DNA of 64,000 bases, from the NCBI RefSeq assembly GCF_002288105.1, contig NZ_CP016774.1:310001-374000 (forward strand). The letters are read 5' to 3'. Below are positions 1 through 64,000 of this stretch, in pieces. The notes under the pieces were generated by a model, which was not told where the DNA came from, did no database searches, and worked only from the letters and a program-made list of their open reading frames with translations. How positions within the stretch are numbered: the stretch's first letter is position 1; the number at the start of each line of letters is the position of its first letter. A program made the translations under genes and the position numbers. This DNA is from Candidatus Planktophila versatilis (GTDB taxonomy: Bacteria; Actinomycetota; Actinomycetes; Nanopelagicales; Nanopelagicaceae).

Positions 1-561
1 TTCTGAGACAAAGCGCACCTTAGCAATTTCAGAGTTGCTTAGCCCCTGTGCCACAAGGCGCAGCGTCTCGATCTGAATATCGGTGAGCTCATTGAGAACT
101 GTGATGAAATCTTCCTTATGAATTGAGGTATGCATATTGATCCAATTCATCTTTGAGCCATCTGTTGCAGATATCACGCTCTGTGCAAGGGCTCCGGTGA
201 TGACCGACAAATCTGAGATGCTGCGCTTAAGAATTATCTTAGAACCCGGTGGAATATTTTTTTCCATGAGGCCAAAGAGGCGCAGATCAGGACAGGATGT
301 TGTAATAACTATTCCCAGTGCTGGGTTTACATTACGCAGCTTCTGCAATAAGACAATTGCCGCTTCACCTGAGAATTGCAGGTCAATTAAGACAGCTTCA
401 GGCTCAAGTGAACGAAACAAATTTTCAGCCATGAACTTATCTGGCGCTTCTCCCACAACATTGACGCTATGAAGGCGAAGTGAGGCGGCCATCGTGGCAA
501 GCTCAAAGGAATCATCGTTAACGAGCAAGACTCGAACTGTTGATCCCTGTCGTGTGAGCAC
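1..561 (-). CDS. LuxR-family two-component response regulator (3' end cut by window edge)
   Basis: The reverse strand reads an open frame through the window edge, with an N-terminal receiver domain (VRVLLVNDD acidic pocket; likely phospho-acceptor Asp near residue 60 in VLIDLQ) and a C-terminal LuxR-type helix-turn-helix (ETLRLVAQGLSNSEIAK). It should be a DNA-binding response regulator that dimerises on phosphorylation. I took GTG at 561 as the start because it is the first plausible start before the receiver fold. No ribosome site is visible there, so the start is uncertain. No partner kinase lies beside it; the adjacent kinase senX3 pairs with regX3. At least 187 codons are in the window, and the last part of the recognition helix is missing. 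Confidence 0.8.
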   Translation of the reverse strand, partial: MLTRQGSTVRVLLVNDDSFELATMAASLRLHSVNVVGEAPDKFMAENLFRSLEPEAVLIDLQFSGEAAIVLLQKLRNVNPALGIVITTSCPDLRLFGLMEKNIPPGSKIILKRSISDLSVITGALAQSVISATDGSKMNWINMHTSIHKEDFITVLNELTDIQIETLRLVAQGLSNSEIAKVRFVSE

Positions 562-624
562 ATGTAATGATAGGACGCATCGCGCCCTTTGTATCCTGGG
601 GGTATCCCTATCGAAGCACCAAGC

Positions 625-1314
625 TTAAGCCTCGAACTTATATCCAAGCCCGCGGATAGTTTGGATCAGCAGTGGGTTAGCCGGATCATCTTCAATCTTT
701 GAACGCAGACGCTTGATGTGAACATCCAGGGTCTTGGTATCCCCGTAATAATCTCCGCCCCAGACGCGGTCAATGAGTTGGCCACGAGTGAGCACCCGGC
801 CAGCATTGCGCATGAGAAATTCAAGAAGTTCAAATTCTTTCAGAGGTAAGTTGATCAGAATCTCATTAACAGTCACTTGGTGACGGTCGATATCCATCCG
901 GATGCGACCAGCTGCTTGAATGGAAGAACTAGCAGCTGATCCTGATTCATCGGGTACGCCACGGCGCATCACAGCTTTAATGCGAGCAACTAATTCACGC
1001 GATGAATAAGGCTTTGTGACATAGTCATCGGCGCCAAGTTCAAGACCAACAACTTTATCGACCTCAGAATCTTTAGCGGTAAGCATGATGATGGGAACTG
1101 GAGATGTTGTGCGAATTGCACGGCAGACATCTATTCCCGAAACTTCCGGAATCATGAGGTCAAGCAAGATGAGGTCGTAGTGGTTTTTCTTAAAGAGTTC
1201 GAGGGCAACACGTCCGTTTTCCGCAATTTCACTCTCAAAGCCTTCTTTTCCAAGAAGAAAGGAGATTGCCTCTGAAAATGATGTCTCATCTTCAACGATA
1301 AGTATTTTGGTCAT
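625..1314 (-). CDS. regX3: Response regulator RegX3 (OmpR/PhoB family)
   Basis: A 229-residue regulator of phosphate-starvation genes. The receiver domain has the acidic pair near residues 8-9, phospho-acceptor Asp52 (LILLDLMIP) and conserved Lys101 (YVTKPYS). The C-terminal winged helix carries the typical LPLKEFELLEFLM and TKTLDVHIKRLRSKIE segments. The start overlaps the senX3 stop by 4 nt, so the two are co-transcribed and translationally coupled. In actinobacteria RegX3 (PhoP in streptomycetes) binds direct repeats of GTTCACC-like units. Such repeats are seen upstream of phoU (2401-2440) and ppk (7029-7057), which fits this identification. Confidence 0.93.
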   Translation of the reverse strand: MTKILIVEDETSFSEAISFLLGKEGFESEIAENGRVALELFKKNHYDLILLDLMIPEVSGIDVCRAIRTTSPVPIIMLTAKDSEVDKVVGLELGADDYVTKPYSSRELVARIKAVMRRGVPDESGSAASSSIQAAGRIRMDIDRHQVTVNEILINLPLKEFELLEFLMRNAGRVLTRGQLIDRVWGGDYYGDTKTLDVHIKRLRSKIEDDPANPLLIQTIRGLGYKFEA

Positions 1315-2372
1315 TGGGTGATGCCTCCGTTAGGTGTGTAAATCGGCAACCGTAGCGCAAAAGAAGAGCCAACATTCGGCGAGCTCCATACTTTTACTTC
1401 TCCGCCATGATTTGAAGCTACGTGCTTAACAATTGAGAGCCCGAGTCCGGTGCCACCTGTTTCGCGGGAGCGCGCAGGATCCACACGATAAAAGCGCTCA
1501 AAAATACGATCTTGTGCTTCCTCTGGAATTCCAATTCCTTGATCAGCTACAACGATTTCCACAATGCCATCACTTACATTAGAAGAGACAGATACCTTTG
1601 TATTCTCCGGCGAATAGTTAATAGCATTTTCAAGGAGATTGTGAATTGCCATAATCAGTTGTTCGCTATCACCAAGTACAACTACCGCTGGGATATCTCC
1701 GGCAGCGACTGAGATTCCTTTAGCTTCAGAGGTTGTCTTGACCAAGTCAATCGCCTCATTAATCAGGTCAGCCACGTTATTTTCAGTCGCCACTTGAAGA
1801 GGATCTGAATCCTGGAGCCGAGAAAGATTGATGATCTCTTGCACAAGGTCAGTCAGGCGCTTGGCTTCAAGCTGCATCCGTGTAGCAAACTTAACGACAG
1901 ATGTAGGGTCATCGGCTGCTGAGAGAACTGCTTCACTTAAGAGTGAGAGGGCGCCGATTGGAGTCTTTAGTTCGTGTGAGATATTTGCAACAAAGTCTCG
2001 GCGTACCTCGTGCACACGCTCAGCTTCACTCTCATCACTAAGAAGAACAACGATGTTATCGACATCTTCTAAGTAGATTGCGCGCACGGTGAGCTCTCGC
2101 AAACCTTCGCCAATGGGTCCTCGTGGAATTTCAATCTTTCCGATATGTCGCTGATGTGTGCGCCTGACAACGCGAATTAAGGCGACTAATTCAGGGCTAG
2201 TGATACGACCATCGCGCAATAGATTGAGCGTTTCAACGCCATCGGTTGCAAATCGAACGACCTCACCCGGGGCGACAAGCATCGCATCTTGATCGAGTTG
2301 CGATAACACATTGAGAAAAGTAGGAGAAATCTCATCTACGACAACGTCATTTTCATCGCGACGAAACCACAT
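1311..2372 (-). CDS. senX3: Sensor histidine kinase SenX3, lacking the N-terminal membrane segments
   Basis: A 353-residue histidine kinase paired with RegX3. Visible parts are a degenerate PAS-like N-terminal region, the dimerisation box with phospho-acceptor His133 (NISHELKTPIGAL), an N box (NLLENAINYSPENT), and G boxes (DQGIGIPEE, GGTGLGLSIV). The family normally begins with two transmembrane helices. Here the protein opens MWFRRDENDVVV with no hydrophobic stretch, and an in-frame TAG just upstream of 2372 rules out a longer form. It is therefore probably cytosolic, perhaps sensing phosphate flux through PhoU or a Pst transporter encoded elsewhere. A TAGGCT hexamer 6 nt before ATG suggests a leaderless transcript. 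Confidence 0.92.
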   Translation of the reverse strand: MWFRRDENDVVVDEISPTFLNVLSQLDQDAMLVAPGEVVRFATDGVETLNLLRDGRITSPELVALIRVVRRTHQRHIGKIEIPRGPIGEGLRELTVRAIYLEDVDNIVVLLSDESEAERVHEVRRDFVANISHELKTPIGALSLLSEAVLSAADDPTSVVKFATRMQLEAKRLTDLVQEIINLSRLQDSDPLQVATENNVADLINEAIDLVKTTSEAKGISVAAGDIPAVVVLGDSEQLIMAIHNLLENAINYSPENTKVSVSSNVSDGIVEIVVADQGIGIPEEAQDRIFERFYRVDPARSRETGGTGLGLSIVKHVASNHGGEVKVWSSPNVGSSFALRLPIYTPNGGITQ

Positions 2373-2378
2373 GGCAAT

Positions 2379-2384
2379 AGCCTA
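2379..2384 (-). promoter_or_regulatory. Candidate -10 hexamer for leaderless senX3-regX3
   Basis: TAGGCT lies 6 nt before the senX3 ATG, so transcription would start at or next to the A of the start codon. It points away from the adjacent PHO box at 2401. Confidence 0.45.
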
Positions 2385-2400
2385 ACCTCTGCCTGGGACG

Positions 2401-2440
2401 GTTTACCGTCCGTTCACCTTTAGTCATTGCGAAATTCACC
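2401..2440 (+). promoter_or_regulatory. PHO box (RegX3/PhoP-type direct repeats) upstream of phoU
   Basis: Four heptamers start exactly 11 bp apart: GTTTACC at 2401, GTTCACC at 2412, a degenerate GTCATTG at 2423 and ATTCACC at 2434. This matches the known architecture of actinobacterial PHO boxes (11-bp direct repeat units around GTTCACC). The proximal unit ends 9 nt before the candidate -10 hexamer, so the box covers the -35 region, as expected for an activator site. It also lies in the senX3/phoU divergent gap and could feed back on senX3-regX3. Confidence 0.75.
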
Positions 2441-2449
2441 CGCTTCGCC

Positions 2450-2455
2450 TACCTT
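2450..2455 (+). promoter_or_regulatory. Candidate -10 hexamer for leaderless phoU
   Basis: TACCTT sits 7 nt before the ATG at 2463 and 9 nt after the PHO box. It supports the shorter phoU start over an in-frame ATG at 2427 that falls inside the box. Confidence 0.5.
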
Positions 2456-2462
2456 AACCCCC

Positions 2463-3125
2463 ATGGCACTCATCCGGTCGGTCTTTCAAGAGGAACTCGA
2501 CGGGGTATCACAATCACTCGTTGATCTATCAAATATGGTCTCTGACTCTATTCATAGCGCTACCCAGGCACTTATTGAAGCCGACCTAAAGATTGCCGAA
2601 GAAGTTATCTCCAACGATGAAAAAATCGATCTATACCAACACGATTTAGATTCACGCATCATCGACATTATTGCTCGCCAGCAACCAGTTGCCTCAGATT
2701 TGCGTGCACTAGTCACCGCGCTACGTATGAGCGCTGATTTAGAACGTATGGGCGATCTTGCTCACCACATTGCTAAAGTGACGCGACTTCGCCATCCGGA
2801 GAAAGTTGTTCCGGCTGAACTTAATGATCTCGTTAACCACATTGGCTCTGTCGCTGAAAATATCTCTCGCAAGATTCCTACTGTAATTGAAACACGCGAT
2901 ACCGAGTTAGCTCTTCAGCTGGAAAAAGATGACGATGAAATGGATAAATTGCACCGTCAGCTCATTGGATTACTGACCAACAACACTTGGAAGCATGGCG
3001 TCGAGGCTGCCGTGGATATCACCTTACTTGGTCGCTACTATGAACGATTTGCAGACCATGCCGTCTCAGTCTCCCGCCGTGTCTATTTCTTAGTTACAGG
3101 AACTTTCGCTAACTCAACTCGCTAG
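2463..3125 (+). CDS. phoU: Phosphate signalling protein PhoU
   Basis: A 220-residue all-helical protein with two PhoU repeats, each carrying the acidic metal-binding type motif (LERMGDLAHHIAK in the first half, YYERFADHAVSVSRR in the second). PhoU links phosphate transport to the sensor kinase and keeps the Pho response off when phosphate is plentiful. The start ATG at 2463 gives the normal family length. An upstream in-frame ATG at 2427 would lie within the PHO box. It is divergent from senX3-regX3 and followed 9 bp later by ppx, so phoU-ppx is likely one transcript. No pst transporter genes are in the window. Confidence 0.93.
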   Translation: MALIRSVFQEELDGVSQSLVDLSNMVSDSIHSATQALIEADLKIAEEVISNDEKIDLYQHDLDSRIIDIIARQQPVASDLRALVTALRMSADLERMGDLAHHIAKVTRLRHPEKVVPAELNDLVNHIGSVAENISRKIPTVIETRDTELALQLEKDDDEMDKLHRQLIGLLTNNTWKHGVEAAVDITLLGRYYERFADHAVSVSRRVYFLVTGTFANSTR

Positions 3126-3134
3126 ACTTCGGTA

Positions 3135-4049
3135 GTGAGATTAGGCGTATTAGATGTCGGTTCCAACACCATACATCTGCAAGTAGTTGATGCGCACTTA
3201 GGTGCCCCGCCAATCCCAAACTCTTCACATAAATCAATTATTCGTCTGACTGAATATCTGGATGAATCAGGTGCGATTACTCAATTAGGTATCACCAAGA
3301 TCACCGATGCGATCCTTACCAACATGAAGGATGCAGCCCACTTAAACATTGATGAACTGCTCGCCTTTGCTACCTCTGCCATCCGTGAAGCAGTCAACGC
3401 GGATGAAGTATTGGCTCACGTCAATCGAGAATGTGGAATTGATTTACAGGTACTCAGCGGTGAAGAAGAAGCACGATTTACATTCCTAGCTGCCCGTCGT
3501 TGGCTTGGATGGTCGGCGGGAGATTTACTAGTTCTAGATATTGGGGGAGGTTCACTAGAAATTGCTCGCGGAACCGATGAGAACCCCGCTTTTAAGACAT
3601 CTGTGCAATTAGGTGCGGGCCGCCTTACCCGAAAATTCCTGAAGGGCGACCCTTTCACAGCAAAATCACTGCGCACACTGGAAGAGTATCTTCAAGATGC
3701 AATTGCACCGCTTTCGCAATCACTTTCAACTTATGAAAAAGATGTTGCCACAGGGACCAGTAAAACATTTAGAACTCTGGCAAAGATTGCAACAACGTTA
3801 TATCCAAAGTTTGGTCCACACTTAACTTACAGCGCATTAGAAGCAATGGTGCCTAAACTACAATCACTTGATATTGAGGGCAGAAAAGCTATGCAATCAA
3901 TTTCGGCAGAACGCGCCCCACAGATAGTTGCTGGAGCAATGGTTGCCAAAGAGTTGATGAAGACTCTTAATTTGCAAGAGATTCAGATCTGCCCATGGGC
4001 GCTACGCGAAGGCATCGTCTTACATCGCCTTGATTGGATTGAGCGCTAA
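3135..4049 (+). CDS. ppx: Exopolyphosphatase, Ppx/GppA family
   Basis: A 304-residue actin-fold phosphatase that removes terminal phosphate from polyphosphate or hydrolyses pppGpp-like substrates. Visible motifs are the N-terminal phosphate loop (LDVGSNTIHLQVVDA), ATSAIREA, and the second phosphate loop (LDIGGGSLEIARG). It is the short actinobacterial form without the C-terminal HD domain. The start is GTG, 9 bp after phoU, with no separate promoter seen, so it should be co-expressed with phoU from the PHO-box promoter. It converges on the mutT1-like gene. With ppk nearby it forms a polyphosphate turnover set. Confidence 0.9.
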   Translation: MRLGVLDVGSNTIHLQVVDAHLGAPPIPNSSHKSIIRLTEYLDESGAITQLGITKITDAILTNMKDAAHLNIDELLAFATSAIREAVNADEVLAHVNRECGIDLQVLSGEEEARFTFLAARRWLGWSAGDLLVLDIGGGSLEIARGTDENPAFKTSVQLGAGRLTRKFLKGDPFTAKSLRTLEEYLQDAIAPLSQSLSTYEKDVATGTSKTFRTLAKIATTLYPKFGPHLTYSALEAMVPKLQSLDIEGRKAMQSISAERAPQIVAGAMVAKELMKTLNLQEIQICPWALREGIVLHRLDWIER

Positions 4050-4068
4050 TACTTGAAGAAGTGCGGTA

Positions 4069-4947
4069 TTAGTTAGAAATGCTTAAGTAATCAAGGCCCA
4101 CAATTTCACCGCGTACGCGGTGCACAATCCAGGCATCACCTGGTTCAAGTTTGATTAAATCCTTATTCTTTAACTTGGTATTGAGTATCCCGCGTAGCAT
4201 CGAAGGAATCACAGGGTTGTGGCTGCAGATGAGAATGTTCTTCTCATCTTGTTTGAGCGCATTAGCAAAGGAAATTGCCTTCTCTGGATCTAATTCAAAA
4301 CTCTCTTCATTCAGGCTTGGCACAGTGGTAATCGATAAACCGCGAGCATGGGCAAGGGGAGTCACAGTCTGCACGCAGCGGGTGTAGTTCGAGGTGTAGA
4401 GCTCATCGATGGCGAAAGGCTCGAGGTGTTTAATCAATAGTTGTGCTTGATCAAAGCCAGTTTCATCTAGGGTGCGATGAGAATCTTCTTCATCCCAGTC
4501 ACCGCGTTCGAGGGATTTGGTGTGGCGCAAGATAATCAAGGTATCTGTATGTTGTTCCTGATTCATAAATGTTTCAATAATTGATTTATCAGAGTCATGG
4601 GTTGCCTGCTCCAGCGCTTGGGTTGCAGGTAGCCATTTCATCTGATCGACTTCTTCGTTAGCAATAAATTCACTCTGATCAAGGGCGCAGTAGGCGGCCC
4701 AGTACTTCACGCGCTTTTGCTGGCCTGATTCTTCGTATTCAACGGCGCCAAGATGGCGAGTAAATGAGGCGCGGATTCCAGTCTCTTCTAAGACTTCCCG
4801 GTAAGCACATTGCAGTGCGGTCTCACCTATTTCAAGCTTGCCCTTAGGTAGCGACCAATCGTCATAGCGCGGGCGGTGAATCAGTGCCACCTCAATAGCA
4901 AGATCAGAATTTTCGCGCCAGAGAAGTGCTCCAGCTGCTCTTATCAT
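4069..4947 (-). CDS. NUDIX hydrolase fused to a histidine phosphatase domain (MutT1-like)
   Basis: A 292-residue two-domain protein. The N-terminal half holds a complete NUDIX box (GKLEIGETALQCAYREVLEE then TGI). The C-terminal half is a histidine-phosphatase/SixA-type domain with an RHT catalytic motif (ILRHTKSLERGDWDE) and a second His (ICSHNPVIPSML). This order is that of mycobacterial MutT1, which cleans up oxidised nucleotides and dinucleoside polyphosphates. The start overlaps the ppk stop by 4 nt, so it is translated with polyphosphate kinase, a pairing common in actinobacteria. Whether the substrate here is 8-oxo-dGTP or a diadenosine polyphosphate cannot be read from sequence. Confidence 0.88.
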   Translation of the reverse strand: MIRAAGALLWRENSDLAIEVALIHRPRYDDWSLPKGKLEIGETALQCAYREVLEETGIRASFTRHLGAVEYEESGQQKRVKYWAAYCALDQSEFIANEEVDQMKWLPATQALEQATHDSDKSIIETFMNQEQHTDTLIILRHTKSLERGDWDEEDSHRTLDETGFDQAQLLIKHLEPFAIDELYTSNYTRCVQTVTPLAHARGLSITTVPSLNEESFELDPEKAISFANALKQDEKNILICSHNPVIPSMLRGILNTKLKNKDLIKLEPGDAWIVHRVRGEIVGLDYLSISN

Positions 4948-7007
4948 GAACGGTTATGTCTATCGACGAAGTGGTCCTGGAAACTGACTAGATAATTTCC
5001 ATCATGATCTTTAGTGTTTCGAACCCACTTGTTTTCATCCGTTAGTTTCCATGTTGAATACTTATCTGAGACCGAGTCATCAAGAATTGCAGCAAGTCGC
5101 TGCTTATGCTTTTCAGATTCGATGAGCACCAGTGATTCCACTCGGCGATCGAGGTTTCGGTGCATCATGTCGGCGCTGCCGATGTAGTAATCCTCAGCTC
5201 CACCGTTGCGGAAATAATAAATACGTGAGTGCTCTAAGAATCTTCCTAAAATTGAGCGAACCTTGATATTTTCTCGGCGAGCTTGGGTATTTAACCGAAT
5301 TGAACAAATACCGCGGACAACAATTTCAACTTTTACACCTGCGTCAGCTGCTTCATAGAGGTGGTCGATAATCTCTTCATCAAGAAGTGAGTTGAGTTTA
5401 AATCTAATCCAGGCCGGCTTGCCATCGAGGTGATGACGAGTTTCGCGCTTAATGCGCGCAATCAGCCCCTTGCGCATACTGTGAGGGGCAACCAATAACC
5501 GTGAGTACTCATGTTTGGTTGAGTAACCAGAGAGTTCGTTAAAGAGACGAGAGAGATCTTCTCCCAAAACAGGATCAGCGCTGAGGATTCCAAGATCATC
5601 ATAGAAGCGAGCAGTCTTTGGGTTGTAGTTACCTGTGCCCACATGGCAGTAGCGGCGTAAGGTGTCGCCCTCTTCACGAACTACTAGCGATAGCTTCGCA
5701 TGTGTTTTAAGACCCATAAGTCCATAAACAACATGCACGCCGACTTCTTCTAACTTTCTAGCCCATCGCACATTTGCCATTTCATCAAAGCGGGCGCGAA
5801 TTTCAATCACCGCAAGTACTTGTTTGCCGGCTTCGGCCGCTTCAATCAGCGCCTGCACGATGGGTGAATCACCGGAAGTTCGATAGAGGGTCTGCTTAAT
5901 CGCCAATACATGTGGGTCTCGTGCTGCATTTTCTAGGAAATTCACCACCGAGGTAGTAAAGGATTGATACGGGTGATGCAGCAGAATTTCACCTTTTCGA
6001 AGCGCGGTGAAGAAGGAATCACTTGAATCTAGGTCAACATCGCGTAGTTCAGGTGCGGTCTCACTTCTAAATGGCGCATACTTCAGCTCCGGGAAATCAA
6101 GATCTGCAATCTGGTTCAGGCTGCGCAGATCAAGCGGTGAGTCATATTTCAAGACATCGATAGGTTCGATTTTTAACTCATCCATAAGTTCGTTCAGAAC
6201 TTCGGGATGAATGACCTTATCCACCTCAAGGCGCACCGGAGGCCCAAAGCGGCGACGAGTAAGTTCCTTCTCCATCGTCTCCAGGATGTCATCAGTCTCA
6301 TCTTCATCAAGGTCAAGGTCTTGATTTCGGGTTACGCGAAAGAAAAAGTGATCTTTAAGTGTCACACCAGGGAAGAGCTCAGATAGATGCTCGGCAATAA
6401 GTTCGTCGATGAGCACAAAGCGAATCTTTGACTGATCTGAGGTGCGAATAAAGCGCGGAAGGTTGGTGGGGATCTTTACGCGAGCAAAGCTAATATCTTG
6501 ATCTTCACTGGATTCGATATTGATACCGATATTAAGTGAGAGCCCGGAAATATATGGAAATGGGTGTGATGGATCCACAACCAGGGGAGTCAGTACTGGA
6601 AAGATTCGCTTGTCGTAGTAATCCTTCAGCTGACTACGTTCTTCATCCGTGAGTTCGCTAATCTTGCAAAATTCAATGCCATGAGAGGCAAGCTCAGGGA
6701 TGATGACATCTTTAAATCGCTCGGCTTGGATATTTACTAAATTCTGGGTGCGCTCAAGGACAATTTTCAGCAATTCTCTTGGTGTGTAACCGGCAGAGTT
6801 GGGTGTCGTCACGCCTCGCTCAATTTTTGCTTTCAGTGAGGCAACGCGCACCATAAAGAATTCATCTAAATTTGAAGAGAAGATCGACAGAAAGCGCACT
6901 CGCTCGAGAAGTGGAATAGTGGGATCTTCTGTCAGTTCCAGCACCCGAGTATCGAAATCGAGCCAGGTTAATTCTCTATCCTGGTAATTCGCTAACTGAT
7001 CTCTCAC
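4944..7007 (-). CDS. ppk: Polyphosphate kinase 1
   Basis: A 687-residue enzyme of usual family length that makes polyphosphate from ATP. It shows the N-terminal DRELTWLDFDTRVLEL signature, EFFMVRVASLKAKIE, and the two phospholipase-D-like domains with the catalytic His in RYCHVGTGNYNPKTAR and a second His in the SADMMHRNLDRRVE segment. The start is GTG at 7007. A PHO box lies at 7029-7057 with a -10-like CATTCT 6 nt before the start, so expression should rise on phosphate limitation. It is first gene of a ppk-mutT1-like operon (4-nt overlap). Confidence 0.95.
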   Translation of the reverse strand: MRDQLANYQDRELTWLDFDTRVLELTEDPTIPLLERVRFLSIFSSNLDEFFMVRVASLKAKIERGVTTPNSAGYTPRELLKIVLERTQNLVNIQAERFKDVIIPELASHGIEFCKISELTDEERSQLKDYYDKRIFPVLTPLVVDPSHPFPYISGLSLNIGINIESSEDQDISFARVKIPTNLPRFIRTSDQSKIRFVLIDELIAEHLSELFPGVTLKDHFFFRVTRNQDLDLDEDETDDILETMEKELTRRRFGPPVRLEVDKVIHPEVLNELMDELKIEPIDVLKYDSPLDLRSLNQIADLDFPELKYAPFRSETAPELRDVDLDSSDSFFTALRKGEILLHHPYQSFTTSVVNFLENAARDPHVLAIKQTLYRTSGDSPIVQALIEAAEAGKQVLAVIEIRARFDEMANVRWARKLEEVGVHVVYGLMGLKTHAKLSLVVREEGDTLRRYCHVGTGNYNPKTARFYDDLGILSADPVLGEDLSRLFNELSGYSTKHEYSRLLVAPHSMRKGLIARIKRETRHHLDGKPAWIRFKLNSLLDEEIIDHLYEAADAGVKVEIVVRGICSIRLNTQARRENIKVRSILGRFLEHSRIYYFRNGGAEDYYIGSADMMHRNLDRRVESLVLIESEKHKQRLAAILDDSVSDKYSTWKLTDENKWVRNTKDHDGNYLVSFQDHFVDRHNRS

Positions 7008-7013
7008 GGTCTA

Positions 7014-7019
7014 AGAATG
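7014..7019 (-). promoter_or_regulatory. Candidate -10 hexamer for leaderless ppk
   Basis: CATTCT on the minus strand ends 6 nt before the ppk GTG. It lies 9 nt from the PHO box, the same spacing as at phoU. Confidence 0.4.
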
Positions 7020-7028
7020 TCCTAATTC

Positions 7029-7057
7029 GGTAAATGGTAGGTAACCAACTGGTGAAC
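7029..7057 (-). promoter_or_regulatory. PHO box upstream of ppk
   Basis: Reading the minus strand, three heptamers begin exactly 11 bp apart: GTTCACC (7057-7051), GGTTACC (7046-7040) and ATTTACC (7035-7029). The geometry to the -10-like hexamer matches the phoU promoter. This is inferred to be a RegX3 activation site covering the -35 region. Confidence 0.7.
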
Positions 7058-7115
7058 TACCCACTTTACAAGCACTCCACCCATTATGAGAAAAGAGCGC
7101 TGAGCCTAAGCCTGG

Positions 7116-8063
7116 CTAGAACCTGGCGCGAAGTTGATCAAGGGCTCTTTGCACAAAGAGTGAAGTCTCCAGTGGAAGCACCCAACTCTCTTGTCCTTGA
7201 ATTTTCTTGCCAAAATTTTCAATCATGAGCTGGTAGGGATCAACTGCATCAAATTCTTCAATGTTTTCACCTAAGCGCAATTGACTTGGTGAGTTCCACG
7301 ATGTGAATGCTTCTTTGCCAACAAGTTCAACTGATTCTTTCTCGCCGTGCACAATCAAGCTTTGATTTTCTGGCATCTCAAAGGAGGCCACACCTTGTGC
7401 AGTAATAGAGCCAGCAAAGCGCAGCTGCCAGGTGGTGGTCAGATCAATTCCGGTTGGTCCCATTGTGACGTCACACTTTTGAATCTCCATCTGCGCGTTA
7501 TCACCAACTAAGGCCGCCATGGCATGCAATGGATACACACCAACATCAAAGAGGGCACCGCCTCCCATGGCCGGTGAGAGTCGATAGTTCCCAGCAATGT
7601 TTGCTGGGAAAGTAAATGACGATTCAATCGAGTGCAACTTTCCAATATTTCCAGCCTTCACATATTCAATTAGCCGTGCCATACGTGGATGCCAACGTGA
7701 CCACACTGCTTCAACAAGGACTCGATCATTTTCACGGGCAGCCTTCGCCATGAGCTCAACTTCACTTGAGTTGATAGCAAAAGGTTTTTCACATAAGACA
7801 TGTTTACCTGCCTTAAGTGCGGCAACGCTCCACTGGCAATGTAAGTGATTGGGAAGGCTGATATAGACGGCATCAACTAACGGATCATTGATTAGCGCTT
7901 CGTAACTTTCATGAATTGTTACAGGGTTCAGTGCTCGTGATCGCGCCGAGTCTCGACTAGCCACTGCCTGCACGATTGTGTCACTAGCTGCATGCATAGC
8001 TGGTGCGATTGCTTTAGTTGCAATCCACCCTGCACCCAGCAGCCCCCAGCGAGTGTTCGTCAT
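7116..8063 (-). CDS. Gfo/Idh/MocA-family NAD(P)-dependent oxidoreductase (A)
   Basis: A 315-residue sugar-type dehydrogenase. The N-terminal Rossmann fold begins WGLLGAGWIATKAIAPAM. The family motif with the catalytic Lys is HVLCEKPFAIN, and an EAVWSRWHPRM segment follows at the start of the C-terminal substrate domain. Members oxidise or reduce sugars, inositols and sugar derivatives; dihydrodiol or aldose-aldose type substrates are possible. The start overlaps the end of the upstream family member by 4 nt, so the pair is co-translated. The exact substrate is not identifiable by eye. Confidence 0.85.
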   Translation of the reverse strand: MTNTRWGLLGAGWIATKAIAPAMHAASDTIVQAVASRDSARSRALNPVTIHESYEALINDPLVDAVYISLPNHLHCQWSVAALKAGKHVLCEKPFAINSSEVELMAKAARENDRVLVEAVWSRWHPRMARLIEYVKAGNIGKLHSIESSFTFPANIAGNYRLSPAMGGGALFDVGVYPLHAMAALVGDNAQMEIQKCDVTMGPTGIDLTTTWQLRFAGSITAQGVASFEMPENQSLIVHGEKESVELVGKEAFTSWNSPSQLRLGENIEEFDAVDPYQLMIENFGKKIQGQESWVLPLETSLFVQRALDQLRARF

Positions 8064-9091
8064 CGCAATAGTGAAGGTGTTATGGAACGGCCATTTGATT
8101 GCGCTGACTCTTCAGCTGCCTGCATGATTGCAACAACATCTCGGGATTGGGCGGTGGTGACATTCATTGGGATGTTGTTCTGTAAATAGGCGACAACGCT
8201 TTGGTGGAATGAATAAGGAGTAGGGGCGGTGTTGGTGATTACTTCCGATGTGCCATCGGCGCGATGGATTGTCAGAATTGCCGGTAAATCAGCGGGGGCT
8301 GACCCGGCAGCTGGATCCCAGTTACCGATAATCGCTCCCGTTGTTCCTAATACATAGAACTTTGGTTTACGAGCTGCGGCAAGATCTGAATTGGTAAAAG
8401 TTGCGCGAGCCCCACCTGCGAAGGTGATTGAAACATCTGCGTGGTCGGCATTTGTGACATGGGTCCAGAGTCGTTTTTGATTAATTCCGGTGACTGAATC
8501 CACCTTCCCCGGAATGATTGCCAAAATTTGATCAATGAAGTGACTGCCCCAGTCAAAGATGGCACCACCTGAGACTTCGACCATTGAGTGCCAATATGAA
8601 CATGGCTTGGAGTAACCGCCGACAAAGCTCTCGTAAGAGAAGACTTCACCGATACTTCCATCATCAATAAGTTTCTTCATCGTCACAAAATCGGCATCAA
8701 AGCGACGGTTTTGATAGACAACGAGCAGCAGGTTCTTTGCGGCAGCCAACTCCATCAATTCGTCACACTCTTGCACCGTCAGCGCCATTGGTTTTTCCAA
8801 GATCACATTAATTCCGCGGGCTAGTGACTCCTTCGCCCATTGATAATGGCTGTTGGGTGGAGTTGAGATGACAACAAGTTCAAGTAGCCCAGAATCGAGC
8901 ATCGCAGTTGAATCGGCAAAGGTTGTGACATCAGGTGCTAAGAGTTGCGCAGCAGCTAATCGCTCCAGATTTGTATCAGCCACAGCTACAAGGTGCAGAC
9001 CTGGCGTTGCTGCGATTGCACGGTTGTGTTCATCACCGATTGCCCCATATGCGAGCAAGCCAACGCTTATCGCGCCGGAACTTTTGGACAT
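8060..9091 (-). CDS. Gfo/Idh/MocA-family NAD(P)-dependent oxidoreductase (B)
   Basis: A 343-residue dehydrogenase with a Rossmann nucleotide-binding start (VGLLAYGAIGDEHNRAI), the EKP motif (NVILEKPMALTVQECDEL) and GGAIFDWGSHFIDQI in the substrate domain. A purine-rich ribosome site (AAAAAGGGG) sits 6 nt before ATG. It is first gene of a two-gene unit with oxidoreductase A, lying just downstream of a tRNA-Met gene on the same strand. The two proteins are only distantly similar and may catalyse successive or reverse steps, as in sugar C3-oxidation pathways; that is inference. Confidence 0.85.
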   Translation of the reverse strand: MSKSSGAISVGLLAYGAIGDEHNRAIAATPGLHLVAVADTNLERLAAAQLLAPDVTTFADSTAMLDSGLLELVVISTPPNSHYQWAKESLARGINVILEKPMALTVQECDELMELAAAKNLLLVVYQNRRFDADFVTMKKLIDDGSIGEVFSYESFVGGYSKPCSYWHSMVEVSGGAIFDWGSHFIDQILAIIPGKVDSVTGINQKRLWTHVTNADHADVSITFAGGARATFTNSDLAAARKPKFYVLGTTGAIIGNWDPAAGSAPADLPAILTIHRADGTSEVITNTAPTPYSFHQSVVAYLQNNIPMNVTTAQSRDVVAIMQAAEESAQSNGRSITPSLLR

Positions 9092-9108
9092 TCAAACCCC
9101 TTTTTATT

Positions 9109-9122
9109 GTGCACTATTGCAC
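9109..9122. promoter_or_regulatory. Inverted repeat upstream of the Gfo/Idh/MocA pair
   Basis: GTGCA-N4-TGCAC lies about 18 bp before the oxidoreductase B start, between it and tRNA-Met. It is a candidate regulator site. No matching regulator can be assigned. Confidence 0.3.
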
Positions 9123-9129
9123 TTCGAGT

Positions 9130-9202
9130 GAGGCGGGTCGGGCTCGAACCGACGACGACCAAATTATGAGTTTGGGGCTCTAACCAACTGAGCTACCGCC
9201 TC
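9130..9202 (-). tRNA. tRNA-Met (anticodon CAT)
   Basis: A full 73-nt cloverleaf is seen on the minus strand: 7-bp acceptor stem GAGGCGG/CCGCCTC, D arm GCTC...GAGC, anticodon arm CCAAA-CTCATAA-TTTGG with CAT, 5-nt variable loop, and T arm GTCGG-TTCGAGC-CCGAC. CCA is not encoded. The D and T arms resemble elongator Met. A tRNA-Ile with a modified CAT anticodon cannot be fully excluded, and an initiator is unlikely because the first pair is G-C and the GGG-CCC anticodon stem is absent. Confidence 0.9.
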
Positions 9203-9212
9203 GTCGGGCGCA

Positions 9213-9218
9213 ATCTTA
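9213..9218 (-). promoter_or_regulatory. Candidate -10 hexamer for tRNA-Met
   Basis: TAAGAT on the minus strand lies about 10 nt before the mature tRNA 5' end. No convincing -35 is seen. Confidence 0.35.
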
Positions 9219-9278
9219 CGGGGTGGGGCCACGAGTATCGAGCCAAGGATTTCTGCAGAGCTTTTATGAGTTGTAAAA

Positions 9279-9294
9279 CCACTTTAATTGGTGG
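9279..9294 (-). terminator. Weak hairpin after the SDR gene
   Basis: A short stem (CCACC/AGTGG type, 5 bp with a G-T pair) followed by TTTT on the minus strand sits 12 nt past the SDR stop. It could end the DenD-like/SDR transcript before tRNA-Met, but the stem is weak. Confidence 0.3.
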
Positions 9295-9305
9295 AGCGCA
9301 GACCT

Positions 9306-10046
9306 TTACCCGCGTCCACTAAATGGCATCTTGGTAGCCATCACAGTTATAAATGGCACATTTGAAGTCAAGGGCAAACTAGCCATGAAAGCTACGGCAT
9401 CTGCCACATTTTGTGGATCTATCGTTGGCTCAATCTTCGTTGATCCATCTGCTTGAGTTGCGCCAACTCGCATCACTTCAGCCATATCTGTATTGGCATT
9501 ACCAATATCTATTTGGCCAACGGCGATATCAAAAGCGCGACCATCGAGTGAGGCGGTCTTGGTAAGTCCGGTCACAGCGTGTTTTGATGCTGTGTATGCC
9601 GATGAATTCGGGCGAGGAATTTGGGCAGAGATAGAACCGTTGTTGATGATGCGCCCACCCATCGGCGATTGAGTTTTCATGAGAGCAAATGCTTGTTGGG
9701 TGCAGTAGAAGACGCCAGAGATGTTTACATCCACTACCTTCTGCCAATCTTCAACTTTTACATCCTCTAACGGAACTCCCGGAATCACTACCCCAGCATT
9801 ATTAAAAAGTAGGTCTACCCGACCGAAACTACTTTTGATTTGTGCAAAAAGAGATTTAACTGATTCGGGATCACTCACATCGCAGACAATGCCGACAGAT
9901 CCGCCACCTGCTTCTTTAGCGACAGCGTCGATTGCAACCTTGTCACGTCCTGCAGCAACTACTAGCCAACCCTTTTGTGCCAGGGTAATGGCAGTGATAC
10001 GACCCACCCCACGGCCCGCACCTGTTACGACTGCAATCTGCTTCAT
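9306..10046 (-). CDS. Short-chain dehydrogenase/reductase (SDR)
   Basis: A 246-residue classical SDR. It has the TGAGRGVGR nucleotide-binding motif, the NNAG motif and the catalytic Ser-Tyr-Lys set (GSISAQ then YTASK). The start overlaps the end of the DenD-like gene by 4 nt, so the two are coupled. In sugar-acid clusters SDRs often act as sugar or 2-keto-3-deoxy-sugar-acid dehydrogenases. The acidic residue that would fix NAD over NADP preference is not obvious, and the substrate cannot be named. Confidence 0.85.
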   Translation of the reverse strand: MKQIAVVTGAGRGVGRITAITLAQKGWLVVAAGRDKVAIDAVAKEAGGGSVGIVCDVSDPESVKSLFAQIKSSFGRVDLLFNNAGVVIPGVPLEDVKVEDWQKVVDVNISGVFYCTQQAFALMKTQSPMGGRIINNGSISAQIPRPNSSAYTASKHAVTGLTKTASLDGRAFDIAVGQIDIGNANTDMAEVMRVGATQADGSTKIEPTIDPQNVADAVAFMASLPLTSNVPFITVMATKMPFSGRG

Positions 10047-11041
10047 TTGCTTCGCCCCGGAATCTTTCCATCTAGTTCGTCATCAATATGGACCTGAATA
10101 ATCTCATCAAGTGTATTTTCAGCTTTAAAGCCAAGTGCTCTAGCTCTTGCACTTGTAATGTCGGGGAAGTTCCAGTTAGAGAGCATTTTTTCGATCACAG
10201 GATCAGGCTCATCTTTGATGAGTGCAACAATCTCATCTCCCGCCACCCTGCGAAGTGCATCAATTTCATCACCGACCGTGCCCCAAACCCCAGGCATCAT
10301 CATTGCTCTGTTATCACCGAGAACCGATGTATCTAAATTCGCTGCATGGACAAGAAAACCAACTGCCGAACGAGGTGAAGCGAAATAGTTAGTAGCACTC
10401 TTTGAAGCAGGAAGTATGGCCTCTATTCCAACAAGTGGCTCGCGGAGAATATTTGAGAAGAATCCAGAGGCAGCCTTATTAGGTTTTCCTGGGCGAACGC
10501 AGATTGTGGGAAGTCGCAGACTTACGCCGTCGACAAAACCCCGTCGGCTATAGTCGTTGACAAGCAGCTCTGAAATTGCTTTCTGAGTGCCATAACTAGT
10601 ACGAGGCTGCAGATGAAAATCATCATGGATGATCTCTGGGTAAGGCCCGCCATAAACGGCGACAGATGAGGTGAAGACTAATCGCGGCATGTAACCGTTG
10701 CCAGTAAGACGAATTGCCTCAAGGATGTTCTTAATTCCCTCTACATTAACGCTGTAACCCTTTTCGAAATTGGCCTCTGCCTCACCTGACACAACAGCAG
10801 CGAGATGAAAAATGACATCTGGCTTATTTGTAATGAGAGATTGTGCAATTACGGGGTTTGTAATATCTGCAACTACTGTTTTTATTGGAAAGTTGGCAGT
10901 AGAAGATAACGTTTGTGCTGCAAACGCATCTGCCAGAGTGAGTTCAGCAATCTTTCGATTTCCGAGCGTGCCCGAGAGCGCTAGGTTGTGGGCCAATTTC
11001 TGCCCGACCATGCCGCCACCACCGATAATCAAAATTCTCAT
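10043..11041 (-). CDS. NAD-dependent epimerase/dehydratase-family protein, DenD-like (D-erythronate dehydrogenase type)
   Basis: A 332-residue extended SDR. It begins MRILIIGGGGMVGQKLA, with an aspartate (LTLADAF) at the cofactor-selecting strand end, TSSVAVYGG, and the catalytic YGTQK. The sequence pattern, including SLRLPTICVRPGKPNKAASGF, is that of the DenD group that oxidises 4-carbon sugar acids such as D-erythronate; this assignment is from memory of the family. Its own leaderless promoter (TAGGGT, 6 nt before ATG) is suggested. It is first gene of a two-gene unit with the SDR. The 188-bp gap upstream (11042-11229) is AT-rich with no gene seen. Confidence 0.75.
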   Translation of the reverse strand: MRILIIGGGGMVGQKLAHNLALSGTLGNRKIAELTLADAFAAQTLSSTANFPIKTVVADITNPVIAQSLITNKPDVIFHLAAVVSGEAEANFEKGYSVNVEGIKNILEAIRLTGNGYMPRLVFTSSVAVYGGPYPEIIHDDFHLQPRTSYGTQKAISELLVNDYSRRGFVDGVSLRLPTICVRPGKPNKAASGFFSNILREPLVGIEAILPASKSATNYFASPRSAVGFLVHAANLDTSVLGDNRAMMMPGVWGTVGDEIDALRRVAGDEIVALIKDEPDPVIEKMLSNWNFPDITSARARALGFKAENTLDEIIQVHIDDELDGKIPGRSK

Positions 11042-11047
11042 ATCTTT

Positions 11048-11053
11048 ACCCTA
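11048..11053 (-). promoter_or_regulatory. Candidate -10 hexamer for the leaderless DenD-like gene
   Basis: TAGGGT ends 6 nt before the ATG on the minus strand. Confidence 0.4.
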
Positions 11054-11229
11054 GAGGAAAAGTTTTAATTTTCCAAGGAAAATCTGTAATGGGTGCGATT
11101 ATGTTGATTGACTCATTTATGAGTTCATCGTTCCCATATTTTTTCTTAGTCTCTCAGAACTCGTTCTATATCAATCGGCGAAATTAACGTTGAGAGTGGA
11201 GCAACTATGCAAAATTACCCGCATTGAGT

Positions 11230-12267
11230 TCAATGCTTTTCTCTTAGCCAATCTCGCCAGATGGCCACTTGTTCCTCAATGAGTAATGATTCCCCTAACC
11301 CCCTTGGAATTCGCGCATCATGCTCTGGAACATAGGGGATAGTGATGGGCTTTTTCGCTAATTCTGCGCTGAGATTTTTCACAGGCTTTGAAAAAACCTT
11401 ACCGACAAGCTCTGCCCAATGACGGAGTTCATGGCCCTTATCTGAACCAACATGAAACGAACCAGCTTGACCTAACCCCAATACATAGATCAAAGCGCTA
11501 GCCATGTCAGCGGCGTATTCGTAAGATCTCACAGTAGCTGGGTTTACTGAGAGGTTAATTTCATCTTCATACATCCCCGAATGCATAAAATTACCTATGG
11601 AGTAATGCTCCTGAAGTGGCACTCTCGGGCCCATAAAGGAGAATAACCTGGCGTTAATTCCTTTCACTGTCCCTTCGATGGTGGCAGCCTCAATCAATTT
11701 CTCGGTTTCAATTTTTGCTCTCGCATATTCGCTATCAACTTCATCGGAAGGGTCAAGATCTCGCCTTGGCCAATTGAGGGGAATGTTCTCCAAGGAGCTA
11801 GGTGATTTTTCATAGATAGCACCGGAACTTGTATGCAAAAAAATCGGCGGGACATCTTGTTTTTTCGCAATCTCAAGTAAATTTTGAGCACCTTTAACAC
11901 TTGACTCAAAAACATTTCCTAAGTCACCAGCTCGTGTGGCGGTAGTCGTCGGAGTAGCAGCATGAACAATGTGAGTAAAGGTACCTGCGATTTCTTTGCA
12001 CACGCGTATATCTGACTCAATGATCTTCACATTTTTCTCTGACGCCAGATCAATCCAAGCGTTGACTTTAGATGCATTACGAGTGATCCCAGTGATTTCA
12101 ATCTCTAAACCGAACTCTTTATCAAGATGCATCAATGATTCAACTAACCACGATCCGACAAATCCAGTCATGCCAGAAATCAGAAAGGAGGCTTTTTCAA
12201 GATTGATGTTATTTTCTTGGAAATACTTTGCAACCATATCAAGATCGGCTTGAGGCAAAGATTTCAT
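11230..12267 (-). CDS. NAD-dependent sugar epimerase/dehydratase family protein
   Basis: A 345-residue extended SDR with an N-terminal extension before the nucleotide-binding motif (SGMTGFVGSWLVES), HTSSGAIYE and the catalytic YARAK. The length and layout resemble nucleotide-sugar 4,6-dehydratases or 4-epimerases. It sits directly downstream of the LacI-type regulator (52-bp gap) but has its own TAGAAT hexamer 6 nt before ATG, so it need not depend on that operon. Neighbouring genes suggest a free-sugar or sugar-acid substrate rather than a surface polysaccharide one. That is unresolved. Confidence 0.78.
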   Translation of the reverse strand: MKSLPQADLDMVAKYFQENNINLEKASFLISGMTGFVGSWLVESLMHLDKEFGLEIEITGITRNASKVNAWIDLASEKNVKIIESDIRVCKEIAGTFTHIVHAATPTTTATRAGDLGNVFESSVKGAQNLLEIAKKQDVPPIFLHTSSGAIYEKSPSSLENIPLNWPRRDLDPSDEVDSEYARAKIETEKLIEAATIEGTVKGINARLFSFMGPRVPLQEHYSIGNFMHSGMYEDEINLSVNPATVRSYEYAADMASALIYVLGLGQAGSFHVGSDKGHELRHWAELVGKVFSKPVKNLSAELAKKPITIPYVPEHDARIPRGLGESLLIEEQVAIWRDWLREKH

Positions 12268-12273
12268 ATGCTA

Positions 12274-12279
12274 ATTCTA
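12274..12279 (-). promoter_or_regulatory. Candidate -10 hexamer for the leaderless epimerase gene
   Basis: TAGAAT, a near-consensus -10, ends 6 nt before the ATG on the minus strand. Confidence 0.5.
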
Positions 12280-12319
12280 TGTCCCATGCGAACAGGCTCA
12301 ACCAAGTAATTCATTTGAC

Positions 12320-13336
12320 TTAAACAGGTCGCGAAGTATCGCGTGCTTCATAGCGAGTTGGAAGGGTGATGGTTTTCGGTTTTTCTCCACTGAGAAGACT
12401 GAGCATGAGATCTGCCGCGGTGAGTCCAAATAATTGGTAGTCACGCGATACCGTTGAGATTCTTGGTCTAAGCACGCGTAGCCAAGGTAGGTCATCACCT
12501 GCTACAAGTGATAAATCTTGTCCAGGAGTTAATTCCATTTCAGAAAGACATTCAAGTACTCCGATAGTGACATCCACGCCGCCTGTAATCATGGCAGTTG
12601 GTCGCTTAGATTTGGGCAAATTCATTAACTCTTTAGTTTTCGCTCTAGCATTTGATGTTGAAGGTATTCCTGTTATTGGTGCAGCGACTCCATTTTTTAT
12701 CTTCGATTCTTTAAATGCGTCATTAAATCCTTTACAACGTTCACGAGTTGGGCGGATACCTGCGGTACCGGTAACAAGTGCAATATTGCGATGGCCCAAG
12801 GCAATTAAGTCCTTTGTAGCTGATTGCAAACCAGTTGCGTGATCAGCAAATACTCTTCCGGCTACCAAATGAGAGAAATCGCGATCCAGCAGTACAACTG
12901 GATTTTTAAAGGCATTAATTGACTTTCGGATCACCTCTGATTTATCAGATGCTGTTGCTAGAAATAGAGCGTCTACTCGCTTTTGAGCAAACATCTCGAT
13001 CATCTTCGAATCACCCTCGGCATCTCCTGGGCTGTTCATGATGAGCAAGTTGTAGCCAGCTTCCGACATTGAACTCACCATGGCTTTAGTCATTTCTCCG
13101 TAGAAGAAATTTGAGAAGTCTCTGACCATGAGTCCAACTGTTCGGGTTGTACCTGTGCGAAGACTCTGCGCAACAAGATCGGGCTGATATCCGATTTTTT
13201 TAACAGCTGCTTCGACTCGCAATCGCATGCTTGGACTAACGCTCGGGTGATTGCTAAAAACTCGTGATACTGATGAAACTGCGACTCCAGCAACAATAGC
13301 TACATCATGAATGGTTACCCTTGGTAAATCCGCCAT
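12320..13336 (-). CDS. LacI-family transcriptional regulator
   Basis: A 338-residue repressor with the N-terminal helix-turn-helix (TIHDVAIVAGVAVSSVSRVF) and hinge helix, then a periplasmic-binding-protein-like effector domain. It lies 77 bp downstream of the enolase-superfamily gene, with a purine-rich ribosome site before ATG. Two similar LacI-type sites in the divergent region at 14563 and 14664 are its likely operators, so it should control the sugar ABC transporter and the dehydratase in response to the imported sugar or a product. A perfect 10-bp palindrome (ACGTGCACGT, 13375-13384) upstream of its own start may be an autoregulatory site. Confidence 0.9.
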   Translation of the reverse strand: MADLPRVTIHDVAIVAGVAVSSVSRVFSNHPSVSPSMRLRVEAAVKKIGYQPDLVAQSLRTGTTRTVGLMVRDFSNFFYGEMTKAMVSSMSEAGYNLLIMNSPGDAEGDSKMIEMFAQKRVDALFLATASDKSEVIRKSINAFKNPVVLLDRDFSHLVAGRVFADHATGLQSATKDLIALGHRNIALVTGTAGIRPTRERCKGFNDAFKESKIKNGVAAPITGIPSTSNARAKTKELMNLPKSKRPTAMITGGVDVTIGVLECLSEMELTPGQDLSLVAGDDLPWLRVLRPRISTVSRDYQLFGLTAADLMLSLLSGEKPKTITLPTRYEARDTSRPV

Positions 13337-13413
13337 AACAATTTCCTTTTAGTTGGTCTTGGAGAAGAGGTGGAACGTGCACGTGATCCCACACAGACTC
13401 TCACTATTATTCA

Positions 13414-14538
13414 CTACTGACGGTATCGATCCACAACTTCTTCCCGGACTTCAATTCCCAAACCTGGTCGAGCGGTTGGCGGATAGAGCCATCCATCCAC
13501 ATGTTCGATTGGATTTTCAACAAGCTCATGTTGCATTGGATTACGAAGTGGCTTGAGCCCAAATAGCTTGCATGAAGGTGAACTGAAACTTACAGCCAGG
13601 CTTGCTGCAGTCACGATTGCCGAGGACCATGCATGAGCATTACCTTGCCGCTTGTAATATTCCACTCGATCACACACTTTTTTAAATCCAGTTATTCCCT
13701 CAGCGCGAGCTGGATCAACACCAAAGACATCGCAGGTGCCTGTCTCAAGAATTCGCTCGTACCCGGCAACATCCCACTCCCGCTCTCCGTAAGCGATAAG
13801 CGTTTTAGTCTTGGCTCTGAGTGAGGCATAACCTTCCGGATCCCAAGCACCTAGAGGTTCTTCAATCCACTCCAAGTTATATTCATCAAAGGCTTGCACT
13901 CGCTTAACGGCTGTAGCTACATCCCATTTAATTGCGATGCCGCAATCCAACATTATTTTCTTATCATCCCCGACAGCTTCTCGCATCGCTTTCATGTACT
14001 GGACATCGCGGTCGTGCTCGTAGCCCAGTCGTGCATTTCCGCGCTTACCAAGTCCTACTTTCATGCCCTTCATTCCGGTAGAGAGCCACTCAATTGCTTC
14101 ATCGGCCATTGCTGGAATGGATTCATGATGGGCATGGGAGTCAGCTATCGCAGGAAGGCGTTCATGAACGGATCCACCCAGGAGTTCGAGAACGCTCTTG
14201 CCTAAAATCTTTCCTTTTATATCCCAAAGGGCGATATCGATTGCCGAGATGGCATAGGAGGCGATTCCACCGCGATAGCCATACCACCACGCACGGTCTT
14301 TCATCTGACGCCAAAGGGCTTCAGTATTTACAGGGTCGCTACCGATCAGCAGTTCGGCCATTCCCGTGATAATTGCAGCGGTGGCCGGGTTCGCCTCGGG
14401 AAATTGCGTGATTGATTCGCCCCAGCCGACAACGCCCTCGTCTGTCGTAATCTTCACAAGACAGAGATACCTGGTGGCGTCATAGTCATTGGGCTCCGGG
14501 TAGGCGACCGGAATTGGCTCAACTTTTGCAATTTTCAT
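13414..14538 (-). CDS. Mandelate racemase/muconate lactonizing (enolase) superfamily enzyme, probable sugar-acid dehydratase
   Basis: A 374-residue enolase-superfamily protein. After the capping domain the barrel shows a Lys pair (K160/K165 in MKVGLGK), metal ligands Asp198 (MLDCG), Glu226 (IEEP) and Glu252 (YGERE), and a His-Asp type base pair (Asp275 region, His302 in NAHAWSSA). The His points to the mandelate-racemase subgroup, which includes many acid-sugar dehydratases. The gene is divergent from the sugar transporter and flanked by a candidate LacI site, so the likely role is dehydration of an aldonic acid made from the imported sugar. The exact substrate is unknown. Confidence 0.88.
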   Translation of the reverse strand: MKIAKVEPIPVAYPEPNDYDATRYLCLVKITTDEGVVGWGESITQFPEANPATAAIITGMAELLIGSDPVNTEALWRQMKDRAWWYGYRGGIASYAISAIDIALWDIKGKILGKSVLELLGGSVHERLPAIADSHAHHESIPAMADEAIEWLSTGMKGMKVGLGKRGNARLGYEHDRDVQYMKAMREAVGDDKKIMLDCGIAIKWDVATAVKRVQAFDEYNLEWIEEPLGAWDPEGYASLRAKTKTLIAYGEREWDVAGYERILETGTCDVFGVDPARAEGITGFKKVCDRVEYYKRQGNAHAWSSAIVTAASLAVSFSSPSCKLFGLKPLRNPMQHELVENPIEHVDGWLYPPTARPGLGIEVREEVVDRYRQ

Positions 14539-14562
14539 CAGAATCCCTTTTTTTGAGCGTAT

Positions 14563-14575
14563 CGGTAACGATTCC
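14563..14575. promoter_or_regulatory. Candidate LacI-type operator 1
   Basis: GGTAACGATTCC with a central CG, 10 of 12 bases identical to the site at 14664. It lies 25 bp upstream of the enolase-superfamily start and is likely bound by the LacI-family regulator at 12320-13336. Confidence 0.55.
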
Positions 14576-14663
14576 CCAGGCTAGCAGAGAAAATAGTCTG
14601 CCGATATAGCTTTTACCTATTGACTTTTAGGTGATAAAGGTTTGAACTACACCTAGTTTCTTT

Positions 14664-14677
14664 TGGAAACGATTCTA
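14664..14677. promoter_or_regulatory. Candidate LacI-type operator 2
   Basis: GGAAACGATTCT, close to the family consensus with a central CG. It is placed just before the ribosome site of the binding-protein gene, so a bound repressor would block its promoter or early elongation. A TTGACT at 14620 could be part of that promoter. Confidence 0.6.
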
Positions 14678-14693
14678 GAATCAAGGGGGAAAG

Positions 14694-15734
14694 ATGAAGA
14701 GTTTGAAGAAGAAAGCCTCAATGCTCGCAGTGGCCTCACTGCTTGGAATGGGTTTAAATAGCACTAGCGCACAAGGCGCTGAAGTTGTAATCGGAATGAG
14801 TTCACCATCTCTTGCAGATGCCGGGCAGCAAGTTATTGCAGCTGGCGTTAAGACCTGGGTGGCAAAGCAAGGCTGGACACTCGTTGCTAAGAACGCAAAT
14901 GGTGTCGCCAAAGATCAGGCAACACAGATTGAAGCACTCATTGAGCAAAAAGTTAGCGCGATTATTCTGGTTCCAGCAGATGCAGCAGCAATTTGCGCAC
15001 CTATAGCTAAGGCTGAAGCAGCTGGTATTCCTGTCTTTGCAATCGACAGATTGCCAGATGGCTGCAAAGTTGCAGCAACTGTGTTGGCAGATAATTACCT
15101 AGCTGGCCAAGACTCCGGTAAGGCAATGGTCAAACTTCTTACTAAGAAGTATGGATCAGCAAAGGGTATCGTCCTTGAGATTCAAGGCGACATGTCAAGC
15201 ATCACCGCCCAAGACCGTGGAAACGGATTTGATGATGTTATTAAGAAGTATCCAAAGATAACTCTCATCAAGAAGCCAACTAAATGGACTGAGGCTGAAT
15301 TCTCTAAAGCCACACGTGACGTTGCATCAACTAAAAAACTTGATGGTATCTACATGCACTCCGACTGTGTCGGTTCAGTTGTAGTGACAACAGCACTGAA
15401 ATCCGTTAACAAGCTCTTCAAGCGTGGAAATGCAAAGCATGTATTCCTTACCGGAGTAGATGGATGCTCAGCCACAATGAAGGTCTTCCGCGATGGCTAT
15501 TTTGATGCAACCTCAAGTCAGGCACTACCTGATTTCGGGTCAGTAACAAATCTTGTCAAGGTTGTACTTGAAGGTGGAACAATTGCAGAAGGCGCTTTTG
15601 CAGCCGAAGGAGCTTCAGGACCAATCGCTGGAAAGATCAAGAATGGCCCAGCTGGCCCAACACTGGCGTTGAAGACAATTCCGGTTACACCGGCAAATGT
15701 CGACAACACCGCTTTGTGGGGTAATGCTAAGTAG
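14694..15734 (+). CDS. Sugar ABC transporter substrate-binding protein
   Basis: A 346-residue secreted sugar-binding protein of the ribose/xylose-type periplasmic-binding fold. A Sec signal peptide is clear (MKSLKKKASMLAVASLLGMG ending near SAQGAE). The mature part has the usual PADAAAICAPIAKAEAAGIP motif and a ligand-pocket region around YMHSDCVGSV. A strong ribosome site (AAGGGGGA) precedes ATG. A strong hairpin follows the gene, likely holding the binding protein in excess over the ATPase and permease. It is first gene of a binding protein-ATPase-permease-dehydrogenase operon, with probable LacI control. Confidence 0.92.
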   Translation: MKSLKKKASMLAVASLLGMGLNSTSAQGAEVVIGMSSPSLADAGQQVIAAGVKTWVAKQGWTLVAKNANGVAKDQATQIEALIEQKVSAIILVPADAAAICAPIAKAEAAGIPVFAIDRLPDGCKVAATVLADNYLAGQDSGKAMVKLLTKKYGSAKGIVLEIQGDMSSITAQDRGNGFDDVIKKYPKITLIKKPTKWTEAEFSKATRDVASTKKLDGIYMHSDCVGSVVVTTALKSVNKLFKRGNAKHVFLTGVDGCSATMKVFRDGYFDATSSQALPDFGSVTNLVKVVLEGGTIAEGAFAAEGASGPIAGKIKNGPAGPTLALKTIPVTPANVDNTALWGNAK

Positions 15735-15747
15735 TTAAGTTAAAAAA

Positions 15748-15785
15748 TCTCCTCGGAGAGATCAGCAATGATCTCTCCGAGGAGA
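15748..15785 (+). terminator. 17-bp hairpin with GCAA tetraloop after the binding-protein gene
   Basis: Perfect arms 15748-15764 and 15769-15785 close a GCAA (GNRA-type) loop. No U-tract follows (AATTAACACTTTT), so it is more likely an RNA-stabilising or partial-termination element than a full terminator. Confidence 0.8.
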
Positions 15786-15852
15786 ATTAACACTTTTGTA
15801 TGCATGAATGGCGTAGTCTTTTAATAATTAATCTCTTGGAAAAGGATTCGTC

Positions 15853-17376
15853 TTGAAGAATGAAATGTGCTTGGAAGCTATTGAAGCTACCAAGATCTAT
15901 GGCAAGACTACGGTTTTGCAGAACGTATCTATGAATGTGCTTAAGGGAGAGGTACACGGGCTTGTTGGTCGCAACGGTGCCGGAAAGTCCACGCTAGTAG
16001 GTGGCATCACCGGACTCGTAACGCTAGACCACGGTCATGTAATTTTTGATGGCGTAAAACTTGAACCAGGCAATCCTGAATTCGCACTTAAAGCGGGCAT
16101 CGCAATTGTTCCGCAACAAATGAGTTCATTCCGCACGCTTTCGGTAGGAGAAAATTTGTTTGTTGGCCGCCTGCCCATGGGTAAGCACGGCTTGGTTAAT
16201 TGGACAAAAGTCTGGGAGATGGCTGAAACTTCTCTGAAATTAGTTGGTCTAGATATTGACCCAAGAGTTCCTATTGCAACTCTTGGTGTTGCATCCCGAC
16301 AGATGATTGCAATCGCGCAAGCGCTATCTCGATCTGCAAAACTGATAATTCTTGATGAACCAACCGCAGCCTTAGCAAAACCTGAAATTGATAGACTCTT
16401 CATGTTAATTAAGAATTTATCTGACTCCGGCGTTTCAATTATTTATATTTCACACCACCTTCAAGAAGTTTTTGCTATTACAGATAGAGTGACAGTACTG
16501 CGCGATGGCTTATCGCGAGGGACTTTTCAAACTTCTGAGATTTCATCCGATGATTTGATTCGGGAGATGGGGGCTAGCTCTGCGCTCACGAAGAGAGCTC
16601 GCAAATCAGATAGTCACTCATCAGATTCGGATCTCGGTAAGAGCGCAGTTGTGCTTGATGTTAAAGATTTAAGTAAGGAAAATGCTTTTAGCCAAATCTC
16701 TCTCACGATTCGAACTGGTGAAGTTGTTGGGTTAACCGGGTTAGAGGGATGCGGAAAGCATGAATTAGTTCAGACACTTTTCGGCTTGCAAGGAGCGACA
16801 TCGGGTAGCGCTGAATACGGTGGCGCAAGTAGCGTTGCAAAGCGCCCTAAGGAAGCGATCTCACGGGGAGTGGGATATCTATCGCAGGATCGTCGAGGAG
16901 AAAGCGTATTCGAAAAATTCAACGTTGCAGATAATCTCACGATGACAGTACTTGATAGGTTGCAGAATAAATGGGGCTTGCAATTCCCAAGTAAGGCTAG
17001 AAAAGTAGCTAAGGATGCAATTAAAACTTATAGCATTGTTTGCACAGGTCCAGACCAAATTGTCGGCACATTAAGTGGAGGCAACCAGCAAAAGGTTGCA
17101 CTTGCCAAAATGTTGCAATCCGGTCCATCTTTGTTGCTTCTTGAGGAGCCGACGCAAGGTGTTGATATTGCAGCCAAGGCGAGCATTACGACCATCGTTG
17201 CAGAGGCTTGTGAGCGTGGCGCAGGAGTGCTACTCATCTCAGATGAAGTAGAGACTTTGTTACAGGTAACTGACCGAGTCATCGTTCTATATAAGGGCAA
17301 TAAAGTTAGTGAGTTTGATACGGAAGATTTAGACGGCGAAACACTTATCCGAGCAATCGAAGGGATCAACGCATGA
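15853..17376 (+). CDS. Sugar ABC transporter ATP-binding protein (double nucleotide-binding domain, RbsA/MglA/XylG type)
   Basis: A 507-residue fused ATPase. The first domain has Walker A GRNGAGKST and Walker B LIILDEPTAAL, with a degenerate signature (LGVASRQMIAIAQAL). The second has a Walker-A-like GLEGCGKHEL, signature LSGGNQQKVALAKML and LLLLEEPTQGVD. This asymmetry is typical of carbohydrate uptake transporter family 2. The TTG start at 15853 is favoured because AAAGGA lies 6 nt upstream; ATG at 15865 is the alternative. It overlaps the permease start by 4 nt. Confidence 0.92.
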   Translation: MKNEMCLEAIEATKIYGKTTVLQNVSMNVLKGEVHGLVGRNGAGKSTLVGGITGLVTLDHGHVIFDGVKLEPGNPEFALKAGIAIVPQQMSSFRTLSVGENLFVGRLPMGKHGLVNWTKVWEMAETSLKLVGLDIDPRVPIATLGVASRQMIAIAQALSRSAKLIILDEPTAALAKPEIDRLFMLIKNLSDSGVSIIYISHHLQEVFAITDRVTVLRDGLSRGTFQTSEISSDDLIREMGASSALTKRARKSDSHSSDSDLGKSAVVLDVKDLSKENAFSQISLTIRTGEVVGLTGLEGCGKHELVQTLFGLQGATSGSAEYGGASSVAKRPKEAISRGVGYLSQDRRGESVFEKFNVADNLTMTVLDRLQNKWGLQFPSKARKVAKDAIKTYSIVCTGPDQIVGTLSGGNQQKVALAKMLQSGPSLLLLEEPTQGVDIAAKASITTIVAEACERGAGVLLISDEVETLLQVTDRVIVLYKGNKVSEFDTEDLDGETLIRAIEGINA

Positions 17377-18365
17377 AAAGAGTAAAATGGATCAACAGAT
17401 TGGTTGACCATCTAATTTGGATTGTGTTAGCTGTAACAGTTATTGTGATAGCCCTGACAATTGATACCTTCTTCCAGTTCAATAACCTTTCTAATGTGCT
17501 GCTTCATGGCACAGTCCTTGGCCTTTTATCTATTGCCGCCGCAACGGTAATTATCGGCGGAGATCAGGATCTCTCGCTCGGTGTGAATATGGGTTTTGTT
17601 GGTTATCTGGTTGCCTGGATATCTCTAGGAGAAGGAGATGTCGGTAGTGGTTGGAGTGTAAATCCAATTCTTGCAGCATTTATTGGCATTGCCGTGGGTG
17701 TTGGAATTGGCTGGGTAAATGGCTCATTAGTAACTCGACTTAAGATGGATAGTTTCCTTGTAACTCTCGGAAGTCTTATTGTTTTGGGTGGACTTACCTA
17801 TGTGTTAAATCAGGCCAGAACTTTGAACGGAATCGACCCGGCCCTCTTGTTTTTAGGAGGAGAGAAATCATTTGGAGTTCCTAACTCAGTAATTCTTACT
17901 GCCTGCGCCTTTGGACTTGCGATAATGATCTCTCGCTTTACCAGTAGCGGACGTCGTCTTTATGCAGTGGGAAGCAATGCAGTAGCTGCACGAGCTGCAG
18001 GTATTGATCCAGGTGCGGTAAAGCGTCGCATGTTTATGGTTGCCGGAGGAACTGCCGGCGTTGCCGGATTGCTCATCATCGGAGAACTTGGGTCAGCGCC
18101 AGCAAATGTTGGTCAGGGTGTGATTTTTGAAGTATTTGCTGCAACAGTTATTGGTGGGGTAAGTCTTTCCGGAGGACGTGGGTCTTACTTCGATGTCTTA
18201 GGAGGAGTGCTTTTGTTATCAATCATCGCAAATGCTCTCAACCTCACTACTATCGACCCATTCTGGGTAGAACCAATTCGAGGATTTATCATTTTGTTCG
18301 CCGTCTTCTTGGACTCACAGCGTGAGACTTTGCGCCTGTGGCTCTTTAAGCATGCAACATCCTAA
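17373..18365 (+). CDS. Sugar ABC transporter permease (RbsC type)
   Basis: A 330-residue membrane protein of the branched-chain/ribose permease fold, with about nine to ten hydrophobic helices. The typical motifs are AAATVIIGGDQDLSLG, the loop GRRLYAVGSNAVAARAAGI that contacts the ATPase, and VIGGVSLSGGRGSY. It overlaps the ATPase end by 4 nt. With the binding protein and double ATPase it completes a CUT2-type transporter for a monosaccharide. Only one permease is present, so it would act as a homodimer. Confidence 0.92.
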   Translation: MKRVKWINRLVDHLIWIVLAVTVIVIALTIDTFFQFNNLSNVLLHGTVLGLLSIAAATVIIGGDQDLSLGVNMGFVGYLVAWISLGEGDVGSGWSVNPILAAFIGIAVGVGIGWVNGSLVTRLKMDSFLVTLGSLIVLGGLTYVLNQARTLNGIDPALLFLGGEKSFGVPNSVILTACAFGLAIMISRFTSSGRRLYAVGSNAVAARAAGIDPGAVKRRMFMVAGGTAGVAGLLIIGELGSAPANVGQGVIFEVFAATVIGGVSLSGGRGSYFDVLGGVLLLSIIANALNLTTIDPFWVEPIRGFIILFAVFLDSQRETLRLWLFKHATS

Positions 18366-18372
18366 AGTTGCG

Positions 18373-19365
18373 ATGAAAGCACTTTTCATCACTGCTCCTC
18401 AAAAGTGGGAGATTTTAGAAGTCCCTACTCCCGAAATCACTCAAGCTGAGGTGCTTCTTCGTGTTGGTTTTGTTGGACTTTGCGGTACTGACTTGGAGCT
18501 ACTAAACGGAAAGCATCCATATTTTTCAACAAATAATGCTTCTTTCCCAATGCAAATTGGGCATGAGATGAGCGGAACAATTGTTCAATCCATGAATCCA
18601 GCTTTACCTGTTGGTACGCAAGTGATTATGGATCCAATCGTAGGATGCGGTGATTGTGAAGGTTGCAAAAATCGTGCGACGTGGTGTCAGGAGCGCGTTG
18701 AGATTGGAGTACGAAGTGGGGGACCTGGCGCATTGGCAGAGTTTGTAAAAGTCCCTGTCGGAAATGTTTATCCGATTCCACAAGGAGTTTCACTTCGTGA
18801 TGCAACCCTTACCGAGCCGGCAGTCACTGCCATTAATGGCGTATCTCGAATTCAAGCCACCGGGGGTCGCGCACTTGTAGTGGGAGATGGCACTATTGGA
18901 ATAATTGCTGCGCAAGTTCTTGCACACAGAGGCTGGAAGGTGCAAGTAGCAGTTCTCAATGAAGTAAGTGCAGAGCGTGTGCGTTCGCTGGGATTTGAAC
19001 CTGTCATGCCACATCAAATGGAAAGCATTTCAGTCAATGTTGTCGTTGAGGCTGCAGGCACAAATCGTTCCATCCAATCCACATTTAAGGCTGTATCTGC
19101 GGGTGGCGAGGTTGTGCTCCTTGGAGTTCCAGATAAACCTATGGAAGGTTTCGATATTGCAGACCTCGTGTTGCGTGAGATCTCTATTTATGGAGTACTC
19201 AATGGGCCTGGTTTGTATAACGAGGCACTTGAACTGATTGCTAAGGGTGTTATTCAGTCATCAAAAATTATTGATCAAGTCTTTGACTTTACCCAGTTTG
19301 GTGATGCAATCAAGTTACTAGCAAATCCAGATAGAAAATTGCCTAAAATCCTCATCGGTATGTAA
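18373..19365 (+). CDS. Zinc-containing alcohol/polyol dehydrogenase
   Basis: A 330-residue medium-chain dehydrogenase. Catalytic-zinc residues are in GLCGTDLELL and GHEMSGTIV. The structural-zinc lobe has four Cys (GCGDCEGCKNRATWC). The nucleotide fold follows around ALVVGDGTIGIIAAQVL. It resembles sorbitol, threonine or galactitol dehydrogenases. I chose ATG at 18373, which starts exactly at the family N terminus (MKALFI); a longer frame from 18322 would run inside the permease gene. It lies 7 bp after the permease stop and so belongs to the transporter operon, suggesting oxidation of the imported substrate. Confidence 0.88.
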   Translation: MKALFITAPQKWEILEVPTPEITQAEVLLRVGFVGLCGTDLELLNGKHPYFSTNNASFPMQIGHEMSGTIVQSMNPALPVGTQVIMDPIVGCGDCEGCKNRATWCQERVEIGVRSGGPGALAEFVKVPVGNVYPIPQGVSLRDATLTEPAVTAINGVSRIQATGGRALVVGDGTIGIIAAQVLAHRGWKVQVAVLNEVSAERVRSLGFEPVMPHQMESISVNVVVEAAGTNRSIQSTFKAVSAGGEVVLLGVPDKPMEGFDIADLVLREISIYGVLNGPGLYNEALELIAKGVIQSSKIIDQVFDFTQFGDAIKLLANPDRKLPKILIGM

Positions 19366-19401
19366 GTAGCCAGTTAGTTCTGCTTGGTCAGTTTCAGTAC
19401 C

Positions 19402-19707
19402 TCAGTGGCGCTGCATTCCTCGGCGGCCCCAGAACTCCCAGAGGGCCATCACACTCAAAACAAGTGCGAATCCGAAGAGAACATCCTCTGCTGGAGCGGA
19501 GAAGAATCGAAGTCCCACAATCGCATCAGGGCTATACATCACGATATTTCTTGAGGTGAGCCACCAATTTGTGAGAAATTGGAATGGCAAGATGATTGCA
19601 TAAGAGGTCCAGAATGCTGGGCGCGTGAGCATAGAAGTTTTAAAGAGAAAGAGGTCTGCCATAACCGCAATGGCAAATGCGGTAATTGCGATGTCAGAGT
19701 AAATCAT
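19402..19707 (-). CDS. crtYd: Lycopene cyclase subunit, CrtYd type
   Basis: A 101-residue membrane protein with three hydrophobic helices and the conserved PAEDVLFGFALVLSVMALWEFWGRR segment of the second half of heterodimeric lycopene cyclases. It overlaps the end of crtYc by 4 nt, the usual arrangement. Together the two subunits cyclise lycopene ends, giving beta-carotene, the substrate of the divergent blh product. The gene converges on the dehydrogenase with a 36-bp gap. The upstream carotenoid genes (crtE, crtB, crtI) are not in this window. Confidence 0.88.
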   Translation of the reverse strand: MIYSDIAITAFAIAVMADLFLFKTSMLTRPAFWTSYAIILPFQFLTNWWLTSRNIVMYSPDAIVGLRFFSAPAEDVLFGFALVLSVMALWEFWGRRGMQRH

Positions 19708-20039
19708 TCGCCGAACTCATCTTTACGCCAGTGTGGTTTAACGGTGGTGACGCCCTCAATGGTAAAGATAGCTGCCATCGGAATCACCATAAAGAAAATG
19801 TATTCCTCTAGTGGAATACTAAACGGGCCGTAGATTCCTAACATTTGTTCCCGATCGAAGAACCAGTGACCTTGTGCGATTGCATAGGCATCCCAAGCAA
19901 GAAAAAAAATACTGATAGGCAGAACACTTATTGCAACTCGCTTGATGCGACGCAAGACGCCGGTCTTCAAATAGATCTCTAGCCAGGCCGAGCCGCAGAA
20001 GGTAAATATGAGCATCGCCATATAAGACCACTGTTTCAT
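19704..20039 (-). CDS. crtYc: Lycopene cyclase subunit, CrtYc type
   Basis: A 111-residue three-helix membrane protein carrying the lycopene-cyclase-domain signature FLAWDAYAIAQGHWFFD followed by the PLEEYIFFMVIPM motif. I chose ATG at 20039 because it gives the normal subunit length; a longer frame to 20153 would cover the blh start. A TTATAT hexamer on the minus strand (20054-20059) could be its -10. Its start is only 49 bp from the divergent blh start, so the retinal-forming genes share one compact control region. Confidence 0.88.
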   Translation of the reverse strand: MKQWSYMAMLIFTFCGSAWLEIYLKTGVLRRIKRVAISVLPISIFFLAWDAYAIAQGHWFFDREQMLGIYGPFSIPLEEYIFFMVIPMAAIFTIEGVTTVKPHWRKDEFGE

Positions 20040-20075
20040 GCCTGCATTTTTGCATATAACTCTGTGAAAAATTGC

Positions 20076-20081
20076 TACTGT
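20076..20081 (+). promoter_or_regulatory. Candidate -10 hexamer for leaderless blh
   Basis: TACTGT lies 7 nt before the ATG at 20089 and supports that start over a GTG at 20080 that overlaps the hexamer. Confidence 0.45.
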
Positions 20082-20088
20082 GTTCGCT

Positions 20089-21039
20089 ATGAGTGAGACT
20101 AAATTACGGCTCTTTAGCCGGGTCCGCACTCTCTCCAGCGCGGTGATTGCCATTGCTACTGTGCTCTCACTGCTCTTCTCGCAGTGGCTTGGAACAAACT
20201 CCCTGGGCTGGCAGTTAGTTCTGGCAACGATCGCCTTAGCTATTGGTATTCCACATGGCGCCCTAGATCATCTGGTCACACTTCCTAAGGCAGCTCCTAT
20301 TCGGATGGCGTTATTTATCATGCTCTACGTCGCCATCGCTCTGCTGGCTATTTATGCAATCTTGCGATGGAACGTCTGGGGATTCATCTTTGTTGTCATC
20401 ATGAGTGCCACCCACTTTGGAATCGGAGATGCAGCATTCTTAAGTGAGAAAGATTCACTCGATGGTAGCTCCCGAATTCCGGCTTGGTTCTATGCACCTG
20501 CTGCTGGGCTGCTTCCGGTTGCCATCCCACTGGTTAACAGCCGCAGTACTGATGCGCTGGAAAAAGTTAATCCTGCGCTGATTAATTGGCATAGTGGGTT
20601 CACTACTGAAATTCTGATGGCAGTTGCCGTAGTTACAACTCTTTGCCTTCTGGCCCTGCTTCAACGCAAGCGTTATCGAGATGCACTCGATATTCTGCTC
20701 TTGGCCGCCCTTGCCTCCTTTGCCCCACCACTTGTGGCATTTGCCGTCTACTTCGGATGTTGGCATGCAATGCGTCATACCGCTCGCCTTACCTCACTCT
20801 TACCCAATTCAGAGAGTGCATACTTGCGAGGACGCCCCGGCCAGGCGTTTGCGGCCGCTGTAATTCCAGGGCTACCGGCGCTGGCTGGAACTTTCATCTT
20901 TGTTATTGTCTTAGCTGGTTTTTCACAGCAAGATCTCAGCGACAAATTCTTATGGCTGACCTTGGTCACAATCTGGGCGCTGACAGTTCCTCACATGATA
21001 GTCACAGCCAGATTAGACCGCGCCGCACTGAGGAAATAA
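20089..21039 (+). CDS. blh: Beta-carotene 15,15'-dioxygenase, Brp/Blh family
   Basis: A 316-residue membrane protein with about eight hydrophobic helices and the His motifs expected for the iron site (PHGALDHLVT, ATHFGIGDAAF, CWHAMRHTARL, PHMIVTAR). The family splits beta-carotene into two retinals, the chromophore of microbial rhodopsins. Its place next to crtYcd is a strong functional link, as lycopene goes to beta-carotene and then retinal. A rhodopsin gene is expected elsewhere in the genome. The start is set by the leaderless pattern (TACTGT, 7 nt). Confidence 0.92.
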   Translation: MSETKLRLFSRVRTLSSAVIAIATVLSLLFSQWLGTNSLGWQLVLATIALAIGIPHGALDHLVTLPKAAPIRMALFIMLYVAIALLAIYAILRWNVWGFIFVVIMSATHFGIGDAAFLSEKDSLDGSSRIPAWFYAPAAGLLPVAIPLVNSRSTDALEKVNPALINWHSGFTTEILMAVAVVTTLCLLALLQRKRYRDALDILLLAALASFAPPLVAFAVYFGCWHAMRHTARLTSLLPNSESAYLRGRPGQAFAAAVIPGLPALAGTFIFVIVLAGFSQQDLSDKFLWLTLVTIWALTVPHMIVTARLDRAALRK

Positions 21040-21051
21040 GTTTCACCTAGT

Positions 21052-21057
21052 TACTCT
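21052..21057 (+). promoter_or_regulatory. Candidate -10 hexamer for the leaderless M23 gene
   Basis: TACTCT lies 7 nt before the ATG at 21065. Confidence 0.45.
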
Positions 21058-21064
21058 TGCCCAC

Positions 21065-21649
21065 ATGCTCAAGAAAATTACTGTTGTGCTCTTACTTCTT
21101 AGCGCTACGCCTTCAGCACATGCGGCGCCTGTATATGTATTTCCGGTGGCAAATTGCGAAGTGAACTACGCACGAGCACATCATGACTATGCCGCGACAG
21201 ATGTTTTGGCAAAGGCGGGCTGCAAATTCGTGGCACCTATTAACGGCGTTGTTGATGAAGTTAATCGGGTAGATACCTGGCGGAGTCCACCTAATCTAGG
21301 AATCACGCGGGGCGGACTATCTGTTTCCATTATTGGCGAAGATGGTGTTCGTTACTACGGTTCACATCTGCGATCCATTCCTCCGAGCATTCAGCCGGGC
21401 GTTGCAGTTACTGCCGGGCGTATTCTGGGAGCAATTGGAGCTACTGGAAGTGCGCGCGGAACATCGCCACATCTTCACTTTGGAATTTCCTGGCCAACAC
21501 CGCCAGATACGTGGTGGGTGCGTCGCGGAGAAGTTCTGCCGTGGAAATATTTAGATGCCTGGAAGAACGGTAATGATTTATCTCCCGCGAAAGCAGTTGC
21601 TGCAATGAAAGCTAAAGTTGGCGAGATACCACCGGAGCCTAAGAAGTAA
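21065..21649 (+). CDS. Secreted M23-family metallopeptidase-like protein
   Basis: A 194-residue protein with a Sec signal peptide (MLKKITVVLLLLSATPSAHA). The LytM/M23 fold shows the zinc motifs HHDYAATDV and SPHLHFGIS, and GSHLRSIPPSIQPGVAVTAG between them. Such enzymes cut peptidoglycan cross-bridges or act as cell-wall remodelling factors. The zinc residues look intact. It is transcribed alone from a suggested leaderless promoter and ends at a strong bidirectional hairpin shared with cspA. No partner cell-wall gene is adjacent. Confidence 0.85.
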   Translation: MLKKITVVLLLLSATPSAHAAPVYVFPVANCEVNYARAHHDYAATDVLAKAGCKFVAPINGVVDEVNRVDTWRSPPNLGITRGGLSVSIIGEDGVRYYGSHLRSIPPSIQPGVAVTAGRILGAIGATGSARGTSPHLHFGISWPTPPDTWWVRRGEVLPWKYLDAWKNGNDLSPAKAVAAMKAKVGEIPPEPKK

Positions 21650-21664
21650 TTGTTTTTTGGGAAA

Positions 21665-21702
21665 AAGTAAGGCCCGTACGATTTCTCGCACGGGCCTTAC
21701 TT
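21665..21702. terminator. Bidirectional hairpin terminator between the M23 gene and cspA
   Basis: A 13-bp stem (AAGTAAGGCCCGT with ACGGGCCTTACTT) surrounds a 12-nt loop in the convergent gap. A-rich sequence on the left gives U-tract potential on the minus strand, and the + strand tail is TTATAAG. Confidence 0.8.
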
Positions 21703-21712
21703 ATAAGTGAAT

Positions 21713-21916
21713 TTAGTTAGCGTTCACTGCATCTGCCTGAGGACCCTTAGGACCCTGGACAACCTCGAATGACACTGACTGACCCTCTTCAAGGGACTTG
21801 TAACCGTTTCCTTGGATTGCTGAGTAGTGAACGAAAACATCTTGTCCGCCACCATCAACTGCAATGAAACCGAAACCCTTTTCAGAGTTGAACCACTTAA
21901 CTGTACCTGTTGCCAT
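21713..21916 (-). CDS. cspA: Cold shock protein (CspA family)
   Basis: A 67-residue single cold-shock domain with RNP1 (KGFGFI) and RNP2 (VFVHYSAI), binding single-stranded RNA and DNA as an RNA chaperone. GAAGGA sits 11 nt before ATG. The leader is unusual: a 22-codon upstream frame ends 8 nt before the start and a hairpin lies inside it (21945-21969). Cold-shock mRNAs in other bacteria are controlled by leader structure, so these may matter. It converges on the M23 gene at the shared terminator. Confidence 0.95.
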
Positions 21917-21924
21917 ATTTTTTA

Positions 21925-21993
21925 CTATTCCTTCGATATGTGTAGGTGTTCGAGAATTCCTCGACCACCAGTCTTCGTCTTGCGTTCAGCCAT
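21925..21993 (-). CDS. Possible 22-residue upstream ORF in the cspA leader
   Basis: A short frame ([20 protein letters not shown] and two more residues) ends at TAG 8 nt before the cspA ATG. It has no clear ribosome site. It is basic and not recognisable. It may be a leader peptide coupled to cspA translation or chance. Confidence 0.3.
21945..21969 (-). promoter_or_regulatory. Hairpin in the cspA leader
   Basis: The arms GGTG-TTCGAG and CTCGA-CACC pair over 9-10 bp with one mismatch around an AATTC loop, about 30 nt upstream of the cspA start. It is a candidate cold-responsive RNA structure. The rest of the 325-bp divergent gap (21917-22241) holds only the upstream ORF and the DUF3145 promoter. 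Confidence 0.4.
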
Positions 21994-22132
21994 ACCGAGT
22001 AAAGAAGTAAATCCAACAACGGGTACTGATTAAAGCGTCCGACTAGGGAAAAGCGTACCGGCAATACATGGGTATGCCTATTCCGTAAACAGCTCATACC
22101 AACCCAGATCACGCTCAAAAAATGGCTGGGGA

Positions 22133-22161
22133 TTCACAAAGTCAGTCAAAAGTTGTATAAA
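22133..22161 (+). promoter_or_regulatory. Sigma-70-type promoter for the DUF3145 gene
   Basis: TTCACA (22133-22138) and TATAAA (22156-22161) with a 17-bp spacer form a near-consensus vegetative promoter, giving a leader of about 75 nt before the ATG at 22242. Confidence 0.65.
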
Positions 22162-22241
22162 TGAGGTACTCAACTACCAAAGAGTAAGCGTTTGTGGATC
22201 GGGGAAGGTCGCACAAGGCAGCCTTGGTAGGAGTTTTTCAT

Positions 22242-22727
22242 ATGCACGACAAACGCTATGCCGGATTGATTACCATCCACTCGGCGCCATCACCCCTGCG
22301 CCAACATATTGAGTGGGGGCTGAATGCAATTCTTGGCATCACACACGAATACTCATGGCGTGATCAACCACTAGCAACCGGCACCTTGCGCACCATCATT
22401 GAATATCGCGCTCCACTTGGAACTGCGGCAAAAATTGCAACAGCGCTCAAGAACTGGCATTACCTGCGTTTTGAAGTGCAAGAATTTTGTAGCCAAGGCG
22501 CTGAGTTCTTTCGCTTCACCCCAGAGCTAGGTATTCATCGCGCCTTCACCGATGGAACTGGTTCGATACTTATTTGTGAAAATGTTATCCGTAAGTCTCT
22601 TGCCAGCTTTGATGATGTAGAAATTCGTGAGAATTTAGAGGCAGCACTCGGAAGTGCATGGGATTTAGCACTCGAGCCAATGCGCGGGGTAGATCTACAG
22701 GAAGTTCACAGACTCAGAGCTATATAA
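22242..22727 (+). CDS. DUF3145 domain protein (conserved actinobacterial)
   Basis: A 161-residue protein of a family restricted to actinobacteria and usually found beside the fabD-fabH-acpP-fabF genes. The segments ITIHSAPSPLRQHIEWGLNA, NWHYLRFEVQEF and FTPELGIHRAF match the family. The biochemical role is unknown. I chose ATG at 22242, which has TAGGAG 8 nt upstream and starts near the conserved region; the longer frame from 22194 has no ribosome site. Its neighbourhood here (fatty-acid genes about 1 kb downstream, opposite strand) keeps the known association. Confidence 0.85.
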   Translation: MHDKRYAGLITIHSAPSPLRQHIEWGLNAILGITHEYSWRDQPLATGTLRTIIEYRAPLGTAAKIATALKNWHYLRFEVQEFCSQGAEFFRFTPELGIHRAFTDGTGSILICENVIRKSLASFDDVEIRENLEAALGSAWDLALEPMRGVDLQEVHRLRAI

Positions 22728-22728
22728 T
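22723..22728 (+). promoter_or_regulatory. Consensus -10 hexamer for the leaderless SIMPL gene
   Basis: A perfect TATAAT ends 6 nt before the ATG at 22735 and overlaps the DUF3145 stop region. Confidence 0.6.
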
Positions 22729-22734
22729 TAATTT

Positions 22735-23490
22735 ATGACTTCACAAGCACCCATGACTTCCATCGAACGTCGCCGATCAATTCTCTATATTGCAATTGCG
22801 CTCATTCTTGCAATTGCCGTCGGCGGGGGACTTGTTAAAGTCGGTGCCGGTTTTGCAGCACGCAGTGCAAATGGCATCACAGTCACTGGCTCTGCTAAAA
22901 CATCTGCTACCGCCGATAATGCTGTCTGGACACTCAATGTTTCACTTACTCGTCCAACTGTTTCTGAGGCAGTGACCAAGGTGGGTAATGATGTCGCAGC
23001 GGTCAGCAAATACCTCACAGATGGTGGAGTTCCGGCCAGCGCACTCACACTAGGTTCAGTCTCAACCTATGCAAATGAAGAGTATGCAAATGGAAATAAC
23101 ACCGGAAAGATTCTTAACTACCGCGCCTCCCGTGATGTTGTTGTTCGCTCAAAAGATGTTGATCTCATCGCTAAGTTAGCTCAAGGCATTGGCACAATTC
23201 TGCAAGCCGGTGTAGCGGTCAATAATTACGGACCGCAGTACTACCTCTCCACTCTTCCCGCCTTGCGCCCTCAGCTATTAGAAGAAGCGATGAAAGATGC
23301 CAAGATCCGCGCGCAAGCAATTACCAAAGCCGTTGGTGGAGAAGTTGGTGCGGTGCAAGCTGTGCGCTCTGGTGTATTTCAGGTGACAACGCCGGATTCA
23401 ACGATGACCCAAGATACTGGCGCATATGACACATCCAGTATTGAAAAGACTGTGACATCTACCGTCTCAGTTACCTTCGACGTTAGGTAG
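22735..23490 (+). CDS. SIMPL domain (DUF541) membrane-anchored protein
   Basis: A 251-residue protein with one N-terminal membrane helix (RSILYIAIALILAIAVGGGL) and an outside SIMPL domain. The domain opens ITVTGSAKTSATADNAVWTL and ends with the EKTVTSTVSVTFDVR strand. Members are thought to protect against stress or assemble into rings, but function is not settled. It converges on accD with a 6-bp gap and is read from its own suggested leaderless promoter. Confidence 0.85.
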   Translation: MTSQAPMTSIERRRSILYIAIALILAIAVGGGLVKVGAGFAARSANGITVTGSAKTSATADNAVWTLNVSLTRPTVSEAVTKVGNDVAAVSKYLTDGGVPASALTLGSVSTYANEEYANGNNTGKILNYRASRDVVVRSKDVDLIAKLAQGIGTILQAGVAVNNYGPQYYLSTLPALRPQLLEEAMKDAKIRAQAITKAVGGEVGAVQAVRSGVFQVTTPDSTMTQDTGAYDTSSIEKTVTSTVSVTFDVR

Positions 23491-23496
23491 TAGCCC

Positions 23497-24885
23497 TTAG
23501 AGCGGAATGTTGCCGTGAGATCCACGGCGATATTCACTTTCACCTAAAACTTTAGCAATCGCACTGCGTGTCTTATCAGGCTCAATCATTTCATCGACCG
23601 CCCCTATTTCAATAGCACGGGCAACACCGCCAGATACCTTCTCGTGTTCGGCGGCAAGTTCAAGTTCCATACCTTCGCGTTGTGCTTCTGGTAGATCTGC
23701 CAATAATCTGCGGTGCAGCACGCGCACAGCAGCAACTGCGCCCATCACCGAAACTTCAGCTTGTGGCCAAGCAAATACTCGAGTGGCACCTAATGACTTT
23801 GAATTCATGGCAACGAAAGCTCCGCCATAGGCCTTGCGGGTAATGACAGTGACTCGTGGAACAACTGATTCAGCAAATGCATGCAGCAACTTGGCACCGC
23901 GTCGCACCGCGCCTTCCCACTCTTGACCAATGCCGGGCAAGAAGCCAGTGACATCTGCAATGACAATGAGCGGAATACCAAAGGCATCACATGTGCGCAC
24001 AAAGCGCGCCGCTTTCTCTCCTGCTGCCGAATCAAGCACGCCACCAATTACTTGTGGGTTATTTGCAATCACACCCACTGTGCGTCCACCTAGCCTGCCA
24101 AGAACAGTTGTCATGTTCTGTGCCCACATATCTAGTAGCTCTAGCTTTTCGCCATCGGGATCTAAAATCGCATCGACCAGCGGATGAACTTCATAGACGC
24201 GCTTTTTTGATTCAGGGACTAAGTGAGCAAGTGGCACATCTGCCACAGTTGGCGACATCAGACCTTGATTAGAAAAGAGTGAGACTAAATCTTGAATCTC
24301 ACTAAAGGCAATATCTTCGGTGGGGGCGATAACGTGAGCAACTCCAGAGTTCTTGCTGTGTGCCTCCGGGCCACCGAGTAGCGCCATATCTACAACATCG
24401 CCGGTGACAGATTTAACGACATCGGGACCAGTCACAAAGATGCGACCTTCTGGCGCCAAGACAACAACATCTGTCAGCGCTGGACCATAAGCACCGCCAC
24501 CTGCTGTGGGGCCAACGACTAGAGATAACTGGGGGATGCGCCCACTTGCTGTGACCATTGATTGAAAAACTTCACCGAATGCATTGAGGGAGGCAACGCC
24601 GTCACTAAGCCGGGCTCCACCTGAATGCCAGATTCCGATAACGGGAACTTGGGCGCCCATCGCTGCGCGGTATGCCTGCACAATAACTTGCGAGCCCTCA
24701 ATGCCCAGTGCGCCACCTTTAATGGTGGGATCGGAGGCAAAGACAACAACTTTATTTCCTTTTACTAATCCGGTTGCTGCAACCATTCCGCAATCTGTGC
24801 GCGGTAGCAGAAATTCAAATGCGCCGTCATCTGTAAGCCTGGCAATACGAGCTTCAGGGTCTAGCGAAGTGACTGGGGGTGTCAT
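23497..24885 (-). CDS. accD: Acyl-CoA carboxylase carboxyltransferase (beta) subunit
   Basis: A 462-residue biotin-dependent carboxyltransferase with both crotonase-like halves. The N-terminal half has GIWHSGGARLSDGVASL and GPTAGGGAYGPAL; the C-terminal half has IADVTGFLPGIGQEWEGAVRRGAKLL and the GAFVAMNSKSLGA turn. It transfers CO2 from biotin to acetyl- or propionyl-CoA, making malonyl-CoA for the adjacent fatty-acid genes. The place after fabF matches mycobacterial accD6. Substrate preference and the partner alpha subunit are not in view. A TAATCT hexamer 6 nt before ATG suggests an extra internal promoter. Confidence 0.9.
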   Translation of the reverse strand: MTPPVTSLDPEARIARLTDDGAFEFLLPRTDCGMVAATGLVKGNKVVVFASDPTIKGGALGIEGSQVIVQAYRAAMGAQVPVIGIWHSGGARLSDGVASLNAFGEVFQSMVTASGRIPQLSLVVGPTAGGGAYGPALTDVVVLAPEGRIFVTGPDVVKSVTGDVVDMALLGGPEAHSKNSGVAHVIAPTEDIAFSEIQDLVSLFSNQGLMSPTVADVPLAHLVPESKKRVYEVHPLVDAILDPDGEKLELLDMWAQNMTTVLGRLGGRTVGVIANNPQVIGGVLDSAAGEKAARFVRTCDAFGIPLIVIADVTGFLPGIGQEWEGAVRRGAKLLHAFAESVVPRVTVITRKAYGGAFVAMNSKSLGATRVFAWPQAEVSVMGAVAAVRVLHRRLLADLPEAQREGMELELAAEHEKVSGGVARAIEIGAVDEMIEPDKTRSAIAKVLGESEYRRGSHGNIPL

Positions 24886-24891
24886 GGTTCT

Positions 24892-24897
24892 AGATTA
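24892..24897 (-). promoter_or_regulatory. Candidate -10 hexamer for leaderless accD
   Basis: TAATCT overlaps the fabF stop codon and ends 6 nt before the accD ATG on the minus strand. Confidence 0.4.
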
Positions 24898-26133
24898 GAG
24901 CGATTTGAATGCAAGCACCACGTTGTGGCCGCCAAAACCGAAAGAATCATTGAGCGCTGCGATATCTCCGGCCGGAAGGGCGCGAGGCGTGTCGCGCACA
25001 ACATCGACTGTGACAGCTGGGTCTAAGTTCTCGATATTAATTGTTGGGGGAGCAAGGCGTTCTTGCAGTGCTTTGACGATAAATACAGATTCAATTGCGC
25101 CAGCGCCACCCAGTAAGTGGCCAGTCATTGATTTTGTTGCAGAAACTGCAACGTGGTCAGCATCGGCGCCTAACGCTTTACGAAGAGCATTTGCTTCGGC
25201 AACATCTCCTGCCGGAGTAGATGTTGCGTGAGCGTTTAAGTGAACAATATCTTTTGTAGAAAGCCCAGAGTTAGCTAGTGCAAATTTAATTGCGCGCTGT
25301 ACTCCGCCGCCATCAGGATCAGGTGCGGCGATGTGATAACCATCGGATGTCAGCCCTTGTCCGGCAATCTCGCAATAAATCTTTGCCCCACGTGCTTTGG
25401 CACTTTCGTATTCCTCAAGAATAAGTACGCCGCCACCTTCACCTAGAACAAAGCCATCTCGATCAATGTCATAGGGGCGCGATGCTGCGGCTGGATTGTC
25501 ATTACGTGTGGAGAGCGCTTTCATCTGACCAAAGGCAGCCATGGGTAGTTGATGAATAGCAGCTTCAACGCCGCCAGCGACAATAATGTCAGCGCGATTA
25601 CTCTTAATCATTTCGTAGGCGTAACCAATTGCTTCGGCGCCCGATGCACAGGCACTTACCGGAGTGTGTACGCCAGCCTTTGCTTGAAGTTCCAGACCAA
25701 CATTTGCCGCCGGCCCATTGGGCATCAACATCGGAACAGTGTGCGGGCTTACCGCGCGCGCACCTTTTTCTTTGAAGATATCAAATTGATCAAGAAGAGT
25801 GATGACGCCACCAATGCCTGAAGCAATCACAACACCAAGACGTTCTTTATCAATCTCATCCGGTGAGCCAGCATCTTTCCAGGCTTCCCGGGATGCGATC
25901 AGAGCAAATTGTTCGGAGCGATCAAGGCGACGCATTTCAACGCGCTCCATCTGATCTGCTGGTTCGGTCGCAACGCGCGCCGCAAAGTGCACTGGTAGGA
26001 GTTCTCGCCAATCTTCAGTGAGAAGTCGAACACCACTCTGGCCGGCCAAAAGCGCCTTCCAGGTTGTGGCAACATCGCCACCGATTGGAGTTGTTACTCC
26101 AAGGCCGGTGACGACTACGCGACGTTGTGACAT
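24895..26133 (-). CDS. fabF: 3-oxoacyl-ACP synthase II (FabF)
   Basis: A 412-residue condensing enzyme that elongates acyl-ACP with malonyl-ACP. The Cys-His-His triad is present (SACASGAEAIGYA, NAHATSTPAGD, MTGHLLGGAGAIE), as is the C-terminal NDSFGFGGHNVVLAF. It lies 28 bp after acpP and just before accD. A single FabF is seen here, rather than the KasA/KasB pair of mycolic-acid producers. Confidence 0.95.
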   Translation of the reverse strand: MSQRRVVVTGLGVTTPIGGDVATTWKALLAGQSGVRLLTEDWRELLPVHFAARVATEPADQMERVEMRRLDRSEQFALIASREAWKDAGSPDEIDKERLGVVIASGIGGVITLLDQFDIFKEKGARAVSPHTVPMLMPNGPAANVGLELQAKAGVHTPVSACASGAEAIGYAYEMIKSNRADIIVAGGVEAAIHQLPMAAFGQMKALSTRNDNPAAASRPYDIDRDGFVLGEGGGVLILEEYESAKARGAKIYCEIAGQGLTSDGYHIAAPDPDGGGVQRAIKFALANSGLSTKDIVHLNAHATSTPAGDVAEANALRKALGADADHVAVSATKSMTGHLLGGAGAIESVFIVKALQERLAPPTINIENLDPAVTVDVVRDTPRALPAGDIAALNDSFGFGGHNVVLAFKSL

Positions 26134-26161
26134 AGAGCTATAAATTCTTTACCTAAGCTAC

Positions 26162-26410
26162 TTACGCTGCAGCGTTAACGATGAAGTTAACTGCGTCGCC
26201 CACTGTTGCAAGCTCAGTTACCTTCTCATCAGGAATCTTCACACCGAAGCGCTCTTCGCAGGCAACGACAACTTCAACCATGCTCAGTGAGTCAACTTCT
26301 AGGTCATCTGTGAAGCTCTTGTTAAGTTCGATTGATGCAGCTGGGATACCCGCTACTTCTTCAACGATCTCTTTAATTCCTGCAAGTACATCTGCTGGTG
26401 AAAGCGCCAT
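26162..26410 (-). CDS. acpP: Acyl carrier protein
   Basis: An 82-residue acidic four-helix protein with the phosphopantetheine site Ser41 in LEVDSLSMVEV. It carries growing acyl chains for FabD, FabH and FabF, which flank it. A ribosome site (AAAGGAAA) precedes ATG. The 105-bp gap upstream could hold a promoter that raises ACP levels, as is common. Confidence 0.96.
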   Translation of the reverse strand: MALSPADVLAGIKEIVEEVAGIPAASIELNKSFTDDLEVDSLSMVEVVVACEERFGVKIPDEKVTELATVGDAVNFIVNAAA

Positions 26411-26515
26411 TATTTTTCCTTTACTTAAGTGAACCTACGTATCGGGGACAGGTGAGCAATTGTCTATGAAAAAGGGCTCTACTTCCCAGTAAATCGGTAA
26501 ATATTTGGGAAAAAA

Positions 26516-27544
26516 TTATGGTTTTGGGGGTAATTCAACGACTTGGCCCGCATAAACGAGACCTGCGCCATAGCCAATGAGCAACGCCAGTTTTCCATGT
26601 AGCTCTGGGTGTTGATCAAGGAGTACGTCCATCGCAAGTGGAATAGAGGCCGCCGATGTATTTCCATTGACGCGAACATCATCTGCAATGACAACTGAAT
26701 CGGGCATGCCCATCTCTTTCGCCATCGTTTCAATGATGCGCATATTTGCTTGATGCGGAATAAATGCAGCAATGTCATTCACGGTAAGACCGGCAGCCTC
26801 CAGAGCTTTCACCGCCGCTTTGCTCATCGAAAATACTGCCCATCGATAAACTTTCTGTCCTTCTTGGGAAATATTCGGCCACTTACTTCCAGCCTTTGTT
26901 AATTGTGTTTCGACATCGCGCACCTCAATCCAGGAAGGATTCATCTGGATTGCATCACGGTTATCAGCATCAGAACCCCACTCAACTGGGCCAATGCCAG
27001 CTTCGCGTGATTGACCAATGACAACAGCTCCTGCGCCATCGGCAAAGATAAATGCGGTTGCGCGATCATCGGGATCTGTGAAATCTGAAATTTTCTCCGC
27101 GCCCACAACCAGCACAGTCTTGGAAGTTCCGGCTTTAATAAAATCGTGCGCCATGGAGATGCCGTATGAAAAACCGGCACACGCGGCGTTGATATCGAAG
27201 GCAGCTGCTGTGGGATGGCCGAGTCGTTGCAAGATGGCTGTTGCGGCAGAGGGCATTTGAAAAGGAAAAGTGACGGTGGCAACGATGAGAGTATCAATAT
27301 CGCTAATTGCTAATTTTGCTTTCGCCAGTGCATCTTCCACCGCCCACGTTGCCATATCAAGCACAGATTCTGAATCATCTGCAAAGCGGCGGGATTCAAT
27401 ACCTGTGCGCTGCTGAATCCATTCATCACTTGATTCGATGCGATCAACAATTTCAGAGTTAGGCACCAGTCGCTTTGGTCGATAGGAGCCAACCGAAAGT
27501 ATTCTGCTCTCACTGCCCGACTTTGAAGCAATCACCTTAGACAT
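26516..27544 (-). CDS. fabH: 3-oxoacyl-ACP synthase III (FabH)
   Basis: A 342-residue initiating condensing enzyme. The catalytic Cys is in FDINAACAGFSYG, the His in FIPHQANMRIIE, and the Asn in VNGNTSAASIPLA. It joins an acyl-CoA primer to malonyl-ACP. The ATG overlaps the fabD stop (TAATG), so translation is coupled. Primer choice, straight or branched, cannot be read from sequence alone. Confidence 0.95.
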   Translation of the reverse strand: MSKVIASKSGSESRILSVGSYRPKRLVPNSEIVDRIESSDEWIQQRTGIESRRFADDSESVLDMATWAVEDALAKAKLAISDIDTLIVATVTFPFQMPSAATAILQRLGHPTAAAFDINAACAGFSYGISMAHDFIKAGTSKTVLVVGAEKISDFTDPDDRATAFIFADGAGAVVIGQSREAGIGPVEWGSDADNRDAIQMNPSWIEVRDVETQLTKAGSKWPNISQEGQKVYRWAVFSMSKAAVKALEAAGLTVNDIAAFIPHQANMRIIETMAKEMGMPDSVVIADDVRVNGNTSAASIPLAMDVLLDQHPELHGKLALLIGYGAGLVYAGQVVELPPKP

Positions 27545-28452
27545 TACTTGCCTCCGTGTTGAGCCATGAATTCATGTGCTGATTCTAAGTCTGCCGAAGA
27601 TTTCAGAGCGAACTGCTCAATACTCGGAGTTGCGCGCTTGATCAGCCCCACCAGCGTGCCGGCAGGAGCAAGCTCAATCACGCCAGTAACACCTTGGGCT
27701 ACGAGTGATTGCATACAGAGATCCCAGCGCACTGGATTAGCAATTTGATTGACGATGCGATCTAGTGTTTCGCGGCCACTACTGACAACGCCACCATCTT
27801 TATTAGAAAGCAGTGCAACGGCCGGGTCACTGACCTTCATCGTTGCTGCAAGTTCTCGCATTGGTTCCACCGCTGGCTGCATATAAGAGGTGTGAAATGC
27901 GCCAGCAACGGCCAGCGGGCGCACGCGAGCACCCTCAGGTGCCAATTGCGCAAGAGCATCGAGATCACCGGCTGCAACTATTTGTCCACCGCCATTGTCA
28001 TTTGCCGCAACTAGTCCTAAATCTGTGATTGCGCGCAGCACAACCTCGCGCTCTCCACCGAGTACTGCAGCCATTCCGGCAGGAGTAACACTGGCGGCCT
28101 TCGCCATTTCAATGCCACGAGCGCGTACTAATTTCATTGCATCAAGTGGAGTAATCACACCTGCAACAACTGCTGCCGTTATCTCGCCAACAGAGTGCCC
28201 TGCTACGCAAGCGAATTTCCCATCTGCGCTAAGGGCGCGGGCGGCAAGTAAGCCTGCAGCAACAATCAGCGGTTGTGCATTGGCAGTTTCTTTGATTTCT
28301 TCGGCATCGGCTGTCGTACCAAGGTGAATCAGATCTAAATCAATGGCATCAGACCACTGCTGTAAAAGCTCTTTCGCATCTTTACCTTCTAGCCACGATG
28401 CGAGCATTCCTGGAGTTTGCGAACCTTGACCGGGAGCAATGATGGCGAGCAC
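27544..28452 (-). CDS. fabD: Malonyl-CoA:ACP transacylase (FabD)
   Basis: A 302-residue transacylase with the active Ser in GHSVGEITAAVVAG, the Arg in LVRARGIEMAKA, and the His in AGAFHTSYM. It loads malonate onto ACP. It is first gene of the fabD-fabH-acpP-fabF-accD run. The start is GTG at 28452, 6 nt after a TATATT hexamer, so the operon mRNA may be leaderless. Confidence 0.95.
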   Translation of the reverse strand: MLAIIAPGQGSQTPGMLASWLEGKDAKELLQQWSDAIDLDLIHLGTTADAEEIKETANAQPLIVAAGLLAARALSADGKFACVAGHSVGEITAAVVAGVITPLDAMKLVRARGIEMAKAASVTPAGMAAVLGGEREVVLRAITDLGLVAANDNGGGQIVAAGDLDALAQLAPEGARVRPLAVAGAFHTSYMQPAVEPMRELAATMKVSDPAVALLSNKDGGVVSSGRETLDRIVNQIANPVRWDLCMQSLVAQGVTGVIELAPAGTLVGLIKRATPSIEQFALKSSADLESAHEFMAQHGGK

Positions 28453-28458
28453 GCACTT

Positions 28459-28464
28459 AATATA
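28459..28464 (-). promoter_or_regulatory. Candidate -10 hexamer for the leaderless fab operon
   Basis: TATATT ends 6 nt before the fabD GTG on the minus strand. No matching -35 is clear. Confidence 0.55.
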
Positions 28465-28514
28465 GTAGAAGAGTGCGGCGGAAGTCCGCGCTTACCTGCC
28501 AGTAACGAGAAGTT

Positions 28515-29366
28515 CTAGGAAACTCGCTCATCTTCGAGCATAGGTATTGCGACATCTTGCTTCTTATTAAAGTCTGGGAAGTACACATCTGCCGGCTCTG
28601 CCGCACTTTTATTTCGCGCCATGTGAATGAGCTCTGTAATTGAAAGAATCAATAGCGCTGGCAGTAAATCTACGCTGCGCTTAAGAAACCAGGGTGTGCC
28701 ATTTTTTAGCATCCATTTAATGGAATCTTTCCGATTTCGATTGTTGATGGGATCAATAACAATCTCGTCAATATGAAAACCACGTTGGCGAAGTAGATGT
28801 GCAAACTCTTGGGCAATGAACTGATGCCCATGCTTACTTGGGTGCATCCGATCCACATGCCACTTATCGCGCTCGTATATTCCTTTCAGTGAGCGAGTTT
28901 CGAGCAAGATGGCGCTGTATTTGCGAGCTAACTTACGAGTCACATGATTGACAGCAGATACTCGGCGACGACACACACGCGCAACCAGGTATGGCATCGG
29001 AACAATCTCGGTGGGATCATGGAGTTCAAGAAGCATTACCTGCGCTCCGCTTTCCACAATATCTTTGAGGGTAGCGGTGAGATTTTCTTCAAATACTTTA
29101 GGGGAGAAGCCATTGCGCAGCAGGTCATTGCCGCCGACGATCACGCCCACAAGTTCAGGTTCATGGATAAGAACTTTTGGAAGTTGTTCAAAGCGAACTT
29201 CCTTTGAGCGAGCACCGGGACGAGAAACATTGAGGTAGGCCAATGGCTCATTAAATGCTTTGACTAGGTGATAGCCCCAGCCGTAGTAATTACCGAATGA
29301 ATCAGAGTCACCCACACCAGAGGCTGCGCTATCTCCCACAATTGCGAAGGTGATTGGCTTATCCAT
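28515..29366 (-). CDS. SGNH/GDSL hydrolase
   Basis: A 283-residue esterase-like protein. Block I is VGDSAASGVGDSDSFGNY, block III VGVIVGGNDLL, and block V DRMHPSKHGHQF with the Asp-x-x-His pair, so the catalytic set is complete. A C-terminal hydrophobic stretch (SVDLLPALLILSITELIHMA) may tether it to the membrane. ATG at 29366 is chosen because it follows the upstream glycosyltransferase stop by 1 nt and begins at the conserved fold. Its place after two glycosyltransferases suggests acyl removal from a glycolipid or glycan. Confidence 0.82.
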   Translation of the reverse strand: MDKPITFAIVGDSAASGVGDSDSFGNYYGWGYHLVKAFNEPLAYLNVSRPGARSKEVRFEQLPKVLIHEPELVGVIVGGNDLLRNGFSPKVFEENLTATLKDIVESGAQVMLLELHDPTEIVPMPYLVARVCRRRVSAVNHVTRKLARKYSAILLETRSLKGIYERDKWHVDRMHPSKHGHQFIAQEFAHLLRQRGFHIDEIVIDPINNRNRKDSIKWMLKNGTPWFLKRSVDLLPALLILSITELIHMARNKSAAEPADVYFPDFNKKQDVAIPMLEDERVS

Positions 29367-29367
29367 G

Positions 29368-30525
29368 TTAAGCCGCGCTTTTATTTGTTGGGCGATGTGC
29401 AACCGGAGTAGCACCACCGAGTCGACCTAAGCGCATAATTGTCTCTGACCATGGAAACTGTTCAGCTTGGGTGCGACAGCGATCTGAGAGCGTGGCATCT
29501 TCAGCAATCTCATCGAGCAAGATTTGAACAGCATCGGCAAATGCGCGTCCATTATTTGCAGCGGTCAGTCCGACAAAGTCGCCATTGTGATCTACAAGAA
29601 ATTCACCGACCGCACTTGTCTCTGATGCCACAACCGGAGTTCCACTTGCAAGAGATTCAAGTGCTGCCAGGCAGAAAGTTTCAATCGGACCTGGTGCAAG
29701 TGAGATATCGGCGGATGCAATCATTTGGGCAAGTAACTTTTTATTTGCCACATAACCCCAGAAAGTTACTGGGATATCGCGCGATGAGTCATATAACTTC
29801 TTATGTAGTGGACCGCTACCGATATAGACAAGGCGGGCGTTAATTCCACGATCTAGTAGCGCGCGCAAGGTTTCTAGTGAACGCTCTGGTTTCTTCTCCG
29901 GGGAGAGACGACCACAGTGAACTAGCAGAACATCCCCACCCTTAATCATCTTGGTGCGAAGTTCTTCATTGCGTAGTGACGGCGAGAAAGTCTGGAGATC
30001 CACACCGAGTGGAACCCGAACGACGTTCGTGGTTCCAATCTCATCAAATTCAGCTGCCGCAAAGTTGGTAGTGGTGACAACAAAATCAAAGCGAGATGCC
30101 AGGCGAGTGTTATGCCAGCTGACAAATCTCTTCATGGGTACGCCCAAGTAATTCTTGACCAGACCACGCAAAGTTTCGTGACTAAATACGATTGCCGGAA
30201 TGTTGCGATCAGCGGCCCACTTACCCAGGCAGGAGAGCGTGAAGCGATCAGAGACTTCAATGCGATCTGGCTTAAGTGAGTTAAGAATTGTTTTGACGCG
30301 ATAGGTGGAGCGAATAACACGATAGCCACCGCTAAAGGGAATCTGCCATGAAGGAAGTGAGATGCAGGCACCGTGAGTTGTTTCTTCACGTCCAAACTTC
30401 TTTCCCGGAACGACATAGATAAATTCGTGGCCTTCGGCTGTGTAACCGCTACCAAGGTTATGCAGTGTGGTCTTGATGCCACCTGATTTAGGTCCGTAGA
30501 AGTTAGCGATATGAATGATTCTCAT
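29368..30525 (-). CDS. GT4-family glycosyltransferase
   Basis: A 385-residue GT-B fold enzyme. The N-terminal loop FYGPKSGGIKTTLHN binds acceptor, LLVHCGRLSPEKKPERSLE is the donor-binding hinge, and the GPIETFCLAALESLASGTPVV region carries the E-x7-E motif. It overlaps the upstream MgtA-like gene by 4 nt and is followed by an SGNH hydrolase. A role in mannosylated glycolipid or cell-envelope glycan assembly is likely, but donor and acceptor are not known. Confidence 0.82.
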   Translation of the reverse strand: MRIIHIANFYGPKSGGIKTTLHNLGSGYTAEGHEFIYVVPGKKFGREETTHGACISLPSWQIPFSGGYRVIRSTYRVKTILNSLKPDRIEVSDRFTLSCLGKWAADRNIPAIVFSHETLRGLVKNYLGVPMKRFVSWHNTRLASRFDFVVTTTNFAAAEFDEIGTTNVVRVPLGVDLQTFSPSLRNEELRTKMIKGGDVLLVHCGRLSPEKKPERSLETLRALLDRGINARLVYIGSGPLHKKLYDSSRDIPVTFWGYVANKKLLAQMIASADISLAPGPIETFCLAALESLASGTPVVASETSAVGEFLVDHNGDFVGLTAANNGRAFADAVQILLDEIAEDATLSDRCRTQAEQFPWSETIMRLGRLGGATPVAHRPTNKSAA

Positions 30526-31676
30526 GCGACTAGTTCACCCTTTCTTGCAACCTGGGCAATCGTCTGGCGGTAATAATCAATGAGCTGGGCGTTGATGTAA
30601 TCCCAGGTGCGATGCTCTACTGAACGACGGGCAGCTACCTGCATCAGATCAAAAGCGCTGTGGTTACGAAGTGTTGATACCGCTTCCAGTAGCGCGTATG
30701 AATCAGCGGTATCAATAAGCAGGCCAGTAATGCCATGATCAATTAAGTCAACCGGGCCACCAGTATCAGGGCCAATCACTGGAACGCCTGCAGCAAGTGC
30801 CTCTTGGATTGCTTGGCAGAAAGTTTCATGCTTGCCGGTGTGAACGAAAATATCAAATGAGGCAACGTAGCGACCAAGTTCAGTACCAGATTGATATCCA
30901 ACAAAGCGTGCATTTGGTAGCTCGCGCTTCAGCCTCGCTTCGGCTGGGCCGCCACCAACAATCACAAGTTGAATATCAGCTTGGCGATCAAGGATGGCAA
31001 GATCATCGATACGTTTTTCATTAGCAAGGCGGCCGACGTAGCCAACAATTAACTTGCCGCTATCTTTCCCGCGAATATTTTCACGAAGTGATTCATCGCG
31101 GCGAGCAGGATCAAATTTCACCAGATCCACACCGCGCTTCCAGATCTCAACGTTCTTCACACCAGTTGCTTCAAGATCGCGCCGAGCCCACTTTGATGGT
31201 GCCAGGGTGAGATCTGTTGTTTGATGAATACGCGCTACCCACTTCTTCAAAGTGTTGTGGGCGATTGTTAAACCGTAGTGACGAGCAAAGCCGGCGATAT
31301 CTGTTTGATAGACCGAGACCGTTGGAATTCCGTTCTTCTTGGCAAAGCGGGCAACGTAATGTCCTAAGAAGATGGGTGAAGCAAGGTGAATGACATCGGG
31401 TGCGAATCCTTCAAGGTATGGCTCCAGATATTTGCGTGGAACGCCCATGGGAATAAGCTTTTTCATCGCAATGCTTGGCACATGTTTAATCTTGTAATCT
31501 AGATAAGAAGTAGGTGCGCCTTCACTTTCTGGTGCGATGATCAGAACTTCGTGACCTTGCACTTTGCAATATTCGAGTAAGCGCAGGACTGAGTTGGTGA
31601 CGCCATTAACCTGTGGCAAAAATGCCTCAGTCACCACTGCAATACGCAGTGTGCGCGTGCTATCGATCTCAATCAT
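30522..31676 (-). CDS. GT4 glycosyltransferase, MgtA-like alpha-mannosyltransferase
   Basis: A 384-residue GT-B enzyme opening with VVTEAFLPQVNGVTNSVLRL, which is the hallmark of the actinobacterial MgtA group that uses GDP-mannose to mannosylate glycolipids. YVGRLANEKRIDDLAIL and the KHETFCQAIQEALAAGVPVI donor-site motif follow. It is first gene of a three-gene unit with a second glycosyltransferase and an SGNH hydrolase. A -10-like CATGAT lies 6 nt before ATG. The mannose specificity is by family resemblance only. Confidence 0.82.
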   Translation of the reverse strand: MIEIDSTRTLRIAVVTEAFLPQVNGVTNSVLRLLEYCKVQGHEVLIIAPESEGAPTSYLDYKIKHVPSIAMKKLIPMGVPRKYLEPYLEGFAPDVIHLASPIFLGHYVARFAKKNGIPTVSVYQTDIAGFARHYGLTIAHNTLKKWVARIHQTTDLTLAPSKWARRDLEATGVKNVEIWKRGVDLVKFDPARRDESLRENIRGKDSGKLIVGYVGRLANEKRIDDLAILDRQADIQLVIVGGGPAEARLKRELPNARFVGYQSGTELGRYVASFDIFVHTGKHETFCQAIQEALAAGVPVIGPDTGGPVDLIDHGITGLLIDTADSYALLEAVSTLRNHSAFDLMQVAARRSVEHRTWDYINAQLIDYYRQTIAQVARKGELVA

Positions 31677-31802
31677 GTAAGAATCATGTGAGGCTCACAC
31701 ATCTAGATTTTCCCCTGCGGGTTACATGTCTCTGAATAGAAGGTGAACCGTTGGTTGAGAGTTTTGCGCTCATTCACCCTTCCGAAAGCGACTACTGACC
31801 GG

Positions 31803-31808
31803 TAACAT
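31803..31808 (+). promoter_or_regulatory. Candidate -10 hexamer for leaderless etfB
   Basis: TAACAT lies 7 nt before the etfB ATG. A weak TTCCGA sits 17 bp upstream of it. Confidence 0.5.
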
Positions 31809-31815
31809 CTAGCCC

Positions 31816-32598
31816 ATGAAGATTGCCGTCTGCATCAAACAGGTGCCTGATTCCTGGGCCGAGAAGAAGATGGTCAACGGCGTACTCGACCGCGAGAGCG
31901 TTGATGCAGTCCTTAATGACCTTGATGAGTATGCAGTGGAAGAAGCACTTCGTATCGTTGAAGCTCATGGCGGCAATGAAGAAGGTGGTGCGCACACCGT
32001 GACCTTGATCTCTATGGGCCCAGAGCGCGCAACGGATGCACTTCGCAAAGGCCTTTCCATGGGGGCAAACGATGCAATCTTGGTAACAGATGCTGCTTTG
32101 GCAGCAGCCGATGCGCTCTCAACCTCGCGCGTATTAGCCCAAGTAATTGGTGATGGCGGATATGACATTGTCATCTGTGGCACCGAATCAACTGATGCTC
32201 GCATGAGCGTGGTGCCGGCGATGATCAGCGCTCGCCTTGGCTGGGCGCAACTGACATTTGCCGCAAAGGTAGTTGTTGATCCGGGCGGGAAAGTATCCAT
32301 CACGCGCGTGACAGAAGCTGGCGTTGATGAAATCAGTGCCGCTTTTCCAGTAGTAATCAGCGTTGTCGAGAAGATTAATGAACCGCGTTATCCATCTTTT
32401 AAAGGAATCATGGCGGCGAAGAAGAAGACGATTGAATATAAGGATTTGGCGGCAGTGGGAGTAAGCGCCCAAAGCGGTTGGTCACAAGTCGTAGCTGCCA
32501 CACCACGTCCTGCTCGCGCAGCGGGTGTGAAGGTTAATGATGAAGGTGGCGCCGGTGATGCGCTGGTTAGCTTCCTAGCAGAGAAGAAGTTGATATGA
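31816..32598 (+). CDS. etfB: Electron transfer flavoprotein beta subunit
   Basis: A 260-residue subunit that binds AMP and pairs with EtfA. It starts MKIAVCIKQVPDSWAEKK and contains NDLDEYAVEEALRIVE, GMGAND-type and CGTESTDARMSVVPAMISARLGW-type motifs. EtfAB passes electrons from acyl-CoA and other dehydrogenases to the respiratory chain. The stop overlaps the etfA start by 4 nt. No acyl-CoA dehydrogenase lies nearby. Confidence 0.94.
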   Translation: MKIAVCIKQVPDSWAEKKMVNGVLDRESVDAVLNDLDEYAVEEALRIVEAHGGNEEGGAHTVTLISMGPERATDALRKGLSMGANDAILVTDAALAAADALSTSRVLAQVIGDGGYDIVICGTESTDARMSVVPAMISARLGWAQLTFAAKVVVDPGGKVSITRVTEAGVDEISAAFPVVISVVEKINEPRYPSFKGIMAAKKKTIEYKDLAAVGVSAQSGWSQVVAATPRPARAAGVKVNDEGGAGDALVSFLAEKKLI

Positions 32599-33548
32599 GC
32601 ACAGTATTTATTCTTGCTGATTTCTCAGGTGAAAAAGCAAGTAAGACAACAGCAGAGATTGCAACAGCTGCGGCCCGTATTGGCACTGTCACAGCAATAG
32701 TTCTAGCTGGCGCCGGGAAAGGTGCGGCACTTGCAGCAACTGTGAATCAAGGACCGATTAGTGAGATTATCGTGATTGAATCTGATGATTTCACATCCCA
32801 TGGTGTTGCAGCATCTGCCGATGCACTAGCAAATCTTATTAAAGAGAAGTCTCCAGCTGCAGTTCTCATTGCATCGCATGCATTCGGTAAAGAGATGGCT
32901 GGGCGCGTGGCAGTGCTCTGTGATTCTGGGATTATTACCGATGCCATTGATATTGCAAGTGATGGCAGTGCCACACAATCAGTCTTTGGTGGATCAACCA
33001 CGGTGCATTCACAAGTTTCACATGGCACACCAATTATTACGGTTCGCCCCAATAGCATCGATGCCGATTTCACATCGTGCGCACCTGCTATTACAAATGC
33101 AACTGCCACAATTAGCGCCGATGCAAAGAAAGCAACGGTTTCATCTACTCAACCTCCGGTAAAGGGTGGTCGACCAGAGTTAACCGAAGCCAACATTGTT
33201 GTCTCAGGTGGACGTGGAACAGATGGCAACTTCACGGCCGTTGAATCATTTGCAGATTCATTGGGCGCAGCGGTAGGTGCATCACGCGCTGCAACCGATG
33301 CTGGTTGGTATCCACATTCACATCAGGTGGGACAGACCGGAAAGACAGTAAGCCCGCAGCTCTATGTTGCCTGCGGAATTTCTGGCGCAATTCAACACCG
33401 CGCCGGAATGCAGACTTCTAAGACAATCGTGGTGGTCAATAAAGATCCAGAAGCGCCCATCTTTGATATCGCAGATTTTGGTGTAGTCGGAGACTTGTTT
33501 AACGTGCTACCTAAGGCCACCGAAGGCGTGGTTGCTCGAAAAGGATAA
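32595..33548 (+). CDS. etfA: Electron transfer flavoprotein alpha subunit
   Basis: A 317-residue FAD-binding subunit. The C-terminal FAD domain shows VSGGRGTDGNFTAVESFADS, GAAVGASRAATDAGWYPH, GQTGKTVSPQLYVACGISG and VVVNKDPEAPIFDIADFGVVGD. It forms the EtfAB heterodimer with the preceding gene, which it overlaps by 4 nt. Confidence 0.95.
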   Translation: MSTVFILADFSGEKASKTTAEIATAAARIGTVTAIVLAGAGKGAALAATVNQGPISEIIVIESDDFTSHGVAASADALANLIKEKSPAAVLIASHAFGKEMAGRVAVLCDSGIITDAIDIASDGSATQSVFGGSTTVHSQVSHGTPIITVRPNSIDADFTSCAPAITNATATISADAKKATVSSTQPPVKGGRPELTEANIVVSGGRGTDGNFTAVESFADSLGAAVGASRAATDAGWYPHSHQVGQTGKTVSPQLYVACGISGAIQHRAGMQTSKTIVVVNKDPEAPIFDIADFGVVGDLFNVLPKATEGVVARKG

Positions 33549-33563
33549 GTAGGCCAGACGAAC

Positions 33564-33569
33564 TAGAAT
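33564..33569 (+). promoter_or_regulatory. Candidate -10 hexamer for the leaderless cysteine desulfurase gene
   Basis: TAGAAT, near consensus, ends 6 nt before the ATG at 33576. Confidence 0.5.
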
Positions 33570-33575
33570 GCTCCC

Positions 33576-34714
33576 ATGAGCGTCTATCTCGATCACGCGG
33601 CCACTACGCCGATGTGTGAATCGGCAATTGGCGCCATGAATACCGCTCTTCGCAAATTAGGTAATCCTTCATCACTTCATACGCAAGGTCGTTCTACTCG
33701 CAAAGATGTGGAAGATGCGCGCGAGCAGATTGCACGTGCTGTGCACTGCCAACCCAGTGAAGTGATCTTTACCGGTTCTGGCACAGAGGCAAATAACGCA
33801 GCAATTAAAGGTCTCTTCTGGAATTCTCCGAAGAAAGTCATTGTTATCTCCAGCATCGAACATCATGCCGTTCTAGATCCGGCGCTCTGGCTCGTTGAAC
33901 ATGAAGGCGCCGAACTGATTCAGATTCCAGTGACAACCGATGGCATTATTGATCTTGAATTCTTGCGCGCACTTGTTGCCGCGCGCGGTTCAGAAATTGC
34001 ACTGATCTCTGTGATGCATAGCAATAACGAGACCGGGGTTATGCAACCGATAGCTGAAGTAGTAAATGTGGCCGGAAGTATTCCGGTGCATACCGATGCC
34101 GTGCAGAGTTTTTCTAAGGTGCCTCTTTCTTATAAGGAACTCGGCCTCTATGCCATGACAATTAGTGGCCACAAAGTTGGTGGCCCACTCGGAATTGGTG
34201 CGCTGATCTTGCGCCGGGCAGTTGAGATTCCAGCACTTCTTCATGGTGGGGGACAAGAGCGCGATATTCGAAGTGGAACCCTAAATGCGCCATCGATTGT
34301 GGCACTTGCTGCCGCAATTGCGGCAGGTGTTTATGATGCATCGGCGGTAGCAAAATTACGTACTGACTTTGAAGAAGGTGTCTTACGTGCTCGCCCTGAT
34401 GCTGTAATTAATGGCCAAGGTGCACCGCGCTTACCTGGAATTTCAAATATTACTTTTCCTGGAACACAGAGTGATTCACTGTTGTTGCTGATGGATTCAG
34501 AGAAAGTCTCCTGTTCCACCGGCGCTGCCTGCACCGCAGGTGTTCATAGACCTAGCCATGTATTAATGGCGATGGGCCTTACCGATGTCCTCTCGCAATC
34601 TTCGCTGCGTTTCTCATTTGGTGCCACTAATACCCAAGCAGATGTTGATTATGCGCTCTCGGTCTTGCCCACTGTCATTGAACGTGGACTTGCGGCAAAC
34701 GCGGTAGGTAAGAA

Positions 34715-34718
<4 letters not shown>
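33576..34718 (+). CDS. Cysteine desulfurase (IscS/NifS-like)
   Basis: A 380-residue PLP enzyme. The PLP Lys is in [17 protein letters not shown], the PLP-stacking His in [11 protein letters not shown], and the mobile-loop catalytic Cys in [18 protein letters not shown]. It releases sulfur from cysteine as an enzyme-bound persulfide. It overlaps mnmA by 4 nt, so its main client is probably tRNA 2-thiolation, with iron-sulfur work possible. It starts with [10 protein letters not shown], the standard N terminus. Confidence 0.93.
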
Positions 34719-37806
<3,088 letters not shown>

Positions 37807-37812
37807 TAATCT
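37807..37812 (+). promoter_or_regulatory. Candidate -10 hexamer for the leaderless small membrane protein
   Basis: TAATCT lies 7 nt before the ATG at 37820 and overlaps the end of the ligA stop region. Confidence 0.4.
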
Positions 37813-37819
37813 TCATCCC

Positions 37820-37939
37820 ATGTTAAGACTTAGTGAAGAAGCGACCCGGGTACTTCCAATGCCTCCTTACGCATTTGGACTCGTTGCATTTGGGATTTTC
37901 GGCTTCCTTCTCTACATCACTCTTCGCTTAGATAAGTAA
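37820..37939 (+). CDS. Small single-pass membrane protein (39 aa)
   Basis: A 39-residue frame begins MLRLSEEATRVLPMPPYAFG and continues with one hydrophobic helix (LVAFGIFGFLLYITL) and a charged tail ending RLDK. It fits exactly between ligA and nadD, with a TAATCT hexamer 7 nt upstream and the stop 5 nt before the nadD start. Small proteins with a PMPP motif and one helix occur in this position in other actinobacteria, as I recall; the function is unknown. Confidence 0.7.
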   Translation: MLRLSEEATRVLPMPPYAFGLVAFGIFGFLLYITLRLDK

Positions 37940-37944
37940 CGCCC

Positions 37945-38496
37945 TTGCGAGTAGGGCTATACGGCGGCACCTTTGACCCGATTCATAACGGGCACGTTCA
38001 CGTCATTGAACAATTAATTGGGCGCAATATTGTTGATCGTCTGCTCGTTGTGCCAGCCGGACAACCGCGACTTCGCGAACATGAACCAAAGGCAACCGGG
38101 GCTGAGCGCCGGCAGATGTGTCAGCTAGCAGTTAATTCTTTAGCCCCAGAAATTAAAAGCAAGGTGGAAGTTAATCCGATTGAAGTATTGCGCGAGGGCC
38201 CGAGCTACACCATTGATACCGTGGAAGCAGTTGCGCAGACCTACCCAGATGATTCCATCGTTGTCGTTGTGGGAACCGATGCCTATACCAATATCGATCA
38301 CTGGCATCGCGCCGATGAGCTCAAAAAAATGGTTGAGTTCGTTGTGATTGATCGCCCAAATTTTCCTGGCACGCCCAACCTTGATGTCGCTGCTATTGCA
38401 GTATCGGCAACCCAGATCCGCGAACACCATTCTGATGAAGTACCCGCAGCAGTTGCTGCATATATAAAGGAGCACAATCTCTATGCCAGCAAGTAA
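37945..38496 (+). CDS. nadD: Nicotinate-nucleotide adenylyltransferase NadD
   Basis: A 183-residue enzyme that makes NaAD in NAD synthesis. The nucleotidyltransferase motif is GGTFDPIHNGHVHVI, and the second motif is VSATQIREH. The TTG at 37945 is chosen because the protein begins MRVGLYGGTFDP with no other start. It overlaps rsfS by 14 nt, so the two are coupled. This nadD-rsfS pairing is widely conserved. Confidence 0.94.
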   Translation: MRVGLYGGTFDPIHNGHVHVIEQLIGRNIVDRLLVVPAGQPRLREHEPKATGAERRQMCQLAVNSLAPEIKSKVEVNPIEVLREGPSYTIDTVEAVAQTYPDDSIVVVVGTDAYTNIDHWHRADELKKMVEFVVIDRPNFPGTPNLDVAAIAVSATQIREHHSDEVPAAVAAYIKEHNLYASK

Positions 38497-38857
38497 AGCC
38501 TGCGTTGAACGCACCCAGATTGCCGCTCGCGCTGCCGCCGACAAATTCGGAACCGAACTTGTCGCACTCGACCTTTCAGAGCAATCTGTCCTGAGTGAAG
38601 TCTTCCTAATTGTTACGGCAACTAATACCAAGATGGTTGATTCGATCGCCGATGAGGTGGAAGAGAAGTTACGTCTTGCTAGTGATAAGCCACTTCGCCG
38701 GGAAGGAACAGCGGAATGGATTTTGCTTGATTACTCAGATCTTGTTGTCCACATTCAGTCCAGTGAGCTTCGTCGTTACTACATGCTCGATCGGCTGTGG
38801 AATGACTGCCCCAAGATTGAGTTAGAAGTGGTCAAAGAAGAGGTTGCACGTGGGTAA
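38483..38857 (+). CDS. rsfS: Ribosome silencing factor RsfS
   Basis: A 124-residue protein that binds L14 and blocks subunit joining when nutrients are low. Family features are VALDLSEQSVLSEVFLIVTA, KPLRREGTAEWILLDYSDLV and VHIQSSELRRYYMLDRLWND. It overlaps both nadD (14 nt) and the following phosphatase (8 nt). Confidence 0.94.
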   Translation: MPASKACVERTQIAARAAADKFGTELVALDLSEQSVLSEVFLIVTATNTKMVDSIADEVEEKLRLASDKPLRREGTAEWILLDYSDLVVHIQSSELRRYYMLDRLWNDCPKIELEVVKEEVARG

Positions 38858-39509
38858 TCAGATAATTCTCTGGCGTCACGGCCAAACCGATTGGAACGTT
38901 GCAAATAAGTTTCAGGGACATACTGATATTCCACTCAACGCAGTGGGTCAGTTTCAAGCACAGCATGCAGCTCCGATGTTGGCAGCTATAACCCCGACCA
39001 TGATTATTGCTAGTGATTTAGTGCGAGCACAGAGCACCGCGCACGAACTAGTAAAACTCACCGGACTTGAAGTATTAACCGATGCACGATTGCGCGAGAC
39101 CAACTGCGGAAATTGGGAAGGTCTGACCGGTGATGAAATTCGTAAAGTAGATCTCGATAATTTACGGCAATGGTCGATGGGCGGAGATAACCCAGCCGGT
39201 GGAATTGGTGAACGTCGCAGTGAAGTAGGAGCACGTGGTGTGGCAGCGATTAACGCCGCCCTTGTCGGCAAAAATAATCAACGACTTGTTGTTGCAACAC
39301 ATGGTGGAACAGCGCGCACAATCATTGGCACCTATCTTGACCTTCCCATTCCATTCTGGTCACGCATCGGCGGACTTTCCAATGCGCAATGGTCGATTCT
39401 GGAAGAATCACCAAAAGGTTGGCTTTTGGTTGAACATAACGCTGGATCTATTCCAGAGCCTGTAATGGGTGAAGAATCCGGCGGAGTTATCCCGGATTCA
39501 GTGCGGTAA
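38850..39509 (+). CDS. Histidine phosphatase family protein (phosphoglycerate-mutase-like)
   Basis: A 219-residue phosphatase with the catalytic WRHGQTDWN motif, an RETNCGNWEGLTGDEI acidic motif and the second His in VATHGGTARTIIG. It likely removes phosphate from a small metabolite; glucosyl-3-phosphoglycerate or similar substrates are known for actinobacterial relatives. GTG at 38850 is preferred over TTG at 38844 because AAGAAGAGG is spaced 7 nt from it and almost abuts the TTG. Confidence 0.85.
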   Translation: MGNQIILWRHGQTDWNVANKFQGHTDIPLNAVGQFQAQHAAPMLAAITPTMIIASDLVRAQSTAHELVKLTGLEVLTDARLRETNCGNWEGLTGDEIRKVDLDNLRQWSMGGDNPAGGIGERRSEVGARGVAAINAALVGKNNQRLVVATHGGTARTIIGTYLDLPIPFWSRIGGLSNAQWSILEESPKGWLLVEHNAGSIPEPVMGEESGGVIPDSVR

Positions 39510-39532
39510 AGTTCGCACTCCTGAACGACAAC

Positions 39533-39605
39533 GGGGATATGGCGCAATTGGTAGCGCGCTTCCATGGCATGGAAGAGGTTAGGGGTTCGATTCCCCTTAT
39601 CTCCA
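39533..39605 (+). tRNA. tRNA-Ala (anticodon GGC)
   Basis: The 73-nt cloverleaf has acceptor GGGGATA/TATCTCC, D arm GCGC...GCGC, anticodon arm CTTCC-ATGGCAT-GGAAG with GGC, and T arm AGGGG-TTCGATT-CCCCT. The discriminator is A at 39605 and CCA is not encoded. The leuS GTG begins only 1 nt after the mature 3' end. Confidence 0.95.
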
Positions 39606-39606
39606 C

Positions 39607-42078
39607 GTGAGTACTGAACGCGAACACGCGGCCTACGATTTTGCATACGTGCAAGAGAAGTGGCTTCCCATCTGGGACACACTCCAACCATTTAAATCTG
39701 GTCGAAAAGAAGATACGCGTCCTAAGAAATATGTCTTGGATATGTTTCCTTATCCTTCCGGTGATCTCCATATGGGCCATGCCGAGGCATATGCACTCGG
39801 CGATGTAATTGCTCGTTACTGGATTCAAAAAGGATTTAACGTCATGCACCCGATTGGTTGGGATGCATTTGGGCTGCCGGCCGAAAATGCGGCAATCAAA
39901 CGTAATGAAGATCCACGTATTTGGACTTATGAAAACATCGCAACGCAGAAAGCATCTATGCGTCGCTATGCATGTTCATTCGACTGGGATCGCGTCTTTA
40001 ATACGTGCGATCCCGAGTACTACAAGTGGAACCAATGGCTCTTTACCAAATTACATGAACGTGGCCTGGCCTATCGCAAAGACTCTGCCGTTAACTGGTG
40101 TCCCGGATGTCAGACAGTTCTTGCCAATGAACAGGTAGTAGCAGGGCTCTGTGAGCGTTGTGATACCGCGGTAACCAAGAAGAAATTGAATCAGTGGTAT
40201 TTCAAGATTACTGATTATGCCGATCGCTTACTCGATGACATGTCTGAGTTAGAAGGTAAGTGGCCGGAGAAAGTTCTGATGATGCAGCGCAATTGGATTG
40301 GCCGCTCCCAGGGTGCCAATGTGCAATTCGTGATTGAAGGTCGCACCGAACCCGTGACCATCTACACCACCCGCCCCGATACGTTATATGGCGCAACCTT
40401 TATGGTCGTTGCTGCAGATTCAGCGTTAGCCGCCGAACTTGCTAGTGGCACACCAGTTGAAGCCGAGTTCACCTCTTACTTAGAGAAAATTAAAGCGGCT
40501 TCAGATATTGATCGCCTAGCGACAGACCGACCTAAATCAGGTGTTGACCTCAAGCGCTTTGCAATTAACCCAGTAAATGGTGAGAAGTTACCCATCTGGG
40601 CATCAGATTATGTCTTAGCTGATTACGGCACCGGCGCCATCATGGCGGTTCCGGCCCACGATCAGCGCGACCTTGATTTTGCAAAAGCGATGAAGCTGCC
40701 CGTGCGGGTTGTCGTTGATACTGGTGAAGAAGATCCAAGTGAGACAGGCATTGCCACAACAGGTGATGGAAAAATTATTAACTCTGGTTCACTTAATGGC
40801 CTTTCCAAGGCAGCTGCAATTGCCGCAATTAATAAGCAGCTAGAAGCCGATGGACTTGGTAAGAGTGCGCGTAATTATCGCCTGCGCGATTGGCTTGTAT
40901 CTCGCCAACGTTATTGGGGCACACCTATTCCGATCGTGCACTGTGATAAATGTGGCGAAGTAGCTGTGCCAGATTCAGAGCTTCCATTGCTCTTGCCTGA
41001 TGCAAAGGGACTGGATTTAAAGCCAAAAGGTCAATCACCACTGGCTGCAGCAACTGAGTGGGTTAATACGAAGTGCCCTAAGTGTGCGGGCCCGGCCATG
41101 CGCGATACCGACACCATGGATACTTTTGTTGATTCATCTTGGTATTACCTGCGTTATCCATCGTCAACGAATGCGACCGAACCATTTAATCGTGGCGATA
41201 TCGATACCTGGCTGCCTGTGGATCAATATGTCGGCGGAGTAACTCATGCCATCTTGCACCTGCTCTATTCGCGCTTTTTTACCAAAGTACTTTTTGATAT
41301 GAAGATGCTCTCATTTATTGAGCCCTTTACGCGCCTGCTTAACCAAGGCATGGTGGTCATGGATGGCTCTGCGATGTCGAAATCTCGCGGCAACCTCGTG
41401 CGCCTCTCTGATGAACTAGAAAACCATGGCGTCGATGCCATTCGCTTATCAATGGTCTTTTCAGGTCCACCAGAAGATGACGTTGATTGGTCTGATGTTT
41501 CACCATCTGGCTCGGTTAAGTTCTTAAGCCGTGCTTGGCGTTTATCAGGAGATGTCACATCAGCTACCGGAGTTGATTTCACATCAGGTGAAATCAGTCT
41601 GCGTAAAGCAACACATAAAGCGTTGAACGATGCCGCATTCGCTGTTGAATCATTTAGATTTAACGTAGCTGTTGCTCGTGTGATGGAGTTAGTGAATGCA
41701 ACCCGTAAGGCAATTGATTCCGGATGTGGACCGGCAGATCCTGCGGTGCGCGAAGCCACAGAGGCAATTGCCATCATGCTCTCACTCGTTGCTCCCTTTA
41801 CAGCAGAGGAAATGTGGGAGCGACTTGGACACAAACCAGCGATTGCAACTGCTGGCTGGCCAGAAGTTGACCCAGCGCTATTGGTCGATGATGAAGTAGA
41901 GGCAGTTATTCAAATCAACGGCAAGATTGTTGATCGGATGAAGGTTTCACCAACAATTGGTGATGCTGATTTTGAGGCTGCCGCGCTTGCCTTGCCTTCA
42001 GTTGTGGCGGCGCTAGCGGGTGCCACGCCTAAGAAAGTGATTGCTCGCGCACCGAAATTGGTCAACATCGTTCTGTAA
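39607..42078 (+). CDS. leuS: Leucyl-tRNA synthetase
   Basis: An 823-residue class I synthetase. The HIGH-type motif is [20 protein letters not shown] and the KMSKS-type motif is [15 protein letters not shown]1 editing domain with [16 protein letters not shown], and Zn-type Cys pairs ([24 protein letters not shown]), are present. The GTG at 39607 is the only usable start before the conserved region, yet it lies 1 nt past tRNA-Ala, leaving no room for a ribosome site outside the tRNA. Translation may use a leaderless message released by tRNA 3' processing. Confidence 0.95.
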
Positions 42079-42135
42079 TCAACAGCCACACCCGATTCAC
42101 CATTTTCCTACTTAGATCTAGACCACCATCTGCGG

Positions 42136-42741
42136 ATGGAAAATCAATATCTCGAGAAGGCACATAACTGGTGGAGTGATCTCCACTATTCATCAACACA
42201 AAAAAGAGCGTTGGCACTGGTTGCACTGCTCGTTCTCCTTATCTCCGGCCTCTTTGTCGCCCGCGGTGCTTCGCAAGAAGTTGTTGCGGCGCCTATCGCA
42301 CTTGAAGTGCAAGAAATTACTCAGGAAATCATCGTCGATGTTGCAGGGGCGGTGATAACTCCCGGTGTGTATTCATTACCTCTTAACTCACGCGTTGTGG
42401 AGGCAATCAAAGCTGCTGGTGGGTTGAAGAAAGGGGCTGATACTTCAGATATTAATCAGGCCCGCATCCTTAAAGATGGTGAGCAGATTTATGTATTTGC
42501 CGCAGCAACATCCTCCGGTGGTATGGCAAAGAGGGTGGTGCGCAAGAACGGACCCGTGATGATTAATCGGGCAACAGTGAAAGAGTTTGAAGCACTCGAT
42601 GGAATCGGGCCAGTGCTGGCTAATCGCATCGTGGCATACCGAAAGATCAATGGTCCATTTACAGCAATTGAAGATGTGATGAAGGTTTCCGGAATTGGAG
42701 CGGGAACATTCGCAAAGTTCAAAGAGAAGCTGCGCGTCTAA
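42136..42741 (+). CDS. comEA: ComEA-like DNA-binding protein
   Basis: A 201-residue competence protein. One N-terminal membrane helix (LALVALLVLLISGLFVA) is followed by an SLBB domain (IIVDVAGAVITPGVYSLP) and two helix-hairpin-helix motifs (FEALDGIGPVLANRIVAYR, MKVSGIGAGTFAKFKEKL). It captures double-stranded DNA outside the membrane and passes it to ComEC, encoded next. Presence of both suggests DNA uptake. Confidence 0.93.
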   Translation: MENQYLEKAHNWWSDLHYSSTQKRALALVALLVLLISGLFVARGASQEVVAAPIALEVQEITQEIIVDVAGAVITPGVYSLPLNSRVVEAIKAAGGLKKGADTSDINQARILKDGEQIYVFAAATSSGGMAKRVVRKNGPVMINRATVKEFEALDGIGPVLANRIVAYRKINGPFTAIEDVMKVSGIGAGTFAKFKEKLRV

Positions 42742-42761
42742 TTGATAGCCGCGCCCTCGCA

Positions 42762-44858
42762 TTGGGGGGCGCGGTGTGGGTGGGGGCGCTTGCGCAGAGT
42801 TGGAGTCCAACCTGGGTAGTGGCAGCTATTGCTGTGATTGCCGCAGTTATTTTATTTAACAAGCGGCGTTTGGCAGTTCTACTTATCGCCATTGTGCTGG
42901 GTGCAACGATTATGTCGATAAGAATTGCTGCCCTTGATTCCAGTGCGATAAACCAATTCCGGGGCGCGATTACATCTGTTGAACTACAGGTAACGACAGA
43001 CCCTAATCGAGTGGTTCCAAAAGTATTTGGTAGCTCCTTTGCACCTATCTCTTACTCATTTATGGGCCAAGCGCTCCGAGTTGATGATAGATATTCCATG
43101 CGCATCCCAGCGCGCGTCATTGTTTCTAATAAAAGCGTGGAAAGCTTGTTGCCCGGTCAGAAGATTCGGGTGCAGGCTAAAGTGTTGGAGAGTAAAGAGG
43201 GACGAGTTGCAGCTCTACTGATTGTGAAGCAACGCGTTGAAGTACTCACTCAACCCTCGCGCTGGGCGAAAGGATTGGCGCGTATTCGCCTAGGACTGCG
43301 CAGTGCAACTGGCGGCGAAGATGCTGGTGCGCTCATTCCTGGAATGGTGATTGGCGATACTAGTAAGCAGAGCGTTGAGTTTAAGAACCAGATGCGCAGA
43401 TCTGGTCTTACCCACTTGGTGGCTGTCAGTGGTGCTAACTTCGCCATCGTTTCAGCCTTTGTTCTATGGGGCATGCAATTTGTTTTCCGCAAAGTTAATT
43501 ATCGCCTGATTGCAACTGCGATAGCACTGGCTGCATTTATCGCACTTGTGCGGCCATCACCTTCTGTCTTGCGCGCCGCAGCCATGGCTGCAGTTTTACT
43601 TGTTGCATTTGGCACCAGACAAGGGCGAGATCCGCTGCCGGCGTTGGGCTTTGCTATCGCAGCTGTAGTGATTTTAGATCCCTTTCAAGCACGCGATGCT
43701 GGTTTTGCTCTCTCTGTTTTAGCAACAGCTGGGTTATTACTTCTGGCACCGAAGATAAAACCGAAGTTCTTAGCACCCCCCATTGCAGCGATGGCTTTTT
43801 GTGCGCCAGTCATTGTGGCTTTATCTGGATACATCAGCCCCATGAGCATCATTGCCAATGTCTTAGCTGCACCCGCCGTTGCTCCCATCACCATTGTTGG
43901 ATTCATGGCCGCCCTTATCTCACCCTTTGCACCCTGGCTTTCGCATCTTCTTATTCTGTGCGTGAAGCCACTTGCGATCTGGATTGTCTGGGTTGCATCC
44001 TGGAGTGCCGGTTTTCCAGTCTTCACCTTAAAGACTGGGCTCTATGGATTCCTCATTGTGGCCGTTCTCATTCTTGCTATCTATCTCGGTCGAGCGAAGG
44101 TCGCAATCGCGCTACTCATCGTTGTTATTACCTTTTCCTGGGCGCAGCGATTTCCGGCAGGGGATTGGCAGATTGCTAATTGCGATATTGGCCAAGGTGA
44201 TGCGATGGTGATTAATTTGAAGCACCACCGCGCAATAGTTATTGATGTGGGCCCTGATCCACAATTAATTGATAGGTGTTTGCGCCAGCTTGGAGTACGT
44301 GAGATTCCGCTCTTGATATTGACCCATATCCACGCGGATCATGTGGGTGGATTGGCGGGTGCGGGAAAGAATAGAAAGATCGGAACAACTTGGTATGGAG
44401 ATGTATTTGCTGGCACCCGAGCCACAATTGAAGATGTGAAGATAGAGGTGAAGTGGCCTGATCGCGCGGGTGAATACACGCCAAATAACTCCAGCATTGC
44501 GGTGCTCTTTACTTCACCAGATTTCACACTCTTTGCCGCCGGTGATATTGAACCGCCGGTGCAGAGCCAACTGGTCTCACACATTGGCGAAGTAGATATC
44601 TATAAAGTGGCCCATCATGGTTCTCGCTATCAAGATCTCACCTTGATGCGAGAACTCTCACCGCAGATTGCAGTCATCAGCGTAGGCGCAACTAATACCT
44701 ATGGACATCCTGCACCTGCCACCATCTCGGCCTTGACGCAGTTAGGCGCTAAGGTATTGCGTACGGATATTGATGGGGCAGTAGCAATCAAAGCAACAAA
44801 CCATCAATTTTCACTACAACGCAGCAAGCGCTGGTTTAGATTTTTCTCTTGGAGCTAG
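42762..44858 (+). CDS. comEC: ComEC/Rec2 DNA-uptake channel
   Basis: A 698-residue membrane protein. An N-terminal DUF4131-type region and the multi-helix competence domain (HLVAVSGANFAIVSAFVLW, RPSPSVLRAAAMAAVLL) precede a C-terminal metallo-beta-lactamase domain with LTHIHADHVGGLAG and KVAHHGSRYQD, whose metal ligands look intact. It carries single-stranded DNA across the membrane. The start is uncertain: TTG at 42762 is the first standard start, but the frame stays open upstream, overlapping comEA, with an ATT at 42741 as another candidate. Confidence 0.92.
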   Translation: MGGAVWVGALAQSWSPTWVVAAIAVIAAVILFNKRRLAVLLIAIVLGATIMSIRIAALDSSAINQFRGAITSVELQVTTDPNRVVPKVFGSSFAPISYSFMGQALRVDDRYSMRIPARVIVSNKSVESLLPGQKIRVQAKVLESKEGRVAALLIVKQRVEVLTQPSRWAKGLARIRLGLRSATGGEDAGALIPGMVIGDTSKQSVEFKNQMRRSGLTHLVAVSGANFAIVSAFVLWGMQFVFRKVNYRLIATAIALAAFIALVRPSPSVLRAAAMAAVLLVAFGTRQGRDPLPALGFAIAAVVILDPFQARDAGFALSVLATAGLLLLAPKIKPKFLAPPIAAMAFCAPVIVALSGYISPMSIIANVLAAPAVAPITIVGFMAALISPFAPWLSHLLILCVKPLAIWIVWVASWSAGFPVFTLKTGLYGFLIVAVLILAIYLGRAKVAIALLIVVITFSWAQRFPAGDWQIANCDIGQGDAMVINLKHHRAIVIDVGPDPQLIDRCLRQLGVREIPLLILTHIHADHVGGLAGAGKNRKIGTTWYGDVFAGTRATIEDVKIEVKWPDRAGEYTPNNSSIAVLFTSPDFTLFAAGDIEPPVQSQLVSHIGEVDIYKVAHHGSRYQDLTLMRELSPQIAVISVGATNTYGHPAPATISALTQLGAKVLRTDIDGAVAIKATNHQFSLQRSKRWFRFFSWS

Positions 44859-44870
44859 GAGGCAGGTGAA

Positions 44871-45821
44871 ATGAACGCTTTCTATCTCCTGCTCGGCCCG
44901 GAAGGAGCACTGGCTGATCGCGCACTGGCCAAACTTCTAGCCCAACTTAAAGACGAGAACGCCGAAATCACAACAGTAAGTGCCGCCGATGCCATCGTGG
45001 GCGACATCGCAGATGGCCTAGCACCATCACTATTTTCCGAACGCCGCGCGCTGATTATTAAAGATTTGCAAGATTTGCCGGAAGAGTCAAAAGATGAAAT
45101 TACTCGCTATTTAGATTCCCCGGATCCCACCATGACCGTGGTCTTCGTGCATAAAGGTGGCGTCAAAGGCAAAGCGCTGCTGGATGCAATTAAGAAAGTG
45201 AAGCCTGAAATCATCGCCTGTGAGGCGATGAAGAAAGAGGCTGATAAAGAGAGCTTTGTGAAAGATCTATTCCTTGATGCTGGGCGCAAGGCAACACCAG
45301 GTGCCATCAAAGCTTTAGTGAACGCACTGGGTAATGAACTGCGCGAGTTGCAATCAGCCGTTTCGCAAATCTCACTTGATGCACCAGCAGGTGCCATTGA
45401 TGAAGCAATCGTTGATAAATTTCATCAGGGCAGAATTGAAACAACGGGATTTGATGTTGCCGATGCCACTATTGATGGCAATCTGCCGGTGGCACTTGTC
45501 ACTCTGCGTAGTGCACTTGAAACCGGAACAGATCCAGTGATGGTCACATCCGCCATCGCATCATCGCTGCGTAGTTTGGCTAAAGTCTCTGGCACAAATA
45601 AGGGAAGCAAATCATTTGAATTAGCGGGCCAACTAGGAATGGCGCCATGGCAGATTGATAAAGCCCGTCGTCAGTTGCAATCCTGGACACCTCGAGGAAT
45701 AGCAACGGCCGTTGAAGCAATTGCTAAGGCAGATGCCGATGTGAAGGGGGCGGCATCGGATCCGATATTTGCCCTGGAAAAGGCGCTGGCGACCATCGCC
45801 GCCGCTCGCGCTGCGCGCTAA
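44871..45821 (+). CDS. holA: DNA polymerase III delta subunit HolA
   Basis: A 316-residue clamp-loader subunit. It starts NAFYLLLGPEGALADRAL and has TTVSAADA, SLFSERRALIIKDLQDLP and the C-terminal collar region MAPWQIDKARRQLQSWT. It opens the beta clamp with tau/gamma and delta prime. A strong ribosome site (GGAGG) lies upstream. A short inverted repeat (GCCCAA/TTGGGC, 45828-45849) follows the stop but has no T-tract. Confidence 0.9.
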   Translation: MNAFYLLLGPEGALADRALAKLLAQLKDENAEITTVSAADAIVGDIADGLAPSLFSERRALIIKDLQDLPEESKDEITRYLDSPDPTMTVVFVHKGGVKGKALLDAIKKVKPEIIACEAMKKEADKESFVKDLFLDAGRKATPGAIKALVNALGNELRELQSAVSQISLDAPAGAIDEAIVDKFHQGRIETTGFDVADATIDGNLPVALVTLRSALETGTDPVMVTSAIASSLRSLAKVSGTNKGSKSFELAGQLGMAPWQIDKARRQLQSWTPRGIATAVEAIAKADADVKGAASDPIFALEKALATIAAARAAR

Positions 45822-45928
45822 TTTAAGGCCCAATTTCTCGATTTTGGGCTGATACCCCTGCGCTGATAACCTACCCCTCTGCACAAATCACAAGGTTTGG
45901 CTAAAAACACACAGACGGAGCTATCAAC

Positions 45929-46198
45929 GTGGCAAATATCAAGTCGCAGATCAAGCGTATTAAGACAAACGAGAAGGCATACCTTCGCAACAAGTCTGTC
46001 TCATCATCTATCAAGACTGCTGTCCGCAAGTTCCGCGACGCAGTTGCCAAAGGTGATGCTGCAACAACAACTGCTGAACTACGCGCAGCTTCAAAGGCTC
46101 TTGATATTGCAGTTGCAAAGGGTGTTCTTCATAAGAACGCTGCTGCAAATAAGAAGTCTTCTATGGCTAAGGCTGCTGCTAAAGCCGGCGCACGTTAA
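45929..46198 (+). CDS. rpsT: 30S ribosomal protein S20
   Basis: An 89-residue, strongly basic helical protein beginning [20 protein letters not shown], with [20 protein letters not shown] and [19 protein letters not shown]. It binds 16S rRNA in the body of the small subunit. The start is GTG with a ribosome site (ACGGAG). Its place between holA and lepA is usual in actinobacteria. Confidence 0.95.
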
Positions 46199-46241
46199 TT
46201 CATATCTATCAATTCACGATAGAAAGATAAAGGTCGCATAA

Positions 46242-48122
46242 GTGCCTGCAATATCCATTGCGAAGGCGCCGCAACCAGCAGCAACTAATCCAGCGCAGAT
46301 CCGAAATTTCTGCATCATTGCCCATATCGATCACGGTAAATCAACGTTGGCCGATCGCATGCTCCAAATTACCGAGGTAGTAGAAGCACGCAATATGCGG
46401 GCACAGTATCTAGACCGGATGGATATCGAACGTGAACGCGGCATCACCATTAAATCCCAAGCAGTTCGCTTGCCCTGGCGCAGCGCACTTGATGGCCAGG
46501 AATACATCCTGAACATGATTGACACTCCAGGTCACGTGGACTTCACCTATGAAGTTTCTCGTTCTCTTGCTGCCTGTGAAGGTGCGGTGCTGCTCGTGGA
46601 TTGCGCGCAAGGTATCGAAGCACAAACGCTGGCAAACCTTTACCTAGCGATGGAAAATAACCTCACCATTATTCCGGTGCTTAACAAGATTGATCTACCT
46701 AATGCGCAACCAGAGAAGTTTGCGGCAGAACTTGCTGGCCTGATTGGTTGCAAAGTAGAAGATGTATTGCGCGTTTCTGGAAAGACGGGCGATGGCGTTG
46801 CCGATCTTCTTGATCAAATCATTGCTCAAATTCCGGCACCTGTGGGAGATCCAGATGCTCCAGCGCGCGCACTGATCTTTGATTCTGTCTATGACTCATA
46901 TCGAGGTGTTGTTACTTATGTTCGCGTTGTCGATGGACACATTAAGCCGCGCGAGCAGATTCAAATGTTTTCTACTGGTGTTAAACATGAGGCACTAGAG
47001 GTAGGCGTGATTTCACCAGAACCGTTGCCATCTAAGGGTCTGGGTGTGGGCGAGGTGGGATATTTAATTACTGGCGTAAAAGATGTGCGCCAATCACGTG
47101 TGGGTGACACGATTACTAATTTTGTGCGGCCAACGAAAGATCCACTGGGTGGTTATAAAGATCCGAAACCCATGGTCTTCTCTGGTCTCTTCCCACTTGA
47201 TGGCGCAGATTTTCCAGTGCTGCGAGATGCGTTAGAGAAATTACAACTCAACGATGCCGCCCTGGTCTATGAACCAGAGAGTTCTGCCGCTCTCGGCTTT
47301 GGTTTCCGTTGCGGCTTCCTTGGCCTATTGCATATGGAAATTGTGCGCGAACGTTTAGAGCGTGAAGCAAAACTGAATCTTATTTCAACGGCGCCAAACG
47401 TGGTCTATCGCGTGACAATGGAAGATGGCAAAGAGTTTGTTGTGACCAATCCTTCTGAATTTCCTGATGGCAAGATCAATAGCGTGAAAGAGCCAATTGT
47501 GAAGTCAACGATTCTGGCACCGGCTGAATTTATTGGCGCCATCATGGAGCTCTGCCAAGAGCGCCGTGGCGTCTTGCTCGGTATGGATTACATCTCAGAA
47601 GACCGGGTTGAGATTCGTTATACCTTGCCCCTTGCTGAAATCGTCTTTGACTTCTTTGATCAACTAAAGAGTCGCACACGAGGCTATGCCTCCCTTGATT
47701 ATGAAGAGCTCGGTGATGAAGAAGGTAACTTGGTCAAGGTCGATATCTTGTTACAAGGTGAGGCAGTTGATGCTTTTAGCGCCATTGTTCACCGCGATAA
47801 GGCCTACTCCTATGGTGTGATGATGACCGGCAAATTACGCGAACTCATTCCACGTCAGCAATTTGAAGTTCCTATTCAGGCAGCGATTGGCTCTCGCATT
47901 ATTGCCCGTGAATCTATTCGTGCGATCCGTAAAGATGTTCTGGCAAAGTGTTATGGCGGAGATATTTCACGTAAGCGCAAACTTCTGGAGAAGCAGAAGG
48001 AAGGTAAGAAGCGGATGAAGATGGTGGGACGCGTTGAAGTTCCACAGGAAGCCTTCGTCGCTGCCCTTGCCACCGATGCTGATATCGCCAAGATTAAAGC
48101 AGCGCGCAAGCTCGAATCCTAA
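46242..48122 (+). CDS. lepA: Elongation factor 4 (LepA)
   Basis: A 626-residue GTPase with P loop [15 protein letters not shown], switch [33 protein letters not shown], and the LepA-specific C-terminal domain ([20 protein letters not shown]). It back-translocates or rescues stalled ribosomes. The start is GTG with an AAAGG site upstream. The hemW gene once followed 1-4 nt after its stop. That junction now holds only a truncated hemW copy. Confidence 0.95.
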
Positions 48123-48126
48123 AGTG

Positions 48127-48255
48127 ATGCTTTCGTTCTACGTTCATATTCCCTACTGCGTAAGACGCTGCGGGTATTGCGACTTTATTTCACACACAAG
48201 AGAGATAGATGCGAAACGATACGAGTATGAACACAGTTCTTGTAAAGAAAGCTGA
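48127..48255 (+). pseudogene. Truncated 5' fragment of hemW left by an insertion
   Basis: Right after lepA the first 20 residues of HemW (MLSFYVHIPYCVRRCGYCDF) are encoded, including all three radical-SAM cysteines. After codon 20 the frame leaves the family and stops at 48255. A full hemW lies 1.5 kb downstream. The 56 aligned bases of the two 5' ends (48130-48185 and 49671-49726) differ at six positions, all synonymous, so they came from two functional hemW alleles rather than a fresh duplication. Confidence 0.85.
48166..48185 (+). repeat. 20-bp direct repeat, left copy (hemW codons)
   Basis: Identical to 49707-49726, CGCTGCGGG...GACTT. It marks the left edge of the inserted segment; sequence similarity stops at its right end. 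It could be a recombination or attachment site. Confidence 0.75.
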
Positions 48256-48287
48256 TACTTTTTTGCAGACAAATCTTAGGAGTGGGG

Positions 48288-48316
48288 CTGACAAATCCAA
48301 TAGGGCTGGGTACTCT
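48288..48316 (+). promoter_or_regulatory. Promoter of the inserted secreted-protein gene
   Basis: CTGACA (48288-48293) and TACTCT (48311-48316) with a 17-bp spacer. Transcription would begin at or 1 nt before the ATG at 48324, so the message is leaderless. The insert therefore brought its own promoter. Confidence 0.6.
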
Positions 48317-48323
48317 TACAGGC

Positions 48324-49553
48324 ATGAAGAAGAACTTTGTTTTATTTTTAGTCGTAACCTTTATAGCTGCGTCATTGGCACTGCCCGCAAGTGCCGCAGT
48401 CAAAACAGGGGCCAAGTGCGCAACGAAGGGCCAGACTATAAACTCGCAAGGCAAGAAGTTCACCTGTGTTAAAACAGGCAAAAAATTACTTTGGGCACAA
48501 ATTATAGTCGAGACAAAATCTACTCCCACACCAAAACCAAGCATCTCACCGTTGTACTACCAGCCAAAAGTTGGTGATTGCTTTAACTATGGCTGGGATC
48601 AAGCGATGTTTAAAAATGTTTCCGACCAACCGGTAAATTGCCAACTGTCACATACGGCGGAAACATATAGGGTGCAGGTTTGGAGTTCTCCTATTGATGT
48701 GTATCAGGATACGGATGAAAATGTTCTTGCCGTTGCAAAAAGTATATGTGAACCGATGTCGTACAAGCCATCTACATCTATAACTCAAAATTATTTCATT
48801 TTTAGCTTTCCATCTGAGCCGCAGTGGAACTTGGGAAATAAGTGGGTGCGTTGTGATGCTGTAATCTTGAATCAAAGTGGAAAGGTTCCCAATTTAATTT
48901 CTTGGCAAGGGGAGCCGCCAGTAAGACAAGATGTTCCAGCCACATGCACTGTTGAATCTTCAAAAAGTAATTCTTGGACTCGCACATATGAGGAAGAAAC
49001 TACCATTCAAAGGAAAATGGGCTTTTATGTCAGGAATAGCTCTCCCGATCGAGACGCAACCTTAGTTTTAATCACTGCAAATTTGCGCTACACCGATGGA
49101 ACGTCAGAGGATGTTTTGCTTGAAATTAGTAGAATTCCGGCGGGACAGTTAGTGGGAATCGGGAAAGATTTTGAATCGAAAGAACTTTCTGGCTGGTCTT
49201 ACAAAATTAAGTGCAACGACAGCCCTAGGGGTTCTACAGCAAAACTGATTGAATTGACTGCTCCTGTGGTTAAGGATGAAGGTAGCGATCGATACTCTTT
49301 ACGCTATTCAGCTCAGGCCACTAATCTTTACCCTGATGTTATTCGATGCAAGAACGACAACTACAGCTGCATGGTTTATATTTTATTTTTGGATCCCTAT
49401 GATGCAATCGTGGGCGGGGACACCATTTTCATTAATGGACCCATTTATCCGAATCAATCTTTCAAGGTTGAGGGATCCATCTATTATCCAAAGAGTTGGC
49501 ACCCAGAACGACTATCATCAGTGAAAATGTGGATTCAAGAACCGCAGTCCTAA
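48324..49553 (+). CDS. Secreted protein with septum-formation-like domain, inserted cargo gene
   Basis: A 409-residue exported protein. A Sec signal peptide (MKKNFVLFLVVTFIAASLAL then PASA) is followed by a short Cys/Gly/Lys motif (KTGAKCATKGQTINSQGKKF and TCVKTGKKLLW), a Pro-Thr linker, then a region resembling septum-formation-family domains (VGDCFNYGWDQ...VNCQLSHTAETYRV). The C-terminal 230 residues hold paired Cys but match nothing I recognise. Base composition is lower in G+C than neighbours (21 of 60 in 48781-48840). It is the only gene between the hemW fragment and intact hemW. Confidence 0.75.
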   Translation: MKKNFVLFLVVTFIAASLALPASAAVKTGAKCATKGQTINSQGKKFTCVKTGKKLLWAQIIVETKSTPTPKPSISPLYYQPKVGDCFNYGWDQAMFKNVSDQPVNCQLSHTAETYRVQVWSSPIDVYQDTDENVLAVAKSICEPMSYKPSTSITQNYFIFSFPSEPQWNLGNKWVRCDAVILNQSGKVPNLISWQGEPPVRQDVPATCTVESSKSNSWTRTYEEETTIQRKMGFYVRNSSPDRDATLVLITANLRYTDGTSEDVLLEISRIPAGQLVGIGKDFESKELSGWSYKIKCNDSPRGSTAKLIELTAPVVKDEGSDRYSLRYSAQATNLYPDVIRCKNDNYSCMVYILFLDPYDAIVGGDTIFINGPIYPNQSFKVEGSIYYPKSWHPERLSSVKMWIQEPQS

Positions 49554-49652
49554 TTGAACTCATGTGAGAGCACGCACTATTTATGGTGCAGACTGATTTA
49601 AGTCTATGAACTTGGACAGTGCTCCAGATTTTGCTTTTACGAGGAAGATGAG

Positions 49653-50786
49653 ATGATGACCATGATGCATCTTTCATTTTACGTCCATATTCCCTATTGC
49701 GTTAGGCGCTGCGGGTATTGCGACTTCAATACCTACACACCATCAGAGCTCCAAGATGGGGCAACGCTAGAAATAGTCTCCGGTGATTACATCGATGCCG
49801 TGCTCAAAGAATTGGCAGCAGCCCCACGAGATGAAGTGCCGACAATCTTCTTTGGTGGCGGAACTCCATCACTGCTACCACCGAAAGATTTAGGCCGGGT
49901 TATTACCGCGATTAAAGAGCGTAATGGCCTCACCGAAGATTGTGAGATTACCCTTGAGGCAAATCCAGATTCAGTGACGCAAGAAAAGTTGGATCAGCTG
50001 ATTGCTGCAGGATTTAATCGCATCTCCTTCGGTATGCAATCATCTAATCCAGAAGTGTTAAAAGTTCTAGATCGCACCCACAATCCGGAGAATGTTCGCA
50101 AGGCTGTTGATATGGCGCGCGCAGCAGGATTTTCTTCCGTTTCAGTCGATCTGATTTATGGCAGCCCCAGAGAGTCATTGGCTGATTGGGCAGCAACTAT
50201 CAAAGAAGCGCTCTCGCTTGATATCGACCACATCAGTGCTTACGCACTCATTGTGGAAGAAGGCACAAAGTTAGCTGCCCAGATTAAACGCGGTGAATAC
50301 ACCATGCCTGATGATGATTTGATGGCTGATATGTATTTACTTATTGATCAACAGTGCTTACAAAAAGGTTTGAAGTGGTATGAACTTTCAAATTGGTCAA
50401 AGCCTGGCCATCAATGTCGACACAATATTGCGTACTGGAAATCCAATAACTGGTGGGGACTTGGCCCAGGTGCACATTCTCATATTGATAGTAAACGATT
50501 CTGGAATGTGAAACATCCAAATGCTTATAAAGAGAAGGTCTTTGCCGGTGATTCACCAATTAAAGATTCGGAAATGTTAACTGATGATCAGAGAAAATCT
50601 GAATACATCATGCTCGCACTTCGCATGCCAGAAGGTGTGAAGAAGGCAGCACTGACTGTGGCGCAATACGAGCGCACGATGGAGTACATCAAGAGCGGGC
50701 ATGTGATTGAAAAGCACGATGCGCTGGCGCTGACCCCGACAGGTCGCTTGATTGCCGACCGCCTGACACATGAAATGCTCCGCTAA
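49653..50786 (+). CDS. hemW: HemW, radical SAM heme chaperone
   Basis: A 377-residue radical SAM protein of full family length. The iron-sulfur motif is Cys-x3-Cys-x2-Cys in PYCVRRCGYCDFNTY, followed by FFGGGTPSLL, ISFGMQSSNPEVLKVLDRTH, and the C-terminal HemN-type YWKSNNWWGLGPGAHSH. It supplies heme to target proteins; it is often misnamed coproporphyrinogen oxidase. The GAGGAAG site favours ATG at 49653 or 49656. The start region (MMTMMHL) differs from the fragment after lepA (ML), showing a replaced 5' end. Confidence 0.92.
   Translation: MMTMMHLSFYVHIPYCVRRCGYCDFNTYTPSELQDGATLEIVSGDYIDAVLKELAAAPRDEVPTIFFGGGTPSLLPPKDLGRVITAIKERNGLTEDCEITLEANPDSVTQEKLDQLIAAGFNRISFGMQSSNPEVLKVLDRTHNPENVRKAVDMARAAGFSSVSVDLIYGSPRESLADWAATIKEALSLDIDHISAYALIVEEGTKLAAQIKRGEYTMPDDDLMADMYLLIDQQCLQKGLKWYELSNWSKPGHQCRHNIAYWKSNNWWGLGPGAHSHIDSKRFWNVKHPNAYKEKVFAGDSPIKDSEMLTDDQRKSEYIMLALRMPEGVKKAALTVAQYERTMEYIKSGHVIEKHDALALTPTGRLIADRLTHEMLR
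49707..49726 (+). repeat. 20-bp direct repeat, right copy (hemW codons)
   Basis: Identical to 48166-48185, 1541 bp away. Together with the 36 bp of diverged hemW sequence before each copy it brackets the inserted gene. Confidence 0.75.
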
Positions 50787-50812
50787 GGCGCACCGGTTAA
50801 GATTGAGACCTC

Positions 50813-51553
50813 ATGACTACCGATAGACGCCTAGAGATTCTTCGAGCAATCGTTGATGAATATGTAGAGACCCAAGAACCGGTGGGCTCAAAGGCGATTG
50901 CCGATAAACGCGCCCTTGGCATCAGCCCAGCAACTATTCGTAATGAGATGGCAGTACTGGAAGAAGAAGGCTTTATTACCCAGCCTCACACCAGCGCCGG
51001 GCGCATACCAACAGATCTGGGATACCGACTCTTCGTCGATAAGTTATCAACTATTAAGCCACTATCCACCGCCGAACGTCGCGCCATTGAAACGTTTCTT
51101 GGTGGCGCACACGATCTAGATGACGTTGTAAAGCGCAGTGCGAAGTTACTTGCAGATATCACCAAGCAGGTAGCAGTTGTGCAGTACCCAATTCTTGGTG
51201 ATTCTCACGGCCGCGACATGATGGCTATCTCAGGAACGGCAAACCTTGCCCGCTCAGGTGATGATTTAGGTTCCACCCTTTCTCCCATTCTAGAAGCGCT
51301 AGAAGAGCAGGTAGTTTTGCTGCGCCTGCTTAGCGATGCTCACCCCACTGTGCACGTGACTATTGGAAGTGAACAGCACGAAGCAAACTTGCAGACAACT
51401 TCGCTTGTCACAGTTGGCTATGGCCAAGGCGAATCACCAATGGGGGCGCTAGGAATTATCGGTCCCACTCGTATGGATTATGCAGGATCAATTTCGGCAG
51501 TCTCAGCTGTTGCTCGCTATATCGGTCGATATATCACTGAGGGCTCAAGGTAA
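50813..51553 (+). CDS. hrcA: Heat-inducible repressor HrcA, compact form
   Basis: A 246-residue HrcA, about 90-100 residues shorter than the usual ~340. The N-terminal winged helix is complete ([37 protein letters not shown]). The C-terminal GAF-like end is present ([40 protein letters not shown]). The region between VQYP and SGTANL, which holds the inserted dimerising domain in known HrcA, is almost gone. It overlaps dnaJ by 1 nt. No CIRCE inverted repeat is seen upstream. Confidence 0.88.
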
Positions 51554-52641
51554 TGGCTGATTACTACGGCTTGCTTGGTCTTGATCACGGTGCATCACAA
51601 GATGATATTAAGAAGGCCTATCGAAAGATTGCCCGCGAACTACACCCGGATGTTAATCCTGATCCAGAAGTTCAGAATAAATTTAAAGAGGTAACTGCTG
51701 CCTATGACACCTTAAGTGATCCACAAAAGCGTCAGCAATATGACATGGGCGCCCAAGGTGGTTTTGGTGGCGGATTTAGCGACATCATGGATGCATTCTT
51801 TGGTGGCGGTGGTAACCGCGGACCACGTCCACGTATGCGCCAAGGACAAGATGCCTTAATTCGCATTGAAGTCGATCTCTTTGAAGCGTGCTTTGGGGTG
51901 GAGCGCGAAATTACCTTGGAGTCAGCTGTTGTCTGTCAGAAGTGCACCGGGCAGGGAACCGCCAATAACAGCGCGCCATCGATGTGTCCGGTATGTAAAG
52001 GTCGTGGTGAAACACAGTTTGTGCAGAAGTCATTCCTTGGTCAAGTGATGACATCTCGTCCATGTAATAACTGTTCTGCCTACGGTTCGGTGATTACCGA
52101 TCCTTGTCGGGAATGTGCTGGTGATGGCCGAGTACGTGCTCGCCAGACTATTAATGTGAAAATCCCAGCCGGTGTTGAAACTGGAAACCGAATTCAGATG
52201 GCAGGACGCGGAGAAGTAGGCGCCGGTGGGGGGCCAGCAGGAGATCTCTATGTCGAAATTGTGGAGACTGACCACGACTTCTTACTGCGTGATGGCGATA
52301 ACTTACATATCGCTATTGAAGTTTCCTTTGCGGCAGCTGCCCTTGGCACAACCGTGAAGGTGGAAACCCTTGAAGGCCCGGTCGACCTACAAATAAAGGC
52401 GGGCACGCAGAGCGGTGCCACACTTCCCATTAAAGGCAAGGGCATGACTCGCCTTCGCACCACCACACGTGGGGACTTGATTGTCCATGTTGATATCGCA
52501 ACCCCGCATAAGTTATCGAGAGAGCAAGAGAAGTTACTTAAGGAATTTGCACAATCACGTGGTGAAAAAGCGGGCGATGTGAAGATTAAGGGACATAAAG
52601 AGGGTCTCTTTACTAAATTTAGAGATTCATTCGGTCGCTAA
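51553..52641 (+). CDS. dnaJ: Chaperone DnaJ
   Basis: A 362-residue type I J protein. The J domain with HPD (ARELHPDVNPD), a Gly/Phe region (GGFGGGFSDIM), four zinc repeats (CQKCTGQG, CPVCKGRG, CNNCSAYG, CRECAGDG) and two C-terminal substrate domains are in order. The third repeat has Ala in place of the usual Gly. It activates DnaK and delivers unfolded proteins. It is coupled to hrcA, as in the dnaJ2 locus of other actinobacteria. Confidence 0.94.
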   Translation: MADYYGLLGLDHGASQDDIKKAYRKIARELHPDVNPDPEVQNKFKEVTAAYDTLSDPQKRQQYDMGAQGGFGGGFSDIMDAFFGGGGNRGPRPRMRQGQDALIRIEVDLFEACFGVEREITLESAVVCQKCTGQGTANNSAPSMCPVCKGRGETQFVQKSFLGQVMTSRPCNNCSAYGSVITDPCRECAGDGRVRARQTINVKIPAGVETGNRIQMAGRGEVGAGGGPAGDLYVEIVETDHDFLLRDGDNLHIAIEVSFAAAALGTTVKVETLEGPVDLQIKAGTQSGATLPIKGKGMTRLRTTTRGDLIVHVDIATPHKLSREQEKLLKEFAQSRGEKAGDVKIKGHKEGLFTKFRDSFGR

Positions 52642-53358
52642 GTGCTCACTCTTTTCTTTGTTGATGATTTGCCCACCACAGTGGGCACCAAGTATGAATT
52701 TGCGAACGAGGATGCCAACCACGCTATTCGCGTGCTGCGTATGCAAAGCGGTGGTTACTTCAACTTAAGTGATGGTAAAGGTAACTGGTCCCACGTTGAG
52801 ATTCTGGAAGTACATAAGAAACATCTGACAGTTATTGTCCTTGAATCCGGATTCCAGGAGCCACTTGAAACTACCTTCACCATCATTCAAGCGATCCCTA
52901 AGGGTGATCGCATCAAGGAAGCAATTGAACTCTGCACCGAAGGGGGCGCCGATCGCATTGTGATGTGGAAAGCAGCGCGAAGTATTGGAAAATCTGATGA
53001 CAAAATAGATAAGTTGCAGAACACCGCCCGTGAGGCAAGTAAACAATCACGCCGCTTTCGGATTCCAGCCGTTGTTGGGGTGGCAACGACTGCCAACATC
53101 ATCGATGAGATTGCCAAGGTTGATTTGGCAGTTGTTTTTCATGAGAGCGCCACGATGAAACTTTCCGAAGTGATAGTTCCAGGGGCGAAGAAGATTGCCA
53201 TCATTATTGGACCCGAAGGTGGGTTAACAGATGATGAAATCGATGCTTTTGCAGCAGCTGGTGCAAAGGTTGCGCTCATGGGGCGCCCAATTCTGCGCTC
53301 GGCCCATGCTGGGTTAGCCGCACTTTCTGCCATCAACACAGCGCTTTCTGTGTGGTGA
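52642..53358 (+). CDS. rsmE: 16S rRNA (uracil1498-N3)-methyltransferase RsmE
   Basis: A 238-residue SPOUT methyltransferase with the N-terminal PUA-like part (NHAIRVLRMQSGGYFNLSDG) and the SAM-binding knot (IIGPEGGLTDDEIDAF, MGRPILRSAHAGLAAL). The GTG start directly abuts the dnaJ stop. It methylates the decoding centre of 16S rRNA. Confidence 0.93.
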   Translation: MLTLFFVDDLPTTVGTKYEFANEDANHAIRVLRMQSGGYFNLSDGKGNWSHVEILEVHKKHLTVIVLESGFQEPLETTFTIIQAIPKGDRIKEAIELCTEGGADRIVMWKAARSIGKSDDKIDKLQNTAREASKQSRRFRIPAVVGVATTANIIDEIAKVDLAVVFHESATMKLSEVIVPGAKKIAIIIGPEGGLTDDEIDAFAAAGAKVALMGRPILRSAHAGLAALSAINTALSVW

Positions 53359-53390
53359 ATTCACCCTATTAACGATAGATTTTCAGTTAT

Positions 53391-54374
53391 ATGGAACGCC
53401 TGTTGATCACAGTACCTCCCGCCATCTCGATGGTTTCACTGCTCGGAATAAGCGATGCAAATATGTTGGCAATCGAAGCCGCATTTCCTTCCGTAAATGT
53501 CACCGTGCGCGGCAATGAAATTACCTTGCGCGGTCCTCATATCGATTGCATTGCGATGGAAAAGCTCATTACCGAGATGATGGTCGTTATTCGCTCCGGT
53601 CAAACACTAAATGTGGATGCGGTCTCGCGCAGCATTGCCATGTTAGAAGCGATCCCAGAGCAGAGCCCGGGTGAAGTGCTCTCACTTAATATTGTCTCTA
53701 ATCGCGGTCGCACGATTAGACCCAAGACTGCCAATCAAAAGCTCTATGTCGATGCGATTGAAGAAAACACCATCACCTTTGGAATTGGCCCAGCTGGAAC
53801 CGGAAAGACATACCTTGCAATGGCAAAGGCTGTTGCTGCGCTGCAAGCGAAGAAGGTTAACCGCATCATTTTGTCACGTCCTGCTGTGGAGGCAGGAGAG
53901 AAGCTTGGCTTCTTGCCTGGAACGCTCAATGAAAAAATTGATCCCTATCTGCGCCCACTCTTTGATGCGCTACACGACATGATTGATATCGATTCAATCC
54001 CGCGCCTGATGCAATCAGGTGTGATTGAGGTAGCACCGCTTGCCTTTATGCGTGGTCGCACGTTGAACGACTCATTTATTATTTTGGATGAAGCACAGAA
54101 CACAACGCCAGAACAGATGAAGATGTTCTTAACCCGCCTGGGCTTTGGTTCCAAGATGGTCATTACCGGCGATGTCACTCAGACCGATCTTCCCAACGGT
54201 CAGCGTTCCGGTCTTGCCATTATTCGCGACATCTTAAATGGCGTTGATGACATCTCCTTTATGGAGCTCACTGCAGATGACGTAGTTCGACACCGACTTA
54301 TTGGTGACATTGTGAAGGCCTACGATGCCTATGATGCAACCAAATCGGCTCCTCGTTCACTTCGTAGCAACTAA
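53391..54374 (+). CDS. PhoH-family ATPase
   Basis: A 327-residue protein with a KH-like N-terminal part (ANMLAIEAAFPSVNVTVRGN) and the PhoH ATPase core: Walker A GPAGTGKTYLAMA, RPAVEAGEKLGFLPG and Walker B FIILDEAQNTTPEQMKMFL. It probably acts on RNA together with YbeY, its downstream neighbour. A -10-like TAGATT lies 9 nt before ATG. Despite the name there is no PHO box here. Confidence 0.92.
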   Translation: MERLLITVPPAISMVSLLGISDANMLAIEAAFPSVNVTVRGNEITLRGPHIDCIAMEKLITEMMVVIRSGQTLNVDAVSRSIAMLEAIPEQSPGEVLSLNIVSNRGRTIRPKTANQKLYVDAIEENTITFGIGPAGTGKTYLAMAKAVAALQAKKVNRIILSRPAVEAGEKLGFLPGTLNEKIDPYLRPLFDALHDMIDIDSIPRLMQSGVIEVAPLAFMRGRTLNDSFIILDEAQNTTPEQMKMFLTRLGFGSKMVITGDVTQTDLPNGQRSGLAIIRDILNGVDDISFMELTADDVVRHRLIGDIVKAYDAYDATKSAPRSLRSN

Positions 54375-54382
54375 GTCCTGTC

Positions 54383-54817
54383 ATGAGCGTTGAGTTAACA
54401 AATCGTTCTGGGGCTTTGGTGCCAGAAAAGCAGATGCATTCACTTCTTAATTTTGGTATCACCTATATGGAACTCCACCCTGATTGCGCAATCTCACTGA
54501 CCTTTGTTGATGTCACCGAGATGGAAGAGCTCCACATCAAATGGATGGATGAATCTGGACCGACCGATGTGCTCTCTTTTCCGATGGATCTTCCAGAACA
54601 TGATGGTGAGATTGTGACTCTTGGTGACATTGTCATTGCACCAGCTGTTGCAGCTAAGCAAGCAAAAGATGCTGGTCACAGCACTGAAGCAGAAATCTAT
54701 ATCCTTGCTACCCATGGTCTGCTTCACATCCTTGGTTATGACCACGCAGATCCTGATGAAGAGAAAGTAATGTTTGCCCTGCAAGAGAAGATTGTGAAGG
54801 AGTGGTCACAGAAGTGA
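54383..54817 (+). CDS. ybeY: Endoribonuclease YbeY
   Basis: A 144-residue metalloprotein with the zinc motif HGLLHILGYDH and the preceding DVLSFPMDLPE segment. It takes part in 16S rRNA 3'-end maturation and ribosome quality control. Its stop overlaps the GTG start of the CorC-like gene (GTGA). Confidence 0.94.
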   Translation: MSVELTNRSGALVPEKQMHSLLNFGITYMELHPDCAISLTFVDVTEMEELHIKWMDESGPTDVLSFPMDLPEHDGEIVTLGDIVIAPAVAAKQAKDAGHSTEAEIYILATHGLLHILGYDHADPDEEKVMFALQEKIVKEWSQK

Positions 54818-55737
54818 ACCAAGTTCGAAAGAGCATCAGCCTTGCCCTGGCATTTATCTACACCCCGATTGCTAAGGGTGTGATTGCACTCGGTAATCTC
54901 ATTACTCCCGATAAAGGATTTAAGTGGGGCCTATTTACCAACGAGAACGAGTTCCGAGAACTGATGGATCACGCCCACGTTCAAGGCCTGGTGGAATCTG
55001 ATGAGCACGAGATGCTACAAAATGTATTTGAGTTAGGTGACACCTTGGTGCGCGAACTGATGGTCCACCGCACAGATATGGTCTGGATTGAACGAGATAA
55101 ATCACTGCGCCAAGCACTTTCATTGGCGCTGCGCTCTGGGTATTCACGTATTCCAGTCACCGGTGAAAACATCGATAACATCATTGGCATTGCCTATGTG
55201 AAAGATTTAGCTAAGCGTGCGCTGGATCACCATGAAGCTGAGACCACTGAAAAAGTAGAGCAACACATACGCCCGGCTGTCTTTGTTCCGGAAAATAAAG
55301 AGGCGGCAGAGCTACTTAAAGAGATGCAGCGCGATCAGATTCACTTAGCAATCGTGGTTGATGAATACGGTGGCACCGCGGGCATCATCACCATTGAAGA
55401 TATTATTGAAGAAATCGTGGGCGAGATTGCCGATGAATATGACGATGGCATTGAAGAATTTAACTGGATATCAGAGACAAAGGCGCGCGCTAAGGCTTCG
55501 ATGCATATTGAAGATTTAGCCGATGAACTTAAAATTGAGATGGACCGCGATGAGTTTGAAGATGTAGATACTGTGGGCGGATATATGGCTGAAAAACTTG
55601 GCCGCGTTCCGATTGCTGGTTCGACCATCAACTTACATGGTTACTCCATTACCTCTGAGCGCCCCTTAGGTCGCCGTCGCCGAATTAGCTCAGTTATTAT
55701 TGAGCGGCTGGATAAGGAGGTTGATGAGCATGAATAA
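54814..55737 (+). CDS. CBS-domain protein, CorC/hemolysin family, without the DUF21 membrane domain
   Basis: A 307-residue protein with two CBS motifs (VRELMVHRTDMVWIERD, IHLAIVVDEYGGTAGIITIED) and a C-terminal CorC_HlyC domain (FEDVDTVGGYMAEKLGRVPI). Actinobacterial members usually have about 430 residues with a three- or four-helix DUF21 domain. Here only one hydrophobic stretch (ISLALAFIYTPIAKGVIALG) is left. I chose the GTG at 54814 that overlaps the ybeY stop, with AAGGAG 11 nt upstream. It may act as a soluble or peripheral partner in metal-ion transport. Confidence 0.85.
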   Translation: MNQVRKSISLALAFIYTPIAKGVIALGNLITPDKGFKWGLFTNENEFRELMDHAHVQGLVESDEHEMLQNVFELGDTLVRELMVHRTDMVWIERDKSLRQALSLALRSGYSRIPVTGENIDNIIGIAYVKDLAKRALDHHEAETTEKVEQHIRPAVFVPENKEAAELLKEMQRDQIHLAIVVDEYGGTAGIITIEDIIEEIVGEIADEYDDGIEEFNWISETKARAKASMHIEDLADELKIEMDRDEFEDVDTVGGYMAEKLGRVPIAGSTINLHGYSITSERPLGRRRRISSVIIERLDKEVDEHE

Positions 55738-56041
55738 TCCAGAAGATGCAAAGCTGGTCACCCTTGCCACATCAACTCTTGCTCGCAGTGGAGCCGAACA
55801 AGCGGCAGCGCTGCGTGATTCAACCGGGCGCACCTATGTGGCAGTCAATGTCACATCACCATCACTGAACCTCGATGCCTTTGAAGCTGTGCTCACAGTT
55901 GCCCTCGCATCTGGAATTTCTGGAATTGAAAGCGTGGTGGCAACTGGATCAAGGCCTGAAAATGTGAAGGCAATTAAAGACTTCACACCAAGTGCGACCG
56001 TATTTTTCGTTGCAGTAAGCGGAGAAGTTATCTCGCTTTAG
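55730..56041 (+). CDS. Cytidine-deaminase-like protein without zinc motifs
   Basis: A 103-residue protein in the place held by the cytidine-deaminase-like gene (Rv2365c type) after the CorC-like gene in mycobacteria. The fold core is visible (AALRDSTGRTYVAVNVTS, LNLDAFEAVLTVALASGI). However, the CAE zinc motif is replaced by DAFE and no PCxxC exists. It should be catalytically dead, perhaps binding a nucleotide or protein. ATG at 55730 is 9 nt from AGGAGG and is preferred to ATG at 55724. It overlaps the CorC-like gene by 8 nt. The era gene that often follows is absent here. Confidence 0.72.
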   Translation: MNNPEDAKLVTLATSTLARSGAEQAAALRDSTGRTYVAVNVTSPSLNLDAFEAVLTVALASGISGIESVVATGSRPENVKAIKDFTPSATVFFVAVSGEVISL

Positions 56042-56062
56042 GCATCTGGCGCTAGGAAAAGA

Positions 56063-56068
56063 TAAGAT
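56063..56068 (+). promoter_or_regulatory. Candidate -10 hexamer for leaderless FAH gene 1
   Basis: TAAGAT ends 6 nt before the ATG at 56075. Confidence 0.45.
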
Positions 56069-56074
56069 TGTCCA

Positions 56075-56863
56075 ATGCGCGTCGTTCGATTTACTCCTTC
56101 ACCTGATGCTGGACTAGGAAACGACCCACTCTTTGGAATTCTGGAAGATGATGATCAGATAACAATCATTTCCGGAGATCCGATTTATCACGGTATTCAA
56201 AAAACGGCAGCAAGAGTGGAGCTGGCAAAGGTGCGCCTGTTGGCCCCGGTCATCCCGCGCTCAAAGATTGTCTGCGTGGGAAAGAACTATGCCGACCACG
56301 CCGCTGAAATGGGCAGTGAAGTTCCGACAGAACCCATCATCTTCTTAAAACCAAATACATCTGTCATTGGCCCCGGCGACACCATTGTCTGGCCGGCGAT
56401 GGCGCCAACGATTGATTACGAAGCAGAGCTGGCAATAGTTATTGGTCGAGTGTGTAAAGAGGTTCCGAAGGAGCGCGTGAAAGATGTGATCTTTGGCTAC
56501 ACCATGGCAAATGATGTGACTACGCGTGAGCTACAAAAGCGCGATGGACAATGGACTCGTGCTAAATCATTCGACACCTTCTGTCCCTTAGGCCCATGGA
56601 TTGAAACTGAGTTTGTGCCTGGTACCCAGCGCATCTCGCTGACTGTTAATGGTGAAATCAAGCAGGACGCATCAATTTCACAGATGATGTTCGGTATTGA
56701 AGATATCGTGCACTTCGTTACCCAAGTGATGACCCTGCTACCTGGAGATGTGATCATTACTGGAACACCTGCTGGAATTGGTCCGCTACCTGAAAAATCT
56801 ACCGTCACAGTTTCTATTGAGGGCCTGGGCGAGTTAACAAATAAAGTGAGTGCGCGACTATGA
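56075..56863 (+). CDS. Fumarylacetoacetate hydrolase (FAH) family protein 1
   Basis: A 262-residue FAH-fold enzyme with VCVGKNYADHAAEMG, the metal-binding Glu pair in DYEAELAIVIGR, the Asp in TMANDVTTRELQ and DVIITGTPAGIGPL near the end. The metal set is complete. Members hydrolyse or decarboxylate 2-oxo acids such as oxaloacetate or acylpyruvates. It overlaps gltX by 4 nt, a pairing also seen in other actinobacteria, as I recall. The substrate is not set by context. Confidence 0.87.
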   Translation: MRVVRFTPSPDAGLGNDPLFGILEDDDQITIISGDPIYHGIQKTAARVELAKVRLLAPVIPRSKIVCVGKNYADHAAEMGSEVPTEPIIFLKPNTSVIGPGDTIVWPAMAPTIDYEAELAIVIGRVCKEVPKERVKDVIFGYTMANDVTTRELQKRDGQWTRAKSFDTFCPLGPWIETEFVPGTQRISLTVNGEIKQDASISQMMFGIEDIVHFVTQVMTLLPGDVIITGTPAGIGPLPEKSTVTVSIEGLGELTNKVSARL

Positions 56864-58323
56864 GTACAAAGAGAGCCGTAAAAGTTCGCTTTGCGCCATC
56901 GCCAACGGGAGACTTACACGTTGGAAATATTCGCACCGCACTCTTTGATTGGGCATATGCCCGTCACACTGGTGGCACATTCTTATTCCGGATTGAAGAT
57001 ACCGACACCACTCGCGTTACTGATGAATACATTCAGGCTGCCATCGACACACTTAAATGGCTTGGCTTGCAGTGGGATGAAGGTCCAGAGGTAGGTGGGG
57101 CTAATGGTCCTTACCTGCAATCACAGCGACTTGATATCTATGCCGAGTGGGCGCAGAAGTTTCTTACCCAAGGCGATGCCTATCACTGCTACTGCTCACC
57201 GGATGAGTTAGAAGCGGTGCGCGAAGGACAGCGCAAAGCAAATGTGGCACCGGGCTATAACGGACACTGTCGCGATTTAACTACCGAGCAGATTGCCGCC
57301 TTTAAGGCACAGGGCCGAGAAGCGGTAGTGCGTATGCGGATGCCTGATGGCAGCACCACCTTTACTGATGAGATTCGCGGAGATGTCACCTTCGATCATA
57401 AGTTTGTGCCGGACTTCGTCTTAGTGCGCGCAGATGGTTCACCTCTTTACACCTTGGCCGTTGCTATCGATGACATCCTCATGGGTGTTACCCATGTGCT
57501 GCGCGGAGAAGATTTACTTTCATCAACCCCGCGCCAGATTCGCGTTTATCAGGCGATGGGCGTGAAGTTAGATGATTACCCCGTCTTTGCCCACCTTCCC
57601 TTTGTGATGGGTCAAGATAATGCCAAGCTCTCTAAGCGAAACGGTGAAGTCTCTATCGCCTGGTATCGCGAACAAGGTTATTTGCCAGAAGCAATCTGTA
57701 ATTACTTAGCACTGCTTGGTTGGTCACCTGGCGATGATCGGGAAAATATCTCCATGAAAGAACTCACCGAGCTCTTCACTGTCGAAAAAGTGCACTCATC
57801 ACCTGCTCGCTTTGATATGAAAAAGCTGGAGGCGATTAACGGCGATAAAATCCGTGCGCTCTCACTCGAAGAGTTCACCACCTGGACCCTGCCCTTCTTG
57901 ATAAAAGCCAACGTGATTGCCGGAAGTGCTGAAGAAATCGAGTTGGTAAAGCAGGCGCTACCTCTGATTCAAGAGCGCATCGTTAAGCTCGATGAGGCGC
58001 CAGCGCTGCTACGTTTCCTCTTTGTGAAAGAGTTTGCAGTTGACCCAGATGCGGTGGCAAAGATCAGTGATGATGCAGCCAAAGATATTCTTAAGCGCTC
58101 AAAGAAAGAGCTAGAAGCCTTGGCTGATTGGAACCACGAATCGATTGAAGGCGCTCTGCGCACCTCGCTGATCGAGGAGTTAGGACTCAAGCCACGTATT
58201 GCATTTACCGCACTTCGTATTGCAACAACAGGTAGCACCATCTCCCCACCTTTATTTGAATCGATGGAGTTACTTGGTAAAGAGGCCTGCCTGACTCGTA
58301 TTTCTGCAGCTCTGGCTCTGTAA
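56860..58323 (+). CDS. gltX: Glutamyl-tRNA synthetase
   Basis: A 487-residue class I synthetase with the HIGH-type motif FAPSPTGDLHVGNIRTALFDW and the KMSKS-type motif KLSKRNGEV. GEDLLSSTPRQIRVYQAMG and the helical anticodon domain follow. In bacteria without GlnRS it also charges tRNA-Gln with Glu for later amidation. tRNA-Gln and tRNA-Glu genes follow at once, so enzyme and both substrates are grouped. Confidence 0.95.
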   Translation: MSTKRAVKVRFAPSPTGDLHVGNIRTALFDWAYARHTGGTFLFRIEDTDTTRVTDEYIQAAIDTLKWLGLQWDEGPEVGGANGPYLQSQRLDIYAEWAQKFLTQGDAYHCYCSPDELEAVREGQRKANVAPGYNGHCRDLTTEQIAAFKAQGREAVVRMRMPDGSTTFTDEIRGDVTFDHKFVPDFVLVRADGSPLYTLAVAIDDILMGVTHVLRGEDLLSSTPRQIRVYQAMGVKLDDYPVFAHLPFVMGQDNAKLSKRNGEVSIAWYREQGYLPEAICNYLALLGWSPGDDRENISMKELTELFTVEKVHSSPARFDMKKLEAINGDKIRALSLEEFTTWTLPFLIKANVIAGSAEEIELVKQALPLIQERIVKLDEAPALLRFLFVKEFAVDPDAVAKISDDAAKDILKRSKKELEALADWNHESIEGALRTSLIEELGLKPRIAFTALRIATTGSTISPPLFESMELLGKEACLTRISAALAL

Positions 58324-58381
58324 TTTCTGGCGTGATGGTGGGGTAAACTTCCTACCTTGCCACATGGAAATAATTTAATAT

Positions 58382-58453
58382 TGGGGTATGGGGTAATTGG
58401 CAGCCCTGCTGATTCTGGTTCAGTAAGTCTAGGTTCGAGTCCTGGTACCCCAG
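58382..58453 (+). tRNA. tRNA-Gln (anticodon CTG)
   Basis: The 72-nt cloverleaf has acceptor TGGGGTA/TACCCCA, anticodon arm GCTGA-TTCTGGT-TCAGT with CTG, T arm CTAGG-TTCGAGT-CCTGG and discriminator G. CCA is not encoded. The T1-A72 first pair is a usual Gln feature. Confidence 0.95.
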
Positions 58454-58495
58454 CTAATACAACTAAATATGTTTGTCCTAGTTATTTTTTGGCAC

Positions 58496-58568
58496 GGCCC
58501 CGTCGTCTAGCGGCCTAGGACTCTGGCTTCTCAAGTCAGCTACGAGGGTTCGAATCCCTTCGGGGCTA
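58496..58568 (+). tRNA. tRNA-Glu (anticodon CTC)
   Basis: The 73-nt cloverleaf has acceptor GGCCCCG/CGGGGCT, anticodon arm CTGGC-TTCTCAA-GTCAG with CTC, T arm GAGGG-TTCGAAT-CCCTT and discriminator A. CCA is not encoded. Confidence 0.95.
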
Positions 58569-58604
58569 CAGTAAGGCACTAACATCTACGGAGATGAGAT
58601 TGCA

Positions 58605-59996
58605 TTGGCGATAACAGCGCGCGTTGACCTTAACGCCGAACAAGTTGCTGCCCTCTCATTGCTAGTGAGTGGGCGAATCTCACAAAATCAATCTGTGCTT
58701 GATGCACATGGGCGCGATGAATCAGCATTCCCGCCAGTGCAACCATCGGCAGTCGTCACCGTTAAATCCACTGAAGAAGTTTCAAAGGTCCTTGCATATT
58801 GCAATCAAGAGCAGATTCCGGTTGTCGCATTCGGTGTTGGCTCTTCCTTAGAAGGTCACGTCCTTCCACTCTTTGGCGGAATTTCACTGGATCTAAGTGA
58901 GATGGATCAGATTCTTGCCATTTCTCCGGATGACTTGACCGTCAAAGTACAAGCGGGCGTCAAGCGTATGGCGCTGAATAAGAAGTTATCTTCCGAAGGC
59001 TTGTTCTTCTCGGTAGATCCTGGCGCCGATGCCACTATCGGTGGAATGGCATCAACAGGAGCAGCTGGAACAACAACGGTGCGTTATGGCTCCATGCGAG
59101 AAAACGTATTAAAGCTCACTGCGGTACTTGCAGATGGAACGATTTTAGAAGTGGGGCGCGAGACCCGAAAGCTCTCCGCCGGCTATGACCTTACCCGTCT
59201 GATTGTTGGCTCCGAAGGAACGTTGGCGGTCATTACCGAAATTACCTTACGTCTCTTTGGAATTCCAGAGAAGATGGCTTCTGCCGTTTCTTGCTTTGCC
59301 TCCCTGGAAGATGGCGTGCAAGCAGCGATTGCCATTGTGCGATCAGGTGTTGCCATCGCGCGCTGTGAATTTCTTGATGCGCAGTCGATTAGAAATGTGA
59401 ATAGCCACGACGGAATATCTCTTCAGGAAGCGCCCACATTGCTCTTTGAATTTCATGGTTCTCCGCGTGGTGTGGAAGAAGATGCACAGTTGGTGCAAGA
59501 AATCACCAGTGAATTTGGTGGAACTGACTTTAAGTGGACGACCGAAGAGGGCGAACGCAGAAAATTGTGGCAAGCGCGTCATAATGCCTATTGGGCAGGA
59601 ATTGCAGCACACCCAGGAAAGCGTGGCATCAGTACTGACGCCGCTGTTCCACTTTCAAAACTAGCACAAGCTGTTGCGGTATCAGAGAAATTACTCAAGG
59701 AATCTGGTTTCCCCTTCTCAATTCTGGGACATGTGGCAGATGGTAATTTCCACTCGTTTATCATTACCGATCCCACAAAGCCAGAAGAGTTAGAACAGAT
59801 ACGTGAACTCACCCATGAGATGACTTCTCAGATTATTGCAATGGGGGGCACGTGCACGGGCGAACATGGAATTGGTGCCGGCAAGATTGATTCATTGGTA
59901 GAAGAAGCGGGTGCGGCTTCGGTTGCGGTGATGCGCGCGATTAAGGCTACCCTTGACCCCAACGGCATTTTGAATCCTGGAAAGATATTTAGCTAA
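58605..59996 (+). CDS. FAD-linked oxidase, GlcD/D-lactate dehydrogenase type
   Basis: A 463-residue flavoprotein. The FAD-binding type 4 domain shows VVAFGVGSSLEGHVLP, VDPGADATIGGMASTGAAGT and GSEGTLAVITEITLRL, and the C-terminal half has ILGHVADGNFHSF and GEHGIGAGKIDSL. It oxidises 2-hydroxy acids such as glycolate or D-lactate and passes electrons to quinone or a cytochrome. The start is TTG at 58605 with GGAG upstream. No GlcE/GlcF partners are nearby, so it is a single-subunit type. An FAH hydrolase follows 45 bp later. Confidence 0.88.
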   Translation: MAITARVDLNAEQVAALSLLVSGRISQNQSVLDAHGRDESAFPPVQPSAVVTVKSTEEVSKVLAYCNQEQIPVVAFGVGSSLEGHVLPLFGGISLDLSEMDQILAISPDDLTVKVQAGVKRMALNKKLSSEGLFFSVDPGADATIGGMASTGAAGTTTVRYGSMRENVLKLTAVLADGTILEVGRETRKLSAGYDLTRLIVGSEGTLAVITEITLRLFGIPEKMASAVSCFASLEDGVQAAIAIVRSGVAIARCEFLDAQSIRNVNSHDGISLQEAPTLLFEFHGSPRGVEEDAQLVQEITSEFGGTDFKWTTEEGERRKLWQARHNAYWAGIAAHPGKRGISTDAAVPLSKLAQAVAVSEKLLKESGFPFSILGHVADGNFHSFIITDPTKPEELEQIRELTHEMTSQIIAMGGTCTGEHGIGAGKIDSLVEEAGAASVAVMRAIKATLDPNGILNPGKIFS

Positions 59997-60029
59997 TTTT
60001 ATTTTCTAGGTTTTTTCAAAGTGTTGATG

Positions 60030-60035
60030 TAGAGT
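60030..60035 (+). promoter_or_regulatory. Candidate -10 hexamer for leaderless FAH gene 2
   Basis: TAGAGT ends 6 nt before the ATG at 60042. Confidence 0.45.
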
Positions 60036-60041
60036 AAAAGT

Positions 60042-60890
60042 ATGAAGATAGCAAGATTTGGTAAAATTGGTTCCGAGCGCCCAGCGGTAATGATCAGCGA
60101 TAACAAAGCTGTCTATGTCGATTCTCTGATTAAAGATTGGAATCGAGATGAGCTGGAAGCCGGAGCGCTTAAAAAAGTGCGCTCAGCAGATCTCTCCCTC
60201 CTAGAGTCATTTGATATTGCAGGCCTGCGTATTGGCAGCCCAGTAGCACGCCCCACCAAGCTCATTTGCATTGGACTTAACTATGCGCGCCATGCCGCTG
60301 AATCAGGAATGACACCACCACCAGAGCCTGTTGTATTCATGAAGGCGCCCGATTGTTTAGTAGGACCCAATGACGACATCGTTATTCCACCGAATTCAAC
60401 AGCTACTGATTACGAAGTAGAACTTGCCATTGTGATTGGAAAGCGCGCGCTGTATTTAAAGAGTGAAGCAGAAGCTCGCGACTACATTCTTGGATACTCC
60501 ATAGGTCAAGATGTCAGCGAACGCCACTGGCAAATTGAGCGGGCCGGACAATGGGTTAAGGGTAAATCGTTTCCAACCTATAACCCGATGGGGCCTGTCA
60601 TTGTTACTGGCGATGAGTTCGAACCTGATGATGTGCGCGTGTATTGCACGGTTGATGGCGAGAAGCGCCAAGATTCACGCACTAGCGATCTAATTTACGG
60701 AATCAGTCACATTGTTTGGTATGTCAGCCAATTTATGGAGCTACACCCAGGAGATATCATCAACACTGGAACTCCAGAAGGTGTGGGATTTGGCTTTAAA
60801 CCACCTAAGTACCTACGTGCAGGCCAAGAAGTGATTACCGGTATTGAGGGCATTGGCGAGATACGTTCAAAGACTGTGGCGCACAGCTAA
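60042..60890 (+). CDS. Fumarylacetoacetate hydrolase family protein 2 (2,4-diketo-3-deoxy-fuconate hydrolase-like)
   Basis: A 282-residue FAH enzyme. ICIGLNYARHAAESGM, TDYEVELAIVIGKRAL, GQDVSERHWQIERAGQW and DIINTGTPEGVGFGFK resemble enzymes that split 2,4-diketo-3-deoxy sugar acids into pyruvate and a hydroxy acid (L-fucose route), a group often misnamed ureidoglycolate lyase. It follows an FAD 2-hydroxy-acid oxidase, which could use a hydroxy-acid product. This link is inference. It converges on the DUF4287 gene 6 bp away. Confidence 0.82.
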   Translation: MKIARFGKIGSERPAVMISDNKAVYVDSLIKDWNRDELEAGALKKVRSADLSLLESFDIAGLRIGSPVARPTKLICIGLNYARHAAESGMTPPPEPVVFMKAPDCLVGPNDDIVIPPNSTATDYEVELAIVIGKRALYLKSEAEARDYILGYSIGQDVSERHWQIERAGQWVKGKSFPTYNPMGPVIVTGDEFEPDDVRVYCTVDGEKRQDSRTSDLIYGISHIVWYVSQFMELHPGDIINTGTPEGVGFGFKPPKYLRAGQEVITGIEGIGEIRSKTVAHS

Positions 60891-60895
60891 TTCAG

Positions 60896-61447
60896 TTACA
60901 GCTGGGCAACACGAGTCTTTGCAATATCAACCAATAACTTGGCATCGACATCCCAATCAACGGGAACCTGAATCGTCTTCTTATTTACTTTGTATTCTGT
61001 GAGCTTAGGTGCGAACTTAGCGATGATTCCATCACCCCACGGACCAATTAGAAGATGGTTTTTCAATACTGAAACACCCAGAATGTAATCTTCGCCTAAC
61101 TTAAGCATTGGGTGATTCCAAGCAATGACGACTTTCATTTCGGGATATTTCACCTGTATTGCTTTAAAGATTGCCTTCACCGTCTTCTTCTTCACCGCAT
61201 CGTGCGGCTCGAGATAACTTGTCAGAGTGGTAAACAGCTTTGAAGTACTCGAACCTCGGTGTGACATCACCACTGCATTGGCGTGTGCCTGACTAAAGCC
61301 ATGCTCTTGCCGCAAGTAGGCAATCTGGGCTGGATATTTATCTGCATCCAGCTCTTTAAGGCGCCCAAACCAATAAGACATCGGCTGGCCATACTTCTTC
61401 TCTATTGCAGGAAAGAAGGCGGAGCGATCCCCGCTTTGTGTGGCCAT
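60896..61447 (-). CDS. DUF4287 and DUF1801-like two-domain protein
   Basis: A 183-residue protein with an N-terminal DUF4287-like part (YGQPMSYWFGRLKEL, YLRQEHGFSQAHANAVVM) and a C-terminal DUF1801/YdhG-like part (VVIAWNHPMLKLGEDYILGV, HLLIGPWGDGIIAKF). No enzyme activity is known for either. A TAGAAT hexamer 6 nt before ATG suggests a leaderless transcript. It converges on FAH gene 2. Confidence 0.75.
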   Translation of the reverse strand: MATQSGDRSAFFPAIEKKYGQPMSYWFGRLKELDADKYPAQIAYLRQEHGFSQAHANAVVMSHRGSSTSKLFTTLTSYLEPHDAVKKKTVKAIFKAIQVKYPEMKVVIAWNHPMLKLGEDYILGVSVLKNHLLIGPWGDGIIAKFAPKLTEYKVNKKTIQVPVDWDVDAKLLVDIAKTRVAQL

Positions 61448-61453
61448 AAGTGA

Positions 61454-61459
61454 ATTCTA
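61454..61459 (-). promoter_or_regulatory. Candidate -10 hexamer for the leaderless DUF4287 gene
   Basis: TAGAAT ends 6 nt before the ATG and overlaps the stop codon of the upstream YqhA-like gene. Confidence 0.5.
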
Positions 61460-61966
61460 ACGCTGCGACTTATGCCGATCAGCCATCATATCCATGAGCG
61501 CAAAGAGCACTCCGGAGACAACGAATGTCATATGAATACCAATGCGCCATCCTTCACGCTTGGCATCATAAGTTCCTTCTTGCATAAAGTCTTTGAGAAG
61601 CTCAATGACTGAGATTGCAACTAACGAGCCAATGAGCTTGATCTTGAGGCCGCTGAAATCAACGTGACCCATCCAGTGTGGCCGATCTTCAGAGCCTTCC
61701 GCAATTGCCATCTTCGAAACAAAGTTTTCATACCCAGCAAAGAGCACGATGATGATCAAGTTGGCCAGTAGCACTGTGTCGAGAAGTTCAAGTACTTCAA
61801 GAGTTACTTCTCCGGTTGTGAGATCTGTCAGGTGAGTAATCATGTGCCAGAAGGCGTCAAAGAAGCGGAACAAGATTGGTACTAGGGCAAGTGCGAGTCC
61901 TAAATACAGGGGAGCAAGTAACCAGCGACTGGCAAAGATAATCTTTTCAATAAGTCCTTCTAGCAT
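61457..61966 (-). CDS. YqhA-family membrane protein
   Basis: A 169-residue protein with three or four membrane helices (WLLAPLYLGLALALVPILF, VLLANLIIIVLFAGYENFV, LIGSLVAISVIELL, TFVVSGVLFALMDMM). The motif EKIIFASRWLLAPLYLGL is the signature of the YqhA (TIGR00645) family, whose function is unknown. ATG at 61966 matches the family N terminus and has GGAGG about 11 nt upstream; a longer frame to 62029 has no support. The 163-bp gap upstream has no gene. Confidence 0.85.
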   Translation of the reverse strand: MLEGLIEKIIFASRWLLAPLYLGLALALVPILFRFFDAFWHMITHLTDLTTGEVTLEVLELLDTVLLANLIIIVLFAGYENFVSKMAIAEGSEDRPHWMGHVDFSGLKIKLIGSLVAISVIELLKDFMQEGTYDAKREGWRIGIHMTFVVSGVLFALMDMMADRHKSQR

Positions 61967-62129
61967 CTTCACATAACCTCCGAGTTGGCTCGCCCTCGAG
62001 TGAAGGCATGCCGAAATTATTACAGCCACCTACCCGACTTCTTGGGAAAAAGGGCAACATGGCTTACTAATATTTCCTGAGAATCCCTTTTCCACGAGAA
62101 ACCATGCTCACTCTGCCGTCGAAAGCTAA

Positions 62130-62477
62130 CTACGGCAGTTGCACCACCTTCTCCACTATCTCTTCGGCAGTTGCCGCAGCACCTAACTCAACGCTGACGT
62201 TGGTAGCAAAGCCGCGCAGTGTGGCCTCTGATAACAAGACCATCTGCGCTGCTATATCTGTCATCCAATAAAAAGCGCCCGGACCCACTTGTTCAATCAG
62301 CTCGGCTGCTCGCTCAAGTGCCTCATCACTAAACTTTTCAGAGTCATTGCGATTATCAGCTAGAACTCGTAAGAGATATTCACGAATATCGGTGGCATCA
62401 CGGCGCACCTGTTGATGTCTATCCAGGATCTGCGTTAACTCACGATCCATCGCCTTATGTCGAAACCAGTTGAACAT
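62130..62477 (-). CDS. Hypothetical helical protein (115 aa)
   Basis: A 115-residue, mostly helical, slightly acidic protein (DRHQQVRRDATDIREYLLRV, DEALERAAELIEQVGPGAFYW). I do not recognise a family. No signal or membrane segment is seen. A TAGAGT hexamer lies 6 nt before ATG. A 7-bp inverted repeat (CTGCCGT/ACGGCAG, 62113-62138) overlaps the stop codon and may act at the transcript end, though no T-tract follows. Confidence 0.6.
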   Translation of the reverse strand: MFNWFRHKAMDRELTQILDRHQQVRRDATDIREYLLRVLADNRNDSEKFSDEALERAAELIEQVGPGAFYWMTDIAAQMVLLSEATLRGFATNVSVELGAAATAEEIVEKVVQLP

Positions 62478-62483
62478 GAGCTG

Positions 62484-62489
62484 ACTCTA
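62484..62489 (-). promoter_or_regulatory. Candidate -10 hexamer for the leaderless 115-aa gene
   Basis: TAGAGT ends 6 nt before the ATG on the minus strand. It lies back to back with the DoxX-family promoter at 62518. Confidence 0.4.
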
Positions 62490-62517
62490 GATCTGGGCAC
62501 TGACATCAGGTCAGAAC

Positions 62518-62523
62518 TATGCT
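62518..62523 (+). promoter_or_regulatory. Candidate -10 hexamer for the leaderless DoxX-family gene 1
   Basis: TATGCT ends 6 nt before the ATG at 62530. Confidence 0.5.
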
Positions 62524-62529
62524 CTGCCC

Positions 62530-62919
62530 ATGACCCTGGCAACCCGCGCCCTGGCAGCGATGCTGCTCATCGCTGGTATTGCCCACTTCATCGCTCCTAA
62601 ATCACTTGATGCCATCGTTCCGGCATTCCTACCTGGCGGCCCACGCCTTTGGACATACTTAAGTGGCGCGGCAGAGATTGCAATTGGCCTGGCACTGCTA
62701 GCGCCACTATCAATGAAGATCGGCACAATATCTATTCGACTGCTTGCTGTCTATGCCGCACTCTTTCTCTTTATCGCCGTCTATCCTGCAAATATCAAGA
62801 TGGCTATCGATTGGCGTGATCGCCCGATGCCATATCCACTCATCGCTTTCGCACGGCTACCTCTGCAATTTGGATTGTTCTATTGGGCTTGGTCAATTAT
62901 TAAAGCGTTAAAGCGGTAG
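62530..62919 (+). CDS. DoxX-family membrane protein 1
   Basis: A 129-residue protein with four hydrophobic helices and the motif [20 protein letters not shown], followed by [19 protein letters not shown]. The family is linked to thiol and oxidant stress complexes in mycobacteria, but molecular function is loose. The next two genes encode tiny Cys-rich proteins, and a second DoxX-type gene lies 350 bp away. Confidence 0.8.
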
Positions 62920-62927
62920 CTAAAGAT

Positions 62928-63065
62928 ATGAAAGCAAAGACCAAGAACGGATTTGCCCCCAAAGTCTGCCTTCGATGCAATTTGGAGTTTGAATGGCGAA
63001 AGAAGTGGGCCCGTGATTGGGAGAATGTGAAATATTGTTCCGAGAAATGTAAAGCAGGCAAGTAG
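62928..63065 (+). CDS. DUF2256 small zinc-binding-type protein (45 aa)
   Basis: A 45-residue basic protein with two Cys pairs ([16 protein letters not shown] and [10 protein letters not shown]), the DUF2256 pattern. In many bacteria this family is found next to cryptochrome/photolyase genes; none is in view here. It starts 8 nt after the DoxX-family gene 1 stop, so it is likely co-transcribed. Confidence 0.8.
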
Positions 63066-63120
63066 CTGTAGTATCGGCCAGTAGTGAATCAGGAAAGACT
63101 AATTAGGAAAGAAGGAAATC

Positions 63121-63270
63121 ATGGGCGCTTGTCAGTGCGGTCACACCAGAGATGAAGAGAAGAATTGCGATGGAACACATAAGGTCGTAAAGGCCGTCAA
63201 AGAAGATTTAGCTGTGAAGTTAGAGGCTGCTGGCTTTCCACATGCCTCTGAATTTGTGAAGAATAACTAA
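63121..63270 (+). CDS. CDGSH-like small iron-sulfur protein (49 aa)
   Basis: A 49-residue protein with CQCGHTRDEEKNCDGTHK, which fits the CDGSH pattern of three Cys and one His holding a 2Fe-2S cluster. The usual Pro before the third Cys is missing. A ribosome site (AAGGA) precedes ATG. It converges on DoxX-family gene 2, sharing the CTAA at the two stops. A redox role is likely; the partner is unknown. Confidence 0.75.
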   Translation: MGACQCGHTRDEEKNCDGTHKVVKAVKEDLAVKLEAAGFPHASEFVKNN

Positions 63271-63731
63271 GTACTTTTCTTCGCATTTAATATGGGGGTA
63301 AGTCTGCCTCCCACTGCCATCGCTGCTCCAATCAGAACCAAGTTCTTGACGATGTACTGACCTTCGAGAGTTAAGTTAAAAGGTATTTCTATAAAACAGA
63401 CCTCGGGGAGCAGTACCAGCGGTAAGAAGGTGCCGGGCATTTGTAGGGCAAGCAGAAATAGCCCAACTCGGATAAATGAAGGCACCAGCAGACAGAGGCC
63501 GATTGCGGCCTCCCAAATACCCAAAATGGGAATGAAAATATCTGGGTTAAACCAGTAGACGGTTTTTGTAATGAGATCATTAGCCGGGCTATCACCGAAA
63601 ACTTTCAGCACGCCAAACCAAATGAAGACAATACCAAGTGAGATTCGAAGCGCGGGCAAACTCACCTTATTCAAAAATGTAATCAGATTAAGGTCAAACT
63701 TTTTAATATCGCTTAATTCACGTAATTGCAT
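63267..63731 (-). CDS. DoxX-family membrane protein 2
   Basis: A 154-residue protein with four hydrophobic helices, including ALRISLGIVFIWFGVLKVFG, IPILGIWEAAIGLCLLVP and VKNLVLIGAAMAVGGRL. The first helix motif is typical of DoxX-type proteins. GGAGAA lies 5 nt before ATG. Its stop overlaps that of the CDGSH-like gene on the other strand. Confidence 0.78.
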   Translation of the reverse strand: MQLRELSDIKKFDLNLITFLNKVSLPALRISLGIVFIWFGVLKVFGDSPANDLITKTVYWFNPDIFIPILGIWEAAIGLCLLVPSFIRVGLFLLALQMPGTFLPLVLLPEVCFIEIPFNLTLEGQYIVKNLVLIGAAMAVGGRLTPILNAKKST

Positions 63732-63827
63732 TTTCAGTTCTCCATTCGCACTGATTAGATTCTACTCGCCTTGAACTCACTAGGTGAGTTAGAATTCTGG
63801 AGCGTGAAGATATGGGGTGACTCAAAG

Positions 63828-64000
63828 ATGGTTGAGATAACAGTCATTTATGATGGCCAGTGCCAGTTATGTAAAAACTCCATTTCTTGGGTAAGTAAGA
63901 AATTAACCATTACCGCGCTAGATTTTCACACCGCAGACCTCGCTCAATTCCAGTTGAGCACAGAGCAATGTTCGCGTGAGGTCTTTGTGATCACCGAAGT
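63828..64000 (+). CDS. DCC-family (DUF393) thiol-disulfide oxidoreductase-like protein, 3' end cut by window edge
   Basis: The visible 57 residues start MVEITVIYDGQCQLCKNSIS, with the Asp-Gly-x-Cys-x-x-Cys motif that names the DCC family (YDGQCQLC), on a thioredoxin-like fold. An in-frame GTG at 63804 would add eight residues; the ATG is preferred by distance to a GGGGTGA stretch. The rest of the gene is outside the window. It fits with nearby small Cys-rich and DoxX-type genes as a redox group. Confidence 0.75.
   Translation, partial: MVEITVIYDGQCQLCKNSISWVSKKLTITALDFHTADLAQFQLSTEQCSREVFVITE

Follow-up and report, generated by a model that had tools for sequence, protein, structure and literature searches.

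Elements of the SXT/R391 type reportedly insert in prfC and replace the 5' end of this coding gene upon integration; they are said to be large conjugative elements, unlike the hemW islets described here, and the two are likened by description only. The kind of element treated below is already known; new are the target gene, the hosts, the small phages and the integrase-less islets. To our knowledge, few mobile elements are known in acI bacteria. The islands and prophages at dusA use semiconserved sites of 21 bp in the 5' end of this conserved housekeeping gene; the element supplies a new 5' end, putative promoters are found before and after, and the previous 5' end stays behind (Farrugia et al. 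2015, PMC4482086). These islands are the closest precedent, and the hemW islets likewise supply new 5' coding sequence of their target. The target here is hemW, the islets are 0.8-2.4 kb in size and without integrase, and the phage integrase has 258-267 aa; islands and islets are likened by integration layout. Tycheposons, in the passages of PMC10872708 that describe them, are cargo elements of streamlined plankton, 4-200 kb in size and bordering a tRNA gene; the hemW islets are cargo elements of streamlined plankton as well, unlike tycheposons in size and in the tRNA gene. The acI bacteria belong to the most common bacteria of lakes (PMC10202952). A limited search of the open-access literature found no report of hemW as attachment site or insertion target; the terms 'integrase' and 'attachment site' are absent from the text of a freshwater phage survey (PMC6802176), and the main text of the paper on the first isolated acI phages contains no integrase, lysogen, temperate, attP or hemW. 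From sequence comparison, we consider it probable that the islet described below is an integrase-less derivative of small phages which use the 5' end of hemW as attachment site and restore the gene.

The window, i.e. the whole stretch of 64,000 nucleotides analysed, comprises bases 310001-374000 of the 1.33-Mb single contig of its own genome (G000), which has an estimated completeness of 100%. The following features were assigned (positions within the window).

46242-48122, + strand: lepA, the gene 5' of the candidate attachment site; passes its own NCBIfam cut-off
48124-48185, + strand: putative displaced native 5' end of hemW (attL side); starts GTG 48124 or ATG 48127
48166-48185, + strand: left 20-bp identical core; codons for the RCGYCD part of the radical-SAM cysteine motif
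48206-48306, + strand: left arm of the islet; the stretch aligning with the left arms of islets G028 and G105
48327-49553, + strand: cargo gene; 408 aa from ATG 48327, exported-looking protein
49554-49652, + strand: right arm of the islet, 5' of the new hemW start
49653-49706, + strand: putative islet-borne 5' end of hemW with an extended start (MMTMMHLSFYVHIPYCVR)
49707-49726, + strand: right 20-bp core (attR side), identical to the left core
49653-50786, + strand: complete hemW; 377 aa, its start longer than and different from the native one

The order of lepA, a hemW start, one gene and a complete hemW with a different start, as described in the first-pass annotation, was confirmed by the reading frames and the NCBIfam cut-offs (HemW, TIGR00539: 294 bits versus a cut-off of 205). 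The hemW homology of the fragment behind lepA breaks off after 48185. Together, the two hemW starts form one direct repeat of 69 nt at 84%, spaced 1,541 bp, the only direct repeat of at least 16 nt reported within 47900-50000. The 56 nt ending at the core end are identical at 50 positions, the six differences are all synonymous and the last 20 bases are the same, exactly as had been read from the sequence before. The duplicated hemW start is no chance match, because it was recovered with an E-value of 3.2e-9 in the genome-wide HemW search. The segment between the copies had been called low in G+C; it is lower, but only slightly so (0.42 versus 0.45 in the following 1,000 bases). A promoter of the cargo's own, also claimed, found no support in the consensus promoter scan, which gave two sites, both within the cargo gene, where shuffled sequences led to an expectation of 3.2. 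By eye, CTGACA-17-TACTCT-7-ATG can be read 5' of 48327 as a putative promoter. The ATG at 48327 was the analyst's choice of cargo start; the open frame already begins with GTG 48282. In Pfam, the cargo gave a sub-threshold match to Septum_form only, and the N-terminal Cys segment of the protein recurs in other proteins. Two further candidates were rejected: a known RNA element in 48000-50000, for which Rfam gave no match at gathering score, and a DNA hairpin at the left core (z 0.56).

Empty and occupied sites were compared by means of a HemW search in 135 genomes of the genus. A match was obtained in 113 of these, and the lepA-hemW surroundings were compared; the site was readable in 105 of the 135 genomes and unreadable in 30. 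It was empty in 87 of the 105 and occupied in 18. Empty sites measured 5-27 nt from the end of the lepA match to hemW codon 7, and lepA was joined directly to hemW also in G134, which belongs to the same species as the window genome. Three genomes (G105, G028 and G056; loci L144, L145 and L146) were taken out of an empty count of 90, their hemW match being the fragment at or near a contig end. G028, G105 and G121 were added to the 15 other occupied sites; the contig of G121 is without lepA, the site of G105 is spread over two contigs, and the lepA end of G028 lies on another contig. An old fixed structure common to all relatives was rejected in view of the 87 empty sites. In other genera of the family, 34 of 40 loci chosen among the matches listed were empty and six were occupied. 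When mapped on a tree built from hemW beyond codon 35, occupancy requires 16 changes among the 101 rows with a label; the five fragment-bearing islets of the genus (G000, G083, G050, G028 and G105) require five. This tree is a quick one with forks left open, and these counts do not separate gain from loss. With the rows G087, G125 and G093 labelled as empty or left without a label, the counts of 16 and 5 are the same. The start of hemW is an insertion hotspot in this genus.

The occupied sites were divided into two classes. Class A, in which the native fragment is kept behind lepA, comprises the five islets just named plus G156 from another genus. Class B, with lepA, cargo and hemW and without the fragment, comprises 12 sites in the genus where lepA and hemW share a contig, G121 with hemW only, and five sites in other genera. 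The fragment is therefore missing at 13 of the 18 occupied sites of the genus, which counts against the preferred reading. Fragment-bearing islets of known size have 0.8-2.4 kb and are without any integrase. The cargo is varied and consists of exported-looking proteins, several of which share a Cys-containing N-terminal segment, together with a GH43-like (G113), a SnoaL-like (G045) and HIRAN proteins (G083 by Pfam, G028 by likeness to G083); the cargo of G275 gave a sub-threshold match to mannose-6-phosphate isomerase. Between G083 and G028, the HIRAN gene, the right end and the hemW start are 84% identical over 877 nt. The first-pass annotation had proposed to look in relatives for a direct lepA-hemW junction and for different cargo in the same place; both were found, in 87 and 18 of the 105 readable genomes, respectively. 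An assembly artefact, or a local tandem duplication of the hemW 5' end with later insertion of a gene, is very improbable and already largely contradicted. In its favour, two of the genus's five islets with a fragment (G028 and G105) involve contig ends; against it stand the single contig of the window genome (100% complete, estimated), the six synonymous differences between the two copies, whose nearest sequences are not the same, and the presence of lepA, fragment and hemW on one contig in each of G000, G083 and G050.

To locate the exchange, both copies were compared with G134, G095 and G021, three relatives whose site is empty. The fragment agreed with them at 37, 36 and 38 of 39 nt upstream of the core, respectively, and the full copy at 30, 29 and 29. 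The core codons were identical in all cases (18/18). Downstream of the core, the full copy agreed at 59, 58 and 57 of 60 nt, and the fragment at 20, 22 and 22. With the fragment native upstream and the full copy native downstream, the exchange point in G000 lies inside the 20 identical bases. This pattern supports the earlier proposal that the incoming segment supplied its own diverged hemW 5' end; the comparison of alleles with relatives, which had also been suggested, showed which part of each copy is native, and the 20 bp, once offered as a possible crossover, do bracket the exchange. G083, G050 and G105 displayed the same direction of the match pattern with smaller contrasts. G028 breaks the pattern, its left copy agreeing at 29 and its right copy at 32 of 39 nt upstream of the core in both of two comparisons, with distant relatives; this counts against the preferred reading. 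Between islets, element-borne starts agreed better than displaced ones: 37 versus 33 of 39 nt for G083 and G050 (hemW bodies 75% identical), 35 versus 32 for G083 and G028 (67%), and 34 versus 31 for G050 and G028 (70%). The new hemW start travels with the element.

An identical footprint would result from a single crossover between the 56-bp homologues. A RecA-dependent single crossover of circular DNA, or the uptake of donor DNA, via hemW homology and without a site-specific recombinase was weighed on this account and is considered improbable. DNA uptake is conceivable because a comEC-like gene is located upstream of the locus (42762-44858); it scores above the cut-off of the N-terminal domain model and below that of the ComEC/Rec2 equivalog. 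The 13 of 18 occupied sites without fragment also favour homologous recombination. Left unexplained by it are fragments of five separate lineages ending at about the same codons, and two features of the viral contigs described below, namely the presence of just this piece beside an integrase on seven of them and the inverted repeats around the piece. Of the features of a site-specific integrative element, an empty site in relatives and a short repeat at both junctions are present in the window islet, and an integrase of its own is absent. The islet would work like a tyrosine-recombinase integrative element as a dependent or decayed member at most, because no integrase is found among its genes and the three PF00589 genes of G000 are all located elsewhere in the genome. 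The third of these (401 aa, G000:C1:135541-136092) was considered as a possible helper.

Viral sequences carrying the hemW start were searched with an alignment of 12 HemW N-termini as query and 2.9 million viral contigs as target. A pattern was matched by 35 stretches, and seven contigs (L201-L207) encode a HemW relative; in these seven stretches, nothing of HemW beyond the first 33 residues and no lepA match was found. All seven contain a tyrosine integrase of 258-267 aa, which starts about 100 nt upstream of the hemW piece and points away from it; the integrase of L204, the one contig tested, was assigned to PF00589 (E 1e-16). A separate search with an alignment of the integrases returned the same seven contigs and one additional match at 25%. 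The statement of the first-pass annotation that the islet has no integrase was correct; the integrase stands instead beside the same hemW start on these viral contigs, and because of this its guess that the 20 bp might be an attachment site is now the best explanation, with plain homologous recombination giving the same footprint. Ten proteins of contig L221 were compared to PHROGs, and eight matched, the families including major head, major tail, tape measure, connectors, integrase, transglycosylase and HNH. No exact terminal repeat was found in the five contig stretches examined. The hemW piece is surrounded by inverted repeats (six of the seven contigs examined), such as a perfect pair of 13 nt in L203; L201 has 35 nt at 80%, and the repeats of L206 are shorter or less perfect. 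By eye, six contigs (L201-L205 and L207) have an in-frame ATG ten codons 5' of the conserved leucine, preceded six bases earlier by TATTGT; the two would form a putative leaderless promoter.

Over the 20 codons of the hemW piece, the 21 pairs of the seven phages gave a pS of 0.74 and a pN of 0.05. The host HemW protein sequence is thus preserved in the phage pieces; the low pN fits selection for a working HemW after integration, and repeated capture from hosts would look alike. An alignment of L203 with L204 over 9,075 sites has 18 differences, of which five fall into the 72-nt hemW piece, where 0.10 were expected (P about 1e-7 by Poisson, the region having been singled out beforehand only in part). 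Zero differences were found in the 288 nt beside the piece, and 21 of 3,006 overlapping 57-nt windows contained as many differences as the piece. Compared with host hemW loci, the pieces of L203, L204, L205 and L207 agreed at 54-55 of 57 nt, and those of L201 and L202 at 47 and 49 of 57 nt, respectively. This suggests, from one pair, an exchange of the phage hemW piece with host hemW; recombination between phages would likewise account for the pattern. A fixed crossover does not predict that the whole piece is exchanged. The difference of the piece as a block, unlike what fixed-site recombination alone would give, is a further point for homologous recombination.

For the islets, the connection to these phages is closest in G083 and G050. 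Their left ends, including the hemW piece, are 83-84% identical to L203, L204 and L207 over 178-187 nt, and beyond the core alone their left arms gave z 29 (G083) and z 35 (G050) versus L203. A phage arm that retained only about 10 nt of the hemW piece was searched in 296 genomes and matched at two places, the hemW loci of G083 and G050. The sole gene of G050 is a phage gene, and its strand relative to hemW matches that in the phage; it is 76-81% identical to a gene which adjoins the integrase in L201 and lies one gene from the integrase in L202, and 41-42% identical to its match in L203, L204 and L207. The left arms of G028 and G105 matched L206 with z 14.5 and z 14.1, respectively. The left arm of the window islet matched those of G028 (z 9.2) and G105 (z 8.0) in local alignment, with 0/300 shuffles as good in each case. 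Its match to L206 was weaker (z 4.3; 1/300 shuffles as good), and no match was obtained to the six other phages (z -1.8 to 0.1), which counts against the preferred reading, or to the islets G083 (z 1.8) and G050 (z -1.5). When searched in 135 genomes, the left arm of G028 found itself and G105, weakly a different locus in G123, and a match of 24 nt in G000. The window islet would therefore belong to the phage family indirectly, one step removed, through its left arm and G028/G105. Its right arm matched none of five references, no other right arm and no phage. The right arms of G083, G050 and G028 matched each other with z 22-32 and the phages with just z 1.9-4.4; that of G105 gave no match to phages. 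These right-arm results also count against the preferred reading. Three of the four islet cargos examined had no match on phage contigs; the window cargo, again counting against the preferred reading, and the HIRAN cargo of G083 had no match on viral contigs.

Under the reading that we prefer, the codons of the HemW cysteine motif would serve as chromosomal attB. Small tailed phages would carry a matching attP, consisting of the hemW start with its first approximately 26 conserved codons, arm repeats and the adjoining short tyrosine integrase, and this integrase presumably acts on the hemW site. Integration at the common core would displace the host hemW start, to be left as a fragment behind lepA, and would place the start of the element before the rest of hemW, so that the gene stays whole. 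The phages would lysogenise, hemW would be expressed from the new, islet-borne start, and the window islet, as an integrase-less member of the family with one exported-protein gene, would have entered via phage-type integration and not by plain homologous recombination. The small phages with a hemW start beside an integrase suggest how blocks enter without breaking the gene. As a concrete attachment site with attP, attB, an integrase and many natural attL/attR, hemW renders lysogeny and phage-borne gene supply in acI bacteria directly testable.

A sub-case of this explanation, the odds of which overlap with it, is that the islets are leftovers of hemW prophages after near-total deletion and are now immobile; we give it somewhat less than an even chance. 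The phage gene kept by G050 in its original orientation, the size of the fragment-bearing islets and the 13 of 18 occupied sites without fragment all agree with it. It accounts less well for G083 and G050, which keep about 110 nt of left arm beyond the core and similar right ends with differing genes between them, for the three of four cargos lacking a match on phage contigs, and for the HIRAN gene block of G083 and G028, which is without viral match. Conversely, the islets might be live minimal satellites: cassettes of 0.8-2.4 kb, made up of one or two genes plus two att arms, which the hemW phages mobilise in trans and which shuttle exported proteins among genome-streamlined freshwater bacteria. 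With every host, the phages would swap the hemW part of their attP, and this part would record where they have been. This whole view is speculative, and we regard it as rather unlikely.

Class B right ends were also compared to the phage right arms. That of G275 matched L203 (z 10.1), and those of G155 (z 6.9) and G058 (z 5.8) matched L202, each with 0/200 shuffles as good; the right arm of G013 reached z 3.2 to a phage, and the remaining right arms of the 24 examined stayed below z 5 versus three phage references. Some class B sites are probably the same kind of element after loss of the left end; most class B sites are without such a match. Among inverted repeats between islet arms, G028 alone stood out, with 2/200 shuffles as good, compared to 22/200 in G050, 128/200 in G105, 132/200 in G083 and 197/200 in G000.

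The attP region of L203 had no match among 50,697 phage records. The tyrosine integrase of the satellite phage Mulchroom (PMC10690885) ranks first among the integrase matches in these records (30.7% over 97%); the annotation of Mulchroom lists no tail genes, whereas contig L221 has tail genes. Three Microbacterium phages of 17.4 kb (Naby, BonaeVitae and Quaker), compared by head protein only, share with the hemW phages a fused capsid-protease head protein at 33-35% over 98%, and the attP region of the hemW phages is without DNA match in that collection. No hemW prophage was found by integrase in 296 genomes of the family, many of which are incomplete, and this counts against the preferred reading; a search by capsid protein gave three weak matches (25-26%) in the 296 genomes, none of them a hemW prophage. 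With E 1e-10 as the limit, integrase relatives were present in 10 of the 296 genomes; nine have 38-50% identity, and the tenth is a 68% fragment (G184). Since a tRNA-Val or tRNA-Lys gene is located at most 150 nt from the integrase start at eight of these ten loci, and hemW at none within the up to 450 nt examined, tRNA genes seem to be the usual target of this integrase family here and hemW a changed one.

Two viral contigs that carry a 5' piece of hemW beside a tyrosine integrase gene, L203 and L204, were compared pairwise and were 99.8% identical across 9 kb. Their hemW pieces are located as follows:

L203, 10001-10072: hemW piece, 72 nt
L204, 7555-7626: hemW piece, 72 nt

Five differences, all of them synonymous, were found within the 72-nt piece, and none in the 288 nt adjoining it. 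Relatives of the integrase of these hemW phages were obtained from ten host-genome loci (L208-L217), with identities of 38-50% for L208-L215 and L217. Since a tRNA-Val or tRNA-Lys gene adjoins eight of the ten loci, a shift of the integrase target from tRNA to hemW is suggested. The third tyrosine recombinase of the window's own genome (401 aa; G000:C1:135541-136092, L156) lies beyond the window.

The cargo protein of the window, in the part encoded at 48327-48500, and the cargo proteins of G025, G104, G123, G097 and G110 are exported-looking: they share a signal-peptide-like start followed by a Cys segment of about 50 residues (by eye, C...TC.K.GKKLxW), and are quite dissimilar beyond it.

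The islet of G028 (L135) has the appearance of a two-element composite: its left arm is of G105 type, and its HIRAN-like gene and right end are of G083 type. The lepA-hemW interval of G275 (L165) contains a minus-strand gene with a below-threshold match to mannose-6-phosphate isomerase, followed by hemW with a phage-type start and a phage-type right arm. An in-frame TGA is present in hemW of G084 (C150:9367-10479), and hemW of G065 (L139) is broken into two frames; both may be assembly errors.
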